NCBI RefSeq assembly: GCF_004340665.1
Contig: NZ_SLWO01000003.1
Span: 496,001 to 560,000, forward strand
Length of the DNA stretch: 64,000 nucleotides
Origin: Pedobacter psychrotolerans
GTDB taxonomy: Bacteria > Bacteroidota > Bacteroidia > Sphingobacteriales > Sphingobacteriaceae
Direction: 5' to 3'
The notes beneath the pieces are model-generated. The model saw only the letters and a program-made list of their open reading frames with translations, was not told the DNA's origin and did not search any database. Positions 1-64,000 of this stretch are shown one piece after another (position 1 is the stretch's first letter; each line of letters starts with the position of its first letter). Made by a program: the position numbers and the translations under genes.

Positions 1-263
1 CAGGGTATAAAAAAATGATAGGAAATAAAGCATCAAGATTCTTGTAAAGAACTACCAGCCAAAAGCAAAGTATAGCTTATAGAGGAAAGAGGCATCAGTA
101 TACATAGTATAAAGTATATATTTTATGCTTATCAATACTACGATGTCGTAAATTAAATTAAATATCTATTGTATGAACATTTGTATTATAAATTTGATGA
201 TTTGTAGTATTGTTTCCGTGATAAATAGACTTTTTTTGCTTCTCTAACCAATATAATTTTATT

Positions 264-1034
264 ATGAAAAAACAAAACTCACTAACAAGAGTAAGCCGGA
301 AGGTTACTCTTGTCGCTGCTGCAACCTTTATGCTTGCCAGCACAGCATGGTTAACAGGCTGTAAAAAAGATGCAAAGATGGAACCCGAAGCCGTTGCAGT
401 AACTGCTACCACACCTCCTTCTGATAAAGCAGTCACGGAATCTTACCAATCGGGTACACATAATGGTTTCTTTTGGTCGCTCTGGAAGAGTGATGGTGCT
501 ACAGGTACCGTTAACTATGCAAATGGTGCCGCTGGAAATTACAGCGTAAACTGGAACGGCTTTAATGGTAATTTTACCTGCGGTAAAGGTTATTCAGTAG
601 GCTCAGCAAACTATAAGATCGGGTATAACCTTAGCGCTTATTCTAACTCTGGAGGTGGTACTTTTGGCTGGTATGGATGGAGCAGAAGCCCTTTTTATGA
701 GTACTACGTGAATGAAACCTGGGGTGCAGTTTCACCTCACAGTGGTACTTTCCTGGGTACTTTTGATAGCGATGGTACAGCTTATAACGTATGGACCCGC
801 TGGATGACAGGTAAAAATATTGATGGCGGTGACGGCTTCAGACAGATTTACAGTTCAAGGGTTACAAAAGCTGCTCCCGGACAAAATCGTGTGATTACTT
901 TTGCCAACCACTACAACAAATGGAAAAGTTACGGCTATACACTTGGTCAGCTTAATATTCCAGCCATTATGGTTTCGGAAACATGGGGCACCAATACCAA
1001 TGGCAATATTAACTGTACCATTTGGGCACAGTAA
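264..1034 (+). CDS. GH11 endo-1,4-beta-xylanase, lipoprotein
   Basis: Endo-beta-1,4-xylanase of glycoside hydrolase family 11, which cuts the xylan backbone. The N-terminus is a lipoprotein signal with lipobox LTGC (Cys33), so the enzyme is probably lipid-anchored at the cell surface. A Lys/Ala/Thr-rich linker follows to about residue 60. The beta-jelly-roll core runs from about residue 62 to 256. It shows the family motifs FFWSLWKSDG, YSVNWNGFNGNFTCGKGY, PFYEYYVNETWG (predicted nucleophile Glu146) and MVSETWG (predicted acid/base Glu239). Length fits one catalytic domain with no CBM. The start at ATG 264 gives a proper signal peptide. No SusCD or other xylan gene adjoins it. The function call is firm; surface location is inferred. 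Confidence 0.93.
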   Translation: MKKQNSLTRVSRKVTLVAAATFMLASTAWLTGCKKDAKMEPEAVAVTATTPPSDKAVTESYQSGTHNGFFWSLWKSDGATGTVNYANGAAGNYSVNWNGFNGNFTCGKGYSVGSANYKIGYNLSAYSNSGGGTFGWYGWSRSPFYEYYVNETWGAVSPHSGTFLGTFDSDGTAYNVWTRWMTGKNIDGGDGFRQIYSSRVTKAAPGQNRVITFANHYNKWKSYGYTLGQLNIPAIMVSETWGTNTNGNINCTIWAQ

Positions 1035-1158
1035 CAGTATTTAATGCTATCACAACTACATCCTGCCTGGCAATAGCCGGGCAGGATGTACTTCAGGTGC
1101 TTTCTGATCAATTTACCTGGATTAAAAATCTTTTAATGTTATTTAACAATTAGTTATC

Positions 1159-1680
1159 ATGAGATCCATACTTTATTTTTTAGCTTTTTTCATTTTTGCC
1201 CTTTCTGCCTGTAATTCATCAAAGCCTAAAAACATCGATGGAAATAAAAAATCACTCATCGGGAAATGGTATAGGTTTTCTATGGCAAACGGATATAGCG
1301 AATTTGATATCGATTCACAATATGTCGTTTTCTATAACCAGAAAGTTGGCCGGTTCAAGCTTGCTTATAAAATGGATAATGATTCCCTAAGGTATCTAAC
1401 CAAACCATATGTAGCTATGATTACAAACTATGGTGACTCTGTACTGATGCGAGGCAATGACAGTACGGAAGCGGTTTTACACAGGTTTAAAGCACCGAAT
1501 ATTCCTTTTGAAACCATCCCTGAACAAAAGGATTCTTTAAAATTTGCCTCATACATTGCAGATTTTGATAAAAGATTAATCCGTGAGTTTGAGAAAGCAG
1601 GAATAAAAATTTCTGACGGTATGGAAAAGCCTGAGGGGCCTGCCTACGAAGAACTGTTAAAGAATAGATTAAATAAGTAA
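1159..1680 (+). CDS. hypothetical lipoprotein
   Basis: Unrecognised 173-residue protein. It begins with a short hydrophobic signal ending in LSAC (Cys18), a good Bacteroidota lipobox, so it is probably a periplasmic or outer-membrane lipoprotein. The mature part has alternating hydrophobic and polar stretches (GKWYRFSM, YVVFYNQKVGRF) that suggest a small beta-rich lipocalin-like fold, then a charged helical C-terminus (residues 120-173). It lies 124 bp after the xylanase on the same strand and could be co-transcribed. Function unknown. Confidence 0.75.
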   Translation: MRSILYFLAFFIFALSACNSSKPKNIDGNKKSLIGKWYRFSMANGYSEFDIDSQYVVFYNQKVGRFKLAYKMDNDSLRYLTKPYVAMITNYGDSVLMRGNDSTEAVLHRFKAPNIPFETIPEQKDSLKFASYIADFDKRLIREFEKAGIKISDGMEKPEGPAYEELLKNRLNK

Positions 1681-1687
1681 AAGATAT

Positions 1688-2070
1688 TTAACGGTCTTGT
1701 ATAACTTTCTGTTCGGCGGTATGAGTCGCATTCGTGCCTGTTCCATTGTCTTTGGAATTGCTATTTACATCTGCTACGTCCTGAATTAAAACAATCTTTT
1801 GATCCATCTTGTATCGGTGATTTATCCCATAGTTTTTGTTGAAGTTAACAGATGGTTTATCTCTTTCATTAAACCATTACATCATTTCTATTCAGCTTCT
1901 GCTCTTAGATCTTTAGATACCGGAAATACAATACCATATTGATGCTGAAGAATTGTGTTTAATTCTGTTCATCTATTGTAGTACTGCAGATCCGGTTTCT
2001 GTTTACGATTTGCTAACGCTTGTGCTTTCAACCGGAGGTAAACTATGTGCGATTCAATGTTATAGCCCAT
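1688..2070 (-). pseudogene. decayed gene remnant (unidentified)
   Basis: On the minus strand, protein-like sequence can be read in pieces. From ATG 2070 the frame gives MGYNIESHIVYLRLKA and is then cut by a TGA. It continues in the same frame (TELNTILQHQYGIVF) to a TAG near 1891. A second frame then carries DKPSVNFNKNYGINHRYK and DQKIVLIQDVADVNS to a TAA at 1688-1690. Codon content looks coding but no piece is an intact gene. I read it as a small gene broken by a nonsense codon and a frameshift. The only intact piece is a 39-codon ORF from ATG 1807. Family not recognised; coincidental reading frames are possible. Confidence 0.35.
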
Positions 2071-2135
2071 AGTAATCCAAACTGATGACCTAATTTGGTT
2101 CAGGGAAATAAAACAAAAAAGAATTAATGAACAGA

Positions 2136-2834
2136 TTATAGCGCTCCTGTAGTCTGCTCCAATAACTCAATCAATGCTTTTGCCGCTGGTCCTGCAGATA
2201 GTGGGTTTTGACCCGTAATAAGCAGCCCATCGGTTTCTATATGAGAAAGGAAGGGTACCAGTGCCGTTTTTACGGTAGCACCAAGCGATTCCAGTTTACT
2301 TTGCAGCAGATAAGGCACATTACCACTCCGGCCTACCATAGTTTCTTCGGTGTCGCTAAAAGCAGCAATCGTTTTATCCTTTAAAAAACCTGGTCTTTGA
2401 TGCTCCACGTTAAGTAACGCTGCGGGGCCATGGCATACGGCTGCCACCGGTTTGCCCGAATCAAGAAAATCAAGGATTAAAATTCCGCTATTGTTATCAA
2501 CAGCTAAATCCCAGATTGGGCCGTGGCCACCAGGATAAAATACCGCATCATAATCAGCCGAATGGATCTGATTCAATACCGTAGTGTGCGAGAAAGCTGC
2601 TTTAGCCACCTCATCATCCTGGTACCTGCGGTTAGATCCGGTGACGTTTTCTGTTAGCTCACTCATGGGGTCAACAGGAGGTCTGCCACCTTTAGGGCTG
2701 GCCAGCGTTAGCTCATAACCGGCATCAATAAATTCATAGTAAGGATCAGTAAATTCACCAAGCCACACGCCTGTTTTATGATCTGTATTTTCCATCTCGC
2801 TGTGCGAGGTTAGTACCATCAATATTTTTTTCAT
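2136..2834 (-). CDS. Hsp31-type DJ-1/PfpI family protein
   Basis: Cytosolic class I glutamine-amidotransferase-like protein of the DJ-1/PfpI superfamily, 232 residues. The nucleophile elbow is AAVCHGPAALL (Cys134, His135). Glu27 sits in GVWLGEFTDPYYEF, the arrangement of the Hsp31 / glyoxalase III branch. Members of that branch act on methylglyoxal or as stress chaperones. Strand-turn motifs DAVFYPGGHGP and LDSGKPVAAVCHG are intact. The gene starts 9 bp after the upstream small acidic gene ends and is probably co-transcribed with it and the DUF4385 gene. Family assignment is firm; the exact activity (glyoxalase, deglycase-like or chaperone) is not decided by sequence. Confidence 0.9.
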   Translation of the reverse strand: MKKILMVLTSHSEMENTDHKTGVWLGEFTDPYYEFIDAGYELTLASPKGGRPPVDPMSELTENVTGSNRRYQDDEVAKAAFSHTTVLNQIHSADYDAVFYPGGHGPIWDLAVDNNSGILILDFLDSGKPVAAVCHGPAALLNVEHQRPGFLKDKTIAAFSDTEETMVGRSGNVPYLLQSKLESLGATVKTALVPFLSHIETDGLLITGQNPLSAGPAAKALIELLEQTTGAL

Positions 2835-2843
2835 AAAGCTGTT

Positions 2844-2996
2844 TTATTTAATATCCTCCGGATCAAGCTCATTGCCTTCCTCATCTATTTGCTGATGTTC
2901 ATTCCAATTCGAGTCTTCATGAGGTTTCACTTCTGGATTAACATTTTCAGCTAGTGCTTTCTCCTCTTGTTCTTTGGGATCTTTCATGTTATGCAT
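2844..2996 (-). CDS. small acidic hypothetical protein
   Basis: A 50-residue, strongly hydrophilic, acidic protein (Glu/Asp/Asn rich, ending ELDPEDIK), probably disordered. The open frame extends upstream to 3095, but that extension reads like noncoding sequence. I therefore place the start at ATG 2996, or ATG 2987 nine bases later. It sits between DUF4385 and the DJ-1 gene with a 9-bp gap to the latter, so an operon is likely. No domain recognised. Similar tiny acidic proteins are common next to stress genes in Sphingobacteriaceae (recollection, not checked). Confidence 0.6.
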   Translation of the reverse strand: MHNMKDPKEQEEKALAENVNPEVKPHEDSNWNEHQQIDEEGNELDPEDIK

Positions 2997-3116
2997 TTTA
3001 GTTTCAATCATAACACGGCTGATGGGGAATGGTTGCAGGAATATTAAAAAGATTAATTTTGCGGGTGATGGGTTTGTAGATAAGCTTGTGCACAATTAAA
3101 GGTTTTATGGCTGATG

Positions 3117-3605
3117 TTATCCATACGTATTTTTCCAGGCCAGCTTATGTTTTAGGTATAGGGGATCGGCTTCAGCCTTTTTCCAGCATTGGTAAAATAT
3201 TGCTGCAGATGCTGCTTTTTGCGGATCGCCCGTGCCGCGGTCAAGCGGTGCATATTCTTTTTCCTTATCATATTTTCGTCCGCCTTTATAATTGGCATAA
3301 CGTCTGGCCCTGGTGTATCCCATTTGAAGATATTTTCTAGCCATATCTGCACCAACAAATTCTCCATGTTTAAGGTAGGTATAGAAAAGCGCCATGATCT
3401 TTTCGCTGCTAGAGGTGGCGATTTCAGGTGTTTTGAAGCGCCAATGCTGACCGATTTCTGATTTATAAGGCTCACAAATCAGCACACCTTGTTCGCCTTT
3501 ACCTACTTTGTACTTTTCAGGGTGTTTACGGTAATTGATGTCAGGCTTCCAGGGATAATGGTCTTGGTCAAAGTTAAGGTAAGATGGCTGGTCAGTTGTG
3601 CTCAT
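3117..3605 (-). CDS. DUF4385 domain-containing protein
   Basis: A 162-residue soluble protein matching my knowledge of the DUF4385 family. It carries the N-terminal YPWKPDINYRKHPEKYKVG block, WRFKTPEIA and the Arg/Tyr-rich GYTRARRYANYKGGRKY segment. There is no signal peptide or membrane segment. The family has no established biochemical function, and the many Arg, Lys and aromatic residues suggest nucleic-acid or phosphate binding (inference). It is the first gene of a probable minus-strand group with the small acidic gene and the Hsp31-like gene. The start at ATG 3605 is the natural one, since the MSTTDQ leader precedes the first conserved block. Confidence 0.85.
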   Translation of the reverse strand: MSTTDQPSYLNFDQDHYPWKPDINYRKHPEKYKVGKGEQGVLICEPYKSEIGQHWRFKTPEIATSSSEKIMALFYTYLKHGEFVGADMARKYLQMGYTRARRYANYKGGRKYDKEKEYAPLDRGTGDPQKAASAAIFYQCWKKAEADPLYLKHKLAWKNTYG

Positions 3606-3785
3606 ATCTTGGAGGTTGGCAAAATGCAGATAAGCAGTTACAGATGGCTTATCACGCTGTATGATAACAGCCAGACAAGAAATAGGTTTGGAAAACGGGT
3701 GAAGGCTAACTAAAAGCGGATAAGGTTATTGATCATCCTGATGTCCCTGTTTTTCATGATCTGCCATTAACAGAAAAAAACTCAA

Positions 3786-5399
3786 TCAGATGGCTTTAAC
3801 ATCCATCACCACCTGATCAAACTCCTCTCCGGATACCAGCGCTTTGGCCTTAATCCGCATTTTATAAATATAAATAGTGTTTACGGAGTATTCCAAAATA
3901 GTGGCAATGGCCTGTAAATCAGTGATGCCCAGTCTAATCAGGGCAAAAATTCTCAGCTCGGTATTCAGCAATTGCTGCTGTTTTGGCCAGATCTGGTCTT
4001 TGGGTGCAAGCATCGCATTCAACACCGCTACAAAATTAGGGAAAATACTAATGAACACTTGATCAAAAGTATTAAAAAGCACCTCCCTTTCCTTTTTGAT
4101 ATCAATCTCATTCAGCGAATGAAGTGCCTCCTGATACCGGCCAGTCATCAGTTTGCGCTCCATACTTTTTTTCTGTTTGTCTAGCTTCACAATATAGCCT
4201 GATATCAAATCAAAAAATTGACCGATATACTTTTCCTTAATTGTAGCATATTCTCTGAGCTTTTCATTAATGGCTTGCAGCTGTTCGTTAACTGCTTTCA
4301 ATTCATTGTTTTTTTCTTCAATGATCTGTTCCTTAGCCTTGAGCTTCCTGAGCTGAATAAAAATCATAAATAATACCAGCGAAATAATAATGGCAATCAG
4401 GGAGATCATGAAGAAATAATTAATGAACTTGTCCTTTTGTTTCTGAGTAGCCAGGTTCACCTGAGTGGCCATTTCGGGCAATAATGATTCAATCTTTAAT
4501 TTTCTGAGGCGGTTTCCATAAAATCCAGCATCATCACGGGAATGCTGAATAAACAGATAGGCATTGGGCAGGTCGCCATGGTAAAATAAATCTTCGGCCA
4601 GTAACAAGGTGGCCAGCGTTTCCTTGGTGGATGAACGGATATCGCAGATGGCAGATTCGGCCAGAACCTGTACCCTTTTTTCATGGTCTGCATCCTGCTG
4701 ATAAAAAGCCGCCATGGCGGTCAATACCCGGGCACGGTCATGTTCATTAATTTGATCCCTTTCCAGGATCTCCAGAAAGTATAGGGGCGGCTGGCGGGTC
4801 TGTCCGGAAACCACTTGCCTGTTACCGAGCGTAAAGCGCAGTTCAAAGGAGTTGGGTGAGCACAGCTTAATGGCCGAATCCAGGTAATGAATGGCTTTCT
4901 GGTTATAGCCAGGCGTAAAATTTGCATCACTGTTGTAAATGGCCAGGTTAGAATAAGCACCCGATTTCAGTCCATAATACTCATACTTCATCCTGTTGTC
5001 CAGAACAGATACATCAATTTCCTTTAAATAGTCAAAGGTTTCCTTAAACAATCCGGCGTGAAGCAGGAGCGATGCCAGTTTAATCTTGCTAAAGTTAATC
5101 TTGACCAAATCTTTTTGCACTATGCTCCAATCAAGCATCTTTTTCCCGTATACAAAGGCAGAATCGAACTTATAATATTCATACGCATGAAACAAGTCTG
5201 TATAAACAGCATAATAATTTACAGGTTTGTGGTGTAGCCGGGCTTTGATGCTCTTGATTTGCTGAAGCTTGATCTGATCATAATCCTTCTTTTTCAAAAG
5301 CTCTTGTTTCAGCACATTCAGTATGCTATCTCGCGGAGCAGATAAGCTTATCATACAGCAGATGAAAATCAAAAAAAAGCAGAGGTAAAACGATTTCAT
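3786..5399 (-). CDS. DUF6377 (SusR-like) membrane transcriptional regulator
   Basis: Membrane-spanning regulator of 537 residues. It has a signal peptide (residues 1-20) and a helical, TPR-like periplasmic sensor (about 25-320). One membrane helix follows (FINYFFMISLIAIIISLVLF, about 325-348), then a coiled coil (351-385). The cytoplasmic domain ends in a LuxR-like helix-turn-helix (ELRIFALIRLGITDLQAIA, then YSVNTIYIYKMRIKAKA, about 481-520). This is the DUF6377 layout of Bacteroides SusR, which activates sus genes when an oligosaccharide is bound in the periplasm. It is divergent from the SusC/SusD pair that starts 670 bp away, which is its likely target. The ligand cannot be read from the sequence. 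Confidence 0.88.
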   Translation of the reverse strand: MKSFYLCFFLIFICCMISLSAPRDSILNVLKQELLKKKDYDQIKLQQIKSIKARLHHKPVNYYAVYTDLFHAYEYYKFDSAFVYGKKMLDWSIVQKDLVKINFSKIKLASLLLHAGLFKETFDYLKEIDVSVLDNRMKYEYYGLKSGAYSNLAIYNSDANFTPGYNQKAIHYLDSAIKLCSPNSFELRFTLGNRQVVSGQTRQPPLYFLEILERDQINEHDRARVLTAMAAFYQQDADHEKRVQVLAESAICDIRSSTKETLATLLLAEDLFYHGDLPNAYLFIQHSRDDAGFYGNRLRKLKIESLLPEMATQVNLATQKQKDKFINYFFMISLIAIIISLVLFMIFIQLRKLKAKEQIIEEKNNELKAVNEQLQAINEKLREYATIKEKYIGQFFDLISGYIVKLDKQKKSMERKLMTGRYQEALHSLNEIDIKKEREVLFNTFDQVFISIFPNFVAVLNAMLAPKDQIWPKQQQLLNTELRIFALIRLGITDLQAIATILEYSVNTIYIYKMRIKAKALVSGEEFDQVVMDVKAI

Positions 5400-6067
5400 G
5401 TTGAGCTATAGGGTTTATCAAAATTATATTAAAATGTGATAGCAGCATACCCGGCTGGGATAAAAATATAAATCTGCTTCGGCTACATCAACGGCCTTTC
5501 TAATTTCCGTTGGCTGATAGAATTATTCCAAACGTGCAATCATGCCGTTCTGCTACCCTAAAAAGAACGACAAAACACCTGCACACTTTTGAATCAGCAC
5601 CAATATCCAATGATCATTTTGATGAAATCATTTATACATTTTTCAATCCTTTAAAACATAAGGTTCTGATTATTAATAATTTGAATTCCTGAGCGCCTGT
5701 GTTTTGGTTATATAAATCCCTCTTCACAGCTTGATCTGGAAGATTCGCAGCGACGATTGGCTATTTTTAGACTCTGAATTTAAAATCCAAATCAACAGGA
5801 AATTTATTTCATCAACTAACCAAATACTAACCACTCCAAAGAATGCTTTGTAGAACTGATCTGCAGCACATGTGCGGCTTTTCTTCCTCCATCCGATGGA
5901 CAAAACCACCTCTCCTATGAGTCAAAACAAGTCACCTTGATTCCATTTTTCTCATCAGAAGGTTACAGAAAAGAAAGGTACTGATGCACAAATGGTGCAA
6001 AACAATCTTTTCACACCCCTGAAGAATCCATAACCAACTCACCAAAATTCATTCAAAAAGACCTTAT
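5400..6067. other. divergent intergenic region between SusR-like gene and susC
   Basis: 668 bp with no supportable gene; short open frames on both strands lack coding character. It must hold the promoters of both divergent genes and probably the operator of the SusR-like protein. I could not pick out a convincing TAnnTTTG promoter or operator by eye. Confidence 0.5.
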
Positions 6068-9055
6068 ATGTACAAGAATTTTATTCAAATGTTAAGCCTG
6101 TGTTGCTTTCTTTGCCTCTGCAATGTGGTTGCAAAAGCACAGAACAGAACCATTTCGGGCACAGTTACCGATCAAACCGACGGATCGCCATTAATCGGTG
6201 TCAACGTTACCGATAACCTGAAATCTGACGTTACCACAACCAATAACAAAGGCTCTTTTAGTATTTCAGTACCCGCAAATGCCAAGTCTCTATCCTTTTC
6301 CTATATCGGTTATGAGGCTAAAAACATTAACCTTACCCAGTCAAATACCATAAACATTACACTAGGCTCATCATCCAGCCAATTAAATGAGGTGGTAGTG
6401 GTGAGTGTCGGCTACGGAACGCTGAACAAAAAAGAAGTATCCAGTGCCATTACGCATGTTTCAGGAAAGGATTTATTAACGGTTTCGGCCAATAATCCCC
6501 TCATGTCGCTTCAGGGTAAGGTACCGGGATTAACCATCACCAATACGGCCAGTGCAGACCCAAACTCCAGTCCGGGCATCCAGCTTAGAGGTGTTTCCTC
6601 CCGAAGCGCAGGTTTAGGCCCTCTCTATGTCATTAACGGGGTGCCTGGAGGAAACATTGATAACATCAACCAGAATGATATTGAAAGTATAGACGTGTTG
6701 AAAGGCGGTGCAGCTTCAGCCATATATGGAACCAGGGGAAGCAATGGTGTGATTATCATCACCACAAAAAAAGGAACCTCACAATCGCAGATGTTTTATG
6801 ATGGCTTTACCAGTTTTGATTATCTGAATAACCAGCTGGAAAACCTCAGTGCAGAAGAATTTATTGCCAACCGCGTGCAGAATAAGCAGGGGCAGGATTA
6901 TGGTGCAAAAACAGACTGGTTAAAAGAAGTAACCAATGCACCTGCTTTTGCTCACAAACATACCGTTCAGTTTTCGGGAGGCTCTGCCAAAACCAATTAT
7001 TTTGCTTCGGCAGATTACCGGAAGGCAGATGGAGTGGATCTCCGGGCCAGTAAAAGAGAGTATGGAGCAAGGTTAAATATTAACCACACCACTGATAATG
7101 GCCTTTTTGTGGCTACCTTAACTGCCGCACCCAGAATGATGAACACCAGCAATGCGGATCAAGGGAATTTTAACAACGCACTTACCCTGAATCCAACCTA
7201 TCCGATTTTCAATAATGCCGGGAAGTATAATTTTATCAATACCGGATTCTTCTCCAATAATCCGGTAGAGAATGCGAACCTGATTAAATCACAGTCGGAG
7301 ATTAAGGAACTGGATTTGAATGGTTCCCTTAAAATGAACATTCTTCCGAACCTGAATACCATGGTCACCATTTCTCAGATTAGCCGATCATCCAAAAATC
7401 TGAATTTCTCACCCTCTACGCTTTCATCAGTAGTAAACTCAAACAAGGTTACCCAAACCAACTTCGCCTCACAGGAACAGCAGGAAAATGATCAGAAAAA
7501 TATCGAATGGACGGGTAATTATAATCTCGACCTGGGTAAAAATCATTTTAAACTGCTCGGCGGGTATTCTTATTCCCTTTACAATTACAAGCAGGTATAT
7601 TCCCAGAATTACGATTTTCCTTTTGATACTTATTTATGGAACAACCTCGGTTCTGGCTTGTATAATGGCGGAGCTGCGGGGCAGGGTCAGTCTGCCGTTT
7701 CTTCTACCCAGAATGGATCTACTTTAATTGCTTTCTTTGGCAGGCTTAATTATGATTTCAATAATCGGTATATCGTCACTGCCAGCTTAAGAAGAGAAGG
7801 TTCCTCAAAATTTGGAGCCAACAACAAATGGGGAAATTTCCCTGCAGTATCTGCAGCATGGAGGATTTCGGAAGAAACGTTTTTCAAAGATAAACTTCCC
7901 TGGATGAATGAGCTAAAAATCAGGGCAGATTATGGCGTTACCGGAAATCAGGATTTTGGAAACTACCTTTCACTCCTGTTATATGGTGGTGCGGGTTATT
8001 TCCCATTTAATGGCCAGTATTACCAGGTTTACGGACCATCTTCCAATGTGAATCCATTTTTAAGCTGGGAAAAATCAGAAAACTTTAACGTAGGCATTGA
8101 TTTCTCGCTACTTAAAGGTAGACTGAGTGGCTCTATTGATTATTATACCCGTAAAAATAAAGACCTGCTGGGGGACTACAATGTATCCGTTCCGCCAAAT
8201 ACGCAGGCCACCACCTTTACCAATGTCGGATCGATGAAAAATTCTGGTATTGAAGTGGCATTAAGCGGAGAAGTGATCAAGAGTCCAGATTTCGAGTATA
8301 ACATCAACCTGGCATTTTCCTATAACCAAAATAAATTCATTTCATTTTCAAACGCATTATACAACGGTGGAACTTTTCAGGATGTAGCGGGCTTACCAGC
8401 TCCGGGTTCGCCAGGAAACATCCAGCGGATTCAGGAAGGATACAGCATAGGCGAGTTTTATACCCTGAAATCTGCAGGGGTTAACGATCAGGGCGCACTG
8501 TTGGTTTACAAAAAAGACGGATCAATTGTACCAGCCAACCAGGCGAATAATGATGATAAACAATTTGTTGGGAATGGTCTGCCAAAATTCATCGCCTCAT
8601 TAGGAAACACGTTCAGGTATAAACAATTTGATCTGGGCATATTTTTCAGGGGAACTTTTGGTTATAAAATATTCAATACATCAGCATTTTATCTGGGTAC
8701 ACCCTCCAGCCAAACGGATGCAAATGTGCTGAAATCAGCTTATGATAGTAGTAGTAAATATTCATTACTGAAAAGTACATCCACCACTTCTATTGCATCA
8801 GATTATTTTCTTGAAAATGGCTCGTTTTTAAAAATAGATAACGTTTCATTGGGTTACAGGCAGAAATTGAACATTAAATACCTCAAGTCGATCAGGGTTT
8901 ATAGTGCTGCCAGAAACCTGTACACTTTTACGAAATATACTGGTGGAGATCCGGAGAAGGTAGAAGTTAACGGCTTAACGCCAGGCGTAAACACCTCATT
9001 GAATTATTATCCTTCTACCCTGCAATTGATTTTAGGACTTCAGGTAAATTTTTAA
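6068..9055 (+). CDS. SusC/RagA-type TonB-dependent outer-membrane transporter
   Basis: Outer-membrane importer of the SusC/RagA family, 995 residues. It has a signal peptide (about 1-24), a carboxypeptidase-regulatory-like beta-sandwich (NRTISGTVTDQTDGSPLIGV, about 26-105) and a TonB plug (about 115-230) with SLQGKVPGLTI, PLYVINGVPG and AASAIYGTRGSNGVIIITT. The barrel ends in an aromatic C-terminal strand (ILGLQVNF). No STN domain is present, so control by an ECF/FecR pair is not expected. With the SusD 12 bp downstream it forms a ligand-binding import complex. Divergent to the DUF6377 regulator. The substrate is unknown, as no hydrolase is attached. Confidence 0.95.
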   Translation: MYKNFIQMLSLCCFLCLCNVVAKAQNRTISGTVTDQTDGSPLIGVNVTDNLKSDVTTTNNKGSFSISVPANAKSLSFSYIGYEAKNINLTQSNTINITLGSSSSQLNEVVVVSVGYGTLNKKEVSSAITHVSGKDLLTVSANNPLMSLQGKVPGLTITNTASADPNSSPGIQLRGVSSRSAGLGPLYVINGVPGGNIDNINQNDIESIDVLKGGAASAIYGTRGSNGVIIITTKKGTSQSQMFYDGFTSFDYLNNQLENLSAEEFIANRVQNKQGQDYGAKTDWLKEVTNAPAFAHKHTVQFSGGSAKTNYFASADYRKADGVDLRASKREYGARLNINHTTDNGLFVATLTAAPRMMNTSNADQGNFNNALTLNPTYPIFNNAGKYNFINTGFFSNNPVENANLIKSQSEIKELDLNGSLKMNILPNLNTMVTISQISRSSKNLNFSPSTLSSVVNSNKVTQTNFASQEQQENDQKNIEWTGNYNLDLGKNHFKLLGGYSYSLYNYKQVYSQNYDFPFDTYLWNNLGSGLYNGGAAGQGQSAVSSTQNGSTLIAFFGRLNYDFNNRYIVTASLRREGSSKFGANNKWGNFPAVSAAWRISEETFFKDKLPWMNELKIRADYGVTGNQDFGNYLSLLLYGGAGYFPFNGQYYQVYGPSSNVNPFLSWEKSENFNVGIDFSLLKGRLSGSIDYYTRKNKDLLGDYNVSVPPNTQATTFTNVGSMKNSGIEVALSGEVIKSPDFEYNINLAFSYNQNKFISFSNALYNGGTFQDVAGLPAPGSPGNIQRIQEGYSIGEFYTLKSAGVNDQGALLVYKKDGSIVPANQANNDDKQFVGNGLPKFIASLGNTFRYKQFDLGIFFRGTFGYKIFNTSAFYLGTPSSQTDANVLKSAYDSSSKYSLLKSTSTTSIASDYFLENGSFLKIDNVSLGYRQKLNIKYLKSIRVYSAARNLYTFTKYTGGDPEKVEVNGLTPGVNTSLNYYPSTLQLILGLQVNF

Positions 9056-9066
9056 TACAGAATAAA

Positions 9067-10788
9067 ATGAAAAATTATAAAATATTGATCGGTATGATCC
9101 TGTTGATGCTGGCCGGATGTACAAAACTGGATGAAGAAGTATACGACAAAGTCGATGCGGCAAACTTTCTTACCCGTCGGGATGATGTGATCAGGGATTT
9201 CTTACGCCCTTTTGAACACGCCTACTGGAGCATTCAGGGAAATGATGTATATGCGGTGGGTGAAAACAGCACCGATGAAATGGGGACATACAACCGCCAG
9301 GGTGATTGGCAAGATGGTGGTTACTACCAGCGGATGCATTACCATACCTGGACACCGCTTGATGGTTTTACCAACGGTGCGTGGAGAAACTTCTACCAGG
9401 GAATTGTTTTATCTACCAATTCATTACAGGATATGGAAGGTATTTCAGACCCTTCTAAACTCAATGTGACGGTTGCTGAACTGAACGATTTCAAAGCTGA
9501 ACTTAGAACACTTCGTGCATGGTTTTACCTTCGTGCATTTGATTTTTACCGCAACATTGAAATTGTAACGGATGTAAAAAACACCACGCAAGGCGGCGTG
9601 CAAGCCACCCCGCAGGAAACATTTACTTATATCGAATCAGAACTGAGGGCAGCCATCCCTGATCTTCCGGTTAGAGATCAGCTGGGTGCTAATGGTATAG
9701 GTCGATGGACAAAAGCTGCGGCGGCAACATTATTAGCCAGACTTTATCTCAATGCTAAGGTTTATATCGGTACCGAGAAATATGCAGAATGTGAAATCCT
9801 TTGCCGCGATATCATCAGCGGAAAATATGGAAGCTACACGCTTGATACCCGTTGGGATGCGCCGTTCGATTATACCAACAGCTCATTAAACTCCGAAGTG
9901 ATTTACGGATTTCCCGGAACGCTTGCCCGTACACACTGGCAATATGATAGCGGAATGTTCTTTTGGGGAATGACTTATGATGCTGCACCATTGTACTGTG
10001 GCTTTACTGATTTTGGCAAGTCTAACCCAAGGTTTGCACTGCAACCCGGCCGTGATGTAGACAGTGTGGAATACACGCATAGTTTAGGAAAACCCTTTAT
10101 AAAGTTCCAGAAATACCCTGATGACGTTCGCCTGAAAAAGTATAAAAACCTGGGAAACAGCAAACGCGAGGGCATGTTTTTATACGGCTACCTGCCATAT
10201 ACAGCCACTACTAACGGCGTTTCAAGGCCAGATACCGTAAGGGGAAATAAAGGCCCGTATGCACTATTCATTCGTGATCAGGTTGGGTTTTTTCTTGGCG
10301 CAAAACCTGGCACTCGGATAGCAGATAAGGAATCGAACATGAACCATGCCGACCATAATTCTGGTGTGTTTCTGGTTAAATACCCGGTTTATCCAACACC
10401 TGATCCTAACCGGATTACTTCAGCTTATGCAGAGATCCGTCTTTCGGAAGTGTATTACATGCTAGCCGAATGCCGATACCGTGCCGGTGATAAGGCGGGT
10501 GCAGCTAACTTTTTGAACCAGGTAAGGCAACGGAATTATCCAGCCGGTTCAGCCAGTATCTATAACACCAGCGGTGCGCAGCTAACTGACCAGGAAATGC
10601 TTGATGAATGGGGAAGAGAATTTGTTGGCGAAAACCGACGTAGAACAGATCTTATCCGTTGGGGTGTATTTACATCCGGTACCTGGTGGGATAAAAAACC
10701 TGATGCAGACAACCATACCGAAATCTTTCCGATCGGCAGGGATATCCTGGGTTCTAATCCGAAGTTGAAACAAAATCCCGGATATTAA
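9067..10788 (+). CDS. SusD/RagB family nutrient-binding lipoprotein
   Basis: Surface lipoprotein partner of the preceding SusC, 573 residues. Lipobox LAGC with Cys18 is followed by the Thr-Lys-Leu-Asp start typical of SusD. TPR-like helices carry the family motifs FKAELRTLRAWFYLRAFDFY and KAAAATLLARLYLN, a C-terminal IRLSEVYYMLAECRYRAGD helix pair, EFVGENRRRTDLIRWG, and the ending KQNPGY. The last of these is the classic SusD tail. It begins 12 bp after susC, so one transcript is expected, and a strong terminator follows. Confidence 0.94.
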   Translation: MKNYKILIGMILLMLAGCTKLDEEVYDKVDAANFLTRRDDVIRDFLRPFEHAYWSIQGNDVYAVGENSTDEMGTYNRQGDWQDGGYYQRMHYHTWTPLDGFTNGAWRNFYQGIVLSTNSLQDMEGISDPSKLNVTVAELNDFKAELRTLRAWFYLRAFDFYRNIEIVTDVKNTTQGGVQATPQETFTYIESELRAAIPDLPVRDQLGANGIGRWTKAAAATLLARLYLNAKVYIGTEKYAECEILCRDIISGKYGSYTLDTRWDAPFDYTNSSLNSEVIYGFPGTLARTHWQYDSGMFFWGMTYDAAPLYCGFTDFGKSNPRFALQPGRDVDSVEYTHSLGKPFIKFQKYPDDVRLKKYKNLGNSKREGMFLYGYLPYTATTNGVSRPDTVRGNKGPYALFIRDQVGFFLGAKPGTRIADKESNMNHADHNSGVFLVKYPVYPTPDPNRITSAYAEIRLSEVYYMLAECRYRAGDKAGAANFLNQVRQRNYPAGSASIYNTSGAQLTDQEMLDEWGREFVGENRRRTDLIRWGVFTSGTWWDKKPDADNHTEIFPIGRDILGSNPKLKQNPGY

Positions 10789-10822
10789 TCACAAAGATTT
10801 TTGAATAATTTGGTTTAGTTGG

Positions 10823-10855
10823 GGGTGTTTTCGGTAAAACGGAACACCCTTTTTT
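10823..10855 (+). terminator. intrinsic terminator of the first susCD operon
   Basis: Inverted repeat GGGTGTT (10823-10829) and AACACCC (10843-10849) followed directly by six T. An inner GTTTT/AAAAC stem is an alternative pairing. It lies 35 bp after the SusD stop. Confidence 0.85.
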
Positions 10856-11072
10856 GATAAAACATTAATGTGCGCTACCTGATTAAGATCAAGCCCGATC
10901 TAATGATGTGTTTATTTGGGGCAACAAGCCAGCAAACATGAACTTATAGTTGCTTATTCTTTCTAATGCCCCTGTCATTCACCTTTCCATACTGAAGCAT
11001 TTCAAGTTTTGTACCTCCCTGTGCGGCCAAAGGAAAGATTATCGTTTCCGCCAGATAAATAAAGCCTCGTGT

Positions 11073-11510
11073 TTAAAGATAATAATAGAAAGACTTCATA
11101 AAATCCATCATCATGTTATTATGGATATTGCCATGTAGGGCCAGTACCTGTGGGTCTAACCTGAAAAACCCCTGCAAGGTGGCATTCCCATCAAGTGTCA
11201 TCTTTTCAAAGCCCATCTCCCAGGATTCGAAATGTCGTGTTTCAATCTGCCCCCGTTTAATCAAGGTAACACCATTGTGCCGGCTATCTTTACTGATATT
11301 TTGGAAAAGATCATGCACCTCTTCTTCGGGGCCCTCCAACACCTGGATAAAGCGGCATTGATGCACTTTGTCCAGGTTACCTTCAATATAAGCCAGGCAG
11401 CCCGTAATATAATGGGCCTTATTCCAATCTCTGGAATATTTCAAAATTTCGATAAGTTCTGCGGGCTGCATCACAGCGGATGCAATACTGGTATAAATTA
11501 AGCGATACAT
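11073..11510 (-). CDS. BLUF-domain blue-light sensor protein
   Basis: Short flavin photoreceptor, 145 residues, essentially one BLUF domain with a short C-terminal tail. BLUF proteins bind FAD and shift a hydrogen-bond network on blue light. The key residues are visible by position: Tyr6 (RLIYTS), Asn30 (SRDWNKAHYITG), Gln56 (RFIQVLEG), and Trp97/Met99 (SWEMGF). The segment between GCLAYIEGN and RFIQ carries about eight extra residues (LDKVHQC) compared with the usual short turn. No output domain is fused, so signalling must go through a partner. The neighbours offer no obvious one. Start at ATG 11510 puts the conserved Tyr at residue 6, as in the family. Confidence 0.93.
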   Translation of the reverse strand: MYRLIYTSIASAVMQPAELIEILKYSRDWNKAHYITGCLAYIEGNLDKVHQCRFIQVLEGPEEEVHDLFQNISKDSRHNGVTLIKRGQIETRHFESWEMGFEKMTLDGNATLQGFFRLDPQVLALHGNIHNNMMMDFMKSFYYYL

Positions 11511-11672
11511 ATTCCGGGTTTAAATGATTCCATAGCCTGATACACCTCATAACATAAATGCTTTAGTTTAACAACAACAATAAAAGAGGCAGATGGTTTA
11601 AATAGCGGCAATATGCCAGGAGAAAGCCAATGGGAAAGGAAGAAGCCCTGGCAAAGAAGCGGGTTTATTTGC

Positions 11673-11702
11673 TACCCGGGATCCCATCCGGAAGCCCGGG
11701 TA
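11673..11702. repeat. GC-rich inverted repeat (TACCCGGG hairpin)
   Basis: Perfect 8-bp arms TACCCGGG and CCCGGGTA around a 14-nt loop in otherwise AT-rich DNA. No U-run follows on either strand, so it is not a standard terminator. It lies about 160 bp upstream of the BLUF start. Role unknown. Confidence 0.45.
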
Positions 11703-11865
11703 AGCATTAAGATGTCCTATCTTCAGGCATCATTTTATAGTCTAAATCGTCCCGTTGATTTAATGCTAATTAAGTGACTTACGAAAATGGCTAAATTTTG
11801 GATCAGGAGAGTATGAGATAAGACATTCAAATGATATTTCAGAAATATAAAGATATAAACACTTC

Positions 11866-11908
11866 GCACTCCCTCTCCTCTGGGGAGGGCCGGGGTGGGG
11901 CTTTTTTT
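11866..11908. repeat. dispersed GC-rich intergenic repeat
   Basis: GC-rich tract CTCCCTCTCCTCTGGGGAGG followed by GCCGGGGTGGGGC and a T-run. It is of the type found scattered between genes in many bacteria, read in translation as PTPALPRGEG. It contains an imperfect CCCTCTCC/GGGGAGGG pairing. Copy number in this genome cannot be seen here. Confidence 0.6.
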
Positions 11909-12021
11909 AAACGCTTTTACTTCCACTCCTTAGGCTGAGGCTTTTTAGTAATCTTCCGATAAATAAACATTCTTTCAGACTTAACATTAAGGATACATAG
12001 TGTTAAAAGTACACACCTAGC

Positions 12022-12054
12022 TTTGGCGCAATTAAAGCACTCGAAATAATTTTG
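12022..12054 (+). promoter_or_regulatory. putative Bacteroidota promoter of the second susCD
   Basis: TTTG at 12022-12025 and TAATTTTG at 12047-12054, separated by 21 bp. This matches the Bacteroidota -33 TTTG / -7 TAnnTTTG pattern. A start site near 12060 would leave a leader of roughly 95 nt before the susC ATG at 12155. Prediction from consensus only. Confidence 0.5.
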
Positions 12055-12154
12055 TGATGTATTTAACTCAATGCCTATGTGAATCCGCTTCTACATGCCT
12101 TTGAATATCACGAGAAAAACAAACCAAACAAAAATCATTACTAACAACTAAGAG

Positions 12155-15100
12155 ATGACATCATTTTCTTTTATTGCAGGTTTAAAACCTACCTGCAGGA
12201 AATTGCTTTTGCCTATTGGATTACTGGCCATCAGCAATTCGCCAATCATGGCCGCTAGCCTGTATAAAAGCGATCTGGCCATAGTGAAAACCCGGGCTGC
12301 TTTTACCATCACTGGTACAGTGACCGACGAACAACATCAGCCCTTGCCTGGCGTAAGTGTTTACGACAAGAAAAATAAAAAAACCACAGTAACGGATGGC
12401 AATGGTAAATATACCATTGCATTACAGGAAGAAACCACTTTGGTATTTAGCTTTATAGGATATACTTCTCAGGAAGTAGGCGTAAATGCTGCCCGTACCT
12501 TAGATGTAATTTTAAGAGAAAGCAACAATACCTTAGACGAAGTGGTGGCTATTGGCTACCAGAAAGTAAGGAAATCTGACCTTACCGGTGCCATCAGTAG
12601 TGTGAAGGCTTCAGAAATGAACCTCACCTCCCCAACAATAGGCCAGGCCTTAGTGGGCAAGGTAGCGGGGGTACAGGTTTCTCAAACCAGTGGGGCACCT
12701 TATTCAGGTACTAAAATCAGGGTGCGTGGCGTGGGTTCCATCAACGCCAGTTCTGATCCCTTATATGTAATTGATGGTTATCCCGCAGGAAATAATGTGT
12801 CGATCAATCCCGAAGACATCGAAACCATAGATATTTTAAAAGATGCCGCATCTGCAGCAATTTATGGATCAAGGGCCTCCGGCGGAGTAGTGTTAATCAC
12901 CACCAAAAGAGGGAAAGACGGAAAAGGTCATTTTGAATACGATGTGCAGGGTGGAGTTTCGCAGCTGTCCAAAAAGATTGATCTCCTGGATGCCAATCAG
13001 TTTATCCAGTTACTGATCGATGGACGGAACAACGCCTATAAAGATTTATGGGTCAATTCTGGCAAGACATGGAATGATACCATGTTTGGCGACAGCAATG
13101 CTACCCGCATCACCAATGTAGGTAATGGAAGTAGCGTAAGTATCCCTGCCGATCTTTACAATTTCTCTACCCAGCAAGCCATCCCGGCACAATACAATAC
13201 CGATTGGCAGGATGAATTGTATAGAACTGCGGCTTTCCAGCGTCATAACCTCTCTTTTAACGGGGGAAATAAAGATGTGAAATATTTCATGAGCGGAGGT
13301 TATCAAGATAACAATGGTATCGTAACCAATACCAATCAGAAAGTGATCAACTTCAGGGCCAATATCGATGGGAATGTGAGTGAGCGCCTGCGTGTAGGCG
13401 CAAATATCGCTTATACACAAAATAACAACCGCGAGGTACAGGAAGGACGATACAATTTAAGTCCGATGATGTCTGCACTGCTATACCTGCCTTATCTTCC
13501 GGCACGTGATGGCAATGGCAACCCGATTCAGTTTGGCATGGCTTCTCTGGCCTCCCAGTATGGAATTCAAAATCCCGAAAATCCTTTGGCTACTGTAGAA
13601 CAGTTAAAAATTACCCGGAAAGGAAGCAGAAGCACCTATAATGCCAATGCCACCTATAAAATTTTAGATGGTCTTGATTTTAAAGCCAATCTGGGTACAC
13701 AAACTTATAATGAGAAATATGATTATTACTTGCCAACCAGCCTGAGCAATGGCAATAACCCACCATATTCTACTGCATCAGTTACGGCCGCTAATGCTGT
13801 AGCAAGAACGCTGAGCCAGACCGATCAGCTGGCAGAATTTACGATGAACTACAGTAAAACTTTAGGCAAGCATAAATTAGATGTATTGGCTGGATATTCT
13901 GCACAGAAAACCACCAGTGATACCCTTCGAGTTTCGGCTAAAGGCTTCCAGAATGATTATATAGGAGAGATTTCAGATAAAGGCGCCGATCCAAGCTTTT
14001 TTACTTTGGATAATGCCGCAAAAGCAACCAACACCTTACTATCCTATTTCGGTAGGGTAAGTTACAATTATGCGGGCAAATATTTTTTAACTGGAACTTT
14101 CCGCCGTGATGGCTCCTCCAGGTTTGGCCCTTTAAACCAGTATGGTAACTTCCCTTCCGTTTCAGCAGGCTGGAACCTTTCTGATGAAGATTTTTACCAC
14201 AACTTTTTGGGCGAACACTCTACCGTAAAAATCAGGGCGAGCTGGGGTTTAAGTGGTAACAACAACATTCCAAATTATAGAACCCAGCAGCAAATGAGTG
14301 CACCCGGCGGCGTGGTGATTGGCAATGCAATTGCAACAGCCATCTGGCCAAACGCCATTCAGGATAAAGGCTTGGGATGGGAATCTACTTCCCAGTATAA
14401 CTTCGGTACAGACATAGGTTTATTCAAAAACCGCCTCTTTATCATTGCCAACTATTACCTCAGTAATTCTTATAACCTCTTGTTTAATCAACCCATTTCA
14501 GCAGTTTCAGGCAGCGCTTCCATCCTCACCAACCTGGCAGACAGTAAGGTGCGCAATACCGGTTTCGATGTTCAGTTAGATGGACGAATCATCCAGAACC
14601 ATGATTTTACCTTAGGGCTAAGCGGAAACATTGCGTTAAACCGAAATAAAGTATTGGATATGGGTGGTGCGAGTACCATTCTAACCAACGGTGCCGAACG
14701 TTCTTACATGACCCACATTACCCAGGAAGGCCAGCCAATAGGCATGTTCTATGGTTTCAAAGTATTGGGCCGAATCACGGCAGACAATCTGGGTAAGGTA
14801 GCGCCTTCTGCATCAGCTACCAATCCGGCTAAAATTGGCGATTTGTATTTTCAGGATACCAATGGTGATGGAATTGTAAACGATGCGGATAAAACCATTA
14901 TCGGTACCCCGTACCCTAAATTCACTTATGGTTTCGCCTTAAACGCCTCTTACAAAACGATTGATTTCAGGGCCTCATTTAATGGATCACAAGGCAACCA
15001 GGTATTAGATGGGCAGGATTATTACCTGTATAACTTTGAAGGTTCTGGTAACCAGTATGCCGAGGTGGCAGACCGCTACCGGAATGAAGCCAATCCCGGA

Positions 15101-15424
15101 AGTGGCTTAAACTATAGGGCTTCACGTGCCGGAACACAAAGTAACAATACTCGCTTATCATCTTTCTATCTTCAGGATGGATCCTATTTCAGGTGTACCA
15201 ACATTACTTTAGGCTATAGTTTCCCTAAAGCCATTGCCAATACACTTAAAGTGAGCAATATTCGCGTGTATGCAAGTGTAGACAATGCCTTCACCATTAC
15301 CGATTATAAAGGTTATAACCCTGAAGTAGACTATAATGGCGGTTCGAACTTAACGCCTGGTGTAGATTATGGAAATTATCCACTGGCAAGAAATTACAAC
15401 CTTGGTATTAAACTGACCTTTTAG
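12155..15424 (+). CDS. SusC/RagA-type TonB-dependent outer-membrane transporter
   Basis: SusC-family importer of 1089 residues. A long N-terminal leader with a hydrophobic stretch (LLLPIGLLAISNS, about 24-36) precedes the carboxypeptidase-regulatory-like domain (about 50-135, FTITGTVTDEQHQPLPGVSV). The plug (about 142-265) carries IGQALVGKVAGVQV, PLYVIDGYPAG and AASAAIYGSRASGGVVLITT. The barrel ends in YNLGIKLTF. No STN domain. SusD follows after 11 bp. It opens the large plus-strand locus that continues with glycerophosphodiesterase, ECF sigma/FecR and a second SusCD set, so a phosphate-containing organic ligand is plausible (inference). An alternative start inside the long leader cannot be excluded. 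Confidence 0.94.
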   Translation: MTSFSFIAGLKPTCRKLLLPIGLLAISNSPIMAASLYKSDLAIVKTRAAFTITGTVTDEQHQPLPGVSVYDKKNKKTTVTDGNGKYTIALQEETTLVFSFIGYTSQEVGVNAARTLDVILRESNNTLDEVVAIGYQKVRKSDLTGAISSVKASEMNLTSPTIGQALVGKVAGVQVSQTSGAPYSGTKIRVRGVGSINASSDPLYVIDGYPAGNNVSINPEDIETIDILKDAASAAIYGSRASGGVVLITTKRGKDGKGHFEYDVQGGVSQLSKKIDLLDANQFIQLLIDGRNNAYKDLWVNSGKTWNDTMFGDSNATRITNVGNGSSVSIPADLYNFSTQQAIPAQYNTDWQDELYRTAAFQRHNLSFNGGNKDVKYFMSGGYQDNNGIVTNTNQKVINFRANIDGNVSERLRVGANIAYTQNNNREVQEGRYNLSPMMSALLYLPYLPARDGNGNPIQFGMASLASQYGIQNPENPLATVEQLKITRKGSRSTYNANATYKILDGLDFKANLGTQTYNEKYDYYLPTSLSNGNNPPYSTASVTAANAVARTLSQTDQLAEFTMNYSKTLGKHKLDVLAGYSAQKTTSDTLRVSAKGFQNDYIGEISDKGADPSFFTLDNAAKATNTLLSYFGRVSYNYAGKYFLTGTFRRDGSSRFGPLNQYGNFPSVSAGWNLSDEDFYHNFLGEHSTVKIRASWGLSGNNNIPNYRTQQQMSAPGGVVIGNAIATAIWPNAIQDKGLGWESTSQYNFGTDIGLFKNRLFIIANYYLSNSYNLLFNQPISAVSGSASILTNLADSKVRNTGFDVQLDGRIIQNHDFTLGLSGNIALNRNKVLDMGGASTILTNGAERSYMTHITQEGQPIGMFYGFKVLGRITADNLGKVAPSASATNPAKIGDLYFQDTNGDGIVNDADKTIIGTPYPKFTYGFALNASYKTIDFRASFNGSQGNQVLDGQDYYLYNFEGSGNQYAEVADRYRNEANPGSGLNYRASRAGTQSNNTRLSSFYLQDGSYFRCTNITLGYSFPKAIANTLKVSNIRVYASVDNAFTITDYKGYNPEVDYNGGSNLTPGVDYGNYPLARNYNLGIKLTF

Positions 15425-15435
15425 AATTTAACAAA

Positions 15436-16962
15436 ATGAAAAAATATATTTTAATAGCTGCCCTGGGTACTACAATTTGCTTCAGTGCTTGTAAAAAAGA
15501 ATTCTTGCAGCAAGATAATCCCAATGCCGTAACAGTAGATAATTATTTTAAAACAGAGAATGATGTATTGCTTGCCGTTAATGGTGCTTACCAGGCCATG
15601 AGGAGTAGCAATACCATAGGTGAGAACAGTGGTTTATTTACCGATGAACGCTCAGATGATACCGGAAGAAACGATAACCAGAGTAATGCCGGCGAACCCT
15701 TTCAGTTTAACGATTTTTCGCTGTTGCCAAGTAACTCTTACTTAAAAACACATTGGCTGGCCTTGTATAATTCCATCGCCAGAACCAACGTTATTTTATC
15801 CAATATTGATAAAGTTTCTTTTGCCAATCCGGCCACCAAAACCAATTATATAGCAGAAGCTAAATTTGTAAGGGCCATCATGTATTTTGAATTGGTGCGC
15901 AAGTGGGGGCCTGTTCCATTGGTGACCAAACAATTGGTAACCACCGATGAAGTAACCGCAGCTACCTTCAGGGTGCCGGAAGCAGACGTATACAATCAGA
16001 TCGTAGCAGATTTAAAAGATGGTTTAAGCAGCACCCTACCCAACTTTCAGCCAACGGCTGGAATTGGCAGGGCCTCAAAAGCAGCCATCAATGCCTATTT
16101 AGGCAAAGTTTACCTCACCATGGCTGCTACGCTTGCAAACAACAAGGCTGAAAATCTCGGTAATGCCAATACCTACCTTTTGGCTGCTTACAACATGAAA
16201 ACCTTCGGAAACTTATCTGAAATTCCATATGCCGATGTGTTTGATGTAAACAAAAAGACAACCTGTAAAGAGTTGATTTTCCAGATTGCCAATAAACAGG
16301 GTGATGTAAACTACAGTTCAAGCATTGCCGCAAATAACCAGGCCAAAGGCGAAACCATCAACTCTCTGAAAGTATCAACCGGTATTGGTGGAAACGTGAC
16401 ATTAGATTTAATTAATGAATACGAAGCTTCGGATCTTCGAAAAGATTTCTCGGTAAAATATGCCAATGATCCTATTGTGAAAGATTGGTTCATCACCAAA
16501 TTCCGTGATGCAAGTTCACTGGCAACAGCAAACGGCTATGGTGGTAATGACTGGATCTTGATGCGCTATGCAGATGTGATTTTGATGTTGGCTGAAGTGA
16601 ACATGTTACAAGGAAATGATGCCGCAGCCATCCAGTACCTGGATATGGTGAGAACCCGAGCCGGAATGCCAACTTATGCGGTTTCGAGAGCCAATGCTGC
16701 TTATGCAACAGCTTTCCCAACATTGAAACTGGCCCTTCTTCATGAGCGCAGGGTAGAATTTGCTTTTGAACACCAGCGCTGGTTTGATCTGATCAGAAAT
16801 TTTACAGCCACCGAATTGGCCACTTATTTAAAGGCTAAGCCGCAATCTTCTTTCGGAATTGCCAAGCTGGCGAACGTAACCACTAAAGACAGATTCTTCC
16901 CGATTCCTTTCGATGAAGTAAAGCTAGATCCGGCTAAAATGTACCAGAACCCGGGCTATTAA
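15436..16962 (+). CDS. SusD/RagB family nutrient-binding lipoprotein
   Basis: SusD partner of the preceding SusC, 508 residues. Lipobox FSAC with Cys19, then KKEFLQQDNPN as in many RagB proteins. Helical motifs YIAEAKFVRAIMYFELVRKWG, of which the first twenty match the SusD consensus, are followed by KAAINAYLGKVYLTMA, the C-terminal MRYADVILMLAEVNM helix, LLHERRVEFAFEHQRWFDLI, and the ending MYQNPGY. Only 11 bp separate it from susC. A 13-bp hairpin lies 26 bp after the stop, before the glycerophosphodiesterase gene, so transcription may partly end here. Confidence 0.94.
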   Translation: MKKYILIAALGTTICFSACKKEFLQQDNPNAVTVDNYFKTENDVLLAVNGAYQAMRSSNTIGENSGLFTDERSDDTGRNDNQSNAGEPFQFNDFSLLPSNSYLKTHWLALYNSIARTNVILSNIDKVSFANPATKTNYIAEAKFVRAIMYFELVRKWGPVPLVTKQLVTTDEVTAATFRVPEADVYNQIVADLKDGLSSTLPNFQPTAGIGRASKAAINAYLGKVYLTMAATLANNKAENLGNANTYLLAAYNMKTFGNLSEIPYADVFDVNKKTTCKELIFQIANKQGDVNYSSSIAANNQAKGETINSLKVSTGIGGNVTLDLINEYEASDLRKDFSVKYANDPIVKDWFITKFRDASSLATANGYGGNDWILMRYADVILMLAEVNMLQGNDAAAIQYLDMVRTRAGMPTYAVSRANAAYATAFPTLKLALLHERRVEFAFEHQRWFDLIRNFTATELATYLKAKPQSSFGIAKLANVTTKDRFFPIPFDEVKLDPAKMYQNPGY

Positions 16963-16988
16963 TTGTTTGTTTGACCTTTTTATTTACT

Positions 16989-17018
16989 AAATGGTGGCTG
17001 TGAAAACAGTCGCCATTT
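16989..17018 (+). terminator. hairpin between susD and glycerophosphodiesterase gene
   Basis: Arms AAATGGTGGCTGT (16989-17001) and ACAGTCGCCATTT (17006-17018) pair over 13 bp with two G-U wobbles and a GAAA loop. Only a short weak T tract follows. It may be a partial terminator or an mRNA-stabilising hairpin that sets the SusCD to downstream expression ratio. Confidence 0.6.
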
Positions 17019-17044
17019 TATCCATTTCCATAGATTTAAAAAAG

Positions 17045-17968
17045 ATGAAATATAAAACCTGTTTAAAGAAAGGAAGCTATCACCTGCTTTTATTAAGCGC
17101 ACTGATGCTATCATCATGGGCTGCCTCGGCACAACACCCTGAAAAAAGGCTTGCTGTCCTATTTAGTAAAGACAATAAAGAAATTCTGGTTGCTGCCCAC
17201 CGTGGCGATTGGAGAAATGCACCCGAAAATTCGATGAAGGCCCTTTTAAATAGTATAGAAAAAGGCTTCGACATCATGGAACTAGATGTTAAAATGACGA
17301 AGGATAGCCAGATGGTGGTCATGCATGATCAAACCATCGATCGAAGCACCAATGGAAAAGGCAAAGTGAGTGATTATTCCCTTGCTGAAATCCAGCAGTT
17401 TAAATTAAAAAATGGCCTGGGTAGAATTACCCCCCATCGTATTCCAACCTTAAAAGAAATGATGCTGGCTGCAAAAGGTAAAATCATCATCAATGTTGAT
17501 AAAGGCAATGACCACTTGAAAGAAGTATTCCAGGTTCTTCAGGAAACGGAAACCCTCAATCAAACCATTGTAAATGTAGGTGATAACCTAACCTTTGAGT
17601 ATTTGAAAAGCCATGAAGTAATTCCGGCACAGGCCTACCTGATGGTTGTGGTGAACATGAAAGGTACAGATGCCCTCCCGATTATTCAAAGTTACCTACC
17701 CAATAAAAAAAGCATTATTCAGCCCATTTTCGATACCGATACCCTGAAAAACCTTCAGATGCTGCCCGAAATTGCCAAACAACAGGTGCTTTGGTTAAAT
17801 AGCTTATGGCCTTCATTAAATGGTGGTCATGATGATGACCTAGCTGTGGAAGAAAACAAAAAGAAGGAAAGCTGGGGCTGGCTAATTGAAAAGAAACCTG
17901 CTATTTTGCAAAGCGACCGTCCGGCAGAGTTGCTCCTCTATTTGAAAAAGGCTGGTTTACATTTTTAA
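17045..17968 (+). CDS. glycerophosphodiester phosphodiesterase family protein
   Basis: Secreted GDPD-family phosphodiesterase, 307 residues from ATG 17045. The frame opens 54 bases earlier, but this ATG directly starts a signal peptide (LLLLSALMLSSWAASAQ). The TIM-barrel active-site motifs are present: AAHRGDWRNAPENS, MELDVKMTKD and VVMHDQTIDRSTNGKG. These supply the metal ligands (His/Glu/Asp) and the second catalytic His. Such enzymes hydrolyse glycerophosphodiesters to sn-glycerol 3-phosphate and an alcohol. It lies between a SusCD pair and an ECF/FecR/SusCD/phosphatase block, and a second GDPD gene closes the locus. Together these point to phospholipid-headgroup or teichoic-acid-type phosphodiester use. 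Confidence 0.9.
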   Translation: MKYKTCLKKGSYHLLLLSALMLSSWAASAQHPEKRLAVLFSKDNKEILVAAHRGDWRNAPENSMKALLNSIEKGFDIMELDVKMTKDSQMVVMHDQTIDRSTNGKGKVSDYSLAEIQQFKLKNGLGRITPHRIPTLKEMMLAAKGKIIINVDKGNDHLKEVFQVLQETETLNQTIVNVGDNLTFEYLKSHEVIPAQAYLMVVVNMKGTDALPIIQSYLPNKKSIIQPIFDTDTLKNLQMLPEIAKQQVLWLNSLWPSLNGGHDDDLAVEENKKKESWGWLIEKKPAILQSDRPAELLLYLKKAGLHF

Positions 17969-18012
17969 TATGTTCCTTCTGGCTTTAATGGTTAATAGGG
18001 TTTCATTTGCTT

Positions 18013-18594
18013 ATGATCATTTTGCCAGAACAACAGATGGGCAAAAATAATATGGCCGGATCTAATGATGCTCAGGAACAGGCATTCGATGAAAAAGCAT
18101 TCGAAGACCTTTATCGCCGAATGTACCCCACGTTAAAAAAATATGCGGTTTATTTGGTAAAGGATAGAGAAGAGGCGCAACTCCTATTAAATGACGTGTT
18201 CATATCCATCTGGAAAAACAAGGTTATACCCAGCAATGAAAAGGCCTATTTATTCCGTGCGGTTAAAAATGCCTCAACCAATTACCACAAAAAAGCCAGG
18301 GTAAAACTTTGGCACATAGACGGTGAGGAAGAAACACCTGAAATAACCGACCTCAAAGAAACACCGGCACAAATCTTCCAGAATAAAGACCGGAACCGCA
18401 TGCTTTATGCCTTCATAGATCAGATGCCAGAAAGGCGGCGGCTGATCTTCTACCTGTACAGGATTGACGGATTCAGCTATAAAGAAATTGCCAATTTATT
18501 GGATATCTCCGTTAGAACAGTAGAAGACCACCTGGTAAAAGGTTTTCAGTTTCTTCAACAAAAAGTATTGAAAAACGAATCAGCGTTCAGATAG
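18013..18594 (+). CDS. ECF RNA polymerase sigma factor
   Basis: Extracytoplasmic-function sigma factor of the Bacteroidota FecI-like kind, 193 residues from ATG 18013. The open frame can also begin at an in-frame TTG at 18007 or at ATG 18040. Region 2 is FEDLYRRMYPTLKKYAVYL through AQLLLNDVFISIWKNK. Region 4 is IFYLYRIDGFSYKEIANLL with the recognition helix DISVRTVEDHLVKGFQFL. The FecR anti-sigma gene follows 92 bp later, then an STN-bearing SusC. That is the standard surface-signalling arrangement in which substrate binding to SusC releases sigma to activate the susCD genes. Confidence 0.92.
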   Translation: MIILPEQQMGKNNMAGSNDAQEQAFDEKAFEDLYRRMYPTLKKYAVYLVKDREEAQLLLNDVFISIWKNKVIPSNEKAYLFRAVKNASTNYHKKARVKLWHIDGEEETPEITDLKETPAQIFQNKDRNRMLYAFIDQMPERRRLIFYLYRIDGFSYKEIANLLDISVRTVEDHLVKGFQFLQQKVLKNESAFR

Positions 18595-18686
18595 GTTACT
18601 GCTTAACAATTTATTGATGTAAAGTTAACAACTTGCGGCCCGTAGTGCGGCGCTCATTCTTGTCTTGTAGGTATAAAGGCATTAGA

Positions 18687-19712
18687 ATGGATCAGGAAAC
18701 CTGGAAATTAGTACTTGCATATGTGGCGGAAAAAGAGCGTGCTGGCGGGCGTAATTTAGAAGTTGAATTACTGGAGCAAAGCCTTAAAGATTGGGCAGGT
18801 AATGATCCTGATCGGCAAGATCAATTGGAGCAGGCGCTTAGCCTGTGGGAAGATACGGCGGCTATGCCTGAGGATGATTCATGGCAGGAAAGTTTTGCAG
18901 GCATTAAACATCAGCTAGAACCAGCAGAAACAGGAAAAATTAAAAGATTAAAATGGTGGACAATTGCAAGTGCTGCCGCAGTAATTGGCGCACTGGTATT
19001 TTTCGTTTTTACCAATCAAAAACAACAGTCTGTCTCAGAAAGCCCAATAACCTGGATAACCGAAAAGGCAGGTGCAGGCAAAATAATCAAAGTATTACTT
19101 CCCGACAGTTCAGAAATATGGCTGAATGCCGGCAGTAGCATCAGCTTCCCTAAAAACCTTAATCATGCCGCCATCAGAACCGTTAAGCTAAACGGAGAAG
19201 CATTCTTTAAAGTAAAGAGAGACCCCGCTCATCCTTTTGTTGTCAGAAGCCAGAATATTCAAACCAAAGTACTGGGTACCAGTTTCAATATCCGTGCATG
19301 GAAAAATGATGGGCCAGAAGTAACGGTACTGACGGGCAAGGTAGCGGTTTCGAAAGATTCTGCGGGTAAACAATCAGTGGCCGTTCATCTCTTGCCCAAT
19401 CAAAAAGCGATTTATGACTTAAAATCCGATCGCTTGAGTTGTCAGAACGTAGAAGACGCACAGGCATCGATAGATTGGAGCATCGGGAAAATGCATTTCG
19501 ATAAAACTCCAATGGAAGAGGTGTTCCAAACCATCTCTAGAAAATATGCGGTAAAGATCATTTCCGATCAGTCATTTGACAACTGTGAACTCACGGCAAA
19601 ATTTAATAATGTAAGCATCAAAGAAGTGTTACGCACACTGGAACTCACATTTGATATCCATTACACCATCAACAAACAAACGATTTATATAAAAGGAGGT
19701 AAATGTAATTAA
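18687..19712 (+). CDS. FecR family anti-sigma factor (DUF4974)
   Basis: Inner-membrane anti-sigma factor, 341 residues from ATG 18687. The open frame begins at 18633, but the upstream residues look noncoding and this ATG starts the normal cytoplasmic domain. Cytoplasmic helices (about 1-85) bind sigma, followed by one membrane helix (WWTIASAAAVIGALVFFVF, about 91-110). The periplasmic FecR domain carries KVLLPDSSEIWLNAGSSISF, LNGEAFFKVKRDPAHPFVV and VLGTSFNIRAW. A C-terminal DUF4974 domain (MHFDKTPMEEVFQTISRKY) should contact the STN domain of the SusC encoded next. It is expected to hold the upstream sigma factor until the transporter signals. Confidence 0.93.
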   Translation: MDQETWKLVLAYVAEKERAGGRNLEVELLEQSLKDWAGNDPDRQDQLEQALSLWEDTAAMPEDDSWQESFAGIKHQLEPAETGKIKRLKWWTIASAAAVIGALVFFVFTNQKQQSVSESPITWITEKAGAGKIIKVLLPDSSEIWLNAGSSISFPKNLNHAAIRTVKLNGEAFFKVKRDPAHPFVVRSQNIQTKVLGTSFNIRAWKNDGPEVTVLTGKVAVSKDSAGKQSVAVHLLPNQKAIYDLKSDRLSCQNVEDAQASIDWSIGKMHFDKTPMEEVFQTISRKYAVKIISDQSFDNCELTAKFNNVSIKEVLRTLELTFDIHYTINKQTIYIKGGKCN

Positions 19713-19728
19713 ACACAAGCTAAAAGAA

Positions 19729-19758
19729 AGCTGCAGCATGTTGGCGCATGCCGCAGCT
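19729..19758 (+). terminator. hairpin between fecR and susC
   Basis: AGCTGC-A-GCATG (19729-19740) pairs with CATGC-C-GCAGCT (19747-19758) around a short loop, with one mismatch. The following sequence is AT-rich with T runs but not a clean U-tract. It probably attenuates readthrough or marks the 5' end of the separately regulated susC transcript. Confidence 0.5.
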
Positions 19759-19809
19759 AAGAAATTTTAAATTTTATTTTAACCCATCAAGATTAAAACA
19801 AACAAAGTT

Positions 19810-22800
19810 ATGAAAAAGTCAGCAGTGACTAGTCAATTAATTTTTAGCGTCATGCGTTTTTTTACCCTTATTTACATTATGCTCTCTGTCATGCTCTTTG
19901 TAGGGCAGGCATCACCGGTAAATGCACAACAACTAAACGTTAAAATAAGCATCAACCTTAAACAAGGAAGCCTAACCACACTTTTCAAAATCATCGAAAA
20001 GAAAACAGGGTTCTATTTTGTATACACCAATAAAGACGACATAGATCGGCTGTATATCAGTAATTTAAAGGTTGAAGATGAAACCGTAAGCAGTGTCCTC
20101 GGCAGGATATTGCCGCCATTGAAACTCACCTACCTGATCGAGAAAAACCAGATCATCATCAAAAAATCAGTACGGATAAAAGGTAAGGTAACCGATGAAA
20201 AAGGTTTGCCACTGCCTGGTGTAAATGTAATCGAAAAGGCAGGCAACAACTCTACCACCACTAATCTTAACGGTGATTATAGCCTGAATGTGACCGACCA
20301 TTCGGCCACGCTGATCTTCCGGATGATGGGCTACCAAACCAAAGAAAGTTCGCTTCGTGGCGCAACCGAATTAAACATTAGCCTCCTTCCGGATGAAACC
20401 GCCCTTTCTGAAGTGGTGGTTACCGCCCTGGGCATTAAACGTGCCGAAAAAGCATTGGGTTATTCTATTGCTACAGTAAAAGGAAGCGACGTAAATACGG
20501 TAAAGGAAGTAAACGTAATCAATTCTTTGGCAGGAAAAGTGGCTGGTGTGAATGTGGTGAGTACAGGCTCAGATCCTGGATCAACGTCGTTCATCACCAT
20601 TAGAGGGCAATCATCTATCGCAACAGATAACCAGCCGCTATTTGTGGTGGATGGTGTTCCTGTAGCACATTCACTCCGTGCCACAACAGAAGTTGGTCGT
20701 TCATCAGTTGATTATGGAAGTCCGATAGCAGACATTAGTCCGGATGATGTGGAAAGCATTACCATCCTTAAAGGCGCAAGTGCTGCGGCACTTTATGGCA
20801 GCAGGGCAGGAAGTGGCGTGGTGCTTATTACCACTAAAAATGGTTCGGCCAGTAAAAAAGGATTGGGCATCAACTTCAACTCCAATGCCATGTATGATCA
20901 GGCCTGGATGTTTCCTCACTTTCAGCACACATTTGGTGGTGGCGAATATACCGATGATCCTGCTTCTTCTACCACATCTGCCTGGGGCCCAAGGCTTGAT
21001 GTGGGCACCAAACATGTGCAATGGAATAGCCCGCTTGATGCCAGCGGAAAACCAATCGCTACAGATTGGGTATCATATGCCAACAATCCTCAGGATTTTT
21101 ATGAAACCGGAAGCACTTATACCAATAATATTGCCATCAGCGGAAAAAATGCAGATGGTAATTACCGCTTATCCTATACTAACCTCACCAATAAAGGCAT
21201 AGTGCCCAACACTGATTTAACAAGAAATACCCTTAACCTTTCTGCAACTTATGTGCTGCATCCAAAGCTGAAAATCAGCACCAATGTAGGCTATGTAAAT
21301 AACCAGAGTGATAACAGGCCATCAGCCTATCGGGAAAGTGTTACCCAGATGTTGTACTCGCTTCCTCCAAACATAAACATCAATGACCTGAAGAATTACT
21401 GGAAACCGGGAAGGGAAAATATCGAACAATTTTCAGCAGATGATTCTGATAACCCATACTTTGTAGCTTACGAACATACCAATGGCTATGATAGAAACCG
21501 TTTGACTGGAAATGTGCAGGCCGTTTACGATATCACTAAAGAACTGAGTTTAATGGTGCGTACCGGTTTGGATTTGTACAATGAAACGCATGAAACCAAA
21601 CGTCCTTTTAGCTCAAAAAGATTTAAATATGGCGGATACGGTATAGACAATTCTTTTTTTAAGGAACAGAATACTGATTTTTTACTCAGCTATAAGAAAC
21701 TGCTGAATCAGGATTGGTCATTTAGCCTTTCGGCCGGTGGCAACCAGATGAGCCAGACCAACAGAAGTACGGCACAGAAAACTGAAAGCCTGAGCATCCC
21801 GGGCGTGTATAACATCAGCAACGCACAGGCGGGTACCATTGTTAATTCACAATACAATTCAAGCAAACACATTAACAGTTTGTATGGCCTGGGTCAGGTG
21901 TCATTTAAGGATATGGTTTTTTTAGATTTAACAGGAAGAAACGATTGGTCGAGCACTTTGCCAGCCGAAAACAACTCCTATTTTTATCCATCCGCATCAT
22001 TAAGTACCATCGTAACAGATGTGTTCAAAATCAAATCTGATGCAATTTCGTTTATTAAACTCAGGGCCAACTGGGCACAAGTAGGTAGTGATACCGATCC
22101 CTATCAGTTATACAATACCATTCCTTTTAACCAGGACTGGGGAGATGTAAAAAGGGCAACCATCGAGTTTAACCTGAAGAACAACTTTTTGAAACCCGAA
22201 ATTGCGACCTCATATGAATTTGGTGGCGACCTGCGCTTTTTTAAAAGTCGCATAGGCATAGATGTAACCTGGTATAAAACCAATAAAAGAAACCAGATTA
22301 TTAATATCCCAACAACCATTGCCTCCGGCGCTTCTAACCGCTTAATCAATGCCGGGAATATCCAGAACAGCGGCTGGGAAATTGGTTTAAATGCTGTCCC
22401 TTTTAATGGTGCCTTTAAGTGGGAAACCAATGTAAACTTTACGAAAAACGAAAATAAGGTGATCGAACTTTCAGAAGGTTTGAAGGAATATTCAATGGGC
22501 AGTGCCGATGGTGATAACATCCGTTACCTGATTAAGGAGGGAACTAAAATTGGCGACTTTTATACCCCAAGTTATACCAAAGTAACCAGCGGGCCAAATG
22601 CCGGGGCAGCCTTATTGGATAAAACAGGGCATTACATCCGCAACAATGCTGAATATATAAAAGTAGGCAACTATAATCCTGATTTTACCGTAGGCTTCAA
22701 CAATACTTTTAGCTATAAAAACTTCACCTTAAACGTGTTGTTAGACTGGCGCAAGGGCGGTAATTTTTACTCGTACGTGGTTAAAAGTTTAATTAATGCA

Positions 22801-23262
22801 GGTTTAACCGATAATACCCTTGCAGGCAGAGATGCAGAAACAGGAGGCCTGGCGTGGACGGATTCGCAGGGCAGAAAACGCAATGACGGGATGATCATTC
22901 CAGGTTATATAGCAGATGCCAATGGCAACTTGACGGAGAACAAAATCATTATTGCCGCTGCCGATTTTTATAACAATACCTACAATAAATACTATGAAAG
23001 GTTAACCTATTCGGCTTCATTCCTCAAAATAAGGGAAGCCTCATTAACCTACGTATTTGATAAAAAGCTTATCCGCAAACTTCCCATCAGCAACCTTTCC
23101 CTTTCTCTGATCGGAAGGAACCTATACACCTGGACAGCCAATGGTTTAGGTTATGATCCGGAAACAACCATGAGTGTTACCGAAGGCTTTAAGCTGGGTG
23201 TGGGCCATTGGACTTTGCCTGGCACCCGCTCATTTGGATGTAAACTAAGTTGTAATTTTTAA
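19810..23262 (+). CDS. SusC/RagA-type TonB-dependent transporter with STN signalling domain
   Basis: Outer-membrane transducer/importer of 1150 residues. The signal peptide ends at about residue 40 (VGQASPVNAQ). An STN domain (about 48-118, LKQGSLTTLFKIIEKKTGFY) matches the adjacent FecR. Next come the carboxypeptidase-regulatory-like domain (about 122-205) and the plug (about 210-350), which has VINSLAGKVAGVNV, PLFVVDGVPVAH and SAAALYGSRAGSGVVLITT. The barrel ends in the unusual FGCKLSCNF with two Cys. Paired with the SusD 12 bp downstream and followed by a phosphatase and a GDPD. The import substrate is probably an organophosphate or phosphodiester (inference from neighbours). Confidence 0.95.
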   Translation: MKKSAVTSQLIFSVMRFFTLIYIMLSVMLFVGQASPVNAQQLNVKISINLKQGSLTTLFKIIEKKTGFYFVYTNKDDIDRLYISNLKVEDETVSSVLGRILPPLKLTYLIEKNQIIIKKSVRIKGKVTDEKGLPLPGVNVIEKAGNNSTTTNLNGDYSLNVTDHSATLIFRMMGYQTKESSLRGATELNISLLPDETALSEVVVTALGIKRAEKALGYSIATVKGSDVNTVKEVNVINSLAGKVAGVNVVSTGSDPGSTSFITIRGQSSIATDNQPLFVVDGVPVAHSLRATTEVGRSSVDYGSPIADISPDDVESITILKGASAAALYGSRAGSGVVLITTKNGSASKKGLGINFNSNAMYDQAWMFPHFQHTFGGGEYTDDPASSTTSAWGPRLDVGTKHVQWNSPLDASGKPIATDWVSYANNPQDFYETGSTYTNNIAISGKNADGNYRLSYTNLTNKGIVPNTDLTRNTLNLSATYVLHPKLKISTNVGYVNNQSDNRPSAYRESVTQMLYSLPPNININDLKNYWKPGRENIEQFSADDSDNPYFVAYEHTNGYDRNRLTGNVQAVYDITKELSLMVRTGLDLYNETHETKRPFSSKRFKYGGYGIDNSFFKEQNTDFLLSYKKLLNQDWSFSLSAGGNQMSQTNRSTAQKTESLSIPGVYNISNAQAGTIVNSQYNSSKHINSLYGLGQVSFKDMVFLDLTGRNDWSSTLPAENNSYFYPSASLSTIVTDVFKIKSDAISFIKLRANWAQVGSDTDPYQLYNTIPFNQDWGDVKRATIEFNLKNNFLKPEIATSYEFGGDLRFFKSRIGIDVTWYKTNKRNQIINIPTTIASGASNRLINAGNIQNSGWEIGLNAVPFNGAFKWETNVNFTKNENKVIELSEGLKEYSMGSADGDNIRYLIKEGTKIGDFYTPSYTKVTSGPNAGAALLDKTGHYIRNNAEYIKVGNYNPDFTVGFNNTFSYKNFTLNVLLDWRKGGNFYSYVVKSLINAGLTDNTLAGRDAETGGLAWTDSQGRKRNDGMIIPGYIADANGNLTENKIIIAAADFYNNTYNKYYERLTYSASFLKIREASLTYVFDKKLIRKLPISNLSLSLIGRNLYTWTANGLGYDPETTMSVTEGFKLGVGHWTLPGTRSFGCKLSCNF

Positions 23263-23273
23263 TCTGTATAAAA

Positions 23274-24746
23274 ATGAAATTCAAATATATAACGCTTCTG
23301 TTTGCCATTGCAGTGCTATTGGCAAGCTGCACTAAAGACTTTGAAAAAATCAATACCAACCCCAATGCACCAGAAACCACCAATACGGAGTTTTTAATGT
23401 CTGATGTATTGGTTTCAACAGCCTACGCCTACCAGGAAAATGCAGTTGGCAGAAGACCAGCTTCGGCAGCGCGCTACCTTACACTGGTGCGCAATACTGG
23501 TTACGATTTGCTGGATTGGGGACCAGTTGACTGGGATGATATTTATGCCCGTTTAGCTGTGAACAAAACTTTTTTAGAAACCGCTCAAAAGCGATCAGAG
23601 AACCAGTATATCGCCATCAGTAAGATCATGAAAGCCTTTAATTTTGGCTATCTAACTGATTTATATGGAGATGTTCCCTATTCACAAGCGCTTAAATCTA
23701 AAGAATCCAATCTGATTTATCCGGAATATGATCAGCAACAAACCATCTATCCTGATTTGTTAAGAGAACTTAAAGAAGCCAACGATATCCTGAAAGGCAA
23801 TTTACAGGAGATCAACGCCAAAGGAGATGTGATGTTCAAAGGGAAGGCACTCGCCTGGCGAAAGTTTGCCAATTCACTCCGTTTACGCATGTTGTTGCGC
23901 ATCTCTAAAAACTATGCGCCAGCCTTTACTGAAATGCAGGAGATGGTGAATGATAAAACTGCGTTTCCCATTTTTGAAAGCAGTGCCGATAATGCCGAGA
24001 TCGCATACCTGGGCAACATTGCCACTTACAGCTGGTCAGGTGGCCCTTTAGCCATGATTGATTTTGACTACTTAAAAACCAAAGTGAGTAAGGAACTGGT
24101 AGATCGGCTGATTCAGCGAAATGATCCAAGGTTGGCCATTTGGGTAGAGCCTGTAAAAAGTACGGTTGGATCGACTGTGGATTTTAATAAATATGTTGGC
24201 GTACCCAATGCTATTGATGCGCCATCAGCATATAACGGTGGAGAAGATCATGTTTCTGTTTTTTCCTCTTCATTCTTCAGGAAAAATGGAGGTACAACCA
24301 ATCCCTTATTAAAAGCCAGCCTGGTAACTTATACCGAGCAGTGCTTTATTCTGGCAGAAGCCATGCAGAAAGGTAAAATTACGGTTAGTGGAGAAACAGC
24401 AGAATCCATGTACTATAAAGGCATCCAAGAATCGATGAGCAGTTATGCGGTATCAGCAGCTCAAACTTACTACAATCAGCCACTTGTAAAATATGATGGT
24501 ACACTGGAACAATTAATTACGCAGAAATGGTTAGCCATGTTGTTTAAAGGTTCGGAAGGATGGTTTGATCAACGCCGAACGGGCTACCCGGCTTTTGTAA
24601 CTGGTCCGCTTGCAGCCGGAAGGGGAATCCCTAAACGTTACATCTATCCAGACTCGGAAAGCGCAAAGAACAAAGCCAATTACCAGAAAGCCGTCTCAGT
24701 TTTTGGCGCAGACAATCAGTACACGCTCATGTGGTACCTCAAATAA
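23274..24746 (+). CDS. SusD/RagB-like (SusD_2 type) lipoprotein
   Basis: SusD-like surface lipoprotein, 490 residues. Lipobox LASC with Cys19, then TKDFEKINTNPNAPETT, the typical opening of the SusD_2 (PF12771-type) branch rather than the classic SusD. Core motifs FNFGYLTDLYGDVPYSQAL, GKALAWRKFANSLRLRMLL and QKWLAMLFKGSEGWFDQRRT are clear. SusD_2 partners are usual for STN-type SusC proteins. It is tightly spaced after susC (12 bp) and before the phosphatase (25 bp), so these are one transcript. Confidence 0.93.
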   Translation: MKFKYITLLFAIAVLLASCTKDFEKINTNPNAPETTNTEFLMSDVLVSTAYAYQENAVGRRPASAARYLTLVRNTGYDLLDWGPVDWDDIYARLAVNKTFLETAQKRSENQYIAISKIMKAFNFGYLTDLYGDVPYSQALKSKESNLIYPEYDQQQTIYPDLLRELKEANDILKGNLQEINAKGDVMFKGKALAWRKFANSLRLRMLLRISKNYAPAFTEMQEMVNDKTAFPIFESSADNAEIAYLGNIATYSWSGGPLAMIDFDYLKTKVSKELVDRLIQRNDPRLAIWVEPVKSTVGSTVDFNKYVGVPNAIDAPSAYNGGEDHVSVFSSSFFRKNGGTTNPLLKASLVTYTEQCFILAEAMQKGKITVSGETAESMYYKGIQESMSSYAVSAAQTYYNQPLVKYDGTLEQLITQKWLAMLFKGSEGWFDQRRTGYPAFVTGPLAAGRGIPKRYIYPDSESAKNKANYQKAVSVFGADNQYTLMWYLK

Positions 24747-24770
24747 TTTAAATCCTCAATCAAAATTAAC

Positions 24771-26057
24771 ATGAAATTCTTTATAAAATCACTTTTAATC
24801 ACATCAGTAATGGTTGGCGTATGGCTAACAAAACTATCTGCACAAAACTTTAGTCCAAGCCAGTACCCTGACCGCGTAATTTCAACCTGGGCAGGAGATC
24901 CTGCAACAAGTCAAACCGTTAACTGGCGTACCGATACGACCATAACGGCCTCGAAAGCACAGATTAAGGCTGAAGACGCTAACCCTGCCTTAGAAACAGC
25001 AATAACAAGTTACGACGCAAGTTCGACCTTGTTAAATGGCGGAAACAACTATGAAACAGCAAAGTATCACCATGTTACTTTTGCCAATTTAAAACCAGCA
25101 ACCGTGTATGCTTATCGGGTGGGATCAGGTGAACACTGGAGCGAATGGTTTCAATTTACAACCGCCTCGGCTAAAAATGAACCATTTTCTTTTATTTACC
25201 TGGGTGATGCCCAGAATGATATCCGTTCGAAATGGTCGCGTGTTATCCGTAAGGCTTTTTCTCACCAGCCAGATGCACGTTTTATTATTCATACCGGAGA
25301 TTTAATCAATCGCTCTAATAACGACAGAGAGTGGGGTGAGTGGCACTACGGTGGTGGTTTTATCAATGGCATGATTCCAAGTATTCCTTCGCCGGGAAAC
25401 CACGAATATGTACGTGATGATCAGCGAAAGCTAATCTTAGATCCACACTGGGGCGTACAATATACTTTTGCTGGTAACGGACCAAAGGGGCTTGAAAAGT
25501 CTGTATATTATGTAGATTATCAGGACGTACGCATTATCTCTTTGGATTCACAAATGATCATTCTGGACGAAGCTTCAGCTAAAGCTGAATATGAATGGCT
25601 TGAAAAAGTACTGAAAGAAAATAAGAAGTTATGGACAGTGATTACCTTTCATCACCCCATTTTCTCTACGGCAAAAAGCAGGGATAATAAAGAGTTCAGA
25701 GAACGCTTCAAGCCACTGTTTGATCAATACCACATTGACCTGGTATTGCAAGGGCATGATCATACTTATAGCCGTGGGCAGAACTTACCCAGAGGTTTAT
25801 CAGGCCGTGAAGTAAGTGGACCTGTGTATCTGGTTTCAGTTGCAGGCCCAAAAATGTATCAGGTAGATGGAGCCAAATGGATGGATGTATCTTTAGAGAA
25901 TACCCAGCTTTTTCAGGTGATTCACGTAGATGGTGGAAAACTTAAATTCGAAGCCTATAAAACTTCCGGCGAACTCTTCGATGCCTTTTCATTACAAAAA
26001 ACAAATAGAGATCATGCGGCAGCATTTACAGATCTGAACCCAGCTTTAAAGCAATAA
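24771..26057 (+). CDS. purple-acid-type metallophosphatase
   Basis: Secreted metallophosphoesterase, 428 residues. It has a signal peptide (1-24), a fibronectin-like purple-acid-phosphatase N domain (about 32-132, ending AYRVGSGEHWSEWFQFTT) and a calcineurin-like catalytic domain. The domain has the full metal-ligand set: GDAQ (Asp146), HTGDLIN (Asp177), PGNHEY (Asn210, His211), TFHHPIFS (His294/295) and LQGHDHTYSR (His329, His331). It should release phosphate from phosphomonoesters, perhaps also hydrolysing diesters. Downstream of the SusCD pair and 5 bp before a GDPD gene, it would finish degradation of products such as glycerol 3-phosphate in the periplasm or at the surface. Confidence 0.9.
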   Translation: MKFFIKSLLITSVMVGVWLTKLSAQNFSPSQYPDRVISTWAGDPATSQTVNWRTDTTITASKAQIKAEDANPALETAITSYDASSTLLNGGNNYETAKYHHVTFANLKPATVYAYRVGSGEHWSEWFQFTTASAKNEPFSFIYLGDAQNDIRSKWSRVIRKAFSHQPDARFIIHTGDLINRSNNDREWGEWHYGGGFINGMIPSIPSPGNHEYVRDDQRKLILDPHWGVQYTFAGNGPKGLEKSVYYVDYQDVRIISLDSQMIILDEASAKAEYEWLEKVLKENKKLWTVITFHHPIFSTAKSRDNKEFRERFKPLFDQYHIDLVLQGHDHTYSRGQNLPRGLSGREVSGPVYLVSVAGPKMYQVDGAKWMDVSLENTQLFQVIHVDGGKLKFEAYKTSGELFDAFSLQKTNRDHAAAFTDLNPALKQ

Positions 26058-26062
26058 AAATT

Positions 26063-26908
26063 ATGGGCTTAAAAAAGAATCTGGCTTTATGCATCATCCT
26101 GTTGAGCAGTTTTTGTTTACCTGTTTTTTCACAACAGGTGGCAAAGCCCCTGCCAACATCAAAACATGGTTTCATTGTTATTGCACACCGTGGAAGTCAC
26201 CTCACCAAGCCAGAAAATACCATCGCTGCTATCGAGGAGGCTATTGCATTGGGCGCAGACTACGTAGAACTAGATCTTCGCACCACCCGTGATGGGCAAT
26301 TGGTCCTTTTGCACAATGACCGTGTAGACCAGGTGAGTAATGGGAAGGGCTTGATAAAAGATCTTGATTTTGAAGAAGTAAAAAAACTTACACTGAAGGG
26401 TACAGATGGCAGCATGCACCAGGTGGCCAGCTTTGCTGATGCATTAAAAACCTGCAAGGGCAGGATTAATATTTATCTGGATTTCAAAGCTGCGGATGTA
26501 AATCAGGCTTACAAGGCAATTGAAAAGGCAGGGATGGCAGATCAGGTGTTGGTTTATATCAATGAGCTGCAACAATACTATTCATGGAAGAAAGTTGCGC
26601 CGAATATGCCTTTAATGTCGAGTCTGGATAAAGCTATTGGTACAAAGGAAGAATTATTAAAGGCGCTGGATAAAATGCCTTTAGATGCTGTAGATAACAT
26701 CCCGTCTGAAAATCTTTTACCTGTGATCAGATCTTTAGGAATGAGTGTCTTTCTGGATGTTCAAAAGAGAAATGAAACGCCTGATGATTGGATGAATGCG
26801 ATGAAAAAAGGCATCCAAGGTATGCAGACCGATCATCCAGAAGAATTAATTAAATACCTGAAGCTGAATAAACTTAGAGACGGGCTGAAAATACCTTCCG
26901 GTAAGTAA
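26063..26908 (+). CDS. glycerophosphodiester phosphodiesterase family protein
   Basis: Second GDPD-family enzyme of the locus, 281 residues with a signal peptide (LCIILLSSFCLPVFSQ). Active-site motifs are IAHRGSHLTKPENTIAA, VELDLRTTRDG and LLHNDRVDQVSNGKG. The usual HD pair is HN here, a conservative change also seen in other secreted family members. Divergent from the first GDPD in the locus, so probably a different substrate range rather than a recent duplicate. It is the last gene of the operon (5 bp after the phosphatase) and is followed by a strong terminator. Confidence 0.9.
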   Translation: MGLKKNLALCIILLSSFCLPVFSQQVAKPLPTSKHGFIVIAHRGSHLTKPENTIAAIEEAIALGADYVELDLRTTRDGQLVLLHNDRVDQVSNGKGLIKDLDFEEVKKLTLKGTDGSMHQVASFADALKTCKGRINIYLDFKAADVNQAYKAIEKAGMADQVLVYINELQQYYSWKKVAPNMPLMSSLDKAIGTKEELLKALDKMPLDAVDNIPSENLLPVIRSLGMSVFLDVQKRNETPDDWMNAMKKGIQGMQTDHPEELIKYLKLNKLRDGLKIPSGK

Positions 26909-26983
26909 TAAAATTATGGCTACTTAAATTAAACTTCTGGATTTTCTGACGTTTGTAATTGTAGCAGAATAAAAGAATGAATG

Positions 26984-27031
26984 AAGTCATGGCGCATGTA
27001 ATTTTTATATGACGCCATGACTTTATTTTTT
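26984..27031 (+). terminator. bidirectional terminator
   Basis: Perfect 11-bp arms AAGTCATGGCG (26984-26994) and CGCCATGACTT (27013-27023), then a T-rich tract. It lies between the convergent phosphodiesterase and histidine kinase genes. The rest of the 316-bp spacer (26909-27224) holds nothing else I can support. Confidence 0.85.
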
Positions 27032-27224
27032 ATTGATATAGACAAAATCTATGCTTTTAAATTAATGTATAGTCTGTTTGTTTTGTTTGTCACACTCATT
27101 TTCTAATTACCTGAGCTTAATAATTATTTACTGCTTTTTACACCCCGGTTGGTTACGATTGCCATTTCCTTCCTTACTTTCATGCATTTGAAGAATTCAA
27201 GGTTGTCGGTCTCTCTATTTAATC

Positions 27225-30020
27225 TTAAATCGGAAGGTGCACAGTAAATACTGAACTTTGATCCCTTTGGCTTTCCAATAAAATTTTGCCGCCATGTCTG
27301 GATATAATATTATGTGCTAAAAACAATCCGATTCCAAAGCCACTAAAGTATTTTTCATTCTGTCCCTCCACTCTGAAAAAGCGCTCAAAAATTTTCTTTT
27401 GATCTTTTTCTTCAATGCCTATTCCATAATCTTTTATGGAAATTAATACCTCACTATCTATTGTTGTTTTCACAGAAATATCAACCCTGTTGCTTTTTGG
27501 AGAATATTTGATTGCATTTGCAATCAGGTTGATCAGTACCTGACTAATTCTATCCCGATCTGCGGTAATAAATACCTCCACCTCAGTTTCTAAGTTGAAG
27601 AAATATTGCTGGTGGCTTAAACGAAAATCTTCTACCACTTCTTTTACCATCGCATCAATTGCGAAATGATCAACTTTCAAGTCCATCCTTCCGGCATCAA
27701 TCCGGCTAAGGTCAAGCATATCTCCAATAAGTCCTGTTAGTTGCAAAAGCAGTACATCAATACGGGTTAATGATGCGCTTAGTTTTTGTAGCGAGGGAGA
27801 TAATGTTTCTCTGGACAATAATCTTAAGGCCAGTTGTACATGTCCTTTAATGGAAGTAACAGGAGTTTTGAGCTCATGACTTAACATACTCACGAAATCA
27901 CTTTTGCGCTGTTCTTCTTCTTTAATCGTTTGAATGTCGGTTGTAGATCCAACCCACATCATCACCTTTCCTTCTTCATCCAAAATAGGTGATGAGATAC
28001 TTAAATGCCATATATAGTTTCCGTTAGCATCTTTAAAACGCATTTCCGCAACATGCGGAGTGCCATTAACTGCTGCTACCTCCAGTCCTTTTTGAAAAGA
28101 AACAATCTCATCGGGGTGCATCATCTCGTAATAACCAAAATCACGAAGATCCTCAAAACTCATTCCTGTAAAATCCAGCCAGTGTTGATTAAAGAAAGTT
28201 CCCATTCCATTCGGCAATGCATTAGAGATCTTAGCAGGCACAAGATCGGCAAGCTTTCTGAAATGTTGCTCACTTTGTTCAATTGACCTGCGGGCATGAA
28301 CTTGTTCTGTCACATCTGCCGCAACAATCAGGATATCAGATACGATTCCATTCTGTCCCACTACGGGTTGATAGACCACGTTAAAGAAGATTTCCTTTAA
28401 TTCTCCACCATGATTTAACATGGCGCTGATCTCATTGGCGTAAAAAGGCTCGCCGCTCGTAAATACATCATCCAGTATGCCTAGAAAAGGTTGACCGCTT
28501 AATTCTGGTAATGCCTGGGAAAGCGGTAACCCGATGATTTCCGAACTTTTACCCCAAACTTCCAGTATCTTCTGGTTAGCGGTTTCAACAATTAATTCTC
28601 TGGCATGTAAAACCCCAATGGCCACAGGTGCCTCCTCGATAAAAAACTTAAATCGTGCCTCACTGGTTGCCAGTTTATTGTTGGCAATGGAAAGTGACTC
28701 ATTTGCCTGGGTGAGCTCAGCCGTATATTTTTCCAGTAATCGCCTAGAAAGTACCCTTTCTGTAATTTCAAAAGACATCACTAAAACACCATTTCTGTTC
28801 CCATAGGCATCAGCAAGGGGTTGGTAGGTGTAGTCTACATAAGTTTCTCTGATAGAACCATCGGGCATGGTAAAAAGTACAGGGCTTTCTTTTACGTCGA
28901 TTACTTCACCGGTTTCCATCACTTTCCGAAGCTGGCCGGCAAAAGGTTGATCCGCAAGGTCGGGCAAGATATCCAGAAACTTTTTCCCCAGAACCGCTTC
29001 TTTATTTTTGTTCCAGTATTTTAGGTTGCTTTCGTTAATCATCTCCACCACCAGGTCATAGCCACGAATCACCACAACGGAAGCAGGTAACATATTCAGG
29101 ATTTGTTCCAGGTTTCTATTGGCTTCCCTGAGCTTTTCCTGAGAGGTTTGAAGTTCTTCATTAGCGGCATTGAGCTCTTCATTTGTGGCTTCGGCTGCTT
29201 CATTTAAAGTGGCAAGTTCTGCAGACAGCCTGAATTTTTCCTGTTCCTGCAATTTGCGATGGGTGACATCACGGGTAATTCCAGATATGGCTACAACCGC
29301 TCCATTGGAATCAAATACAGGAGAAAGGATATAGTCATAGGTCCTTTTCCCCAATACCGCATGGGGGAAATCTACCTCTCCGCGAATGGCTTTTCCCGTT
29401 GCAATAATTTCATCTATTTCTCGCTCATGCATCTCGGCGTGCCAGGGCTCGTATCCATTTTCGAGCAGGGTTTTACCGACTGAATCCTCCATCCGCTTTC
29501 CCCACATTTCAAGCAATGCCTTATTAACATAATTAAAGCGATAATCTAATCCGAATACATAAATGAGGTCTGGTGTATTGGATGTTACGGTTTCATACAA
29601 CCGCTGTTGCTGTTCAGCCTGGTCTTTTGCCCTCTGAAGTTCAATTTCTATCTCTTTGCGAAAAGTAATGTTTTTGGCTGCCCCAAACCATTCTAAAATA
29701 TCTCCTTTATCATCTAATATCGGCACTGCTCTTGAAATCGTCCAGCCTATGCCACCATCCGGTTGCAAAACGCGGTGCTCCAGCTCAAACATTGATTTCG
29801 TCGTAATTGCTTTTGCTATTGCGGCATTTACCAATTGCATATCATCTGGATGAACATTATGTTCTCTCCAGCCGGTAAGAGGTGCTGATGTACTCTTTAA
29901 AAATCCCCGGCCATCCAGTTCGTACATCACTTCCCAGTCTGGACTCACCCGATAAACCACGTCGGATGTTGCGGCTACAAGGGCCGCGAAACGGTCCTGA
30001 TTCGCTGCGATATCGCTCAT
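27225..30020 (-). CDS. multi-PAS sensor histidine kinase
   Basis: Soluble sensor kinase of 931 residues without any membrane segment. Five PAS domains can be marked at about 10-122, 140-255, 305-425, 455-575 and 585-700. A Glu-rich coiled coil (about 258-305) separates the second and third. PAC-like motifs such as DDKGDILEWFGAAKNIT and DEEGKVMMWVGSTTDIQ are visible. HisKA follows (FVSMLSHELKTPVTSIKGH, phospho-acceptor His715), then HATPase_c with an N box (NLIANAIKYSP, Asn835), DYGIGIE (Asp864) and GFGIGLFLAHNII. There is no receiver domain or response-regulator neighbour, so it is an orphan kinase. Signal unknown. Two small-RNA-like repeats lie upstream on the same strand. Confidence 0.93.
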   Translation of the reverse strand: MSDIAANQDRFAALVAATSDVVYRVSPDWEVMYELDGRGFLKSTSAPLTGWREHNVHPDDMQLVNAAIAKAITTKSMFELEHRVLQPDGGIGWTISRAVPILDDKGDILEWFGAAKNITFRKEIEIELQRAKDQAEQQQRLYETVTSNTPDLIYVFGLDYRFNYVNKALLEMWGKRMEDSVGKTLLENGYEPWHAEMHEREIDEIIATGKAIRGEVDFPHAVLGKRTYDYILSPVFDSNGAVVAISGITRDVTHRKLQEQEKFRLSAELATLNEAAEATNEELNAANEELQTSQEKLREANRNLEQILNMLPASVVVIRGYDLVVEMINESNLKYWNKNKEAVLGKKFLDILPDLADQPFAGQLRKVMETGEVIDVKESPVLFTMPDGSIRETYVDYTYQPLADAYGNRNGVLVMSFEITERVLSRRLLEKYTAELTQANESLSIANNKLATSEARFKFFIEEAPVAIGVLHARELIVETANQKILEVWGKSSEIIGLPLSQALPELSGQPFLGILDDVFTSGEPFYANEISAMLNHGGELKEIFFNVVYQPVVGQNGIVSDILIVAADVTEQVHARRSIEQSEQHFRKLADLVPAKISNALPNGMGTFFNQHWLDFTGMSFEDLRDFGYYEMMHPDEIVSFQKGLEVAAVNGTPHVAEMRFKDANGNYIWHLSISSPILDEEGKVMMWVGSTTDIQTIKEEEQRKSDFVSMLSHELKTPVTSIKGHVQLALRLLSRETLSPSLQKLSASLTRIDVLLLQLTGLIGDMLDLSRIDAGRMDLKVDHFAIDAMVKEVVEDFRLSHQQYFFNLETEVEVFITADRDRISQVLINLIANAIKYSPKSNRVDISVKTTIDSEVLISIKDYGIGIEEKDQKKIFERFFRVEGQNEKYFSGFGIGLFLAHNIISRHGGKILLESQRDQSSVFTVHLPI

Positions 30021-30262
30021 ATATTTAAATGGTAATAATATTCAAAAAATAATGCAATTAAGCAAATATCATAAATCCATATTGCTTCCGAAATACTTCT
30101 TAATATAATTTAAAAAGCATAAACACTCAGTAAAAGGCAGATACGTTTTTATAACACCTAATACAGATTAAGTGTTGCAGTATGGTAAAATAATTTAAGG
30201 AATTTCCTCCAACTGCCATAAATTGAAGATTTGATCTGTTTAAATACGCCGCCTTATAAAGG

Positions 30263-30358
30263 CTAAAAAAGAAAACGGGAATCATCCCTAAGGACGACTC
30301 CCGTTTAATCTAAATTAACGCTCTCAGGTATAAGACGGTAATTTTAAAAGATTATTGT
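30263..30358 (-). ncRNA. candidate small RNA, copy 1 (terminator-ended)
   Basis: Read on the minus strand, a conserved block ACCGTCTTATACC-TGAGAGCGTTAATTTAGATT leads into a 15-bp hairpin (30273-30306, UUAG loop) with two G-U pairs. A TTTTCTTTTTT tract follows. The same block recurs 268 bp away as copy 2. Changes between the copies fall in the loop or keep the stem paired, which indicates selection on RNA structure. Either a stand-alone sRNA or a leader/attenuator of the histidine kinase gene that starts about 240 bp downstream. No Rfam family recognised. Confidence 0.6.
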
Positions 30359-30471
30359 ATGGACTGAAAATTATTTTAAAAATAAGATATTGATAATAAC
30401 TTAATCATGTCAGAAATCAGGATATTTCTTTTGTGGTATCGCTATAAGGCCTCTTAGCGTATTATATTTAA

Positions 30472-30502
30472 ATGCGGAGAATAACCTTGATAATCTCCGC
30501 AT
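30472..30502. repeat. inverted repeat between the two sRNA copies
   Basis: Perfect 9-bp arms ATGCGGAGA and TCTCCGCAT around a 13-nt loop. A third copy of the arm (TTGCGGAGAATAGG) follows immediately. Could be an operator or part of a longer structured leader. Role unknown. Confidence 0.45.
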
Positions 30503-30530
30503 CATTTGCGGAGAATAGGTAAATTTTGTG

Positions 30531-30628
30531 CTAAAAAAGAAAACGGGAATCATCCCGAAGGACAACTCCCGTTTAATCTAAATTAACGCTCTCAGTATAT
30601 AGACGGTAATTTTGAATCAATATTGTAT
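30531..30628 (-). ncRNA. candidate small RNA, copy 2 (terminator-ended)
   Basis: Second copy of the element at 30263-30358. On the minus strand TACAATA and AAAATTACCGTCT precede TGAGAGCGTTAATTTAGATT, then a 15-bp hairpin (30541-30574) with a UUCG tetraloop and the same U-tract. The stem differs from copy 1 by C to U in one arm, turning a C-G pair into U-G, so pairing is kept. The similarity extends upstream to about 30641, so each copy probably has its own promoter. Confidence 0.6.
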
Positions 30629-30792
30629 TACACTAAAAATATTTTTATTTTTCTTTAAACATATCCTGATAAGGCCAGCCATTTAACTTTATAAAATGAA
30701 TAAATTTAAATATAAAATCTGTATGCAACATTATTCAACATCCTGCGACTACAAGATAGAAACTGCTAAAACGCCGACTAACTAAACGCTCA

Positions 30793-31353
30793 TTGCCACA
30801 AAAAGATAACATATCAGATCAGGAATTGATTTCCCTTTGCCTTCAGGGTAAAGATTTGGGCTATACCGGATTGTACAACCGTTATGCCCGTGGGATTTTT
30901 AACTCCATTAGCAGACTGATTACACATAGCGCAGAGGCAGAAGACATTTTACAGGAAACCTTTTTTACTGCTTTCAATGATCAGAAGCGACTAAAGGAAA
31001 TTAATAATTTTGAAGCTTGGGTAAGGAGAATGGCCATTAACAAATCTATTTCTCACATCAGGCGAAAGAAACTGTTGTTTTCAGATCTTGGCGATCATGA
31101 ATTCAGGGCGGAAGCTGAATACGACATCAGAGATGATGAAATTTTTGAAAGCCGTGTAGAAGATGTCCGCCGTTGTATTAACGAACTTTCAGATGGATAC
31201 AGAACAATATTAAACTTGTATCTTTTTGAAAAAATGTCGCAGGATGAAATTGCGCTGATGTTAGGAGTTGCCTCATCAACGGTTAGAACGCAATATCACC
31301 GCGCAAAAAAGAAAATTTTAAGTTCACTTAAGGATAAAGCATATTATGAATGA
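30793..31353 (+). CDS. ECF RNA polymerase sigma factor
   Basis: ECF sigma factor of 186 residues. The start appears to be TTG 30793, because no in-frame ATG exists between the upstream stop and the conserved ISDQELISLCLQGK opening. Region 2 (YTGLYNRYARGIFNSISRLI, AEDILQETFFTAFND) and region 4 (YRTILNLYLFEKMSQDEIAL, then VASSTVRTQYHRAKKKIL) are complete. The stop overlaps the next gene by 8 bp, so the two products are translationally coupled, as for a sigma/anti-sigma pair. Distinct from the FecI-like sigma at 18 kb. Confidence 0.9.
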   Translation: MPQKDNISDQELISLCLQGKDLGYTGLYNRYARGIFNSISRLITHSAEAEDILQETFFTAFNDQKRLKEINNFEAWVRRMAINKSISHIRRKKLLFSDLGDHEFRAEAEYDIRDDEIFESRVEDVRRCINELSDGYRTILNLYLFEKMSQDEIALMLGVASSTVRTQYHRAKKKILSSLKDKAYYE

Positions 31354-32131
31354 TCCGATAAAAGATTTTGTGGAAAAGCACCGGGGAGATTTCGATCATC
31401 TGGATGCCCCCCAACTAGACCTTGCCGGTTTAAAAGCAAGATTAGCCCAGGCAAATGATCAAAAACGACATAGGCTTTTAAGCGTAAAATCTACCTGGTG
31501 GATGGCTGCAGCCGCTATATTATTGGTTTGTGCTGTTGGTTTTTGGTTCTTTAGATTGGCAAATCAAACCGTAAATCCTGAACAGAATTTTGCTGGCACT
31601 CAAGATACCCTGCGTCAGCAAAGACCTCAAAAAACGAAAGCTCAGTCTATGCCTGATCAAAACCCTGCGGCAGTGAAATATGTGGCTGCACCAGTTAAAA
31701 AGAATAGGCATAGAAAAATGGTTGGGTCTACTGATCAGCTGAATCAATTGCTTAAGCAATTAAATGACAGCACTTCTTCAAGCTCCCGACTAGCGGCGAT
31801 TTTAACCATTAAAAAAAAGGAATTGATTAGTTATGATATGCTTAACCGCCTGTCTGGTACCATCCAAAAAGATGGTAATAGCAATGTGCGTTTAGCGGCT
31901 TTAAGTGTGCTGGAAAAGTATAAGGAAGATGCCTATGTTTCTAATTTATTGGTATCCAGTTTTAATCATCAAGATGATCCCATGGTACAATTGGTGTTGG
32001 TTAACTTGCTGGGTAAAATGCCAAATATTCAGATTGATGAAAAGCTTTATGCGCTGGTGAATGATCCATCTACCTTAGAAGCCGTAAAAGACGAAGCCTA
32101 TCATATCCTCCTCAAAGAAAATAAACTTTAA
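31346..32131 (+). CDS. membrane HEAT-repeat protein, probable anti-sigma factor
   Basis: A 261-residue bitopic membrane protein. The cytoplasmic N-terminus (1-48, MNDPIKDFVEKHRGDFDHL) resembles the sigma-binding segment of Bacteroidota anti-sigma factors. One membrane helix follows (WWMAAAAILLVCAVGFWFF, 51-69), then a low-complexity linker and a C-terminal stretch of HEAT-like helices (about 145-258, SNVRLAALSVLEKYKED, DPMVQLVLVNLLGKMP). The start codon lies inside the sigma gene (8-bp overlap). No zinc-finger motif is present. Control of the sigma factor by this protein is inferred from arrangement, not shown by a known domain. Confidence 0.75.
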   Translation: MNDPIKDFVEKHRGDFDHLDAPQLDLAGLKARLAQANDQKRHRLLSVKSTWWMAAAAILLVCAVGFWFFRLANQTVNPEQNFAGTQDTLRQQRPQKTKAQSMPDQNPAAVKYVAAPVKKNRHRKMVGSTDQLNQLLKQLNDSTSSSSRLAAILTIKKKELISYDMLNRLSGTIQKDGNSNVRLAALSVLEKYKEDAYVSNLLVSSFNHQDDPMVQLVLVNLLGKMPNIQIDEKLYALVNDPSTLEAVKDEAYHILLKENKL

Positions 32132-32142
32132 TAAATATAAAT

Positions 32143-33048
32143 ATGAAATATCAACTAATCTTATTATTCACGCTGTTAACCATTGGCCTGTCGGCATCGG
32201 CACAAAAACAATACAAGGTTGCCAAGAGCAGCGGTAAAATTAACCTCAATATCAGTGGTGTTATTGTAGAGGGTTATAATGGCAATGAAATTATTTTTTC
32301 AATTCCTAAAAATGAAGACGAGGAAACAGATGAGCGGGCGAAAGGGCTGACTGTAATTAACAGTTCTGGTTTTAAAGATAACAGTGGCCTTGGTCTGGAT
32401 GTAACCGTTAAGGGAGATGAGATTAATGTAAACCCGGTAAGTATAAGCAACCAGACTATGGTGACCATTAAATTACCTCAAGACATTAAACTCTCTTTTA
32501 CCAACAACAGCAATATGTACCAGGATTCCGTAGTGCTAAAAAATCTGAAAGCTGAAATTAACGTGGCCGTGACTGGTAATGATATTGTGTTATTAAATAA
32601 TGTTGGTCCGATGAATATCCGTACCCTGCACGGATCGGTAGATGCCACCTTCCCTGCTGAACCTAAAGGTCCAATCTCTATTGTCTCGCTAAACGGACAT
32701 ATAGATGTTGCTATTCCAACTACAGTAAAGGCAAATTTGGATGTTGTTACCAGGTCTGGAAAAGTATATGCGGCCGAAGGGTTAAAAATTGTGCTGAATC
32801 AGGTAGCTTCAGAAAGAACAAGTACAGGAACACTTGCTGTTACAAAAGCAGGAACCAACCCGCTATTGGCAAGGTCTTTAACTGGAAATGTACAAGTTAA
32901 AGTTACCACTAATGAAAATAATTATTCATATACAACGGGTAATGCTATAAGTGCAGACGGAGAAGTGCTTAATGGGAAAATAAATGGTGGAGGAATTGAT
33001 TTGATTCTGAAATCAACCCACAACAATATTTACATCAGAGAAAAATAG
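32143..33048 (+). CDS. DUF4097-type secreted beta-helix protein
   Basis: Secreted protein of 301 residues with a clean signal peptide (LILLFTLLTIGLSASAQ). The mature part is a repetitive beta-strand protein (about 22-300) of the DUF4097 adhesin-like type. Repeated motifs of the form NVAVTGNDIVLLNNVGPMNI, LHGSVDATFPA and LNGHIDVAIPT alternate Gly, Asn and hydrophobic residues as in stacked coils. Third gene of the sigma/HEAT/DUF4097 operon (11 bp gap). The family has no proven enzymatic role; it may be an envelope protein whose level is set by the sigma factor. A strong palindromic terminator follows. Confidence 0.8.
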   Translation: MKYQLILLFTLLTIGLSASAQKQYKVAKSSGKINLNISGVIVEGYNGNEIIFSIPKNEDEETDERAKGLTVINSSGFKDNSGLGLDVTVKGDEINVNPVSISNQTMVTIKLPQDIKLSFTNNSNMYQDSVVLKNLKAEINVAVTGNDIVLLNNVGPMNIRTLHGSVDATFPAEPKGPISIVSLNGHIDVAIPTTVKANLDVVTRSGKVYAAEGLKIVLNQVASERTSTGTLAVTKAGTNPLLARSLTGNVQVKVTTNENNYSYTTGNAISADGEVLNGKINGGGIDLILKSTHNNIYIREK

Positions 33049-33082
33049 CTGATCGTACTGTGTTTTTAATTATGATATTTAC

Positions 33083-33121
33083 AAACAAGGGGCTTTTTCT
33101 GTGAAAAAAAGCCCCTTGTTT
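33083..33121. terminator. bidirectional terminator
   Basis: Arms AAACAAGGGGCTTTTT (33083-33098) and AAAAAGCCCCTTGTTT (33106-33121) pair over 16 bp. A/T tracts on both sides let it work on either strand, between the DUF4097 gene and the convergent RidA gene. Confidence 0.9.
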
Positions 33122-33204
33122 GATTCGGGAGGAGACATACGACTGAAATTTAGATTTCGGAAGAATTTAAAAGCATGTTAGCCAACTTAACCGGGTGCTT
33201 AGCT

Positions 33205-33594
33205 TTACATCACTACTGTAGCTTCCAACTCAACTTTTAACGTTTCGAAAAGACTTTTAACTTCCAACACGGTTGTAGCTTGTTTAATCCCATGTTTAAT
33301 TACCCAGTCTTGTAGCAGGTGAAAACTTTCAAAGAATGCTGCAAAATCAGTATGGTAAACATTCAAGCGCACAATGTTTTTGCATTCGTAGCCTGATGTT
33401 ATAATGAGTTGCTCCAGGTTTTGTATGGCTTGGGTTAATTGCGTTTTCATATCCGCGTCACTTGATAGGCCTTCAGCATTAATGGCTGTTTGCCCAGCAC
33501 AATAAAGTGTACCGTTTACCTGCTTTACTTCCACTGCCTGAACATAATTTCTCTGGTCTTGCCATTTCCAGGGGTTGATGGTTTTGATTTCCAT
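33205..33594 (-). CDS. RidA family protein
   Basis: Small Rid/YjgF-type protein, 129 residues from ATG 33594. The frame extends to 33657, but the upstream residues do not fit the family. Members of the RidA clade deaminate reactive enamine/imine intermediates; others have unknown roles. Visible landmarks are VNGTLYCAGQTAINAEG, TQAIQNLEQLIITSGY, VRLNVYHTDFAAF and ATTVLEVKSLFETLKVELEA. The Arg of RidA that binds the carboxylate (usually in a ..PARxxV..) is replaced here by QATTVLEV. It may therefore belong to a non-deaminase Rid subgroup. The gene precedes no obvious operon partner; a Crp-like regulator lies 108 bp upstream. Confidence 0.82.
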   Translation of the reverse strand: MEIKTINPWKWQDQRNYVQAVEVKQVNGTLYCAGQTAINAEGLSSDADMKTQLTQAIQNLEQLIITSGYECKNIVRLNVYHTDFAAFFESFHLLQDWVIKHGIKQATTVLEVKSLFETLKVELEATVVM

Positions 33595-33701
33595 TTCAAT
33601 TTGTGTTTTGATGCAGCAACCATTGCTACGCCACAAAATTGAAGAATGATGGTACAAATGCTGTTGCGTTACATCACCATTTTGAAGTGATGTTTGTCAC
33701 A

Positions 33702-34265
33702 CTATCCGGCCAGTCGGCTTAATGTTTCTCTGGAAACACCAAGATAAGCAGCCAGTAAAGATTTCGGCACCCGTTGAAATAATGATGGATACTGTTTAAG
33801 CAATTGCTCGTAACGTGCCTTTGCATTGGAAGTAAGCAAGGATAAAATGCGGCGTTGTGCCGCAATATTGCCAAAATGGGCCTTTTCCAGAAAAAAAGAT
33901 GCGATCTTTTGTAGCTGTGAACAGATTGTTTTATAATCGGCAAGTGAAATATAAAGCACTTCAGTATCTTCAATGCATTCCAGGGAAAAGCTTGCAGGCT
34001 GTTGCGTAAGAAAGGCATTAAAATCACTCTCCCACCAATCTTCCATAGCGAAAGAAATGATGTGGCTTTTCCCGCTTTCTTCCTGATAAACAAGCTTGGT
34101 AAGGCCAGAAATGATGAAATAAGAATATTTAACCATTTCACCTTCCTGAATGATGAACTGGTGCCTTTTGTATTTCCTGCTTTTGAAATGGTGCTGTACA
34201 AAATCAAATTCTTCATCCGTTAAAGTGATTTGTTTTTCGATATGTTTGCGCAGGGTTTCGTACAT
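33702..34265 (-). CDS. Crp/Fnr family transcriptional regulator
   Basis: Transcription factor of 187 residues. An N-terminal cyclic-nucleotide-binding-like beta barrel (about 20-115, HQFIIQEGEMVKYSYFIISG) is followed by the dimerisation helix (about 115-140). The C-terminal HTH is shortened (SLLAAYLGVSRETLSRLAG), ending right after the recognition helix. This is the usual form of Bacteroidota single-domain Crp-like regulators next to Rid or efflux genes. No iron-sulphur Cys of Fnr is seen, and the cAMP-binding Arg-Ser pair is not conserved, so the ligand is unknown. It may regulate the RidA-family gene on the same strand. Confidence 0.9.
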   Translation of the reverse strand: MYETLRKHIEKQITLTDEEFDFVQHHFKSRKYKRHQFIIQEGEMVKYSYFIISGLTKLVYQEESGKSHIISFAMEDWWESDFNAFLTQQPASFSLECIEDTEVLYISLADYKTICSQLQKIASFFLEKAHFGNIAAQRRILSLLTSNAKARYEQLLKQYPSLFQRVPKSLLAAYLGVSRETLSRLAG

Positions 34266-34384
34266 GAAAAGCTTAATTTCTGAGTCGTCTAAGTTAAGAA
34301 TTTGGAGTATAGAAATTTAAAAACACCAGGCCAGGCAGCCCATTAATTCATTTTTTTTAATGTAATGATGTTTAAAGCCAAAAT

Positions 34385-34904
34385 TTAAACGTGAAGTTTT
34401 GGTTTTGGCTTTCGCCATTCCCAGGGCGCTATAGGGTGTTCATCGTGCCATAAGCCTATCCTGTTTTTTCTTGCCGTTATTTCGAGTTGTGCATAAATAA
34501 CCTGCATCAGTAGAATATTTTTTATAATGCCAGGCCATTCCCTTTCTGATCATTTCCTGGTTGAGCACTTGCTTTTTCTGGTTAATAATCACCGCAATGA
34601 GCCTTTTATACCTGTCGTATTTCTGGCCATATATCATAACATTCTGCCCAAAGCATAAATCAGACAGCGCCTGCTTCGCATTCTTACCAAAGGGTTGTGA
34701 ACGTCTTTTTTCAGGGCAATCAATATGTGCTAACCGGATTTTTATTGGGGTGTTTTTGTACAAAACTTCCATCGTATCACCATCCAAAATGCGAATCACC
34801 TTCGCACTGAAAGTTTGGTTTTTGAGATTTATATCTGGTATTTCTGTTCTTTTGAAAAAAGGCTGAAGGAATAGTAATAAAATTATTGTGGTTATTTTTC
34901 CCAT
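34385..34904 (-). pseudogene. thermonuclease (SNase) family gene with C-terminal frameshift
   Basis: Staphylococcal-nuclease-fold gene. The open frame 34440-34904 (154 codons) has a signal-like N-terminus and the catalytic residues: VIRILDGDTMEVL, IRLAHIDCPEK (Arg57, Glu65) and YDRYKRLIA (Arg101). After DAGY (about residue 136, 34493-34501) the frame ends in unrelated residues. Adding back a frame shift of one base (one T too many in GTTATTTATGCA) restores the expected tail AQLEITARKNRIGLWHDEHP, then IAPWEWRKPKPKLHV, to a stop at 34385-34387. So the gene has a one-base insertion that removes its last helix. Catalytic residues survive, and partial function or a sequencing error are possible. 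Confidence 0.85.
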
Positions 34905-35101
34905 TTACATAAGGTTTTACCCTGATCTCTTGCTTTATCTAAAGAGATTGAAATTAATTTATGACTGCAATTACTCAGGCCACGGCAATTGGAACTGAGG
35001 TGGTATTTTTTGCCTCCACCGCTGTTGCAAAGGTAAACAGTTGCAGGTTCTTTACAAGTGGCTACAATTTAAAAGAAAAGGCATAAGCAAAGGGTTTTCA
35101 T
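34892..35101 (-). pseudogene. small Cys-rich lipoprotein gene with nonsense codon in signal peptide
   Basis: From ATG 35101 the minus strand reads MKTLCLCLFF, then a TAA (35069-35071), then in the same frame IVATCKEPATVYLCNSGGGK, KYHLSSNCRGLSNCSHKLIS and ISLDKARDQGKTLCKWEK to a stop at 34892-34894. With the TAA read as TTA (Leu) this is a complete small lipoprotein: signal peptide plus Cys at the lipobox-like VATC. Its Cys-rich core has conserved spacing (CNS..KKYHL..NCRGLSNC). The 3' end overlaps the thermonuclease start by 13 bp, so the two were coupled. One base change has inactivated it. I recall similar proteins beside thermonucleases in Bacteroidota, but the function is unknown. Confidence 0.75.
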
Positions 35102-35235
35102 GGGATGATGTATTACAAAAGGGATTCAAAATGTGGGGTTGCCAGTTCCGTGAAACCACAAAGCAACCACCACATCTTTTTGAGCACCAATTGTTAAGCT
35201 ATTATTCTTTGAGTGATTTTCTGACTCAAAATTAA

Positions 35236-35564
35236 TATCTAGCGCTAGGTATTTTATACGGGAAACCGTAAAGCGTAATTTTTTTATAGAAAATATTGGC
35301 GTAGTGTTTTCTGTTGTTTCTGACTTGGAAACAAGGATGGATGTATTTTAAGAATTGTTTTAGATGTTATTAAATAATGCCGAAATCTTTACAATTCGAC
35401 AGACTTAGTATGACATTTCAACTTTATGATACAATCTTATTTCTATTTTAAATAGTTAATTCAGATAGGAATGGTGTGAAAACTACTTATTAAATCTGTC
35501 TTCGAGGATTAAAAATCCTCAGGAATACTGATCGGGATTATAAATCCCGACCAACTGTAAATCA
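35236..35564. other. intergenic region with twin hairpin repeat
   Basis: About 330 AT-rich bases with no gene I can support. The only structured element is the twin hairpin at 35504-35550 described separately. Confidence 0.5.
35504..35550. repeat. twin palindrome (REP-like) element
   Basis: Two adjacent short hairpins, GAGGATTAAAAATCCTC (35504-35520) and TCGGGATTATAAATCCCGA (35532-35550), 11 bp apart. Paired GGAT/ATCC and GGGATT/AATCCC palindromes like these are dispersed between genes in many Bacteroidota genomes. Probably a non-autonomous repeat. Confidence 0.6.
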
Positions 35565-35750
35565 TTAGTTTATTTTTGGAGGTGGCATATGTCCATGCTC
35601 CCCACCCGTATCATCACTAGGGGGTTGATCACCAGGATCTTCACTTGTAGCATTAGTTGCATTTATAGTGGTTGTTGCACCATTTGTAGATGATGTGGTT
35701 GAAGGATTTACGAATCCTAATAGCATGGCAATAAATAGAGGGATAAACAT
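35565..35750 (-). CDS. small secreted or membrane-anchored hypothetical protein
   Basis: A 61-residue frame starting with a hydrophobic signal-like segment (MFIPLFIAMLLGFVNP). A Ser/Thr/Asn-rich stretch follows, then an acidic Pro/Gly tail (EDPGDQPPSDD, ending MPPPKIN). The composition is like small Pro-rich exported peptides seen in Sphingobacteriaceae. No family recognised. It lies downstream of the secreted unknown at 35880 on the same strand, 129 bp away. Could be noncoding. Confidence 0.45.
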   Translation of the reverse strand: MFIPLFIAMLLGFVNPSTTSSTNGATTTINATNATSEDPGDQPPSDDTGGEHGHMPPPKIN

Positions 35751-35879
35751 TGTTTTAGAATTATAGATGAAATACTGTTAATCTTTCCAAACTGCTCGAA
35801 AAGATACAATAAGTGAATATAAATAAAATCCCAATTCAGCGAAGATGAATCGGGATTTAAAGTCGTTAAAACTAAAATA

Positions 35880-36515
35880 TTATTTTGCCAGTCTAACCAC
35901 AGATTGTGCCATTGTTGGTGTGGCAACAGCATCAAGATTCGGAACAGGCAGCTTTACCAAAAGCTTTGCAAATGATGCGGCATCATACTTCTTAGCCAGG
36001 CTTGCAAAATCATTTACTGTGGTAGATATTATTCTTAAGGTTAATAAATACCATTTATTCAGGTTTCTGATTTTTTGACTGTTTTCGTTTCCATTGCAGT
36101 AAGCCCGGTTAATTTTTTCATGATAATCAAATTGAACCTGATCTAAGAAACATAGTTTTTCTGTTATTTGGGATAAAGCATCATCAGATAAATTTAACCC
36201 TTTAACAGCCAATACGCAATTGTTCTGAACCAGGTAATCTAATCCATCAAAAGATATAACGGTTGGATTATCTCTGTTTAAAATATATTGTGGTGCTGAA
36301 AAATTTGCTGATATAGCACTTTTTGCATTGCGATTTTTATTAAGCTCATGCTTGGCTAAAATCATTTTTTTAATCAGCTCATTTCCGTTTACATGCTCAT
36401 AAGTATCAAAAGCTGTACTTGTTGTTTTTACATTTTGAGCAAAAGTACTTACCGTCAAGATTACTAATGTTGCAGTAAGACAAGTGGTTCTTGAAAAAAA
36501 AGAAAATTGTTTCAT
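35880..36515 (-). CDS. secreted hypothetical protein
   Basis: Unrecognised 211-residue protein with a signal peptide (LTATLVILTVSTFAQ, cleavage near residue 26). The mature part is mainly helical: HVNGNELIKKMILAKHELN, SDDALSQITEKLCFLDQVQF and VNDFASLAKKYDAASFAKLL. It has two Cys that could pair. No membrane segment beyond the signal. No enzymatic motif seen. A perfect 15-bp palindrome lies 41 bp upstream of the start and may be an operator. Confidence 0.7.
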   Translation of the reverse strand: MKQFSFFSRTTCLTATLVILTVSTFAQNVKTTSTAFDTYEHVNGNELIKKMILAKHELNKNRNAKSAISANFSAPQYILNRDNPTVISFDGLDYLVQNNCVLAVKGLNLSDDALSQITEKLCFLDQVQFDYHEKINRAYCNGNENSQKIRNLNKWYLLTLRIISTTVNDFASLAKKYDAASFAKLLVKLPVPNLDAVATPTMAQSVVRLAK

Positions 36516-36983
36516 GGTTTAATATCTGCTGCAAAGATAATTAAAATGCCAGCTACACGTAAGTCTTACGTATTTCTAATATTACAGTTTTGTTCCTAAA
36601 TGTGATATTTATAATGACATAAATCAATTTTTTATTTTCTACATCGTTTTGCTTTGAATAGATCTCTTTTATATTGGTCTGTATTCAAGTGATTTGTAGA
36701 TAAAAAAGAATAGTGATGCCCTGAAATTAGCATATCATGGCCAATTTTAATTTTCAAAGGCTTATAACCTGAATACATTCATTCGTAATCATGATCTTTT
36801 GATTTTGGTATGTAAACTTTATTTGACTTGATGTTACTGTATTCCAGAGTTTGTTTTTCTTAGATAAACTAATTGGCCACCCTAGGATTTTGATCGGTAA
36901 ATGACGTATAGCAAGGCGCAAATGAATATATTTACGCTACAAAACAAAGGCATTTTTTGTCTGATAAGATTTAACTATATTTT
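36516..36983. other. intergenic region upstream of cysE
   Basis: 468 AT-rich bases between the divergent secreted unknown and cysE, with no gene. The perfect palindrome ACGTAAG-T-CTTACGT is at 36557-36571, near the unknown's start. I found no riboswitch pattern for the cysteine operon. Confidence 0.5.
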
Positions 36984-37796
36984 ATGAGTGATGATTTTTT
37001 TGGCTACCTGTTTAAAAAGCGGAGTAGTGATAAACATATGCCATCTAATGAAGTCATTGCGCATTGGGCCGCTAAAATTGTCGATTTATTATACCCTGAG
37101 CATAGTGTAACCTGGTTTGAAAGTGAAGCCGATTTAGTGGCGTACACTCAAGGGTTAAAATCAGAATTATTTGGCATTGCATCGGCTTGTAATACAGAAA
37201 ATTCCGTTAATAGTCGTTTAATAACGGATCTTTTCTTTGCGCAGCTCCCAGCGCTTTATCAAACACTTAACACCGATATTTCGGCGATTTATAAAGGTGA
37301 TCCTGCAGCCGTTAGCGAATTTGAAGTGATTAGAACATATCCCGGGTTTTATGCCATTTGCTTTTATCGCATTGCACACGCTCTACATACGCTTGGCCTT
37401 AGGCTCATTCCAAGAATTCTGACTGAACATGCGCATTCAAAAACCGGAATCGATATTCATCCTGCGGCAGAAATTGGCGAATACTTTTATATTGATCATG
37501 GAACTGGTATCGTTATTGGGGAAACCACTATTATTGGTGAACATGTAATGTTATATCAAGGCGTAACATTGGGCGCTATGAGTGTAAAGAAGGTGTTTGC
37601 CGGGAGTAGAAGGCACCCTACGGTAGAAGATCGGGTAGTTATTTATTCAGGAGCAACTATTTTGGGTGGAGATACCACCATCGGGCACGATAGCGTGATT
37701 GGCGGAAATGTATGGCTAACAGAAAGTGTAAACCCCTATTCATTGGTTTATCATTCACCAACCATTACTATTAGAAATATAAAGGAAAAGAATTAA
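36984..37796 (+). CDS. cysE: serine O-acetyltransferase
   Basis: Acetylates L-serine with acetyl-CoA to O-acetylserine, the first step of cysteine synthesis. 270 residues: a helical N-terminal domain (1-150), then left-handed beta-helix hexapeptide repeats (HPAAEIGEYFYIDHGTGIVI, ETTIIGEHVMLYQGVTLGA). Catalytic pair Asp157 (GIDIHPAA) and His172 (IDHGTG) sit 15 residues apart, as in CysE. This is the EpsC-like long-helix branch common in Bacteroidota. The C-terminus ends IKEKN rather than the Ile tail that docks into CysK, so a stable synthase complex is doubtful. The cysteine synthase gene follows after 5 bp. Confidence 0.93.
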   Translation: MSDDFFGYLFKKRSSDKHMPSNEVIAHWAAKIVDLLYPEHSVTWFESEADLVAYTQGLKSELFGIASACNTENSVNSRLITDLFFAQLPALYQTLNTDISAIYKGDPAAVSEFEVIRTYPGFYAICFYRIAHALHTLGLRLIPRILTEHAHSKTGIDIHPAAEIGEYFYIDHGTGIVIGETTIIGEHVMLYQGVTLGAMSVKKVFAGSRRHPTVEDRVVIYSGATILGGDTTIGHDSVIGGNVWLTESVNPYSLVYHSPTITIRNIKEKN

Positions 37797-37801
37797 GCAG
37801 T

Positions 37802-38674
37802 ATGTCAGGAATTGTAGATTTAATCGGAAATACGCCAATGGTTGCGCTCAGTAAGCTCAACCCGAATCCAAAGGTGAAAATTTATGCCAAATTGGAAGGG
37901 AATAATCCAGGTGGAAGTGTAAAAGACAGGGCTTCCTTAAATATGATCCGCAGTGCGATAGAACGAGGCGAGATTAAACCAGGTACAAAACTAGTGGAAG
38001 CCACCAGTGGAAATACCGGAATTGCACTTGCCATGATTGCTAAACTTTATGATTTGGATATTGAACTGGTGATGCCTGAAAATTCTACCCGCGAGCGTAA
38101 AGTAACCATGGAAGCATTTGGTGCGCAGGTTACCTTACTTGAAAGCATCGAGGCTTGCAGGGATTATGCCGAAGAAAAAGGGGGATCAGATGGCTATTTT
38201 CTTCTTAATCAATTCGCTAACCCTGATAATTTCCTGGCACACTATAAAACTACCGCACCTGAAATGTGGAGGGATACGGACGGAAAGATTACGCATTTTA
38301 TCAGCTCAATGGGTACAACAGGCACCATTATGGGTTGTTCCAGATACCTTAAAGAGCAAAATCAATCGGTTCAAATTGTGGGGTGCCAGCCGACAGAAGG
38401 ATCTTCCATTCCTGGAATCCGCCGCTGGCCTAAAGAATACTTACCAAAGATTTTCGAACCGGAACGGGTAGACCGGGTAATGGATATTAGTCAGGAAGAA
38501 GCCGTTGAAATGTCGAGGCGGTTAGCCAAGGAAGAAGGCATTTTTGCAGGAATGAGTTCTGGCGGGGCATGTGCAGCTGCCATTCGTTTAGCTTCAGAAC
38601 TGGAGTCTGGCTTATTGGTTTTTATTACTTGTGATCGAGGTGATCGATACCTCAGCAGTGACTTGTTTGGTTAA
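37802..38674 (+). CDS. cysM: cysteine synthase (CysM type)
   Basis: PLP-dependent O-acetylserine sulfhydrylase of the CysM/CysK fold, 290 residues. The PLP lysine is Lys41 in NPGGSVKDRASL. TSGNTGIALA binds the substrate carboxylate, GTTGTIMG binds the PLP phosphate, and MSSGGACAAA is the C-terminal loop. GSSIPGIRRWPKEYLP fits the CysM branch, which can use thiosulfate as well as sulfide. Forms a two-gene operon with cysE (5-bp spacing), giving serine to cysteine in two steps. Confidence 0.93.
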   Translation: MSGIVDLIGNTPMVALSKLNPNPKVKIYAKLEGNNPGGSVKDRASLNMIRSAIERGEIKPGTKLVEATSGNTGIALAMIAKLYDLDIELVMPENSTRERKVTMEAFGAQVTLLESIEACRDYAEEKGGSDGYFLLNQFANPDNFLAHYKTTAPEMWRDTDGKITHFISSMGTTGTIMGCSRYLKEQNQSVQIVGCQPTEGSSIPGIRRWPKEYLPKIFEPERVDRVMDISQEEAVEMSRRLAKEEGIFAGMSSGGACAAAIRLASELESGLLVFITCDRGDRYLSSDLFG

Positions 38675-38698
38675 TAAACATCAAGCACTAATGCTATT

Positions 38699-39778
38699 TT
38701 ATTTTCCAATTCTTTTGCTGTTTAAATATTTTCTGAGTGGAATATCATATAATATCATGGTGAGGTAAGCGAATCCTAACAATAAAAGAATTCCCATTGT
38801 AATCACAAATGCTAATTCAATTCCTTGCGGTTTGAACGTATTATAATAGTTGCCGAACATCCAAATGGCGGCGTAATGTGTCATGTACAAAGGATAAGAG
38901 ATTTTTCCTAGAAAGGCACAAAGTTTTTTTAAGCTTTCATGAATACTCGTGCCAGCCCCCAATGCAATTAATAATGGGAAATAGAAGAGCACCACTAAAA
39001 GTTCGGACAGCCAGTTATATTGAAAAAATGGCATTACTAATGTTAAACTTAAAAGGATAGAAAGGCCTATAAAACCCAGTTTGTTTTTGATGATCCATTT
39101 AAAACGGAAGATCAAAAGGCCAGCTAAAAACGAATATAAAATTCTTGCACCACCATCCCAAAAGTTTGATCCGGCCCAGCCGCCCATGAGTGATCCACTA
39201 TTGTAGGCTACGGTACCAAGAACGAAAGCGCCCAGAATAGCCAAAACCAGCAAATACTTTTTACTCAACCTGTATAGTATAAAAGCATAAAATATATTGG
39301 CAACATATTCCCAAAATAATGACCACGCTGGCGCATTTAAACCAAATAAATTAAAGCCTCTTTCTTCTATAATCGGAAAAGGAATTAATAGTGCGGAACT
39401 CAAAAAAAGCAGTATAATTTTTCCAATGCTAAAAATTCCTGGATGGCCACCAAAGGGATCAAATAAAAAGGCAAGCAAGCCCAGGATAGATCCTAATAAT
39501 ACCAAAGGATGAAGCCTGATGATTCGTGATTTGAAAAACTCGACCATGCCTATTTTTTCCATTCGATCATCATAAGCATATCCAATTACAAAACCCGAAA
39601 GGCAGAAAAAGAAATCGACAGCAAGAAAGCCGTGGCCAATGATGTTCTTGGTGTAATCGGGATACACCATTTCCATAAAATGATAGGTTACAACACCTAA
39701 TGCGGCTATTCCCCTCAAACCATCAAGCACGGTAAAATGTTGTTTGGTTTGGAGCGCTTGTGGCATTAAAACATTCAT
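38699..39778 (-). CDS. acyltransferase family (acyltransferase 3) membrane protein
   Basis: Multi-pass membrane O-acyltransferase, 359 residues from ATG 39778; the frame reaches 39832, but this start gives the normal short N-terminus. The family signature VLDGLRGIAALGVVTYHFME near the N-terminus includes the catalytic-type His of YHF, followed by FLAVDFFFCLSGFVIGYAYD. About ten hydrophobic helices follow. Such proteins acylate surface polysaccharides or lipids; the acceptor here is unknown and no glycan cluster adjoins it. It converges with the cysE-cysM operon, 24 bp after cysM. Confidence 0.9.
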   Translation of the reverse strand: MNVLMPQALQTKQHFTVLDGLRGIAALGVVTYHFMEMVYPDYTKNIIGHGFLAVDFFFCLSGFVIGYAYDDRMEKIGMVEFFKSRIIRLHPLVLLGSILGLLAFLFDPFGGHPGIFSIGKIILLFLSSALLIPFPIIEERGFNLFGLNAPAWSLFWEYVANIFYAFILYRLSKKYLLVLAILGAFVLGTVAYNSGSLMGGWAGSNFWDGGARILYSFLAGLLIFRFKWIIKNKLGFIGLSILLSLTLVMPFFQYNWLSELLVVLFYFPLLIALGAGTSIHESLKKLCAFLGKISYPLYMTHYAAIWMFGNYYNTFKPQGIELAFVITMGILLLLGFAYLTMILYDIPLRKYLNSKRIGK

Positions 39779-39879
39779 GTTCAGCTTTTGAGTATGATTA
39801 AACTTATGGGGCTTAATCACAAGAATAACCATTTATTCAGGCTTTTCAAACAAGAATGATTAAAAGCTTCCTATTTAAA

Positions 39880-39919
39880 TTAGAATAAGGCCCTAAAATA
39901 TTTTAAGACCTTATTCTAA
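39880..39919 (-). terminator. terminator after the ester-cyclase-like gene
   Basis: TTAGAATAAGG (39880-39890) pairs perfectly with CCTTATTCTAA (39909-39919), with further pairing inside. It lies 7 bp after the stop of the SnoaL-like gene on the minus strand. Confidence 0.7.
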
Positions 39920-39926
39920 ATTGATG

Positions 39927-40349
39927 TTAAACGGAAACAGCGCCAAGCTGTTGCAATACACTTAATGCATCAACTAAAGACCAATGTTCCACTATTTTTT
40001 CATTGGTAAATTTCAGAATATAAATGACATCATATTTAACTTTAATGCCCGTAGCCGATACATTCATAAAAAGGTCTTTGTGGGTACCTTCCAATGTGAA
40101 ATGGCAGGTTACCTTATCTCCATCACCTAATATGTGGTTGAAGCTAATTTTCAAATCCGGGAAGGCAAGGCCATAAATCTGACTGATGTCCCTATATCCG
40201 TCTGCACCCGTTCTTTGCCCTGGAAATGGATTTTGAATGGTTACGCCACTATCAACAAACTGATCAATGGCATCGATATTTTTTTGATTAAATAACTCAT
40301 CAAAAAACACTTTACAAATTGCTTTATTTTTTTCTACCTGATTATCCAT
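39927..40349 (-). CDS. SnoaL-like / ester cyclase family protein
   Basis: Small NTF2-fold protein of 140 residues in the SnoaL-like ester-cyclase family. Landmarks: KAICKVFFDELFNQKNIDAI, GADGYRDISQIYGLAFPDLK, DGDKVTCHFTLEGTHKDLF and the C-terminal IVEHWSLVDALSVLQQLG. Members hold a hydrophobic pocket and act on polyketide-like or stress metabolites; most are uncharacterised. No signal peptide. Monocistronic, with its own terminator. Specific substrate unknown. Confidence 0.87.
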   Translation of the reverse strand: MDNQVEKNKAICKVFFDELFNQKNIDAIDQFVDSGVTIQNPFPGQRTGADGYRDISQIYGLAFPDLKISFNHILGDGDKVTCHFTLEGTHKDLFMNVSATGIKVKYDVIYILKFTNEKIVEHWSLVDALSVLQQLGAVSV

Positions 40350-40499
40350 ATTATTCTTTTGCTGAAACTTTTATTTACAACAGGATAGTTTTGTTGTTGT
40401 TTCCAGAAATTAAAAATCCTTATAAAAAGGTTATATGATCAGTGTAGACTTGACTTCTGCTATGCGCTCTTTATGGCAATGCATTCATTAGTCTTTATG

Positions 40500-41366
40500 C
40501 TAAAAACATTCTACTTCCCAATATCGCTCCCAGTTCTGGCCCTTTTCTAGTTTAATGATACCTTCCTTATGAGCAAGCTCCTGGTCATGCGCTACGCCAT
40601 CTGCTACGCCACACCAAGGTTCTAAACAAACAAATGGTGCATCAGTTGCAGCCCAGATGCCAAAAAACGGAAAATCATCAAAATGGAAATGTAAACCATA
40701 ATCATTCTTCGTGTTTAATAAGCTAATGCAATTACTTTGCATCGTTTTAAACACTAAAGCATCATTATAAAAAAGTTCATGTTTTAAATTTAGTTTATGT
40801 CCGTTAAGGTGAATGTTGCCCGTTTCTTTCGCAATTAAACCGTTATCCAGCTTCCAGTAGGTGAGCTTTTTGTCTGCGTTAAAGGCCAGGTAATAGTCGG
40901 TATAATCTGTATTTGGTGCATTTGGAACGGCAAAAGCAGGGTGTGCGCCAATTGAAAAAAGTAGTTCGCCCTCACCCGTATTGATTACTTTATACGTAAG
41001 ATTTAGTTTCCTGTCGATGAGTTGATATTTCAATCTGAGCTCAAAATGAAACGGATAAACTTTAAGGCTCTCTTCAGACTGGGTTAAGGTGAAAACAGCT
41101 TCGGTATCACTTATTTTATGGTGATCAAAAACCTGATCTCTTGCAAAGCCATGACGGGGCAAATGATAAGTTTCGTTTTGATAAGTAAAGCTGTCGTTTT
41201 TTAAAGCGCCAACAATCGGGAATAAAACCGGGCTATGTTTGGCCCAATATTTATCATCCCCATTCCAAAGGTAGTCTAGTTTGGTTTCTTTACTAAATAA
41301 GCGTTGAAGTTCTGCACCTTTAGCCGCTAAGCTTACTTTTAAGTATTCGTTTTCAAGAGTTATCAT
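40500..41366 (-). CDS. aldose 1-epimerase family protein
   Basis: Galactose-mutarotase-fold enzyme, 288 residues, of the cytosolic YeaD/LacX-like group that interconverts sugar or sugar-phosphate anomers. Motifs: LSLAAKGAELQRL-type opening (VSLAAKGAELQRLF), PIVGALKNDSF, LPRHGFARDQVF (with the His-Gly-Phe-Ala motif), FSIGAHPAFAVP (catalytic-type His) and the C-terminal CLEPWCGVADGVAH. No signal peptide. Monocistronic. The exact sugar is not fixed by the sequence. Confidence 0.9.
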   Translation of the reverse strand: MITLENEYLKVSLAAKGAELQRLFSKETKLDYLWNGDDKYWAKHSPVLFPIVGALKNDSFTYQNETYHLPRHGFARDQVFDHHKISDTEAVFTLTQSEESLKVYPFHFELRLKYQLIDRKLNLTYKVINTGEGELLFSIGAHPAFAVPNAPNTDYTDYYLAFNADKKLTYWKLDNGLIAKETGNIHLNGHKLNLKHELFYNDALVFKTMQSNCISLLNTKNDYGLHFHFDDFPFFGIWAATDAPFVCLEPWCGVADGVAHDQELAHKEGIIKLEKGQNWERYWEVECF

Positions 41367-41551
41367 GGTGTGCTAAAGTAACAAATATGATGCTTTAAAA
41401 AATATCTTTTTTACTAAATTTGAGCAATTCATGGTAGTAGCATCCTTTGCATTCCATCATTATTGATGATGATTCATTTTTAAGTCTGTTCTATCGCCAT
41501 CACATCAGGAAAACGCTAACAGAAATTAGCTTATCAAATTAAAAAACAATT

Positions 41552-41890
41552 ATGGCTGTAGATTTATCAAAATTATCAAACCCTAAAGTTAAAGCAGCAA
41601 TTACAGCCTTGCAGAATGGTGATTTAAAGGGTTGGTTTGCTTTGTTTAGTGAAAACGTGGCATTTTATGATGATGGCAATCAAGTTCAGTTCAACAATTT
41701 CTTTAAAAAAGCTTTTGGCCATGAGCGTTTCATTAGCATTGATGCCGTAGAAGATAACGGACTCTCTGTATATGGAGATTTTCATTCCGATCAATGGGGC
41801 GATTTTAAAACGGTTTTCAAATTTCAAATCGATAAAAGCGGAAAGATCAGCAGGCTAGATATTGGACAAGCTTATGAGTCTGGAGTCTAA
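41552..41890 (+). CDS. nuclear transport factor 2 (NTF2)-like protein
   Basis: A 112-residue NTF2/SnoaL-fold protein: VKAAITALQNGDLKGWFALF, SENVAFYDDGN, FKTVFKFQIDKSGKISRLDI. Cytosolic, no signal peptide. Family members are small ligand-binding or isomerase-like proteins, mostly of unknown role in Bacteroidota. It converges with peptidase T across an 11-bp stem terminator. Confidence 0.82.
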   Translation: MAVDLSKLSNPKVKAAITALQNGDLKGWFALFSENVAFYDDGNQVQFNNFFKKAFGHERFISIDAVEDNGLSVYGDFHSDQWGDFKTVFKFQIDKSGKISRLDIGQAYESGV

Positions 41891-41928
41891 AGTCCTTAGT
41901 CATAAGTCTTGATTTACGACTAAGGACT
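41891..41928. terminator. bidirectional terminator
   Basis: AGTCCTTAGTC (41891-41901) pairs with GACTAAGGACT (41918-41928), an 11-bp perfect stem between convergent genes. Flanking copies of AGTCT/AGACT extend the symmetry. Confidence 0.75.
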
Positions 41929-41940
41929 CCATACTAAAGA

Positions 41941-43194
41941 CTAACTTTTCTCTTCCCAGATGCAGGCAATATTAATAATGGTTTGCACGGCTTTTTCCAT
42001 ATCCTGTACACTTACCCATTCTTGTTTACTATGAAAAGCATGTTCCCCGGCAAATATATTTGGACATGGTAATCCCATAAAGGATAATCGTGAACCATCT
42101 GTGCCACCGCGAATGCTTTGTTTTTTAGCGGTAACGCCTGCTCGCTCAATGGCCTCAATTCCAAATTGAACTATTTGTGGGTATTGATCCAAAATTTGCT
42201 TCATGTTTCGATATTGTGCTTTAATGTCTAAACTGAAGGTAGCGTTTGGATATTTGGACATCACGTTTTTTACCGTATTTTCCAGTAATTGCCCATGTGC
42301 TGTTAATTTTTCGTCGGTAAAATCTCTAATGATAAAATGTGCTTCAGCTTGTTCTACCTGGCCAGATATGCTTACAGGATGAATAAAACCTTCTTTTTGA
42401 TGCGTGGTTTCAGGAGTTAGGGTATCTTTTGGTAAAGCCGCAATAATTTCTGCAAGAATTTTTATAGCACTTTCCATTTTGCCTTTTGCAAAACCGGGAT
42501 GCGTACTCACGCCATTAATGATCAATGTAGCACCGTCGGCAGAAAAGGTTTCATCTTCAATCGAGCCCAATGTTTCCCCATCTATAGTGTACCCAAAATC
42601 TGCACCTAATTTCTCCACATCCAGTTGATCAACCCCACGGCCAATTTCTTCATCAGGCGTAAACAGAATTTTAATTGTTCCGTGCTTTACCTCTGGGTGC
42701 TGGATCAAAAAGTTTGCAGCTTCCATAATTTCAGCAATTCCTGCCTTGTTGTCTGCACCCAATAAAGTTGTGCCGCTGGCCGTGATAATATCATGACCAA
42801 TTTGGTGTTTTAAGTCTGTATGTTCAGACATTTTTAGCACAATATTGACGTCATCAGGCAGAATCAAATCTGCTCCTTGATAATTGTCATGAATAATCGG
42901 TTTTACACCATTGCCACTACAATCCGGAGAGGTATCCATATGAGAACAGAAAAAAATTACAGGGATTTTTTTATTTGTATTGGATGGAATTGTACCATAT
43001 ACATATCCATTTTTATCCATTTCTGCATCAGAAACGCCCATTTCTATTAATTCTTCAACCAATAGCGTACCTAAATTCTTTTGTTTTAAAGTGGAAGGGC
43101 AGGTAGTAGAACCGGGATCAGATTGGGTATCTATTGCTGCATATCGGATAAATCTTTGGGCTAAAGACTGGTCTAAATTAATGTACTTGCTCAT
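41941..43194 (-). CDS. pepT: peptidase T (tripeptide aminopeptidase)
   Basis: Cytosolic M20B zinc aminopeptidase removing N-terminal residues from tripeptides, 417 residues (family about 410). Motifs: FCSHMDTSPDCSGNGVKP (metal His/Asp), TTLLGADNKAGIAEIMEA (bridging Asp), FTPDEEIGRGVD (catalytic Glu pair), TIDGETLGSIEDETF, IRGGTDGSRLSFMGLPCPN and AGEHAFHSKQEWVSV (metal His). All key positions are intact. Divergent from the outer-membrane barrel gene at 43254, with a 59-bp spacer. Confidence 0.95.
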   Translation of the reverse strand: MSKYINLDQSLAQRFIRYAAIDTQSDPGSTTCPSTLKQKNLGTLLVEELIEMGVSDAEMDKNGYVYGTIPSNTNKKIPVIFFCSHMDTSPDCSGNGVKPIIHDNYQGADLILPDDVNIVLKMSEHTDLKHQIGHDIITASGTTLLGADNKAGIAEIMEAANFLIQHPEVKHGTIKILFTPDEEIGRGVDQLDVEKLGADFGYTIDGETLGSIEDETFSADGATLIINGVSTHPGFAKGKMESAIKILAEIIAALPKDTLTPETTHQKEGFIHPVSISGQVEQAEAHFIIRDFTDEKLTAHGQLLENTVKNVMSKYPNATFSLDIKAQYRNMKQILDQYPQIVQFGIEAIERAGVTAKKQSIRGGTDGSRLSFMGLPCPNIFAGEHAFHSKQEWVSVQDMEKAVQTIINIACIWEEKS

Positions 43195-43253
43195 AATTCA
43201 AAGGTAAAAGTTATAAATATTGAATAAACATATTATTTTTGTAAAAAAACACC

Positions 43254-43985
43254 ATGACATCTAAGCGCCTCAGGTCTACGCTCCTTATTGTTTTATGCTC
43301 TCTAATTATTAACTCATCTTTTGCGCAATCTAATTATTTTAAATGGTCTGCCGGTTTTGGTGCCGGGCCTAATTTTTCTAAAACAGATGTGGCAAAAGGC
43401 AGTTGGGGCCATACAGCCTATGGAGAAGTTAATCATTACCTAACTCCTTTTGTATCTATGGGTGTTGAAGCACAATATGGTTTAGTACAGGGTGGAAATA
43501 TTAGAACAGATCCGCATAACAGGCAATTTGTAAATGAATATTCCAGCATCAGCCTAAATTTTAAAATGGCTCTTGGTGAATTAATTGATTTTGAAAGCAG
43601 TAAATTTCTTGATAATATTAAAAGTGCTTATGTTGGTATTGGCGTTGGGGTAATTCGAAATAATATCACCGATATTGTACGTATTAAGCCACTTTGGGCA
43701 GCATATGACCCAGGGTTTGGTCCGTTTCCGGGAGAAAATAAAACCAATAACCTTTGGGTACCCTTAAATTTAGGATATAATTATTATCTGTACGATGGTT
43801 ACGGTTACATACGCTATGCTATCAATCTTAATCTTCAGAGTAACTTTACTTTTGGTGAGGGATTAGATGGATACGACGATCCATCAACTAAGTTTAAAAA
43901 TTACTCACCTGATTCGTACAATGCCTATAGCATCGGATTTAAATACTTTTTTGGAAACACCAGAGCTTATCGTAGAACTTTGTAG
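43254..43985 (+). CDS. secreted beta-barrel-like hypothetical protein
   Basis: A 243-residue protein with a signal peptide (LLIVLCSLIINSSFAQ). The mature part has alternating aromatic/hydrophobic strands (WSAGFGAGPNFSKTD, SIGFKYFFGNTRAY at the C-terminus) of the outer-membrane beta-barrel OmpA/porin-like type. Glycine-rich strand turns GIGVGVI and LNLGYNYYLYDGYGYIRYA. No enzymatic motif. The M14 peptidase gene follows after 30 bp and may be co-transcribed. Specific role unknown. Confidence 0.72.
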   Translation: MTSKRLRSTLLIVLCSLIINSSFAQSNYFKWSAGFGAGPNFSKTDVAKGSWGHTAYGEVNHYLTPFVSMGVEAQYGLVQGGNIRTDPHNRQFVNEYSSISLNFKMALGELIDFESSKFLDNIKSAYVGIGVGVIRNNITDIVRIKPLWAAYDPGFGPFPGENKTNNLWVPLNLGYNYYLYDGYGYIRYAINLNLQSNFTFGEGLDGYDDPSTKFKNYSPDSYNAYSIGFKYFFGNTRAYRRTL

Positions 43986-44015
43986 ATTAGGGCCTTTATA
44001 TCTACAATCTTTTCT

Positions 44016-45755
44016 ATGAGAAATCTTTTTGTGTTTTACCTGATGTGCCTATCATCATTTGCTTCTGCTCAAAAAACGCCTTTCGAGCAAAGTAAAAAAA
44101 CACAAACAGCAACCTATCCAGAAGCCATTGCTTATTATAAGCTGTTGGCAAAACAGTACCCACAGGTAAAACTTTTTAGCTATGGTAACACCGATTTTGG
44201 TCAGCCATTAGAGCTATTGGTTTTATCAAAGGATCAGATTTTTGATCCGTTAACAATCAAAAAAAGAAAGAAAACTGTTTTGCTCATTAACAATGGCATT
44301 CATCCGGGTGAACCTGAAGGGATAGATGCCTCCATGATGCTGAGCAGAGATTTGCTGAAAGGTAACAAGCTCCCAAAAGATGTGGTTATTTGTATTATTC
44401 CACTCTATAATATTGATGGTAGTTTTAACAGAACTTCAACCTCCAGGGCCAATCAAAATGGTCCAGTGTCTTATGGTTTTCGTGGCAATGCGAAGAATCT
44501 GGATTTAAACCGTGATTTCATTAAAACAGATTCTAAAAATTCAGCTGCATTTCAATTGATTTTTAATACCTGGAAGCCGGAAATTTTTGTGGATACGCAT
44601 ACCAGCAATGGCGCCGATTATCAATATGTCATGACCTTGATTCCGACTCAAAAAGATAAGCTAAATACCATTTTATCAGGATATTTAACCCATACTTTGG
44701 TTCCGGGTTTGTATGAAGCTATGGCAAAACAAGGTTATCCTATGATTCCATATGTAAATTCAATTGCCGAAACTCCTGAAAGTGGAATTACCGGATTCAT
44801 AGAATCTCCAAGATATTCTACAGGATATGCCGCATTGCACAATGTGATTGGTTTTATGCCAGAAACACACATGTTAAAAGCATATGATCTTCGTGTTGAT
44901 GCTACCTATAAATTACTGCAAAGTTATATCGATATTATTCAGCGTGACGCAAAACTGATTCTGGAAAATAAACAAAGGGCAGACGAGTTTGTAGCCAGGC
45001 AGACTGAATTTCCTTTAACCTGGCAGTTAAATAAAAATGAAGTTAACAAAATCACTTTTAAAGGTTTTGAAGCCGGGCAAAAACCAAGTGTAGTAAGTGG
45101 CTTAAATCGATTGTATTACGATAGAAGTAAACCATACACCAAAACAATTCAGGAATGGAATAAGTTTGAACCTGCAATTTCTGTTCAGAAACCATTGGCT
45201 TACATCATACCTAAAGCCTGGGACAAAATGATTGTACTTTTGAAACTGAACAACGTGAAAATGCAGGAGCTGAAAAGTGATACCAAAATCGAAGTAGAAA
45301 GTTATTATATTGAAGATGTGAAAACAGGTTCGAAGCCTTATGAAGGGCATTATCTGCATACGGGGGTGAAAGTAAATCCTAAGAAGCAAAAGCTTCAATA
45401 TTATGCTGGTGATGTTATCATATATGTAAACCAAGAGAATAATCGGTACATTGTAGAAACCTTAGAACCACAGGCAACAGATTCTTTTTTTAACTGGAAC
45501 TTTTTTGATTCTATTCTGGATATGAAAGAACATTATTCAGCTTATGTTTTTGAAGATACAGCAGAAGGGATCTTAAAAAGTAATCCTCTGTTAAGGGCTC
45601 AATTGGAGGAAAAGAAATCTTTAGATACTGCTTTTTCAAAAAACGCTGCGGCTCAGCTTGATTTTGTCTATAAAAATTCTGATTATTACGAGAAAACACA
45701 TAATCGGTATCCGGTTGCCAGGTTAATGACAACGGTAAAACTAAATTTAAAATAA
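44016..45755 (+). CDS. M14 family zinc carboxypeptidase
   Basis: Exported metallocarboxypeptidase, 579 residues. Signal peptide FYLMCLSSFASAQ; catalytic M14 domain about 25-330. The zinc motif is NNGIHPGEPEG (His96, Glu99) with a third ligand His195 in VDTHTSNGAD. NLDLNRDFIK (Asn165, Arg166) is the substrate-carboxylate site. Glu279 or a nearby residue in GFMPETHM would be the catalytic Glu. A C-terminal beta-rich extension of about 200 residues has no recognised domain. Sits 5 bp before the rhomboid gene, so the two are one transcript. Confidence 0.9.
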   Translation: MRNLFVFYLMCLSSFASAQKTPFEQSKKTQTATYPEAIAYYKLLAKQYPQVKLFSYGNTDFGQPLELLVLSKDQIFDPLTIKKRKKTVLLINNGIHPGEPEGIDASMMLSRDLLKGNKLPKDVVICIIPLYNIDGSFNRTSTSRANQNGPVSYGFRGNAKNLDLNRDFIKTDSKNSAAFQLIFNTWKPEIFVDTHTSNGADYQYVMTLIPTQKDKLNTILSGYLTHTLVPGLYEAMAKQGYPMIPYVNSIAETPESGITGFIESPRYSTGYAALHNVIGFMPETHMLKAYDLRVDATYKLLQSYIDIIQRDAKLILENKQRADEFVARQTEFPLTWQLNKNEVNKITFKGFEAGQKPSVVSGLNRLYYDRSKPYTKTIQEWNKFEPAISVQKPLAYIIPKAWDKMIVLLKLNNVKMQELKSDTKIEVESYYIEDVKTGSKPYEGHYLHTGVKVNPKKQKLQYYAGDVIIYVNQENNRYIVETLEPQATDSFFNWNFFDSILDMKEHYSAYVFEDTAEGILKSNPLLRAQLEEKKSLDTAFSKNAAAQLDFVYKNSDYYEKTHNRYPVARLMTTVKLNLK

Positions 45756-45760
45756 TCCAA

Positions 45761-46375
45761 ATGGAATACTTAAACGTGGCTCCTGTAGCCTCTATCATTT
45801 TCGTTTTTACACTGGTTACCAGTCTTTATGCTTTTTATGATCAAAGCTTGTATGGTAAGTTTATGCTGCACCCTTATAGTGTTTCTAAGGGGCATAAGGT
45901 TTTTACTTTAATTACAAGTGGCTTAATTCATGCAGATTGGATGCACTTGTTCTTCAATATGTTTACCTTTTATGCCTTTGCATTTACCCTTGAACAAATG
46001 ATGGGCAGCTGGCAGTTTGGCTTACTTTATTTTTTAAGTTTAGTGTTGAGCGATTTACCGACAGTGTTTAAACATAAGGATGATTTTCACTACAATAGCT
46101 TGGGTGCATCCGGCGCTATTAGTGCGGTGCTTTTCAGTTATATTTTGTTTAATCCGATGTCTAAAATTTACATCATGTTTATCCCGATTGGAATACCTGC
46201 AGTGATTTTTGGCGGATTGTACCTGGTTTATTGCATGTATGCCTCTAAAAATTCAAGAGATAATATTAATCATGATGCGCACTTTTTTGGAGCTTTAACC
46301 GGATTAATTTTTACCGTGATTTTTGTACCCAACATCATTCAGCATTTTATTGCTGCTTTATCCGGCGGTAGGTAA
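45761..46375 (+). CDS. rhomboid family intramembrane serine protease
   Basis: Polytopic membrane protease of 204 residues with about six membrane helices. The Ser-His dyad is visible: Ser117 in LGASGAISAVLF (GxSG motif) and His174 in NHDAHFFGALTGL. HADWMHLFFNMFTFYAF gives the conserved helix-2 His and Asn. Rhomboids cut membrane-anchored proteins in the bilayer; the substrate is unknown. Operon with the M14 peptidase. The 3' end overlaps the convergent unknown gene by 18 bp. Confidence 0.92.
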   Translation: MEYLNVAPVASIIFVFTLVTSLYAFYDQSLYGKFMLHPYSVSKGHKVFTLITSGLIHADWMHLFFNMFTFYAFAFTLEQMMGSWQFGLLYFLSLVLSDLPTVFKHKDDFHYNSLGASGAISAVLFSYILFNPMSKIYIMFIPIGIPAVIFGGLYLVYCMYASKNSRDNINHDAHFFGALTGLIFTVIFVPNIIQHFIAALSGGR

Positions 46376-47341
46376 ACAGGGGTTTTCGAAAAAACTCATG
46401 GGATTATTTGGGTCTTTAATAATTTCAAATTGCACATAACCCCAGGGTTTCCAAAAGTTTTCCAATACCTGGGCATAAACCTTATGCTGCCAAACATCAA
46501 ACAAAGGTTTACTCATGTTTCCACGAAGGGGCATGGCTTCAAAGTAGGTGGTGCCTTCAACCGGCATAATCGTGTATTCTGGTAAGCGATTGAACAGGTA
46601 AGCTGAATAATAAAACCGGGCAGTTAATTCTTCAAATTGTTCGGCTGTTAAAGACTTTCCGCTTATCTCATTAATAATCTCCTGATGAAACCTTTTGTTC
46701 GTGCCATTATCCTGCAGACAGGCTATAATGCCAAAATCTTTTAGTTTTAAGGAGAAGGTAAGGGTATTTATTTCATCGCGGAAGCTAAATGGCGTCTCCT
46801 CATTTTCAAGTTTAACGATAGTAATCGACCATGGAGAAAAATCTTCAAATTCGATGCTGGTGTACAAGTTTTGTAACATGAAATTCAGGTTGGCAAATTT
46901 CATCATCAGCGATTGCGACATATTTAAGCCGTCCGCCGTCATTTCCTTCCGCAGGGCTGAATGCATTTCGATGTACACAAAACCATATAAAAACTTACCA
47001 ATCCAGTTAAATATTTCCAGTTCAGTTAGAGCAGTTACGCCCGCATAACCACTCGCAAAAGCATGCTCTATTTTATTTTCGAGCGGATTTAAAAATTGCT
47101 CATCCACTTCGCTGTTTACCGGGATTACAAGTGTGTTATATGACCGGATGCTTTCATCTAAAAATTGAATTTGCTCTTCGCCGGTTAATCCAGCTTGTGC
47201 CAGTAACCATTTTGGAATAAGCGGCACCTGAATGACAGGTGAATTAAATGTATTGCCGCTTAGAAAGCATTTTTTATATAGAAAATCGAAATTTTGAAAG
47301 GGATTGTATAAGCCAGTATTCATCGTTGCAATATTAGCCAT
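46358..47341 (-). CDS. hypothetical protein
   Basis: Unrecognised 327-residue cytosolic protein, with no signal peptide or membrane segment. Visible features: an N-terminal CFLSGNTFNSPVIQVPLIPK that looks like half of a Cys-containing motif without a second Cys pair, several aromatic-rich helices (GKFLYGFVYIEMHSAL, LMMKFANLNFMLQNLYTSI), and VWQHKVYAQVLENFWKPWG near the C-terminus. Similar proteins seem confined to Sphingobacteriaceae (recollection). Convergent with the rhomboid gene, overlapping it by 18 bp. Confidence 0.7.
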   Translation of the reverse strand: MANIATMNTGLYNPFQNFDFLYKKCFLSGNTFNSPVIQVPLIPKWLLAQAGLTGEEQIQFLDESIRSYNTLVIPVNSEVDEQFLNPLENKIEHAFASGYAGVTALTELEIFNWIGKFLYGFVYIEMHSALRKEMTADGLNMSQSLMMKFANLNFMLQNLYTSIEFEDFSPWSITIVKLENEETPFSFRDEINTLTFSLKLKDFGIIACLQDNGTNKRFHQEIINEISGKSLTAEQFEELTARFYYSAYLFNRLPEYTIMPVEGTTYFEAMPLRGNMSKPLFDVWQHKVYAQVLENFWKPWGYVQFEIIKDPNNPMSFFENPCLPTAG

Positions 47342-47404
47342 TATATTTTTAGGGCTTACGGAAGATGTTTTATTTTAACGTTGCGATTACGAAATGAAAC
47401 GATT

Positions 47405-47477
47405 CCCTGGTCGGTGGCGCACCACCAGACGCAAATTTGATGATTTGTAATTTGGTTGATGAGCCACCAACCAAGGG
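47405..47477. repeat. dispersed long inverted repeat
   Basis: CCCTGGTCGGTGGC (47405-47418) pairs imperfectly with GCCACCAACCAAGGG (47463-47477) around an AT-rich centre containing AATTTGATGATTTGTAATTT. This matches an intergenic palindrome type I recognise from other Bacteroidota. Probably a non-autonomous mobile repeat; may act as a structured transcript end. Confidence 0.6.
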
Positions 47478-47491
47478 TTTGCGTTTTGAAA

Positions 47492-47590
47492 AGATCCTGA
47501 ATCAAGTTCAGGAAGACGTACGAGCGGATAACTGATGTGATTCGCTGTCATGCGGAGGTACGAAGCATCTGCCTCCTACAGGAACCTGAA
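47492..47590. repeat. dispersed Bacteroidota intergenic repeat
   Basis: Contains the hairpin CCTGAATCAAGTTCAGG (47496-47512), then GTCATGCGGAGGTACGAAGC, a module found scattered in many Bacteroidota genomes. No coding content. The 47342-47607 spacer otherwise holds nothing. Confidence 0.6.
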
Positions 47591-47607
47591 CAATAATTAT
47601 GAATACC

Positions 47608-48744
47608 TTAATAACTATTGTAAAAATAGCTGATATTCTCCACCAGTTGATTATAAATTGGTTTGGTAAACTCTAAAAATAAGGCTCCAGGCGGCGGAGG
47701 AAGAATCTCTTTTCTTCTGGTCATGGCCAATTGGTTTTTATTCAGTGCACGTTCATCGCCCTGATAACTCCCCCAACTGTCTCTCCATACAAAAGTGCCT
47801 GGAAATTTTTGTTGTTTAATAATTTTCCGGCTCTGCCAATCTGTAATGGTCATGTCCAATAAACCTGAAGAAGAAATACTTTTTTCAAAAATACTTAGTG
47901 TTGCTGTCACTGTTCCGTACACTGGTTTTTTATCCCTCGTTTCCCCTACCAGAATACTATCACGTTTAAGTTTTTCTACTCTTTCCTTTACATAAGTTTG
48001 GCCAACAACAAAATCATCAAAATTTAAGCTTAATACCTGATCAGGAATCACCTTATCGGTCGTTGCTTGATCTTCACTATAAAAAATCACAAATTTATTT
48101 CTGGCGTAATTGCTCACGAACTGGTCAATTTGCTGCTGAAAATAATCTCCGCTAAGCTTATATGGCCCCCTGTTAATGATAATCGGCTGAACAACTACAC
48201 GGGTAACCGCAGCCCAGAAAGCATCATCCATTTTGGTTTTAACATCTTTATAGTCTGGTTGAAGGTTTTGTACCTTTTCAAACTCATAATAAGCTTTCTT
48301 AGCCGAAAGGCGATTGTTTTCATTGAGGTAAGCCATGCCCGAATTGTAACGGGCCACCGCAGCATTATAACGACTATCGGCTAATTCTTTAATGTATTTT
48401 ATAGGATTAGGAACAATAACCAAACAGGCGGGACAGCTATTAATATCATCAGCCAGTTGATTAATTTTCTGATAATCGTACATAATTGATTCCCATCTGA
48501 ATAAATCATTTGACAGTTTAGCCTCATTAATTTTTCGGAGGTGATCTTGTAATGCAAGCTCGTAGGCCATTTTTAATACCTGCATGGCTTCGGTGTTTTT
48601 TGGCGAATTTTGTAATCTGCCTACAGCTTTTGCAACTGAGGCATCATAATCACCTTTCTGCAATGCGTTTTTGCCTGTGGTACATCCGCCTAAAATTATG
48701 AGGGATAAATAAATAAAATAACGTAATCTTGGGAGGTTTTTCAT
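47608..48744 (-). CDS. TPR-containing lipoprotein of unknown function
   Basis: A 378-residue lipoprotein with lipobox LGGC (Cys21). Helical repeats occupy about 22-185: GDYDASVAKAVGRLQNSPK, then YNAAVARYNSGMAYLNEN and AKKAYYEFEKVQNLQPDYK (TPR-like). A C-terminal beta domain (about 190-370) has VVVQPIIINRGPYKLSG and LLDMTITDWQSRKII, and ends in an aromatic run. Two Cys (SCPACL) lie between helices. This architecture suggests an envelope assembly or lipoprotein-sorting role, but no family is recognised. Confidence 0.72.
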   Translation of the reverse strand: MKNLPRLRYFIYLSLIILGGCTTGKNALQKGDYDASVAKAVGRLQNSPKNTEAMQVLKMAYELALQDHLRKINEAKLSNDLFRWESIMYDYQKINQLADDINSCPACLVIVPNPIKYIKELADSRYNAAVARYNSGMAYLNENNRLSAKKAYYEFEKVQNLQPDYKDVKTKMDDAFWAAVTRVVVQPIIINRGPYKLSGDYFQQQIDQFVSNYARNKFVIFYSEDQATTDKVIPDQVLSLNFDDFVVGQTYVKERVEKLKRDSILVGETRDKKPVYGTVTATLSIFEKSISSSGLLDMTITDWQSRKIIKQQKFPGTFVWRDSWGSYQGDERALNKNQLAMTRRKEILPPPPGALFLEFTKPIYNQLVENISYFYNSY

Positions 48745-48849
48745 AAACAGCGCATTTAGTAGTTATTGGATGAATATAGTTAATGTTTTATTCATCCGTG
48801 ATTAGATTTTAATCAAATTTCTAATCCTTTATTAAGAAGACGATTGATC

Positions 48850-49881
48850 ATGAAGATTAGTTACAAGCCATTTGAATTAGAGTTGAAACACCCTTTCTCC
48901 ATCTCTAAATTTACACGCACCAGTACCCCCTTAATGCTATTGAAAATTCATTATGGTGATATTTTTGGATATGGCGAAGCCTCAATGGTGCCTTATATGG
49001 GCGAAAGTTATGAAACGGCACAAGCATTTTTAAAACAGGTTGATTTAAGTCAGTTTAAACATCCTTTTAATTTCGAAGAAATTATTGCCTATTTGGATGG
49101 TATAGCACCTGGTCAGCCAGCGATTAAAGCGGCCATTGATATTGCTTTAAATGATATTAATGGTAAGATTTTAAATAAACCCTGTTACGAAATTTATGGA
49201 GCTGACCCCCTAAAAATGCCGGTAACTTCTTATACCATCGGGATTGACACACCTGAAGTCATTCGTGAAAAGTTAAAAGACGCTGAGCAGTTTAAAGTAA
49301 TTAAAGTGAAGCTGGGACGGGATAATGATCGGGAAATTATTCAAACCATTCGGAGCATGACCAATGTTCCTCTTTATGTAGATGCCAACCAGGGTTGGAC
49401 TGACCGGATCCAAGCTATTGACTTGATTTATTGGCTTCATCAGCAGGGAGTTGTTTTAATTGAACAGCCGATGGATAAAAATGATCCCGATGGAAATGCA
49501 TGGTTAACAGCGCGAAGCCCTATTCCACTACTGGCAGATGAAGCTGTACAGCGTTTAGGTGATATGGAAAAACTGAAAGGTGCCTATCACGGTATTAATG
49601 TAAAGCTGATGAAAAGTTGTGGGATGTATGAAGGCCATCAAATGATTTTGAAAGCACGCACCTTCGGTATGAAAGTATTGATTGGCTGCATGAGTGAAAC
49701 CAGTTGTGCCACACTTGCCGCCGCTGCGCTGGCACCACTTTGTAACTGGGCAGATTTAGATGGTCCATGGTTAACCAAAAACAATCCATTTACAGATCCA
49801 AAATTTGAGGACGGAAGGTATACTTTAACGCAGTTGCCGGGTTTAGGTCTGCAAGGGATTACTTCGGGTCTTTTTCCTTAA
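48850..49881 (+). CDS. dipeptide epimerase (enolase superfamily)
   Basis: Cytosolic enolase-superfamily enzyme, probably L-Ala-D/L-Glu epimerase, which recycles murein peptides. From ATG 48850 it is 343 residues; a TTG six bases upstream is in frame, but the ATG fits the family N-terminus MKISYKPFELELKHPF. The barrel residues are clear: KVIKVKLGRD (Lys-x-Lys base), YVDANQGW, LIEQPM and LADEAV (metal Asp, Glu, Asp), and INVKLMKSCGM (second Lys). The ending GCMSETSCA fits the dipeptide-epimerase branch. The dipeptide specificity is inferred from family only. Confidence 0.9.
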   Translation: MKISYKPFELELKHPFSISKFTRTSTPLMLLKIHYGDIFGYGEASMVPYMGESYETAQAFLKQVDLSQFKHPFNFEEIIAYLDGIAPGQPAIKAAIDIALNDINGKILNKPCYEIYGADPLKMPVTSYTIGIDTPEVIREKLKDAEQFKVIKVKLGRDNDREIIQTIRSMTNVPLYVDANQGWTDRIQAIDLIYWLHQQGVVLIEQPMDKNDPDGNAWLTARSPIPLLADEAVQRLGDMEKLKGAYHGINVKLMKSCGMYEGHQMILKARTFGMKVLIGCMSETSCATLAAAALAPLCNWADLDGPWLTKNNPFTDPKFEDGRYTLTQLPGLGLQGITSGLFP

Positions 49882-50056
49882 AAGATTTTCGAATGTCTTT
49901 AGTTAACTGATATTTAAAATAAAATAAACAACACACTACACCTACTAAAAATCCGGCAGGGAGGTATTTTGCGTTATTGTAACACCATACTAAACCAAAA
50001 ATAGAAAGAATGATGGCCAGGTTATAAAAGATATTTAGTGCGAATTTTTTGCCCAC
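49859..50056 (-). CDS. small membrane protein (DUF6358-like)
   Basis: A 65-residue membrane protein with two hydrophobic helices (FYNLAIILSIFGLVWCY and LPAGFLVGVVCCLFYF) and a Lys-rich tail (YQLTKDIRKSFKEKDPK). It resembles the DUF6358 family of Bacteroidota as I recall it. The start MGKKFALNIF is natural. The 3' end overlaps the epimerase stop by 23 bp (convergent). Function unknown. Confidence 0.75.
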   Translation of the reverse strand: MGKKFALNIFYNLAIILSIFGLVWCYNNAKYLPAGFLVGVVCCLFYFKYQLTKDIRKSFKEKDPK

Positions 50057-50133
50057 AATTTAATGATTGAATGAAAATGATTGGATGTTGGAGCGATTGA
50101 TTGAGAAAATGATTGAATGGTTTGTAGAATACT

Positions 50134-50211
50134 CGTCATTGCGAAGCTGGGTGGAGCGAGCTGAAGCAATCTATTTTTTTAAGAGAGATTGCTTCGTGCC
50201 TCGCAATGACG
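50134..50211. repeat. dispersed inverted repeat (CGTCATTGCGA type)
   Basis: CGTCATTGCGA at the left and TCGCAATGACG at the right are exact inverses. Inside them, GAAGCAATCT (50163-50172) pairs with AGATTGCTTC (50186-50195). This is a very widespread intergenic element of Bacteroidota and other bacteria. It lies in the spacer before the rhodanese gene; an open frame crossing it is spurious. The adjacent 50057-50133 is a low-complexity GATTGA-rich run. Confidence 0.75.
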
Positions 50212-50217
50212 ATATTT

Positions 50218-50535
50218 TTAATATACAGGCATATTCGGATCAAACGCCTCTTGCCAAGCTAAAATCCCACCTTTTAAGTTGTAAAGATTTTCATATCCGT
50301 ACTGTGCTTCTAATTGCATTACTGCGGCTGCACTTCTTTTTCCACTGCGGCATTGAATAATTACCGGTTTATCTTTTGAAACCTTATCAGCCTCAATTAA
50401 AATTCCGCCTAGTGGAATATTTTCTCCATCCAGGTTGGAAACTTCATATTCGAATGTTTCACGAACATCGATTAATTGAAAATCTTCTTTATTGTCAATT
50501 TTCTCTTTTAGTTCTTGTACCGATATTTCTTTCAT
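50218..50535 (-). CDS. rhodanese-like domain protein
   Basis: Single rhodanese domain of 105 residues. Motifs: ISVQELKEKIDNKEDFQLID, VRETFEYEVSNLDGENIPLG and the active-site loop VIIQCRSGKRSAAAVM (Cys62). No signal peptide, so a cytosolic persulfide-transfer or sulfur-relay role is likely. The start MKEISV fits the family. Its 3' end touches the repeat at 50134-50211. Confidence 0.92.
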   Translation of the reverse strand: MKEISVQELKEKIDNKEDFQLIDVRETFEYEVSNLDGENIPLGGILIEADKVSKDKPVIIQCRSGKRSAAAVMQLEAQYGYENLYNLKGGILAWQEAFDPNMPVY

Positions 50536-50659
50536 TTTGATTTTTGTGTTTATGCAAATATAGGGAATTCAATTTTACGGTTAACATCAAAAAAATGCCA
50601 TATAATCTTTTGTTATGCTGTAACAACTTTAGCCCTTAGGCGTTTAACTATAAAATAAA

Positions 50660-51784
50660 ATGGACAAGCTGAATCGTTTCTTCTGGTTTTGTTCTGGCGC
50701 ACATATCCCAACACTGGAAAAGTATCCATCAGAGCAAAATAAATATACAGGCATTGGTGCCACCATCTTTTTTACAGGATTATTTGCAGCATTATCGGGC
50801 GGATATGCCATGTATTTCGTTTTTAAGGGTGATGATTTAGCGGTTATTTTTGCTATCGTTTTTGGGTTTTTATGGGGTGCGGCTATCTTTAACATGGATA
50901 GGTACATTGTATCAAGTATCAACAAAAGTGCCAGTACTAATAAACAGCTTTTACAGGCAACCCCACGTATTTTATTGGCTATTATGATAGGGATGGTTAT
51001 TTCCAGGCCAATTGAGCTTAAGATTTTTGATAAGGAAATTAAGGAACGTTTAAAGGTGAGTTACCTGAATGGGCAAAGATCCAAGATAGATACCTTAAAT
51101 AAAGCTTTTGAAAATAAATATCAGGTAGAATTCGGCCGTTTAAATAAGCAAAAAGCCACACGTGATTCATTGGAGAAAGGAATTAAGGCTGACCGACAGA
51201 AATTAAACTTCGAAATTTTCGGCAATAAAACTGCAGAAACCTCTGGCGTAATGGGCTATGGGCCTTATGCTAAACGTAAAGAAGCTGAAATTAAACAGCG
51301 TGAGGTGGAGCTGGATTCGCTAAAAGCAAATATTAATAAATCAGAATCTTTTGTAGATAAGCGCAAGGAATTTGATGGTTTGTTTACCGAAAAACTGTAC
51401 ACTAAAAAACAACTCGATAGTTTGGCAGACCTCGCTGGCTTTGCTGATCGGAACTGGGCCCTGGGTCAGTTAAAGTTTAATGTTGATGGTTCTAGTGATA
51501 GCAATACGGCAACGGCAGTGACTTTTATTGGCTTGCTCTTTATTTTCTTCGAATGTTTGCCCGTATTTGTTAAGCTGATGAGTGCTCGCGGACCTTATGA
51601 TTATGCCACATCTGATGGAGATGAAGTATTCATTTATCAATCTAAAAAGGATAAAGATTTCCATTTTGAAGTGGCCGATAACATTCATGAAACACGGGTA
51701 GATTCAGAATCATCGAAGCGAAAGGAAATTATTAAAGGGAAAGCGTATCGTGATTTAGAAAAACACGACTGGGATCAGGATTAA
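50660..51784 (+). CDS. DUF4407 domain-containing membrane protein
   Basis: A 374-residue membrane protein of the DUF4407 family. It has an N-terminal FFWFCSGAHIPTLEKYPSEQ opening, helices at about 32-50 and 55-72, another at about 95-112 (RILLAIMIGMVISRPIEL), a long charged coiled coil (about 115-265) and a final helix (VTFIGLLFIFFECLPVFVKL). The family occurs widely in Bacteroidota and cyanobacteria, with no established function. The bipartite helices and cytosolic coiled coil suggest a membrane scaffold. Monocistronic. Confidence 0.88.
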   Translation: MDKLNRFFWFCSGAHIPTLEKYPSEQNKYTGIGATIFFTGLFAALSGGYAMYFVFKGDDLAVIFAIVFGFLWGAAIFNMDRYIVSSINKSASTNKQLLQATPRILLAIMIGMVISRPIELKIFDKEIKERLKVSYLNGQRSKIDTLNKAFENKYQVEFGRLNKQKATRDSLEKGIKADRQKLNFEIFGNKTAETSGVMGYGPYAKRKEAEIKQREVELDSLKANINKSESFVDKRKEFDGLFTEKLYTKKQLDSLADLAGFADRNWALGQLKFNVDGSSDSNTATAVTFIGLLFIFFECLPVFVKLMSARGPYDYATSDGDEVFIYQSKKDKDFHFEVADNIHETRVDSESSKRKEIIKGKAYRDLEKHDWDQD

Positions 51785-51877
51785 CCGTCAGCTTAATAAG
51801 CTAAATCTATTATTTATCAATTATTTTACACCTTAGCTGCTGCATTCTTAGTAATTTAAGCCCATCAAACCTTTTTT

Positions 51878-53710
51878 ATGAAGAAATTTTTAGGCACAAC
51901 CCTATTCAGTGTGCTTTCGCTTTGCGTTTTTGCTCAAAAAGAAATTAGTTATACTGTTACGTTTCCAAATGCGATTCATCACGAAGCTGAAATCGCTATG
52001 AGTATTCCTAATGTTCCAACTGGAAATCTAATAGTGAGAATGAGTCGTTCTTCTCCAGGGCGATATGCCACGCATGAGTTTGGTAAAAACGTATATAACC
52101 TTAAGGCTTTTGATGCAAATGGTAAAGCTTTAAGCATTAAACAATCTGCAGGTGATGTTTATGAAATTCCATCGCATAGTAACCAAGTAAAAGTAACTTA
52201 TACCCTATTTGGAAACTGGATTGATGGCACTTATGCTGGTTTCGATGAAACGCATGCCCATATGAATATTCCAGCAACTTTTGCTTTTCCGGTGGGAATG
52301 GATGATCGTCCGCGATTGGTAAAGTTTGATTATACGGGCAAACAACAATGGAAAGTAGCTACTCAGCTTAAACCTTTGACTAACGATACTTATTTTGCGC
52401 CAAATCTCCAGTATTTTATGGATAGCCCAATAGAAATAGCAGATTATAAAACAGCAAAATGGGAGGTTAAAAACAAGGATGGAAAAGTACAAACTATTCA
52501 TTTGATTACGCATTCTAATGATAATCAGTCTACTATTGATCACTATGCAGAGATGCTGAAGAAAATGGTGGATGAGCATTTTGCAGTCTGGGGTGAATTT
52601 CCAACCTATGATTATGGTAATTATTACTTTCTTGATGATGTGTACCCGGATAATGCAGGTGATGGAATGGAGCATCGAAATTCTACATCTATTGTTCAGC
52701 GCACACCAAAAATTGAAGGTTATGAAGCCAATTTATTGGGCACTTTTTCTCATGAATATTTTCACAGCTGGAACGTAGAGCGCCTTCGTCCGAAAACGTT
52801 GGAGCCTTTCAATTTTGAACATTCAAACATCAGTAATGAACTTTGGCTGGCAGAAGGATTTACACAGTATTACGGTGGGTTACTATTAACCAGATCTGGA
52901 TTAAAAACAGTTGATAATGCTGTTCAGGCTTTTAATGGAATGGTGAATGCTGTTTTAAATACTCCAGGTGCGAAAAATTTCTCTCCGGTACAAGCCAGCC
53001 GATATGCTGTATTTGCCGATGCAGGAGTCGCGATTGATCAAACCAATGCGGCTAATACTTTTCTTTCTTATTATACTTATGGTGCAGCTACGGCCTTAGC
53101 CTTAGATCTTCGTTTACGTGCTGAATTTAAACTCACGCTTGATGATTACATGCGTGCCCTCTGGAAAGCTTATGGAAAACCTGAAATCGCTTACACCATT
53201 CCTGATTTAGAGAAAACTTTAGGTGAACTGACCAAAAATCAAGCATTCTCTAAGGATTTTTTTAGTAAGTATGTTTACGGAACAGATAAAAACGATTATG
53301 CAAAGCTTTTGCTAAATGCAGGTTTCGTGTTGCGTAAAGCTAGCCCAGACAAGGCGTATGCTGGCTTTGGACGGTTAAATGCTGTAAATGGTAAAGTGGT
53401 TTTGCCGCAAACACTTATAGGCTCACCAGCTTACCGGGCAGGCTTAGATGTTGGGAATATTATTTTAACCATGGATGGAAAAACGATAACTGATATTTCA
53501 GAAATTGATGCCATTACTGCTGCACACCAACCTGGAGATACCATTTCAATCACTTATCTTTATCGAGGAGAACAAAAAACAACCCAATTAACTTTTGCAG
53601 AAAATCCGGCTTTGGAAATAATAGCGATAGAAAAAACCGGAGGAATATTAACTCCAGCCATGCAGCAGTTCAGAGATCATTGGTTAAACTCACAGGTAAA
53701 ATCTAAATAA
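51878..53710 (+). CDS. M61 family metallopeptidase with PDZ domain
   Basis: Exported M61 glycyl-aminopeptidase-like protease, 610 residues. Signal peptide TTLFSVLSLCVFAQ; N-terminal beta domain (about 22-190). The zinc motif is SHEYFHSWNV (His292, Glu293, His296) with downstream AEGFTQYYGG (Glu326). A C-terminal PDZ domain (about 505-585) has GSPAYRAGLDVGNIIL and ITYLYRGEQKTTQLTF. Followed after 18 bp by an M28 peptidase gene, so a peptide-scavenging operon in the periplasm is likely. Substrate unknown. Confidence 0.92.
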   Translation: MKKFLGTTLFSVLSLCVFAQKEISYTVTFPNAIHHEAEIAMSIPNVPTGNLIVRMSRSSPGRYATHEFGKNVYNLKAFDANGKALSIKQSAGDVYEIPSHSNQVKVTYTLFGNWIDGTYAGFDETHAHMNIPATFAFPVGMDDRPRLVKFDYTGKQQWKVATQLKPLTNDTYFAPNLQYFMDSPIEIADYKTAKWEVKNKDGKVQTIHLITHSNDNQSTIDHYAEMLKKMVDEHFAVWGEFPTYDYGNYYFLDDVYPDNAGDGMEHRNSTSIVQRTPKIEGYEANLLGTFSHEYFHSWNVERLRPKTLEPFNFEHSNISNELWLAEGFTQYYGGLLLTRSGLKTVDNAVQAFNGMVNAVLNTPGAKNFSPVQASRYAVFADAGVAIDQTNAANTFLSYYTYGAATALALDLRLRAEFKLTLDDYMRALWKAYGKPEIAYTIPDLEKTLGELTKNQAFSKDFFSKYVYGTDKNDYAKLLLNAGFVLRKASPDKAYAGFGRLNAVNGKVVLPQTLIGSPAYRAGLDVGNIILTMDGKTITDISEIDAITAAHQPGDTISITYLYRGEQKTTQLTFAENPALEIIAIEKTGGILTPAMQQFRDHWLNSQVKSK

Positions 53711-53728
53711 CGTCAAAATATATAGTCT

Positions 53729-55030
53729 ATGAAGAAAATATTCTTTTTAACGCTTGCTGGTATGGCCAGTTTACAGCTGAGTGCACAAAACATCGATAAA
53801 ATCATCACCCGTGAATATACCGATCACCTGATCAAAACTTTAAGCAGCGATGAAATGCAAGGGCGTGCAACCTTTACACCTGGTATTGATAAAGCTGCTA
53901 CTTTCATCGAATCTGAATTTAAAAAAATAGGTCTTCAACCCTTAACAGGAGAAAAAAAATTTAGACAGACATTTTATAAATATCAGGTGGCCAGCCAAGG
54001 CAAAACCATTAAAATTGATGGAAAAGATATTGCTGAAGAAAATGTAATTGTATCAGGCATTAATGCGGAAAATATCAACTTAGATAAGTCGAACACAACC
54101 ATTGTAAAACTTGATCCAGAGAAGCCATTTGTAAACCAGTTCAGGGCAATGATGTCAGCAGGAAAAAACCAACTGGTTTTAGTTGATGCTAAATTTGCAG
54201 AAAATTTTAAGCGATATAAAGGCTTTTTTGATAAGCCTGTAACCATTGATGAAAAAGATATTAATAGCACATCGAATGTACAAGTTTTTGTATTGGGTGC
54301 TAATGAGGCTACAGATTTTAATGTGGAGCTGAAAAGTAAAGTTGCTAAAATGCCATTGTTTAATGTCGCGGGTATGATTCCTGGTAAATCAAAAGCTAAA
54401 GAACTGATTGTTTTTTCTGGTCATTACGATCATTTGGGTGTGATGAAAAGTGTAGAGGGCGATAGCATTGCGAATGGGGCTGATGATGATGCTTCAGGAA
54501 CAACAGCTATGATTGCGCTGGCTAAGTATTATAAAGCACAAAAAAATAATGAACGTACCTTGATTTTTGTGGCTTTTACGGCTGAAGAAATTGGTGGTTT
54601 TGGTGCCAGATACTTTTCGGGCAAATTAAATCCTGATGATGTGGTGGCCATGTTTAATATTGAAATGATAGGAAAAGATTCTAAATTCGGAAAAAACACC
54701 GCATTTATTACGGGTTATGATAAGTCGGATTTTGGAAAGATTTTACAGAAAAATTTAGCTGGCACAGAATTTACTTTCCATCCAGACCCATATATTAAAG
54801 AAAACTTATTTTACAGAAGTGATAATGCCACTTTAGCCGCTTTGGGTGTGCCGGCACACACTATTAGTACGGATCAGATTGATGTAGACAAATTTTATCA
54901 TACGGTAAAAGATGAATACGGCACATTGGATGTGGAAAATATTTTATCAACGATTAAGGCGATTGCCAAGAGTGCAACTTCTATTGTTAATGGCACAGAT
55001 ACACCCACCAGAATACCAAAATTAAAGTAA
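53729..55030 (+). CDS. M28 family metallopeptidase
   Basis: Exported aminopeptidase-like M28 zinc enzyme, 433 residues, with signal peptide FLTLAGMASLQLSAQ. The metal and catalytic motifs are FSGHYDHLGV (His232), NGADDDASGTTA (bridging Asp252/253), FTAEEIGGFG (catalytic and metal Glu286/287), FNIEMIGKDS (Asp) and a C-terminal STDQIDVDKFYHTVKD with a metal His. A PA-like insert occupies about 85-215. Together with the M61 enzyme upstream it probably degrades extracellular peptides. A terminator follows. Confidence 0.92.
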   Translation: MKKIFFLTLAGMASLQLSAQNIDKIITREYTDHLIKTLSSDEMQGRATFTPGIDKAATFIESEFKKIGLQPLTGEKKFRQTFYKYQVASQGKTIKIDGKDIAEENVIVSGINAENINLDKSNTTIVKLDPEKPFVNQFRAMMSAGKNQLVLVDAKFAENFKRYKGFFDKPVTIDEKDINSTSNVQVFVLGANEATDFNVELKSKVAKMPLFNVAGMIPGKSKAKELIVFSGHYDHLGVMKSVEGDSIANGADDDASGTTAMIALAKYYKAQKNNERTLIFVAFTAEEIGGFGARYFSGKLNPDDVVAMFNIEMIGKDSKFGKNTAFITGYDKSDFGKILQKNLAGTEFTFHPDPYIKENLFYRSDNATLAALGVPAHTISTDQIDVDKFYHTVKDEYGTLDVENILSTIKAIAKSATSIVNGTDTPTRIPKLK

Positions 55031-55070
55031 TATACTAATCTGTGATCCTCACAAAGGTTAGATACAGATA

Positions 55071-55134
55071 AGCCGCAGATAAGCAGATTTTTGATCCATG
55101 AATATTGGTGTCATCTGCAATCTGCGGCTTTTTA
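55071..55134 (+). terminator. hairpin terminator
   Basis: AGCCGCAGAT (55071-55080) pairs with ATCTGCGGCT (55120-55129), an inner CAGAT/ATCTG pair extends it, and a T run follows. The AGCCGCAGAT core is also a dispersed repeat type in Bacteroidota, so this may be a repeat acting as terminator between the M28 gene and the convergent GNAT gene. Confidence 0.7.
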
Positions 55135-55151
55135 ATGAATGTTCTGAGTAA

Positions 55152-55646
55152 TTAAAATCGGTACTCCATTACATAATCATCCATATAATAGCCTTCGCCG
55201 ATATCTAGTTTCATCGATTCTTTGATGGTGAAGCCACCTTTCAAATAAAAATCTTTTGCGTTATTGTGCTTGTTTACATTTAGTTGCAAGGCTGATGCAC
55301 CTGCGTTTTTAACCTGATTAAAAACCTCATTAATCAAAAGTTTGCCTACGCCTTTTCCATGGGCTGATGGTAGCACATAAAGCTTATGAAGTTTATAGAT
55401 CTTTTCTTCCAGGTTAATGATAGAATAGCCTGCAAATCCATATTGGTTCTGGTTGTCTTCCGCGATCAGGAAAATATGCCCTTCCAGAAATTGCTTTAAC
55501 AATTCTCCTTTATTGTACATTTTTTCCAGCATGTAATCAATTTGCGCTTGTCCAATAATGTCTAAATAGGTGGATGGCCATGTTGCTGCGGCAATGTCAC
55601 GAATGATCTCAATATCTTGTTCTTTGGCTTTTCTTAATGTAATCAT
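55152..55646 (-). CDS. GNAT family N-acetyltransferase
   Basis: Acetyl-CoA-dependent N-acetyltransferase of 164 residues. Acetyl-CoA loop LPSAHGKGVGKLLINEVF, strand-4 YGFAGYSIINLEEKIYKL, then LQLNVNKHNNAKDFYLKGGF near the C-terminus. It resembles small-molecule GNATs; acceptor unknown. Its start overlaps the stop of the upstream TPK-like gene by ATGA (55643-55646), so the two are coupled and it is the last gene of the thiamine transcription unit. Confidence 0.88.
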   Translation of the reverse strand: MITLRKAKEQDIEIIRDIAAATWPSTYLDIIGQAQIDYMLEKMYNKGELLKQFLEGHIFLIAEDNQNQYGFAGYSIINLEEKIYKLHKLYVLPSAHGKGVGKLLINEVFNQVKNAGASALQLNVNKHNNAKDFYLKGGFTIKESMKLDIGEGYYMDDYVMEYRF

Positions 55647-56203
55647 ATTGGTTCACTGATAAAAATTGGTTGTCCGGAAAAAGTAAATTCTACAAAGCCA
55701 TCCACAACCACTACAAAAATTTCTTCTTCGGTTTGCATCAGGTTGGTTACTTCAAGGTATCGGTTTCCATGGATTAAAAACTCACTACCGGCAGGCTTCC
55801 AAACTGAAAATCCAGATTTGATAGGGTAGTGTTTTGCCTTTTCAGTAAAAACCACGAGGTTAATCTGATCTTCGAAACCGGCAAATTTTTCCAGATCAAA
55901 TTTACGGGCAATAACATTTACCGCCGGATATTTCTCTTCGTACAGATAATTTATGGCTACCATTAAAGCATCAACCGGGCCCTGAATAATCTTCGTATCC
56001 TCCTGAACATCTTCAGTGGTTCCGTTCACCAGCACATCAACTTTTAAACCAAGCGAAAAAATTTTATCATAATTTTCGCCATTTACCAAAAGTGTTGGGC
56101 TCCACTCTAAAAGCTGACCTAAAAGTTCTTCATTAAAATTGCCAAGCTCATCAATATATAAAGCTGGCTCTTGTTTTTCTTTTACAATGTGGTGTGATGA
56201 CAT
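55643..56203 (-). CDS. thiamine pyrophosphokinase-like protein (diverged)
   Basis: A 186-residue protein whose opening SSHHIVKEKQEPALYIDELG, LLGQLLEWSPTLLV and the C-terminal GFSVWKPAGSEFLIHG follow the pattern of sphingobacterial thiamine pyrophosphokinase (thiamine to thiamine diphosphate). The usual acidic GDFD-type motif that binds Mg-ATP reads LVNGTTEDV here, and the KTD-type motif is replaced by GPVDALMVAI. It may be a diverged paralogue with altered or lost kinase activity. Context supports a thiamine role: ThiE lies 45 bp upstream and a TPP riboswitch controls the receptor at the head of the locus. A different nucleoside-phosphate role cannot be excluded. Confidence 0.7.
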   Translation of the reverse strand: MSSHHIVKEKQEPALYIDELGNFNEELLGQLLEWSPTLLVNGENYDKIFSLGLKVDVLVNGTTEDVQEDTKIIQGPVDALMVAINYLYEEKYPAVNVIARKFDLEKFAGFEDQINLVVFTEKAKHYPIKSGFSVWKPAGSEFLIHGNRYLEVTNLMQTEEEIFVVVVDGFVEFTFSGQPIFISEPI

Positions 56204-56248
56204 AATGCGAATATAAAAAAAAGTATCAATTAGCAGGAATCACCCTTA

Positions 56249-56881
56249 CTAACCTTTCACCGCATCATAAAAATCCTGATAAGCTTCAATGAAATCGTCT
56301 GCAGAATGGATTGCCTCAGAAATGGCAACACCATAAATTCCGGCTCGCATTAACGTTTCTACATCATAAATTTTGATTCCTCCAACAGCCAGAATAGGCA
56401 TGGTAATGTGGAGAGATTCAAGTTGTGGCATAATTGTCGAGTAACCTTCGATACCTAAAAGCGGTAAATCATTGGGTTTGGTATTCGTGCTTGCAAAAGG
56501 ACCAAGTCCAATATAATCTGCGCCTTCCTTAGCCAATCTGATCATATTTTCAATCGTATGCGCTGAACCTCCTAAAGTGATATCATTTCCAACCAACTTA
56601 CGCAATGCTACAAAATCAGCATCCATATTTTCAATGTGAAATCCCTGAATATCTGCTTTGCCATTTAAATGAATATGGTCGGTTACGATTAAGGTTGTAC
56701 CCCAATCATCACAAATTTCTGCAACGGTATGAATGTCGGTCAGGAGTTCTTCATCGGGTTTACTTAAACAGCGATATTGAATCCATTTTGCGCCGGCTTC
56801 GCAAGCCAATTGAGCCTGTTCAATATGTGTAAATTGAGGGATATCATGGGTGATGTATTGAAGCTTCTCGATGTATTTCAT
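56249..56881 (-). CDS. thiE: thiamine phosphate synthase
   Basis: TIM-barrel enzyme joining HMP-PP and THZ-P to thiamine monophosphate, 210 residues. Motifs: GAKWIQYRCLSKPDEEL, VTDHIHLNGKADIQGFHIEN, LGGSAHTIENMIRLAKEGAD, YIGLGPFASTNTKPN (phosphate-binding loop) and MPILAVGGIKIYDVETLMR. The early QLR(V/E)K-type substrate motif is QYRCLSK, a modest change. No other thiamine-biosynthesis gene (thiC, thiD, thiG, thiH) is in the window, so the locus looks like salvage plus last-step synthesis. It lies 188 bp after the receptor gene on the same strand. Confidence 0.88.
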   Translation of the reverse strand: MKYIEKLQYITHDIPQFTHIEQAQLACEAGAKWIQYRCLSKPDEELLTDIHTVAEICDDWGTTLIVTDHIHLNGKADIQGFHIENMDADFVALRKLVGNDITLGGSAHTIENMIRLAKEGADYIGLGPFASTNTKPNDLPLLGIEGYSTIMPQLESLHITMPILAVGGIKIYDVETLMRAGIYGVAISEAIHSADDFIEAYQDFYDAVKG

Positions 56882-57068
56882 GATGATGCGATTCAGATGG
56901 GTGAAAATTTAAACCCGAAGGTATGAATATATCAGATTAACCAAATAATGGATGTAATATCAATACAAAATCTATCATCTAATGAATGTAAGGGCATTTA
57001 AGATGAGTAGTCCAATCTTATATTTTCTTACATTCCTTCTAGTAAAGAATTAAAAATATGATAATGAT

Positions 57069-59510
57069 CTAAAACTTCACATTTAAATTCAGCAAAAAGT
57101 TAGTCCCAGCTTGTGGGTAATAAAAGTTTTCTGTAATCCGGTTTCCTCCTGAAAGATAACCATAAGTATAGCCGTTACTTTCATACTTCTTATCTAAAAG
57201 ATTATTCACTAATAAACCCAGATTTATATTTTTCACACTAGCAAATTTGAAATTATATCCTAAACGTGCATTACTCACCCAATAGCCATTAATAGTTCTA
57301 TCGTTATTTTGTGTGTTATCCAAATACTGTTTGCTTACATATTTACTTTGCAATGCAATGGCTAAGCCTTTTAACGGCTTATAAACAAATTCACCAAAAA
57401 GCACAGCAGCTGGTGAGAAAGAAATATCAGTTAAGGCATATTGATTAACCACTTGCCCACCGTTATCATAATCATCATAATATTCCGTAAAATTTTTGAT
57501 TTTATTTCTGCTCAAAGCTGCATTTGCGTTCAGGGCGAAAAACTTATTGATGGTATATGAACCATCCAATTCAATACCTAAACGATAACTATTATCTACA
57601 TTTTGACGAAAATTTCCACCTACATCATTAATTTTTCCTGTAACAACCAGCTGGTTCTTATAAAACATTCCATAAGCATTGGCGCCTAAGTTGAAGCGGC
57701 TATTTTTGAAACGATAACCTAACTCGACATCATTCAATCGCTCCGACTTTGGAAAAACACCAACTGCCGCATCTACATAATCATCACGGTTTGGCTCTTT
57801 ATTGGCCACACTGAATGAGGCATAAACATTGCTTTTCGGGTTGATAAAATAAGTCGCACCGAATTTAGGATTGAAGAAATTCAACTGATCATTGATCGCA
57901 AGTGTATTTAACTTATTTTCCGTTCCCGAGATATCATAATAAACCCGGCGGTATTGCAAATCAGCAAATAAACTAAGTTGTTCAACCGGGCTGTAATTTA
58001 CCTTTCCATAGAGGTTAAAGTCAGTTTTAAAGCCCTCATTATCATAATAGTGTCTGTCGATATTTCCGTTAGATGCATATTGCGCCCAGATAACCTGACC
58101 AAAGTGTGCTCCTTTATATTCGTTATAAGCACCTCCAAGCGTGAAGTTTAAATTCTTTTGTGGTACATAATTGAAGGCATAAGTAACCCCATAAAAATCA
58201 TTATCAAGCCAACGGCGACGGATTAAATCTGTATTGGTAATGGTTGTTGCGCCAGCGATAACCGGGTTTAAGCCATAGTCACTTAGTTTATCATCTGCCC
58301 TAAATTCTTCATAATAACCTTCTCCCTGAGTATAATGCAGGGCGCCATTAAATGAAAATTGATCAGAAAGCTGTCTAGCATAAAGCAACTGATAATGATT
58401 TTGTTTGTAATTATCAGTTTGGTTATTGTACAAGAAGCTATTATAGGTTCTGCCAGCATTTAGCAAGTTTGCCGCATCTTCCGCATTTAAACCATTTCGT
58501 TCTATATAAGCCTGCATTCCAGCAACATCATTGTTTAGTCTTGATTCTGGTATTCCATTCCATGACTGATAAGTTTTTTCTGTACCGGCGAAAACATTTA
58601 TTCTCAACAAATCCTTATTGCCATGGTATGCGCCAGACATAAAGTAAGATTTCAATAGAGACGCACCTCTGTCAACATATCCATCAGAACTAATTCTTGA
58701 AAGTCGGCCATCAAAACTGAAGCGATTATTGATTAATCCTGTTCCTACTTTGACCGTATTTTTCCAGGTATTAAAACTTCCGTAAGTATTATTTATTTCT
58801 GCATAAGGTTCTAATTCGCTGGCTGTGGTTTGGATATTTAAACTGGCACCAAAAGCACCGGCACCATTTGTAGAGGTACCTACACCACGCTGAATCTGAA
58901 TATTATCCACTGAAGAAGCAAAGTCTGGCATGTTGACGTAAAACGTTCCCTGGCTTTCACTGTCATTAATGGGGATCCCGTTAACAGTGACATTGATCCG
59001 GCTGTTGTCGCTTCCACGAATCCTGATCCCCGTATAACCAACACCTGCGCCTGCATCAGAATTTACCACTACTCCAGGTGTATTTTGCAGAATGAAAGGT
59101 AAATCCTGTCCGAAATTATTTTCTTCGATCTCTGCTTTTGAAACATTTTTATAGGTAGTAGCCGATTTTTCATTTGCCCTTGTGGCCCGAACAATTACCT
59201 CATCTGCAAGAAAATTTTGCTGCACTAAACTGAAATTTAAAACTGCATTACCAGAAAGCGAAAAAGCTTTTTCCTGTGTTTTATAACCTACATAACTCAC
59301 CACCAGGGTATAATTTCCATTGGATAAATTACCCAGTGTGAAATTTCCACTGGCATCACTAAGTACAGCAGTTTTGTGGTTTTTAACTTTAATGGTTGCA
59401 CCAGGCAGGGCATTTTGATAGTTATCCGTTACTTGCCCGGTAATTGAATTTTGTGCCGATGCCAGGAAAGGTAGCATTGCTACAAGCGCTGCGAAAAGTA
59501 AATTTTTCAA
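57069..59510 (-). CDS. TonB-dependent receptor, probable thiamine transporter
   Basis: TonB-dependent outer-membrane receptor of 813 residues. Signal peptide FAALVAMLPFLASAQ, a carboxypeptidase-regulatory-like domain (about 21-110, SITGQVTDNYQNALPGATIK), and a plug (about 115-235) with DLPFILQNTPGVVV, GIRIRGSDNSRINVTVNGIP and NGAGAFGASLNI. A 22-stranded barrel ends in FLLNLNVKF. It lacks SusC length and any SusD partner. A TPP riboswitch directly precedes it, the arrangement reported for Bacteroidota thiamine receptors (OMR1/OMthi type), so it should import thiamine or a precursor. Two thiamine genes lie downstream. No inner-membrane PnuT is seen in the window. Confidence 0.9.
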   Translation of the reverse strand: MKNLLFAALVAMLPFLASAQNSITGQVTDNYQNALPGATIKVKNHKTAVLSDASGNFTLGNLSNGNYTLVVSYVGYKTQEKAFSLSGNAVLNFSLVQQNFLADEVIVRATRANEKSATTYKNVSKAEIEENNFGQDLPFILQNTPGVVVNSDAGAGVGYTGIRIRGSDNSRINVTVNGIPINDSESQGTFYVNMPDFASSVDNIQIQRGVGTSTNGAGAFGASLNIQTTASELEPYAEINNTYGSFNTWKNTVKVGTGLINNRFSFDGRLSRISSDGYVDRGASLLKSYFMSGAYHGNKDLLRINVFAGTEKTYQSWNGIPESRLNNDVAGMQAYIERNGLNAEDAANLLNAGRTYNSFLYNNQTDNYKQNHYQLLYARQLSDQFSFNGALHYTQGEGYYEEFRADDKLSDYGLNPVIAGATTITNTDLIRRRWLDNDFYGVTYAFNYVPQKNLNFTLGGAYNEYKGAHFGQVIWAQYASNGNIDRHYYDNEGFKTDFNLYGKVNYSPVEQLSLFADLQYRRVYYDISGTENKLNTLAINDQLNFFNPKFGATYFINPKSNVYASFSVANKEPNRDDYVDAAVGVFPKSERLNDVELGYRFKNSRFNLGANAYGMFYKNQLVVTGKINDVGGNFRQNVDNSYRLGIELDGSYTINKFFALNANAALSRNKIKNFTEYYDDYDNGGQVVNQYALTDISFSPAAVLFGEFVYKPLKGLAIALQSKYVSKQYLDNTQNNDRTINGYWVSNARLGYNFKFASVKNINLGLLVNNLLDKKYESNGYTYGYLSGGNRITENFYYPQAGTNFLLNLNVKF

Positions 59511-59577
59511 TGTTTTTGTTTTAGTTAAACCAATCGGAAATAGGGGTACTCCCGATTTCAGTTAAACTTCCATAACT

Positions 59578-59745
59578 CCAATCCCTACGCCGGCATTATC
59601 CGGATCAGGTGTATCTAAGGCTAATGGCTGTAGGGTTTAAGACTGTTGGTTTTACCTCTTGCCTTTTAACCTTCTGCTTTTCACTTCAGAATGGGTATGA
59701 TCTCAGCCCGTTTTTGTGTTTATAACAAACAAGGCACCCCCAATG
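59578..59745 (-). promoter_or_regulatory. TPP (thiamine pyrophosphate) riboswitch
   Basis: On the minus strand the THI-box core is unmistakable: GGGGGTGCC, then GGGCTGAGATCATACCC, then ACCTGATCCGGATAATGCCG, followed by GCGTAGGGA. Between ACCC and ACCTGATC lies an insert of roughly 85 nt, so the variable P3 arm is long. The aptamer ends about 70 nt before the receptor ATG. The intervening stretch can form AATCGG/CCGATT and GGGAGTACCCC structures as the expression platform. Thiamine diphosphate binding should turn off the receptor (and perhaps the downstream genes). Confidence 0.97.
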
Positions 59746-59956
59746 ATGTCGCAAATGTATAAAAATATGTTAATGATTATTTAATAATGCATGAAATAAC
59801 ATCGTAAAATCACGCTTATTGTTTCTGTCAGCTAAAATTTAAACTATACATTTTGCATTAAATCAAATATTAACGTGGCATAAACTTTAACTTTCTTTGA
59901 GGTGGAACTCAGTAACAGGAGCTAATCTTTATATTTGTTGGCCTAATGGAGTGCCC

Positions 59957-61195
59957 ATGAAAACCTTTAAACGAGCCTTAATTTATCTGCTCAGTCTTAT
60001 TGTTTTATTCTTTGCCAGTTTATTCATCTGGCAACCTTATTTAGCTAGGGTATTATGGTACCGCACACCGGATGCGATGACCTATAAAGCTTTTCCACAG
60101 GCAATTATTCATAAAAGCGACACAGTATTTCATTTCTTTCGTGCAGAAAGAATGAGAAAAGATATTGATACCTTACATGTTCAGAATGGAAACCATCAAT
60201 CCATTCCATTTGCTGAATATTTTAAGAAGGGTAAATTGAATGCCTTTATCATAATTAGAAATGATAGCATCCTATACGAGAAGTATAGCAAAGGATATAG
60301 TGATACCACTTTAACTACCGTTTTTTCTGGTGCAAAAAGTATGGTGTCTATTCTTTTAGGTCAGGCAGTGAAAGATGGGGCGATTAAGAGTTTATCTCAA
60401 AAGGTAACGGATTATATTCCTGAATTAAAAGTTAATCCGGCCTTTCAAAATATTACATTGAAAAATCTTCTGGATATGAAATCCGGCTTGGAATTTAAAG
60501 ATGCATTTGGTGGCGTTATTAAAGCCTTCTTCTCTGATGAAGCAAAATACTATTATACACATGATATGAAAGCAGAGCTGATGAAAGTAAAGCTTGTAAA
60601 TAAGCCTGGAACAGTATGGAAGTATAAAAGTATCGATCCCATTCTGCTGGGTTGGGTAATTGTACATGCAACAGGAAAAACCTTAGCCCAATACACTGAA
60701 GAAAAATTGTGGAAGAAAATAGGTGCAGAAAATAATGCTACCTGGGGCTTAGACCATGAGGAAGGCTTAGTTAATACAGCCAGTCGCTTTCAGGTTTCCG
60801 CTATTGACTGGGCCAAGGTTGGCCGCTTGTACCTCAATTTTGGGAAGTATAATCATTATCAGGTTGTGCCGGAAGATTGGGTAAAACAGTCGATCAATAT
60901 AGGGAATGAAAAACCTGCATCAGCGAAAGGTTGGCAAAAATCAGCCCATCATTATTTGTGGTGGATTCCGCAAGCGGGTGAAAGTGGTGATTTCGCGGCG
61001 GAAGGAATGCGAGGACAAAGACTTTATGTTGATCCAAAAACCAATACCATTATTGTTCAGTTCGCAGCACAAGGGGCGGGTGATTATCCCTACCGAAAAA
61101 TTAGTAGGTATTTGGCAGGTTTGACATTTAATTGCCCAGATCTCAACCGCAAAGTTCACGAAGGAAATACGCAAAGGAAAAGAAGCGGATTTTAA
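59957..61195 (+). CDS. serine hydrolase (class C beta-lactamase fold)
   Basis: A 412-residue membrane-anchored hydrolase from ATG 59957; the frame extends to 59897 but this ATG precedes a natural anchor helix (IYLLSLIVLFFASLFIW, about 8-24). Catalytic features of the penicillin-binding/EstB fold: FSGAKSMVSILLG (SxxK nucleophile), WKYKSIDPILLGW (YxS/N position) and GMRGQRLYVDPKTNTIIV (C-terminal GxxG-type loop). Substrate unknown. The last about 17 codons and stop lie inside a dispersed inverted repeat, so the natural C-terminus has been replaced by repeat sequence. The fold itself appears complete. Confidence 0.88.
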   Translation: MKTFKRALIYLLSLIVLFFASLFIWQPYLARVLWYRTPDAMTYKAFPQAIIHKSDTVFHFFRAERMRKDIDTLHVQNGNHQSIPFAEYFKKGKLNAFIIIRNDSILYEKYSKGYSDTTLTTVFSGAKSMVSILLGQAVKDGAIKSLSQKVTDYIPELKVNPAFQNITLKNLLDMKSGLEFKDAFGGVIKAFFSDEAKYYYTHDMKAELMKVKLVNKPGTVWKYKSIDPILLGWVIVHATGKTLAQYTEEKLWKKIGAENNATWGLDHEEGLVNTASRFQVSAIDWAKVGRLYLNFGKYNHYQVVPEDWVKQSINIGNEKPASAKGWQKSAHHYLWWIPQAGESGDFAAEGMRGQRLYVDPKTNTIIVQFAAQGAGDYPYRKISRYLAGLTFNCPDLNRKVHEGNTQRKRSGF

Positions 61196-61269
61196 GTTAG
61201 TTTTATGAATAGTGAGATAAGCATTTTTACTTTGCTTTCTTTGCGTGTTACTTTAAATTCTTTGCGGTT
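61145..61269. repeat. dispersed inverted repeat inserted at the hydrolase 3' end
   Basis: AACCGCAAAG (61145-61154) and its inverse CTTTGCGGTT (61260-61269) mark the ends. Internal CGCAAAG (61170-61176) pairs with CTTTGCG (61239-61245). The element is of the CCGCAAAG...CTTTGCGG class common in Bacteroidota. It provides the C-terminal codons and stop of the upstream hydrolase. Confidence 0.65.
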
Positions 61270-61300
61270 AAATTTTTAAATAGTAGTACATTGCTTAACA

Positions 61301-62344
61301 ATGGAAATCGACGACGTAAAAATCCTGAAAAAGAAACCAATTTTCCCTGTTACACCTGCTTTACAGAAGTATCTACGCAGTTATCAGCGGGAAGCTAAAC
61401 TACCCATTGGTTATCATGATCTGATGCAGTTTAATGAAGCCTTCCCTTTAATGGATAAGTTTGGAAAAGACTCCCTTTGGGAAGGACCAATTTATGCGCA
61501 GGATTTGATTGAGTCTTTACACAATGGCTTGAAAGAAATTTATGCAAATCTTAAGGCATCTGGAAATCTTCGTATCGTAGAACATAAATACATTGATAAA
61601 ATTGAATATTGTACCTTTGGAAATACCCATCCTTTTCGGATTAGAATTGTCAATCGGTTGAATGATGTTTATGATTATTTCTATATTAAAAAAGCTGATG
61701 CCTCCCGTATATATGGTCTGGAAATGGAAGAAATTCTATCACCAAATCAGGTCAATTATCTGGTTGACGGGGATACATTAGTGGAAGAGCATATCGCCGG
61801 AATTCCTGGAGATGTGTTTACCAAAGGACAGTTATATACGCCGGGATTTAACCCAACACGTATTGCAAAAGAATTTGTAAAGTTTAATGAACGGTGCTTA
61901 ATTATGCTTCTTGGAGATATGAGGGCATATAATTTTGTGGTGCAGATTACACCAGATTTTGATGATATTCAGTTTAGAATCAGGGCAATAGATTTTGATC
62001 AGCAGTTTTATGAAGGCAATTTAAAAGTGTATTTGCCACAGTTTTTTAAGGAGAACTTACCTTATGTAAAAATGAGTATGGAACAGCTTACTGAAAAAAC
62101 TGTATTGCAATATCAGCAGGAAGAACGTTCCTCAATTGTTCACCGGGTGAGAAGTGAGCGACACCGCTTAACTGATCTTCGGGATGTTTCGAACAAAGAA
62201 GAATTAACTACTCCTGAGAATATTGCCATTTTAAAACAAGGCATGAGTGATTATTTTAAGGATACCAACTATTTGAAATGTAAAAATATGACTGATATTA
62301 TAGAATTAAATATCAAAAATATTATCAGGCAGGTAAAGCTATAA
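61301..62344 (+). CDS. hypothetical protein with protein-kinase-like motifs
   Basis: A 347-residue soluble protein I cannot place in a named family. It shows an order of motifs resembling a protein-kinase fold. DVYDYFYIKKAD (Lys130/131) sits at the beta-3 Lys position and LEMEEIL (Glu143/144) at the helix-C Glu. DTLVEEHIAGIPG is hinge-like. LLGDMRAYNFVVQ carries Asp206 and Asn211 with the Asp-to-Asn spacing of the catalytic loop, and AIDFDQQF (Asp231) replaces DFG. No Gly-rich loop is obvious. It could be an active atypical kinase, a HipA/aminoglycoside-kinase-type phosphotransferase, or coincidence. Monocistronic, with a hairpin terminator after the stop. Confidence 0.75.
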   Translation: MEIDDVKILKKKPIFPVTPALQKYLRSYQREAKLPIGYHDLMQFNEAFPLMDKFGKDSLWEGPIYAQDLIESLHNGLKEIYANLKASGNLRIVEHKYIDKIEYCTFGNTHPFRIRIVNRLNDVYDYFYIKKADASRIYGLEMEEILSPNQVNYLVDGDTLVEEHIAGIPGDVFTKGQLYTPGFNPTRIAKEFVKFNERCLIMLLGDMRAYNFVVQITPDFDDIQFRIRAIDFDQQFYEGNLKVYLPQFFKENLPYVKMSMEQLTEKTVLQYQQEERSSIVHRVRSERHRLTDLRDVSNKEELTTPENIAILKQGMSDYFKDTNYLKCKNMTDIIELNIKNIIRQVKL

Positions 62345-62350
62345 AACTAA

Positions 62351-62380
62351 AAACGGCTGGTAAATTTACCAACCGCTTTT
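62351..62380. terminator. palindromic terminator
   Basis: Near-perfect palindrome CGGCTGGTAAATTTACCAACCG with flanking A and T runs, between the convergent kinase-like and PfpI genes. One C-A mismatch. Works in either direction. Confidence 0.7.
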
Positions 62381-62412
62381 GAGTGAATCTAGAAAGAGCG
62401 TCTAAAAAAAGT

Positions 62413-62973
62413 TTAGGCGTGCTGACCCTCATGTACTCCTTCTGCAAACTCTTCCACAATCTTATCATTAAAAGCAGGTAAATCTTTAGGTGTTCTGCTG
62501 GTTACCAAACCTTGATCTACAACAACTTCTTCATCGCTCCATAATGCGCCTGCATTAATTAAATCTTTTGAAATGTTTTTTACAGAAGTTAACTTTCTGC
62601 CTTCAACCACTTCTGCATTAATTAATGTTTGTGGACCATGGCAGATGGCTGCTACTGGTTTGCCAGCTGCAAAAAATGATTTTACAAAAGCGATAGCATC
62701 TTCGTTTACACGTAATTCGTCTGGATTAATCACTCCTCCAGGCAACAATAAGCCGTTATAGTCATCAGCATTTGCTTCTGTAATGGTTTTATCTACATCA
62801 ACTTCTATTGACCAATGATCTTGATCCCAAGCCTTGATTTTTCCACTTTTTGAGGAGATGATGTGAACGGTTGCTCCCTCTTCTTTTAACCTTTTAACTG
62901 GTTCGGTTAATTCAACTTCTTCAAATCCGCTTTCTGAAAGTACAGCAATAGTGCGGTTACTTAATTGTCCCAT
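62413..62973 (-). CDS. DJ-1/PfpI family protein (PfpI/YhbO branch)
   Basis: Cytosolic PfpI-like protein, 186 residues. Nucleophile elbow VAAICHGPQTLI (Cys111, His112); Glu18 in ESGFEEVELTEP is the third residue of the triad. EVDVDKTITEANADDY and LLLPGGVINPDELR are typical of the YhbO/PfpI branch. Members act as stress proteins or protein deglycases (activity disputed). Distinct branch from the Hsp31-type copy at 2136-2834. Monocistronic. Confidence 0.92.
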   Translation of the reverse strand: MGQLSNRTIAVLSESGFEEVELTEPVKRLKEEGATVHIISSKSGKIKAWDQDHWSIEVDVDKTITEANADDYNGLLLPGGVINPDELRVNEDAIAFVKSFFAAGKPVAAICHGPQTLINAEVVEGRKLTSVKNISKDLINAGALWSDEEVVVDQGLVTSRTPKDLPAFNDKIVEEFAEGVHEGQHA

Positions 62974-63628
62974 AATCTTTTCTGTTTTAAATAAGTGATG
63001 TATTTAAGACAACAGTGAGGGAAATTTTGTTTTTAGAAATTTAAGATTAGATGCTTTTCGTATAGTGATGTGCTGAGGCTATTGAAGCGAATTTTTCTTT
63101 ACCATGTAAGACATTGAAAAGAATGTAAGAAAAACCTATATTTTGATTGAATCTTAAAATTTGTTCATACACTTAGCTTATATGAGCCTTATATTTCTTA
63201 CCTGGTCAATTACAAAAAGCGGAGCATTGTATTTTTACCATATAAGGCATTGAAGAGAATGTAAGGAAAACTTATATTTTGATTGAATCTTAAAATTTGT
63301 TCATACACTTAGCTTATATGAGCCTTATATTTCTTACCTGGTCAATTACAAAAAGCGGAGCATCGCATTTTTACTATGTAAGACATTGAAGAGAATATAA
63401 GTAAAACCTATATTTTGATTGAATCTTAAAATTTGTTCATACACTTAGCTTATATGAGCCTTATATTTCTTACCTGGTCAATTACAAAAAGCGGAGCATT
63501 GCATTTTTACCATGTAAGACATTGAAGAGAATGTAAGGAAATCTATTTTTTTAATTCCCTCCTATTGTTAAAAAAATATCAATAATAATTAATTTAAATA
63601 TTTACTATATCGTAATAAAAGGCTAGTA
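62974..63628. other. intergenic region with tandem-repeat array
   Basis: 655 bp without any gene; most of it is the 136-bp tandem repeat array described at 63100-63552. The first about 125 bp hold the upstream region of the PfpI gene. Confidence 0.7.
63100..63552. repeat. 136-bp tandem repeat array (about 3.3 copies)
   Basis: The word GAATGTAAG (or GAATATAAG) recurs at 63121, 63257, 63393 and 63529, exactly 136 bp apart. Each unit carries the same internal words (GAATCTTAAAATTTGTTCAT, CACTTAGCTTATATGAGCC, TTTCTTACCTGGTCAATTAC, AAAGCGGAGCAT). Units differ by a few substitutions only. The period is not a multiple of three, and no spacers separate the units, so it is neither coding nor CRISPR. 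Unit is AT-rich with repeated TTATAT/TAAG words. It lies between the PfpI gene and the glycosyltransferase. Role unknown. Confidence 0.9.
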
Positions 63629-64000
63629 TTAGTCATTTGTTCGTCTGTGTTTTATAAAGTAAATTGCTAAATTCCCTGCGATGAAAATATGATTTAAAAC
63701 GTTTGGAATTAATCCATAATATTTTGTAAAAATTTCAAATCGTTCCTTCAGGCTTTCACGATGTTTTTTCTTGCTCATGCCACCAACAAGGTATTTGGCC
63801 ACATAACGGTGTACATTAACAATATTTGATGCCTTCTTTGCTGATTTAATGATCCAGTCGATATCAGAACTATACTTATATTTCAAATCATAAGGTTCAG
63901 TGATGCTTCTTCGCACATAAATGGCCTGATGACTGATATTCATTCCGAATTGAAAACTTTTCCAGTTAAAAATTTCTGGTGCTTCGTGACGTCTGCGTCC
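63629..64000 (-). CDS. glycosyltransferase family 2, C-terminal part (runs off window)
   Basis: The minus frame is open to the last base of the window, so the gene continues beyond it and only its C-terminal 123 residues are here. The preserved part begins GRRRHEAPEIFNWKSFQFGM, then SHQAIYVRRSITEPYDL, the pattern of WcaA-type GT2 enzymes of colanic-acid-like polysaccharide synthesis. It is followed by YSSDIDWIIKSAKKASN, which holds the acidic catalytic-type motif, and an Arg/Lys-rich tail. The donor, acceptor and N-terminal fold are outside the window. A surface-polysaccharide cluster may lie beyond. Confidence 0.85.
   Translation of the reverse strand, partial: GRRRHEAPEIFNWKSFQFGMNISHQAIYVRRSITEPYDLKYKYSSDIDWIIKSAKKASNIVNVHRYVAKYLVGGMSKKKHRESLKERFEIFTKYYGLIPNVLNHIFIAGNLAIYFIKHRRTND

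Follow-up and report, generated by a model that had tools for sequence, protein, structure and literature searches.

Two tandem hairpin-terminated elements in Pedobacter psychrotolerans

The window, a 64,000-nt stretch of the Pedobacter psychrotolerans genome, contains a 116-nt block in two copies on the minus strand, at 30262-30377 and 30530-30645, with a start-to-start spacing of 268 nt and an identity of 84% without gaps (89% by BLAST). Their neighbours are a gene for a histidine kinase rich in PAS domains and, in divergent orientation, an ECF-sized gene of the sigma-70 family (30793-31353), accompanied by a gene for a HEAT-repeat protein. Each copy has the layout of an RNA gene of about 60 nt, in which a promoter-like motif is followed by an 18-nt leader (GAGAGCGUUAAUUUAGAU), a hairpin of 15 pairs, G-U pairs included, and a U-tract (Table 1). 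The hairpins of the two copies differ in one stem base, which turns a C-G pair into U-G, and in one loop base (UUAG vs UUCG), while the leader is unchanged and the similarity continues upstream of it into the promoter-like motif ACAATA ... CCGTCT. Except for the continuation into the promoter-like motif, which is an addition, the particulars pointed out by a sequence-only reading of the same DNA were correct: the block occurs twice on the minus strand 268 nt apart, the terminator search recovered a 15-bp hairpin with a U-tract in each copy, and the stem change, the loop change and the constant leader are as described.

Table 1. Features of the two tandem copies (window coordinates; C3 coordinates refer to the genome contig)
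Feature	Position	Strand	Basis
Copy A leader, 18 nt, GAGAGCGTTAATTTAGAT	30576-30593	-	predicted unpaired RNA 5' end; exact match C3:526576-526593
Copy A unit	30533-30593	-	covariance model R1 match
Copy A terminator hairpin, 15 pairs, loop UUCG	30541-30574	-	terminator search and folding
Copy A U-tract TCTTTTTT	30533-30540	-	terminator search
Copy A -10-like element ACCGTCTAT	30599-30607	-	family promoter profile
Copy A -35-like element ACAATAT	30620-30626	-	family promoter profile
Copy B leader, 18 nt	30308-30325	-	exact match C3:526308-526325
Copy B unit	30265-30325	-	covariance model R1 match
Copy B terminator hairpin, 15 pairs, loop UUAG	30273-30306	-	terminator search and folding
Copy B U-tract TCTTTTTT	30265-30272	-	terminator search
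Copy B -10-like element ACCGTCTTA	30331-30339	-	family promoter profile
Copy B -35-like element ACAATAA	30352-30358	-	family promoter profile

Between 29900 and 31000 the terminator search found three sites, one nested inside another, against a mean of 0.7 (sd 0.9) in shuffled sequence. The folding z-scores of the two copies are -5.1 and -4.9, and none of 200 shuffles folded equally well. The DNA between the copies holds three GCGGAGA-like words in alternating orientation (30472-30517, by eye), as well as an inverted repeat at 30472-30483/30491-30502.

A leader family in Sphingobacteriaceae and in viral contigs

BLAST searches with the block detected additional, diverged copies in the genome of origin. 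The 18-nt leader itself has nine exact matches there, none with one mismatch, one with two and eight with three, and the reversed-pattern control gave seven matches in all. By eye, a hairpin and a T-rich tail stand behind all ten leaders with up to two mismatches and behind none of the eight with three. The first 14 nt of the leader (GAGAGCGTTAATTT, hereafter the core) occur 11 times in this genome (control, 0), each time ahead of a hairpin of differing sequence. A covariance model built from members of other genera only (R1) also gave 11 matches in the genome, the eleventh of which (C6:342230-342290) has a changed leader 3' end; it recovered both window copies, with E values of 1.8e-9 and 3e-9, scores that owe much to the leader by which the rows of the model had been found.

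In a sample of 151 genomes of the order, every one of which falls in the family Sphingobacteriaceae, the core was present in 79. Every one of the 63 Pedobacter genomes, that of P. psychrotolerans included, has at least four copies, and 16 of the 88 family genomes of other genera carry it, 15 of them with a single copy; the control pattern matched five times in all, twice among those 88. With one mismatch allowed, the leader was found in 77 of 201 family genomes (three control matches in all). All 36 Pedobacter genomes, among them the own genome, carry between 3 and 13 copies, and the remaining 41 come from the 165 genomes of other genera, where the leader is mostly a single copy. BLAST with a window copy (E ≤ 0.001) matched 55 of 60 genomes of the genus, again counting the own genome, and three of the five that it missed have 4-5 leaders by pattern. 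At the level of the phylum, the leader was found in four of 395 genomes, all within the family (two control matches), and the core in nine of 375; outside the family the core occurs in five of 365 genomes with one match each, which equals the five control matches there. A tally of R1 matches (98 of 121 genomes) was discarded as an overcount, two of the three matches listed for genome G123 having been read and found to be plain terminators.

The exact leader is present in at least 119 stretches of named genomes, and Pedobacter accounts for 75 of the 80 named records among the matches listed. The tandem pair itself is found in Pedobacter sp. R20-19 (L101), with nearly the same upstream sequence as in the window, and tandem arrays occur elsewhere, for example at 24012, 24247 and 24488 of G005:C2. 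The exact leader is also carried by 31 viral contigs. Among cultured phages, 39 records gave weak matches only (best E 0.1 among the matches listed); no match extended over 80% of the query, and the 20 matches listed covered the hairpin part only.

Two copies alone are too thin a basis on which to argue for selection, and it is the family-wide data that provide evidence for it. The proposal of the sequence-only reading, namely a selected RNA or a pair of sRNAs to be checked with a covariance model, has been borne out as far as sequence can do so, by the R1 matches, the recurrent core and the kept stem pairing described below; its concern that homologous copies might be missing elsewhere is answered by the 63 core-bearing Pedobacter genomes.

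Conserved leaders, diverging stems

We compared 196 distinct host members. The hairpin begins 16-23 nt from the first base of the leader in all of them, and in 137 it adjoins the leader without a gap. It has a median of 14 pairs, with 74 distinct 8-nt stem bases across the set. At least ten pairs with at least four T in the next ten positions were found in 189 of the 196, as compared with 47% of chimeras, in which the stem halves were taken from different members, and 21% of shuffles. Because so many controls also pass this cut-off, the helix score is the stronger measure: its median is 29 in host members vs 11 in chimeras and 8.5 in shuffles, and 2% of the chimeras reach 29. A stricter hairpin test applied earlier was passed by 143 of 194 members vs 18 of 194 shuffled sequences. 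Viral hairpins are weaker, with at least ten pairs in 23 of 32 viral members. Folding predicts leader nt 1-13 to be unpaired, with a mean probability of about 0.9, and nt 15-17 to tend toward the paired state.

RNAalifold returned no pairs on a MAFFT alignment (A1), in our opinion because stems of different length are out of register. A1 was replaced by the per-member helices and chimeras described above and by an alignment from other genera (A2) of 22 of the 26 other-genus sequences, from which L124, L215, L220 and L225 were left out as their helix or length looked different. In A2, six pairs are changed on both sides vs 3.0 in shuffles (reached in 0 of 500), and 18 cells are changed on both sides vs 6.0 (sd 2.5; 0 of 500). 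The number of further pair types in A2 was not above that in shuffles (13 vs 12.5; 262 of 500).

The members compared here had been collected by their exact leader, so that leader variation is invisible in them by construction. Diverged members were obtained from 12 matches, two of which were judged on reading to be plain terminators. Five of the remaining ten keep the 14-nt core, five are changed within these first 14 nt, and nine keep GAGAGCG; conservation is therefore strongest at the 5' end.

Promoter-like motifs and the RNA 5' end

For the analysis of upstream sequences, the members were divided into Pedobacter (170), other genera (26) and viral (32); seven loci from named genomes were moved by hand to the other genera on the basis of promoter or hairpin type, and at least two of these bear the name Pedobacter. 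Three groups of members show promoter-like profiles, each set at a constant distance from the leader. In 24 of the 170 Pedobacter members TAnnTTTG, which we take to be the sigma-A motif of Bacteroidota, lies near the leader, and in ten a different 5' element takes its place. The remaining 136 share, on average, a bipartite profile, with CAATA or an AAAC-like sequence at about -32 to -27 and CGTTTAT at -13 to -7; [AC]AATA is in place in 86 of them, and some have no clear motif. The 26 members from other genera have AAC ... GTATAAG, at the same distance from the leader as in Pedobacter. ECF-sigma promoters have the consensus AAC at -35 and CGT or GTA at -10. Read against it, both bipartite motifs may be of ECF type, and an alternative sigma factor, probably an ECF one, would drive most copies. 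Since unlike motifs keep one distance, they would place the start of the RNA at the leader; family members are presumably transcribed, with their 5' end there. A promoter weight matrix used to define a regulon was uninformative (111 matches vs 77 in shuffled sequence).

A leader in this position lies where a repressor could block the promoters, and could thus be a DNA operator at the start sites of a set of genes and not an RNA seed. We regard this as most improbable given that a terminator-like hairpin stands directly behind 189 of 196 host copies and that 25 of the 31 viral copies have no recognised promoter class (a sigma-A motif was found in five and the other 5' element in one).

In viral contigs other sequences adjoin the leader. 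ARAGORN identified tRNA genes in eight of the 31 viral loci (L194, L195, L196, L197, L200, L203, L207 and L209), and in L196 (2802-2893) the leader begins at 2876, the base that follows the end of a tRNA-Met gene at 2875. What look by eye like the starts of tRNAs behind the hairpin in L182, L187 and L210 are not called as tRNA by ARAGORN. In viral locus L208 (2897-2960, minus strand), a match to the RAGATH-1 hammerhead (RF03152) ends in the leader, with GAGAG forming stem I, and the predicted hammerhead-like cut falls at the leader start. This match scores 36.2 bits, below the gathering score of 56.3, with E 0.022 over 54,687 bases and 1e-4 over 251 bases; RAGATH-1 would therefore be a 5' module of this one viral member and not the family itself. 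A regular expression for a hammerhead-like core up to 130 nt upstream matched four of 228 members vs 152 of 20000 background windows, and only L208 was judged convincing.

It is conceivable, although we advance it as a long shot, that the exact RNA 5' end (GAGAGCG...) is itself the functional feature, common to hosts and phages and generated by whatever means are available, be it several unrelated promoters in hosts or, in viral sequences, a sigma-A-like promoter (5 of 31), the 3' end of a tRNA (one contig) or a hammerhead-like ribozyme (one contig). If so, phages would be using a host regulatory word, either firing the host network or saturating its protein partner.

A second type of 5' region was noticed by eye, consisting of a hairpin with the loop GGUGAGAG, which resembles the leader start, and a short hairpin that ends at the leader. 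It is present in nine genome loci (L062, L069, L080, L126, L135, L140, L157, L159 and L168) and in one 183-kb viral contig (L207). Five of these ten loci were searched against Rfam and gave no ribozyme match at this region.

Genomic context

All 139 members in named genomes lie outside long ORFs. Downstream of the unit, the nearest gene runs in the opposite direction in 90 of these members and in the same direction in 33; in the other 16 the fragment does not include it. In the window the kinase ORF has the same orientation as the copies and begins 288 nt past the copy B leader, and both terminators are upstream of it, an arrangement that had suggested that the copies are a tandem pair of transcription attenuators belonging to the leader of this five-PAS kinase gene. 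The family gives this suggestion hardly any chance: with the downstream gene in opposite orientation in 90 of 139 members attenuation is unlikely, neighbours vary from member to member, and the window copies bear promoter-like motifs of their own.

In other genera, the copy often lies behind a comF-like or lipoprotein gene and often faces a gene for a PAS hybrid kinase, a receiver-domain gene or a glyA-like gene, and in P. psychrotolerans one copy lies between comF-like and glyA-like genes (all names by eye). We read the comF-like/glyA-like neighbourhood as the ancestral location. A recurring neighbourhood of this kind, with one copy adjoining comF-like, lipoprotein or glyA-like genes in several genera and in the own genome, also bears on whether the family is a mobile or repetitive DNA element, such as a dispersed terminator or a MITE-like repeat, without RNA function. 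Copies are indeed multiple, dispersed, sometimes tandem and present on viral contigs, but a spreading repeat would preserve its entire sequence, whereas here only the leader is constant, the stems diverge with pairing kept, and the promoter motifs differ yet hold their distance. We thus find a mobile element very unlikely.

A candidate family of trans-acting sRNAs

The sequences themselves establish that there is a family with the spread described above, that its leader is conserved and its stem pairing kept, that promoter-like motifs stand at a fixed distance from the leader, and that its members are intergenic. We propose, with a probability of about 0.62, that the two window elements are genes of a multicopy family of trans-acting sRNAs of about 60 nt, found in Sphingobacteriaceae and expanded in Pedobacter, which combine a 5' seed with a terminator. 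Such an RNA would begin with the single-stranded leader, usually the same 18 nt and in diverged members at least GAGAGCG, and pass at once into the intrinsic terminator hairpin. The leader would be the working part, a seed for pairing with mRNAs that an RNA-binding protein might also hold. All that the hairpin would do is end and protect the RNA, so that its sequence could drift as long as pairing is kept. With different promoters feeding one leader, several signals could converge on one output, and the number of copies would set the dose. It is the architecture alone that led us to choose a trans-acting sRNA whose seed lies at the 5' end; pairing would be its mechanism and mRNAs its targets, and the main competing reading is protein binding.

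Target predictions, made on samples of the genes, pointed to no clear class of targets. Perfect leader complements in the start regions of 898 ORFs showed no clear signal, and leader duplex energies at 617 start regions were no better than those of 60 shuffled leaders. At the 0.5, 1, 5 and 50% quantiles, the number of shuffles (out of 60) that matched the difference in pairing between start and coding regions was 44, 9, 1 and 2. In a set of 1408 start regions, words complementary to leader nt 5-12 are over-represented: TTAACGCT occurs eight times vs 1.3 for permuted words, and none of about 60 permuted words reaches this count, but four of the eight occurrences encode Leu-Thr-Leu in frame. Over 1267 genes of the own genome, 46 tests gave a few leader-complement words at the 1% level. 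Two gene groups named by eye pair better on average than most shuffled leaders, a GPH-type transporter (L286; 26 start regions from 29 loci, ahead of 195 of 200 shuffles) and an L,D-transpeptidase-like protein (L309; 30 start regions from 30 loci, ahead of 197 of 200), in sets that include the own genome, which had been selected for pairing, and at least one misassigned start (L398). The perfect seed match of L286 was seen in the own genome alone; only close relatives retain the L309 site, and they do so in part. A presumed citrate synthase target was read by eye as SIR2-like and dropped. Pairing of the leader with a sample of six tRNAs gave no signal.

The own genome has 57 SusC-model matches. 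For 29 SusC start regions, from 30 of these loci, the mean predicted pairing of the leader is -6.1 kcal/mol vs -7.2 for shuffled leaders, and 288 of 300 shuffles equal or surpass it. The same loci (L254-L283) have a feature of their own: just past the start codon, at nt +9 to +24 and in all three reading frames, [CT]TAC occurs in 24 of 29 SusC ORFs vs 69 of 591 other ORFs, and TTTAC in 15 of 29 vs 23 of 591. It has no apparent complementarity to the leader and is a nucleotide-level element, perhaps a site for an sRNA or for translation.

A conserved and unpaired leader with no convincing mRNA target might instead bind a protein, the RNAs acting as decoy or carrier, and so long a fixed leader would suit this function too. 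The own genome has one RRM_1 protein (L284), its single RRM-domain protein and a candidate partner, and FopS RNAs bind the RRM protein RbpB (PMC11697453). With no more than 18 nt to work from, however, target prediction has little sensitivity, and the absence of targets is therefore weak evidence; we consider protein binding in place of mRNA pairing unlikely, although well worth keeping in mind.

Relationship to known RNAs

Our searches of Rfam 15 agree with the earlier remark that no named family was known for the block. The window has no match at the gathering score. With the limit set at E 10, nine loci of the own genome gave five matches, the best at E 0.094, and we consider none of them related. 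Covariance models of Pedo-repair (RF01715) and Flavo-1 (RF01705) did not match the window or these nine loci; a Flavo-1-like RNA is present at L157:4424-4491 (41.8 vs a gathering score of 42), about 3.4 kb from the leader there. In the portion of the literature that we searched, no description was recognised as this leader family. The family is thus apparently uncatalogued, although multicopy sRNAs made of a seed and a terminator are themselves already known.

Among these, the enterobacterial envelope-stress sRNAs of the RybB/MicA type are short RNAs with a conserved 5'-terminal seed, a terminator and an alternative-sigma promoter. The Pedobacter family would resemble them in its 5' seed, its terminator and its alternative-sigma-like promoter, by analogy.

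A closer parallel in build is FopS of Bacteroides thetaiotaomicron. FopS comprises 14 paralogous sRNAs (12-15 in relatives), mostly intergenic, with a single-stranded conserved 5' stretch followed by a Rho-independent terminator; its sequence is also found in a phage, the genome has an RRM protein, and the RNAs, expressed from a sigma-A-type motif, repress susC translation (PMC11697453). The Pedobacter family likewise is multicopy and mostly intergenic, combines a single-stranded conserved 5' stretch with a terminator hairpin, has viral copies and occurs alongside an RRM protein. Unlike FopS as described there, it has a sigma-A-type motif in only 24 of 170 Pedobacter members, and susC start regions are not predicted targets of its leader; its core, also unlike FopS, occurs at most once in any genome sampled outside the family. 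This is a likeness of build, set side by side by description and not by sequence; at the nine own-genome loci the search to E 10 gave nothing resembling FopS, in a release (Rfam 15) that may not contain FopS. Pedobacter and its relatives would gain a defined, conserved, multicopy sRNA-like family, whose conserved leader and viral copies make it possible to test the RNA 5' end as a selected feature and the exploitation of host sRNA regulation by phages. Together with FopS, it would be a second example of this architecture in Bacteroidota, with another leader and mostly other promoters.
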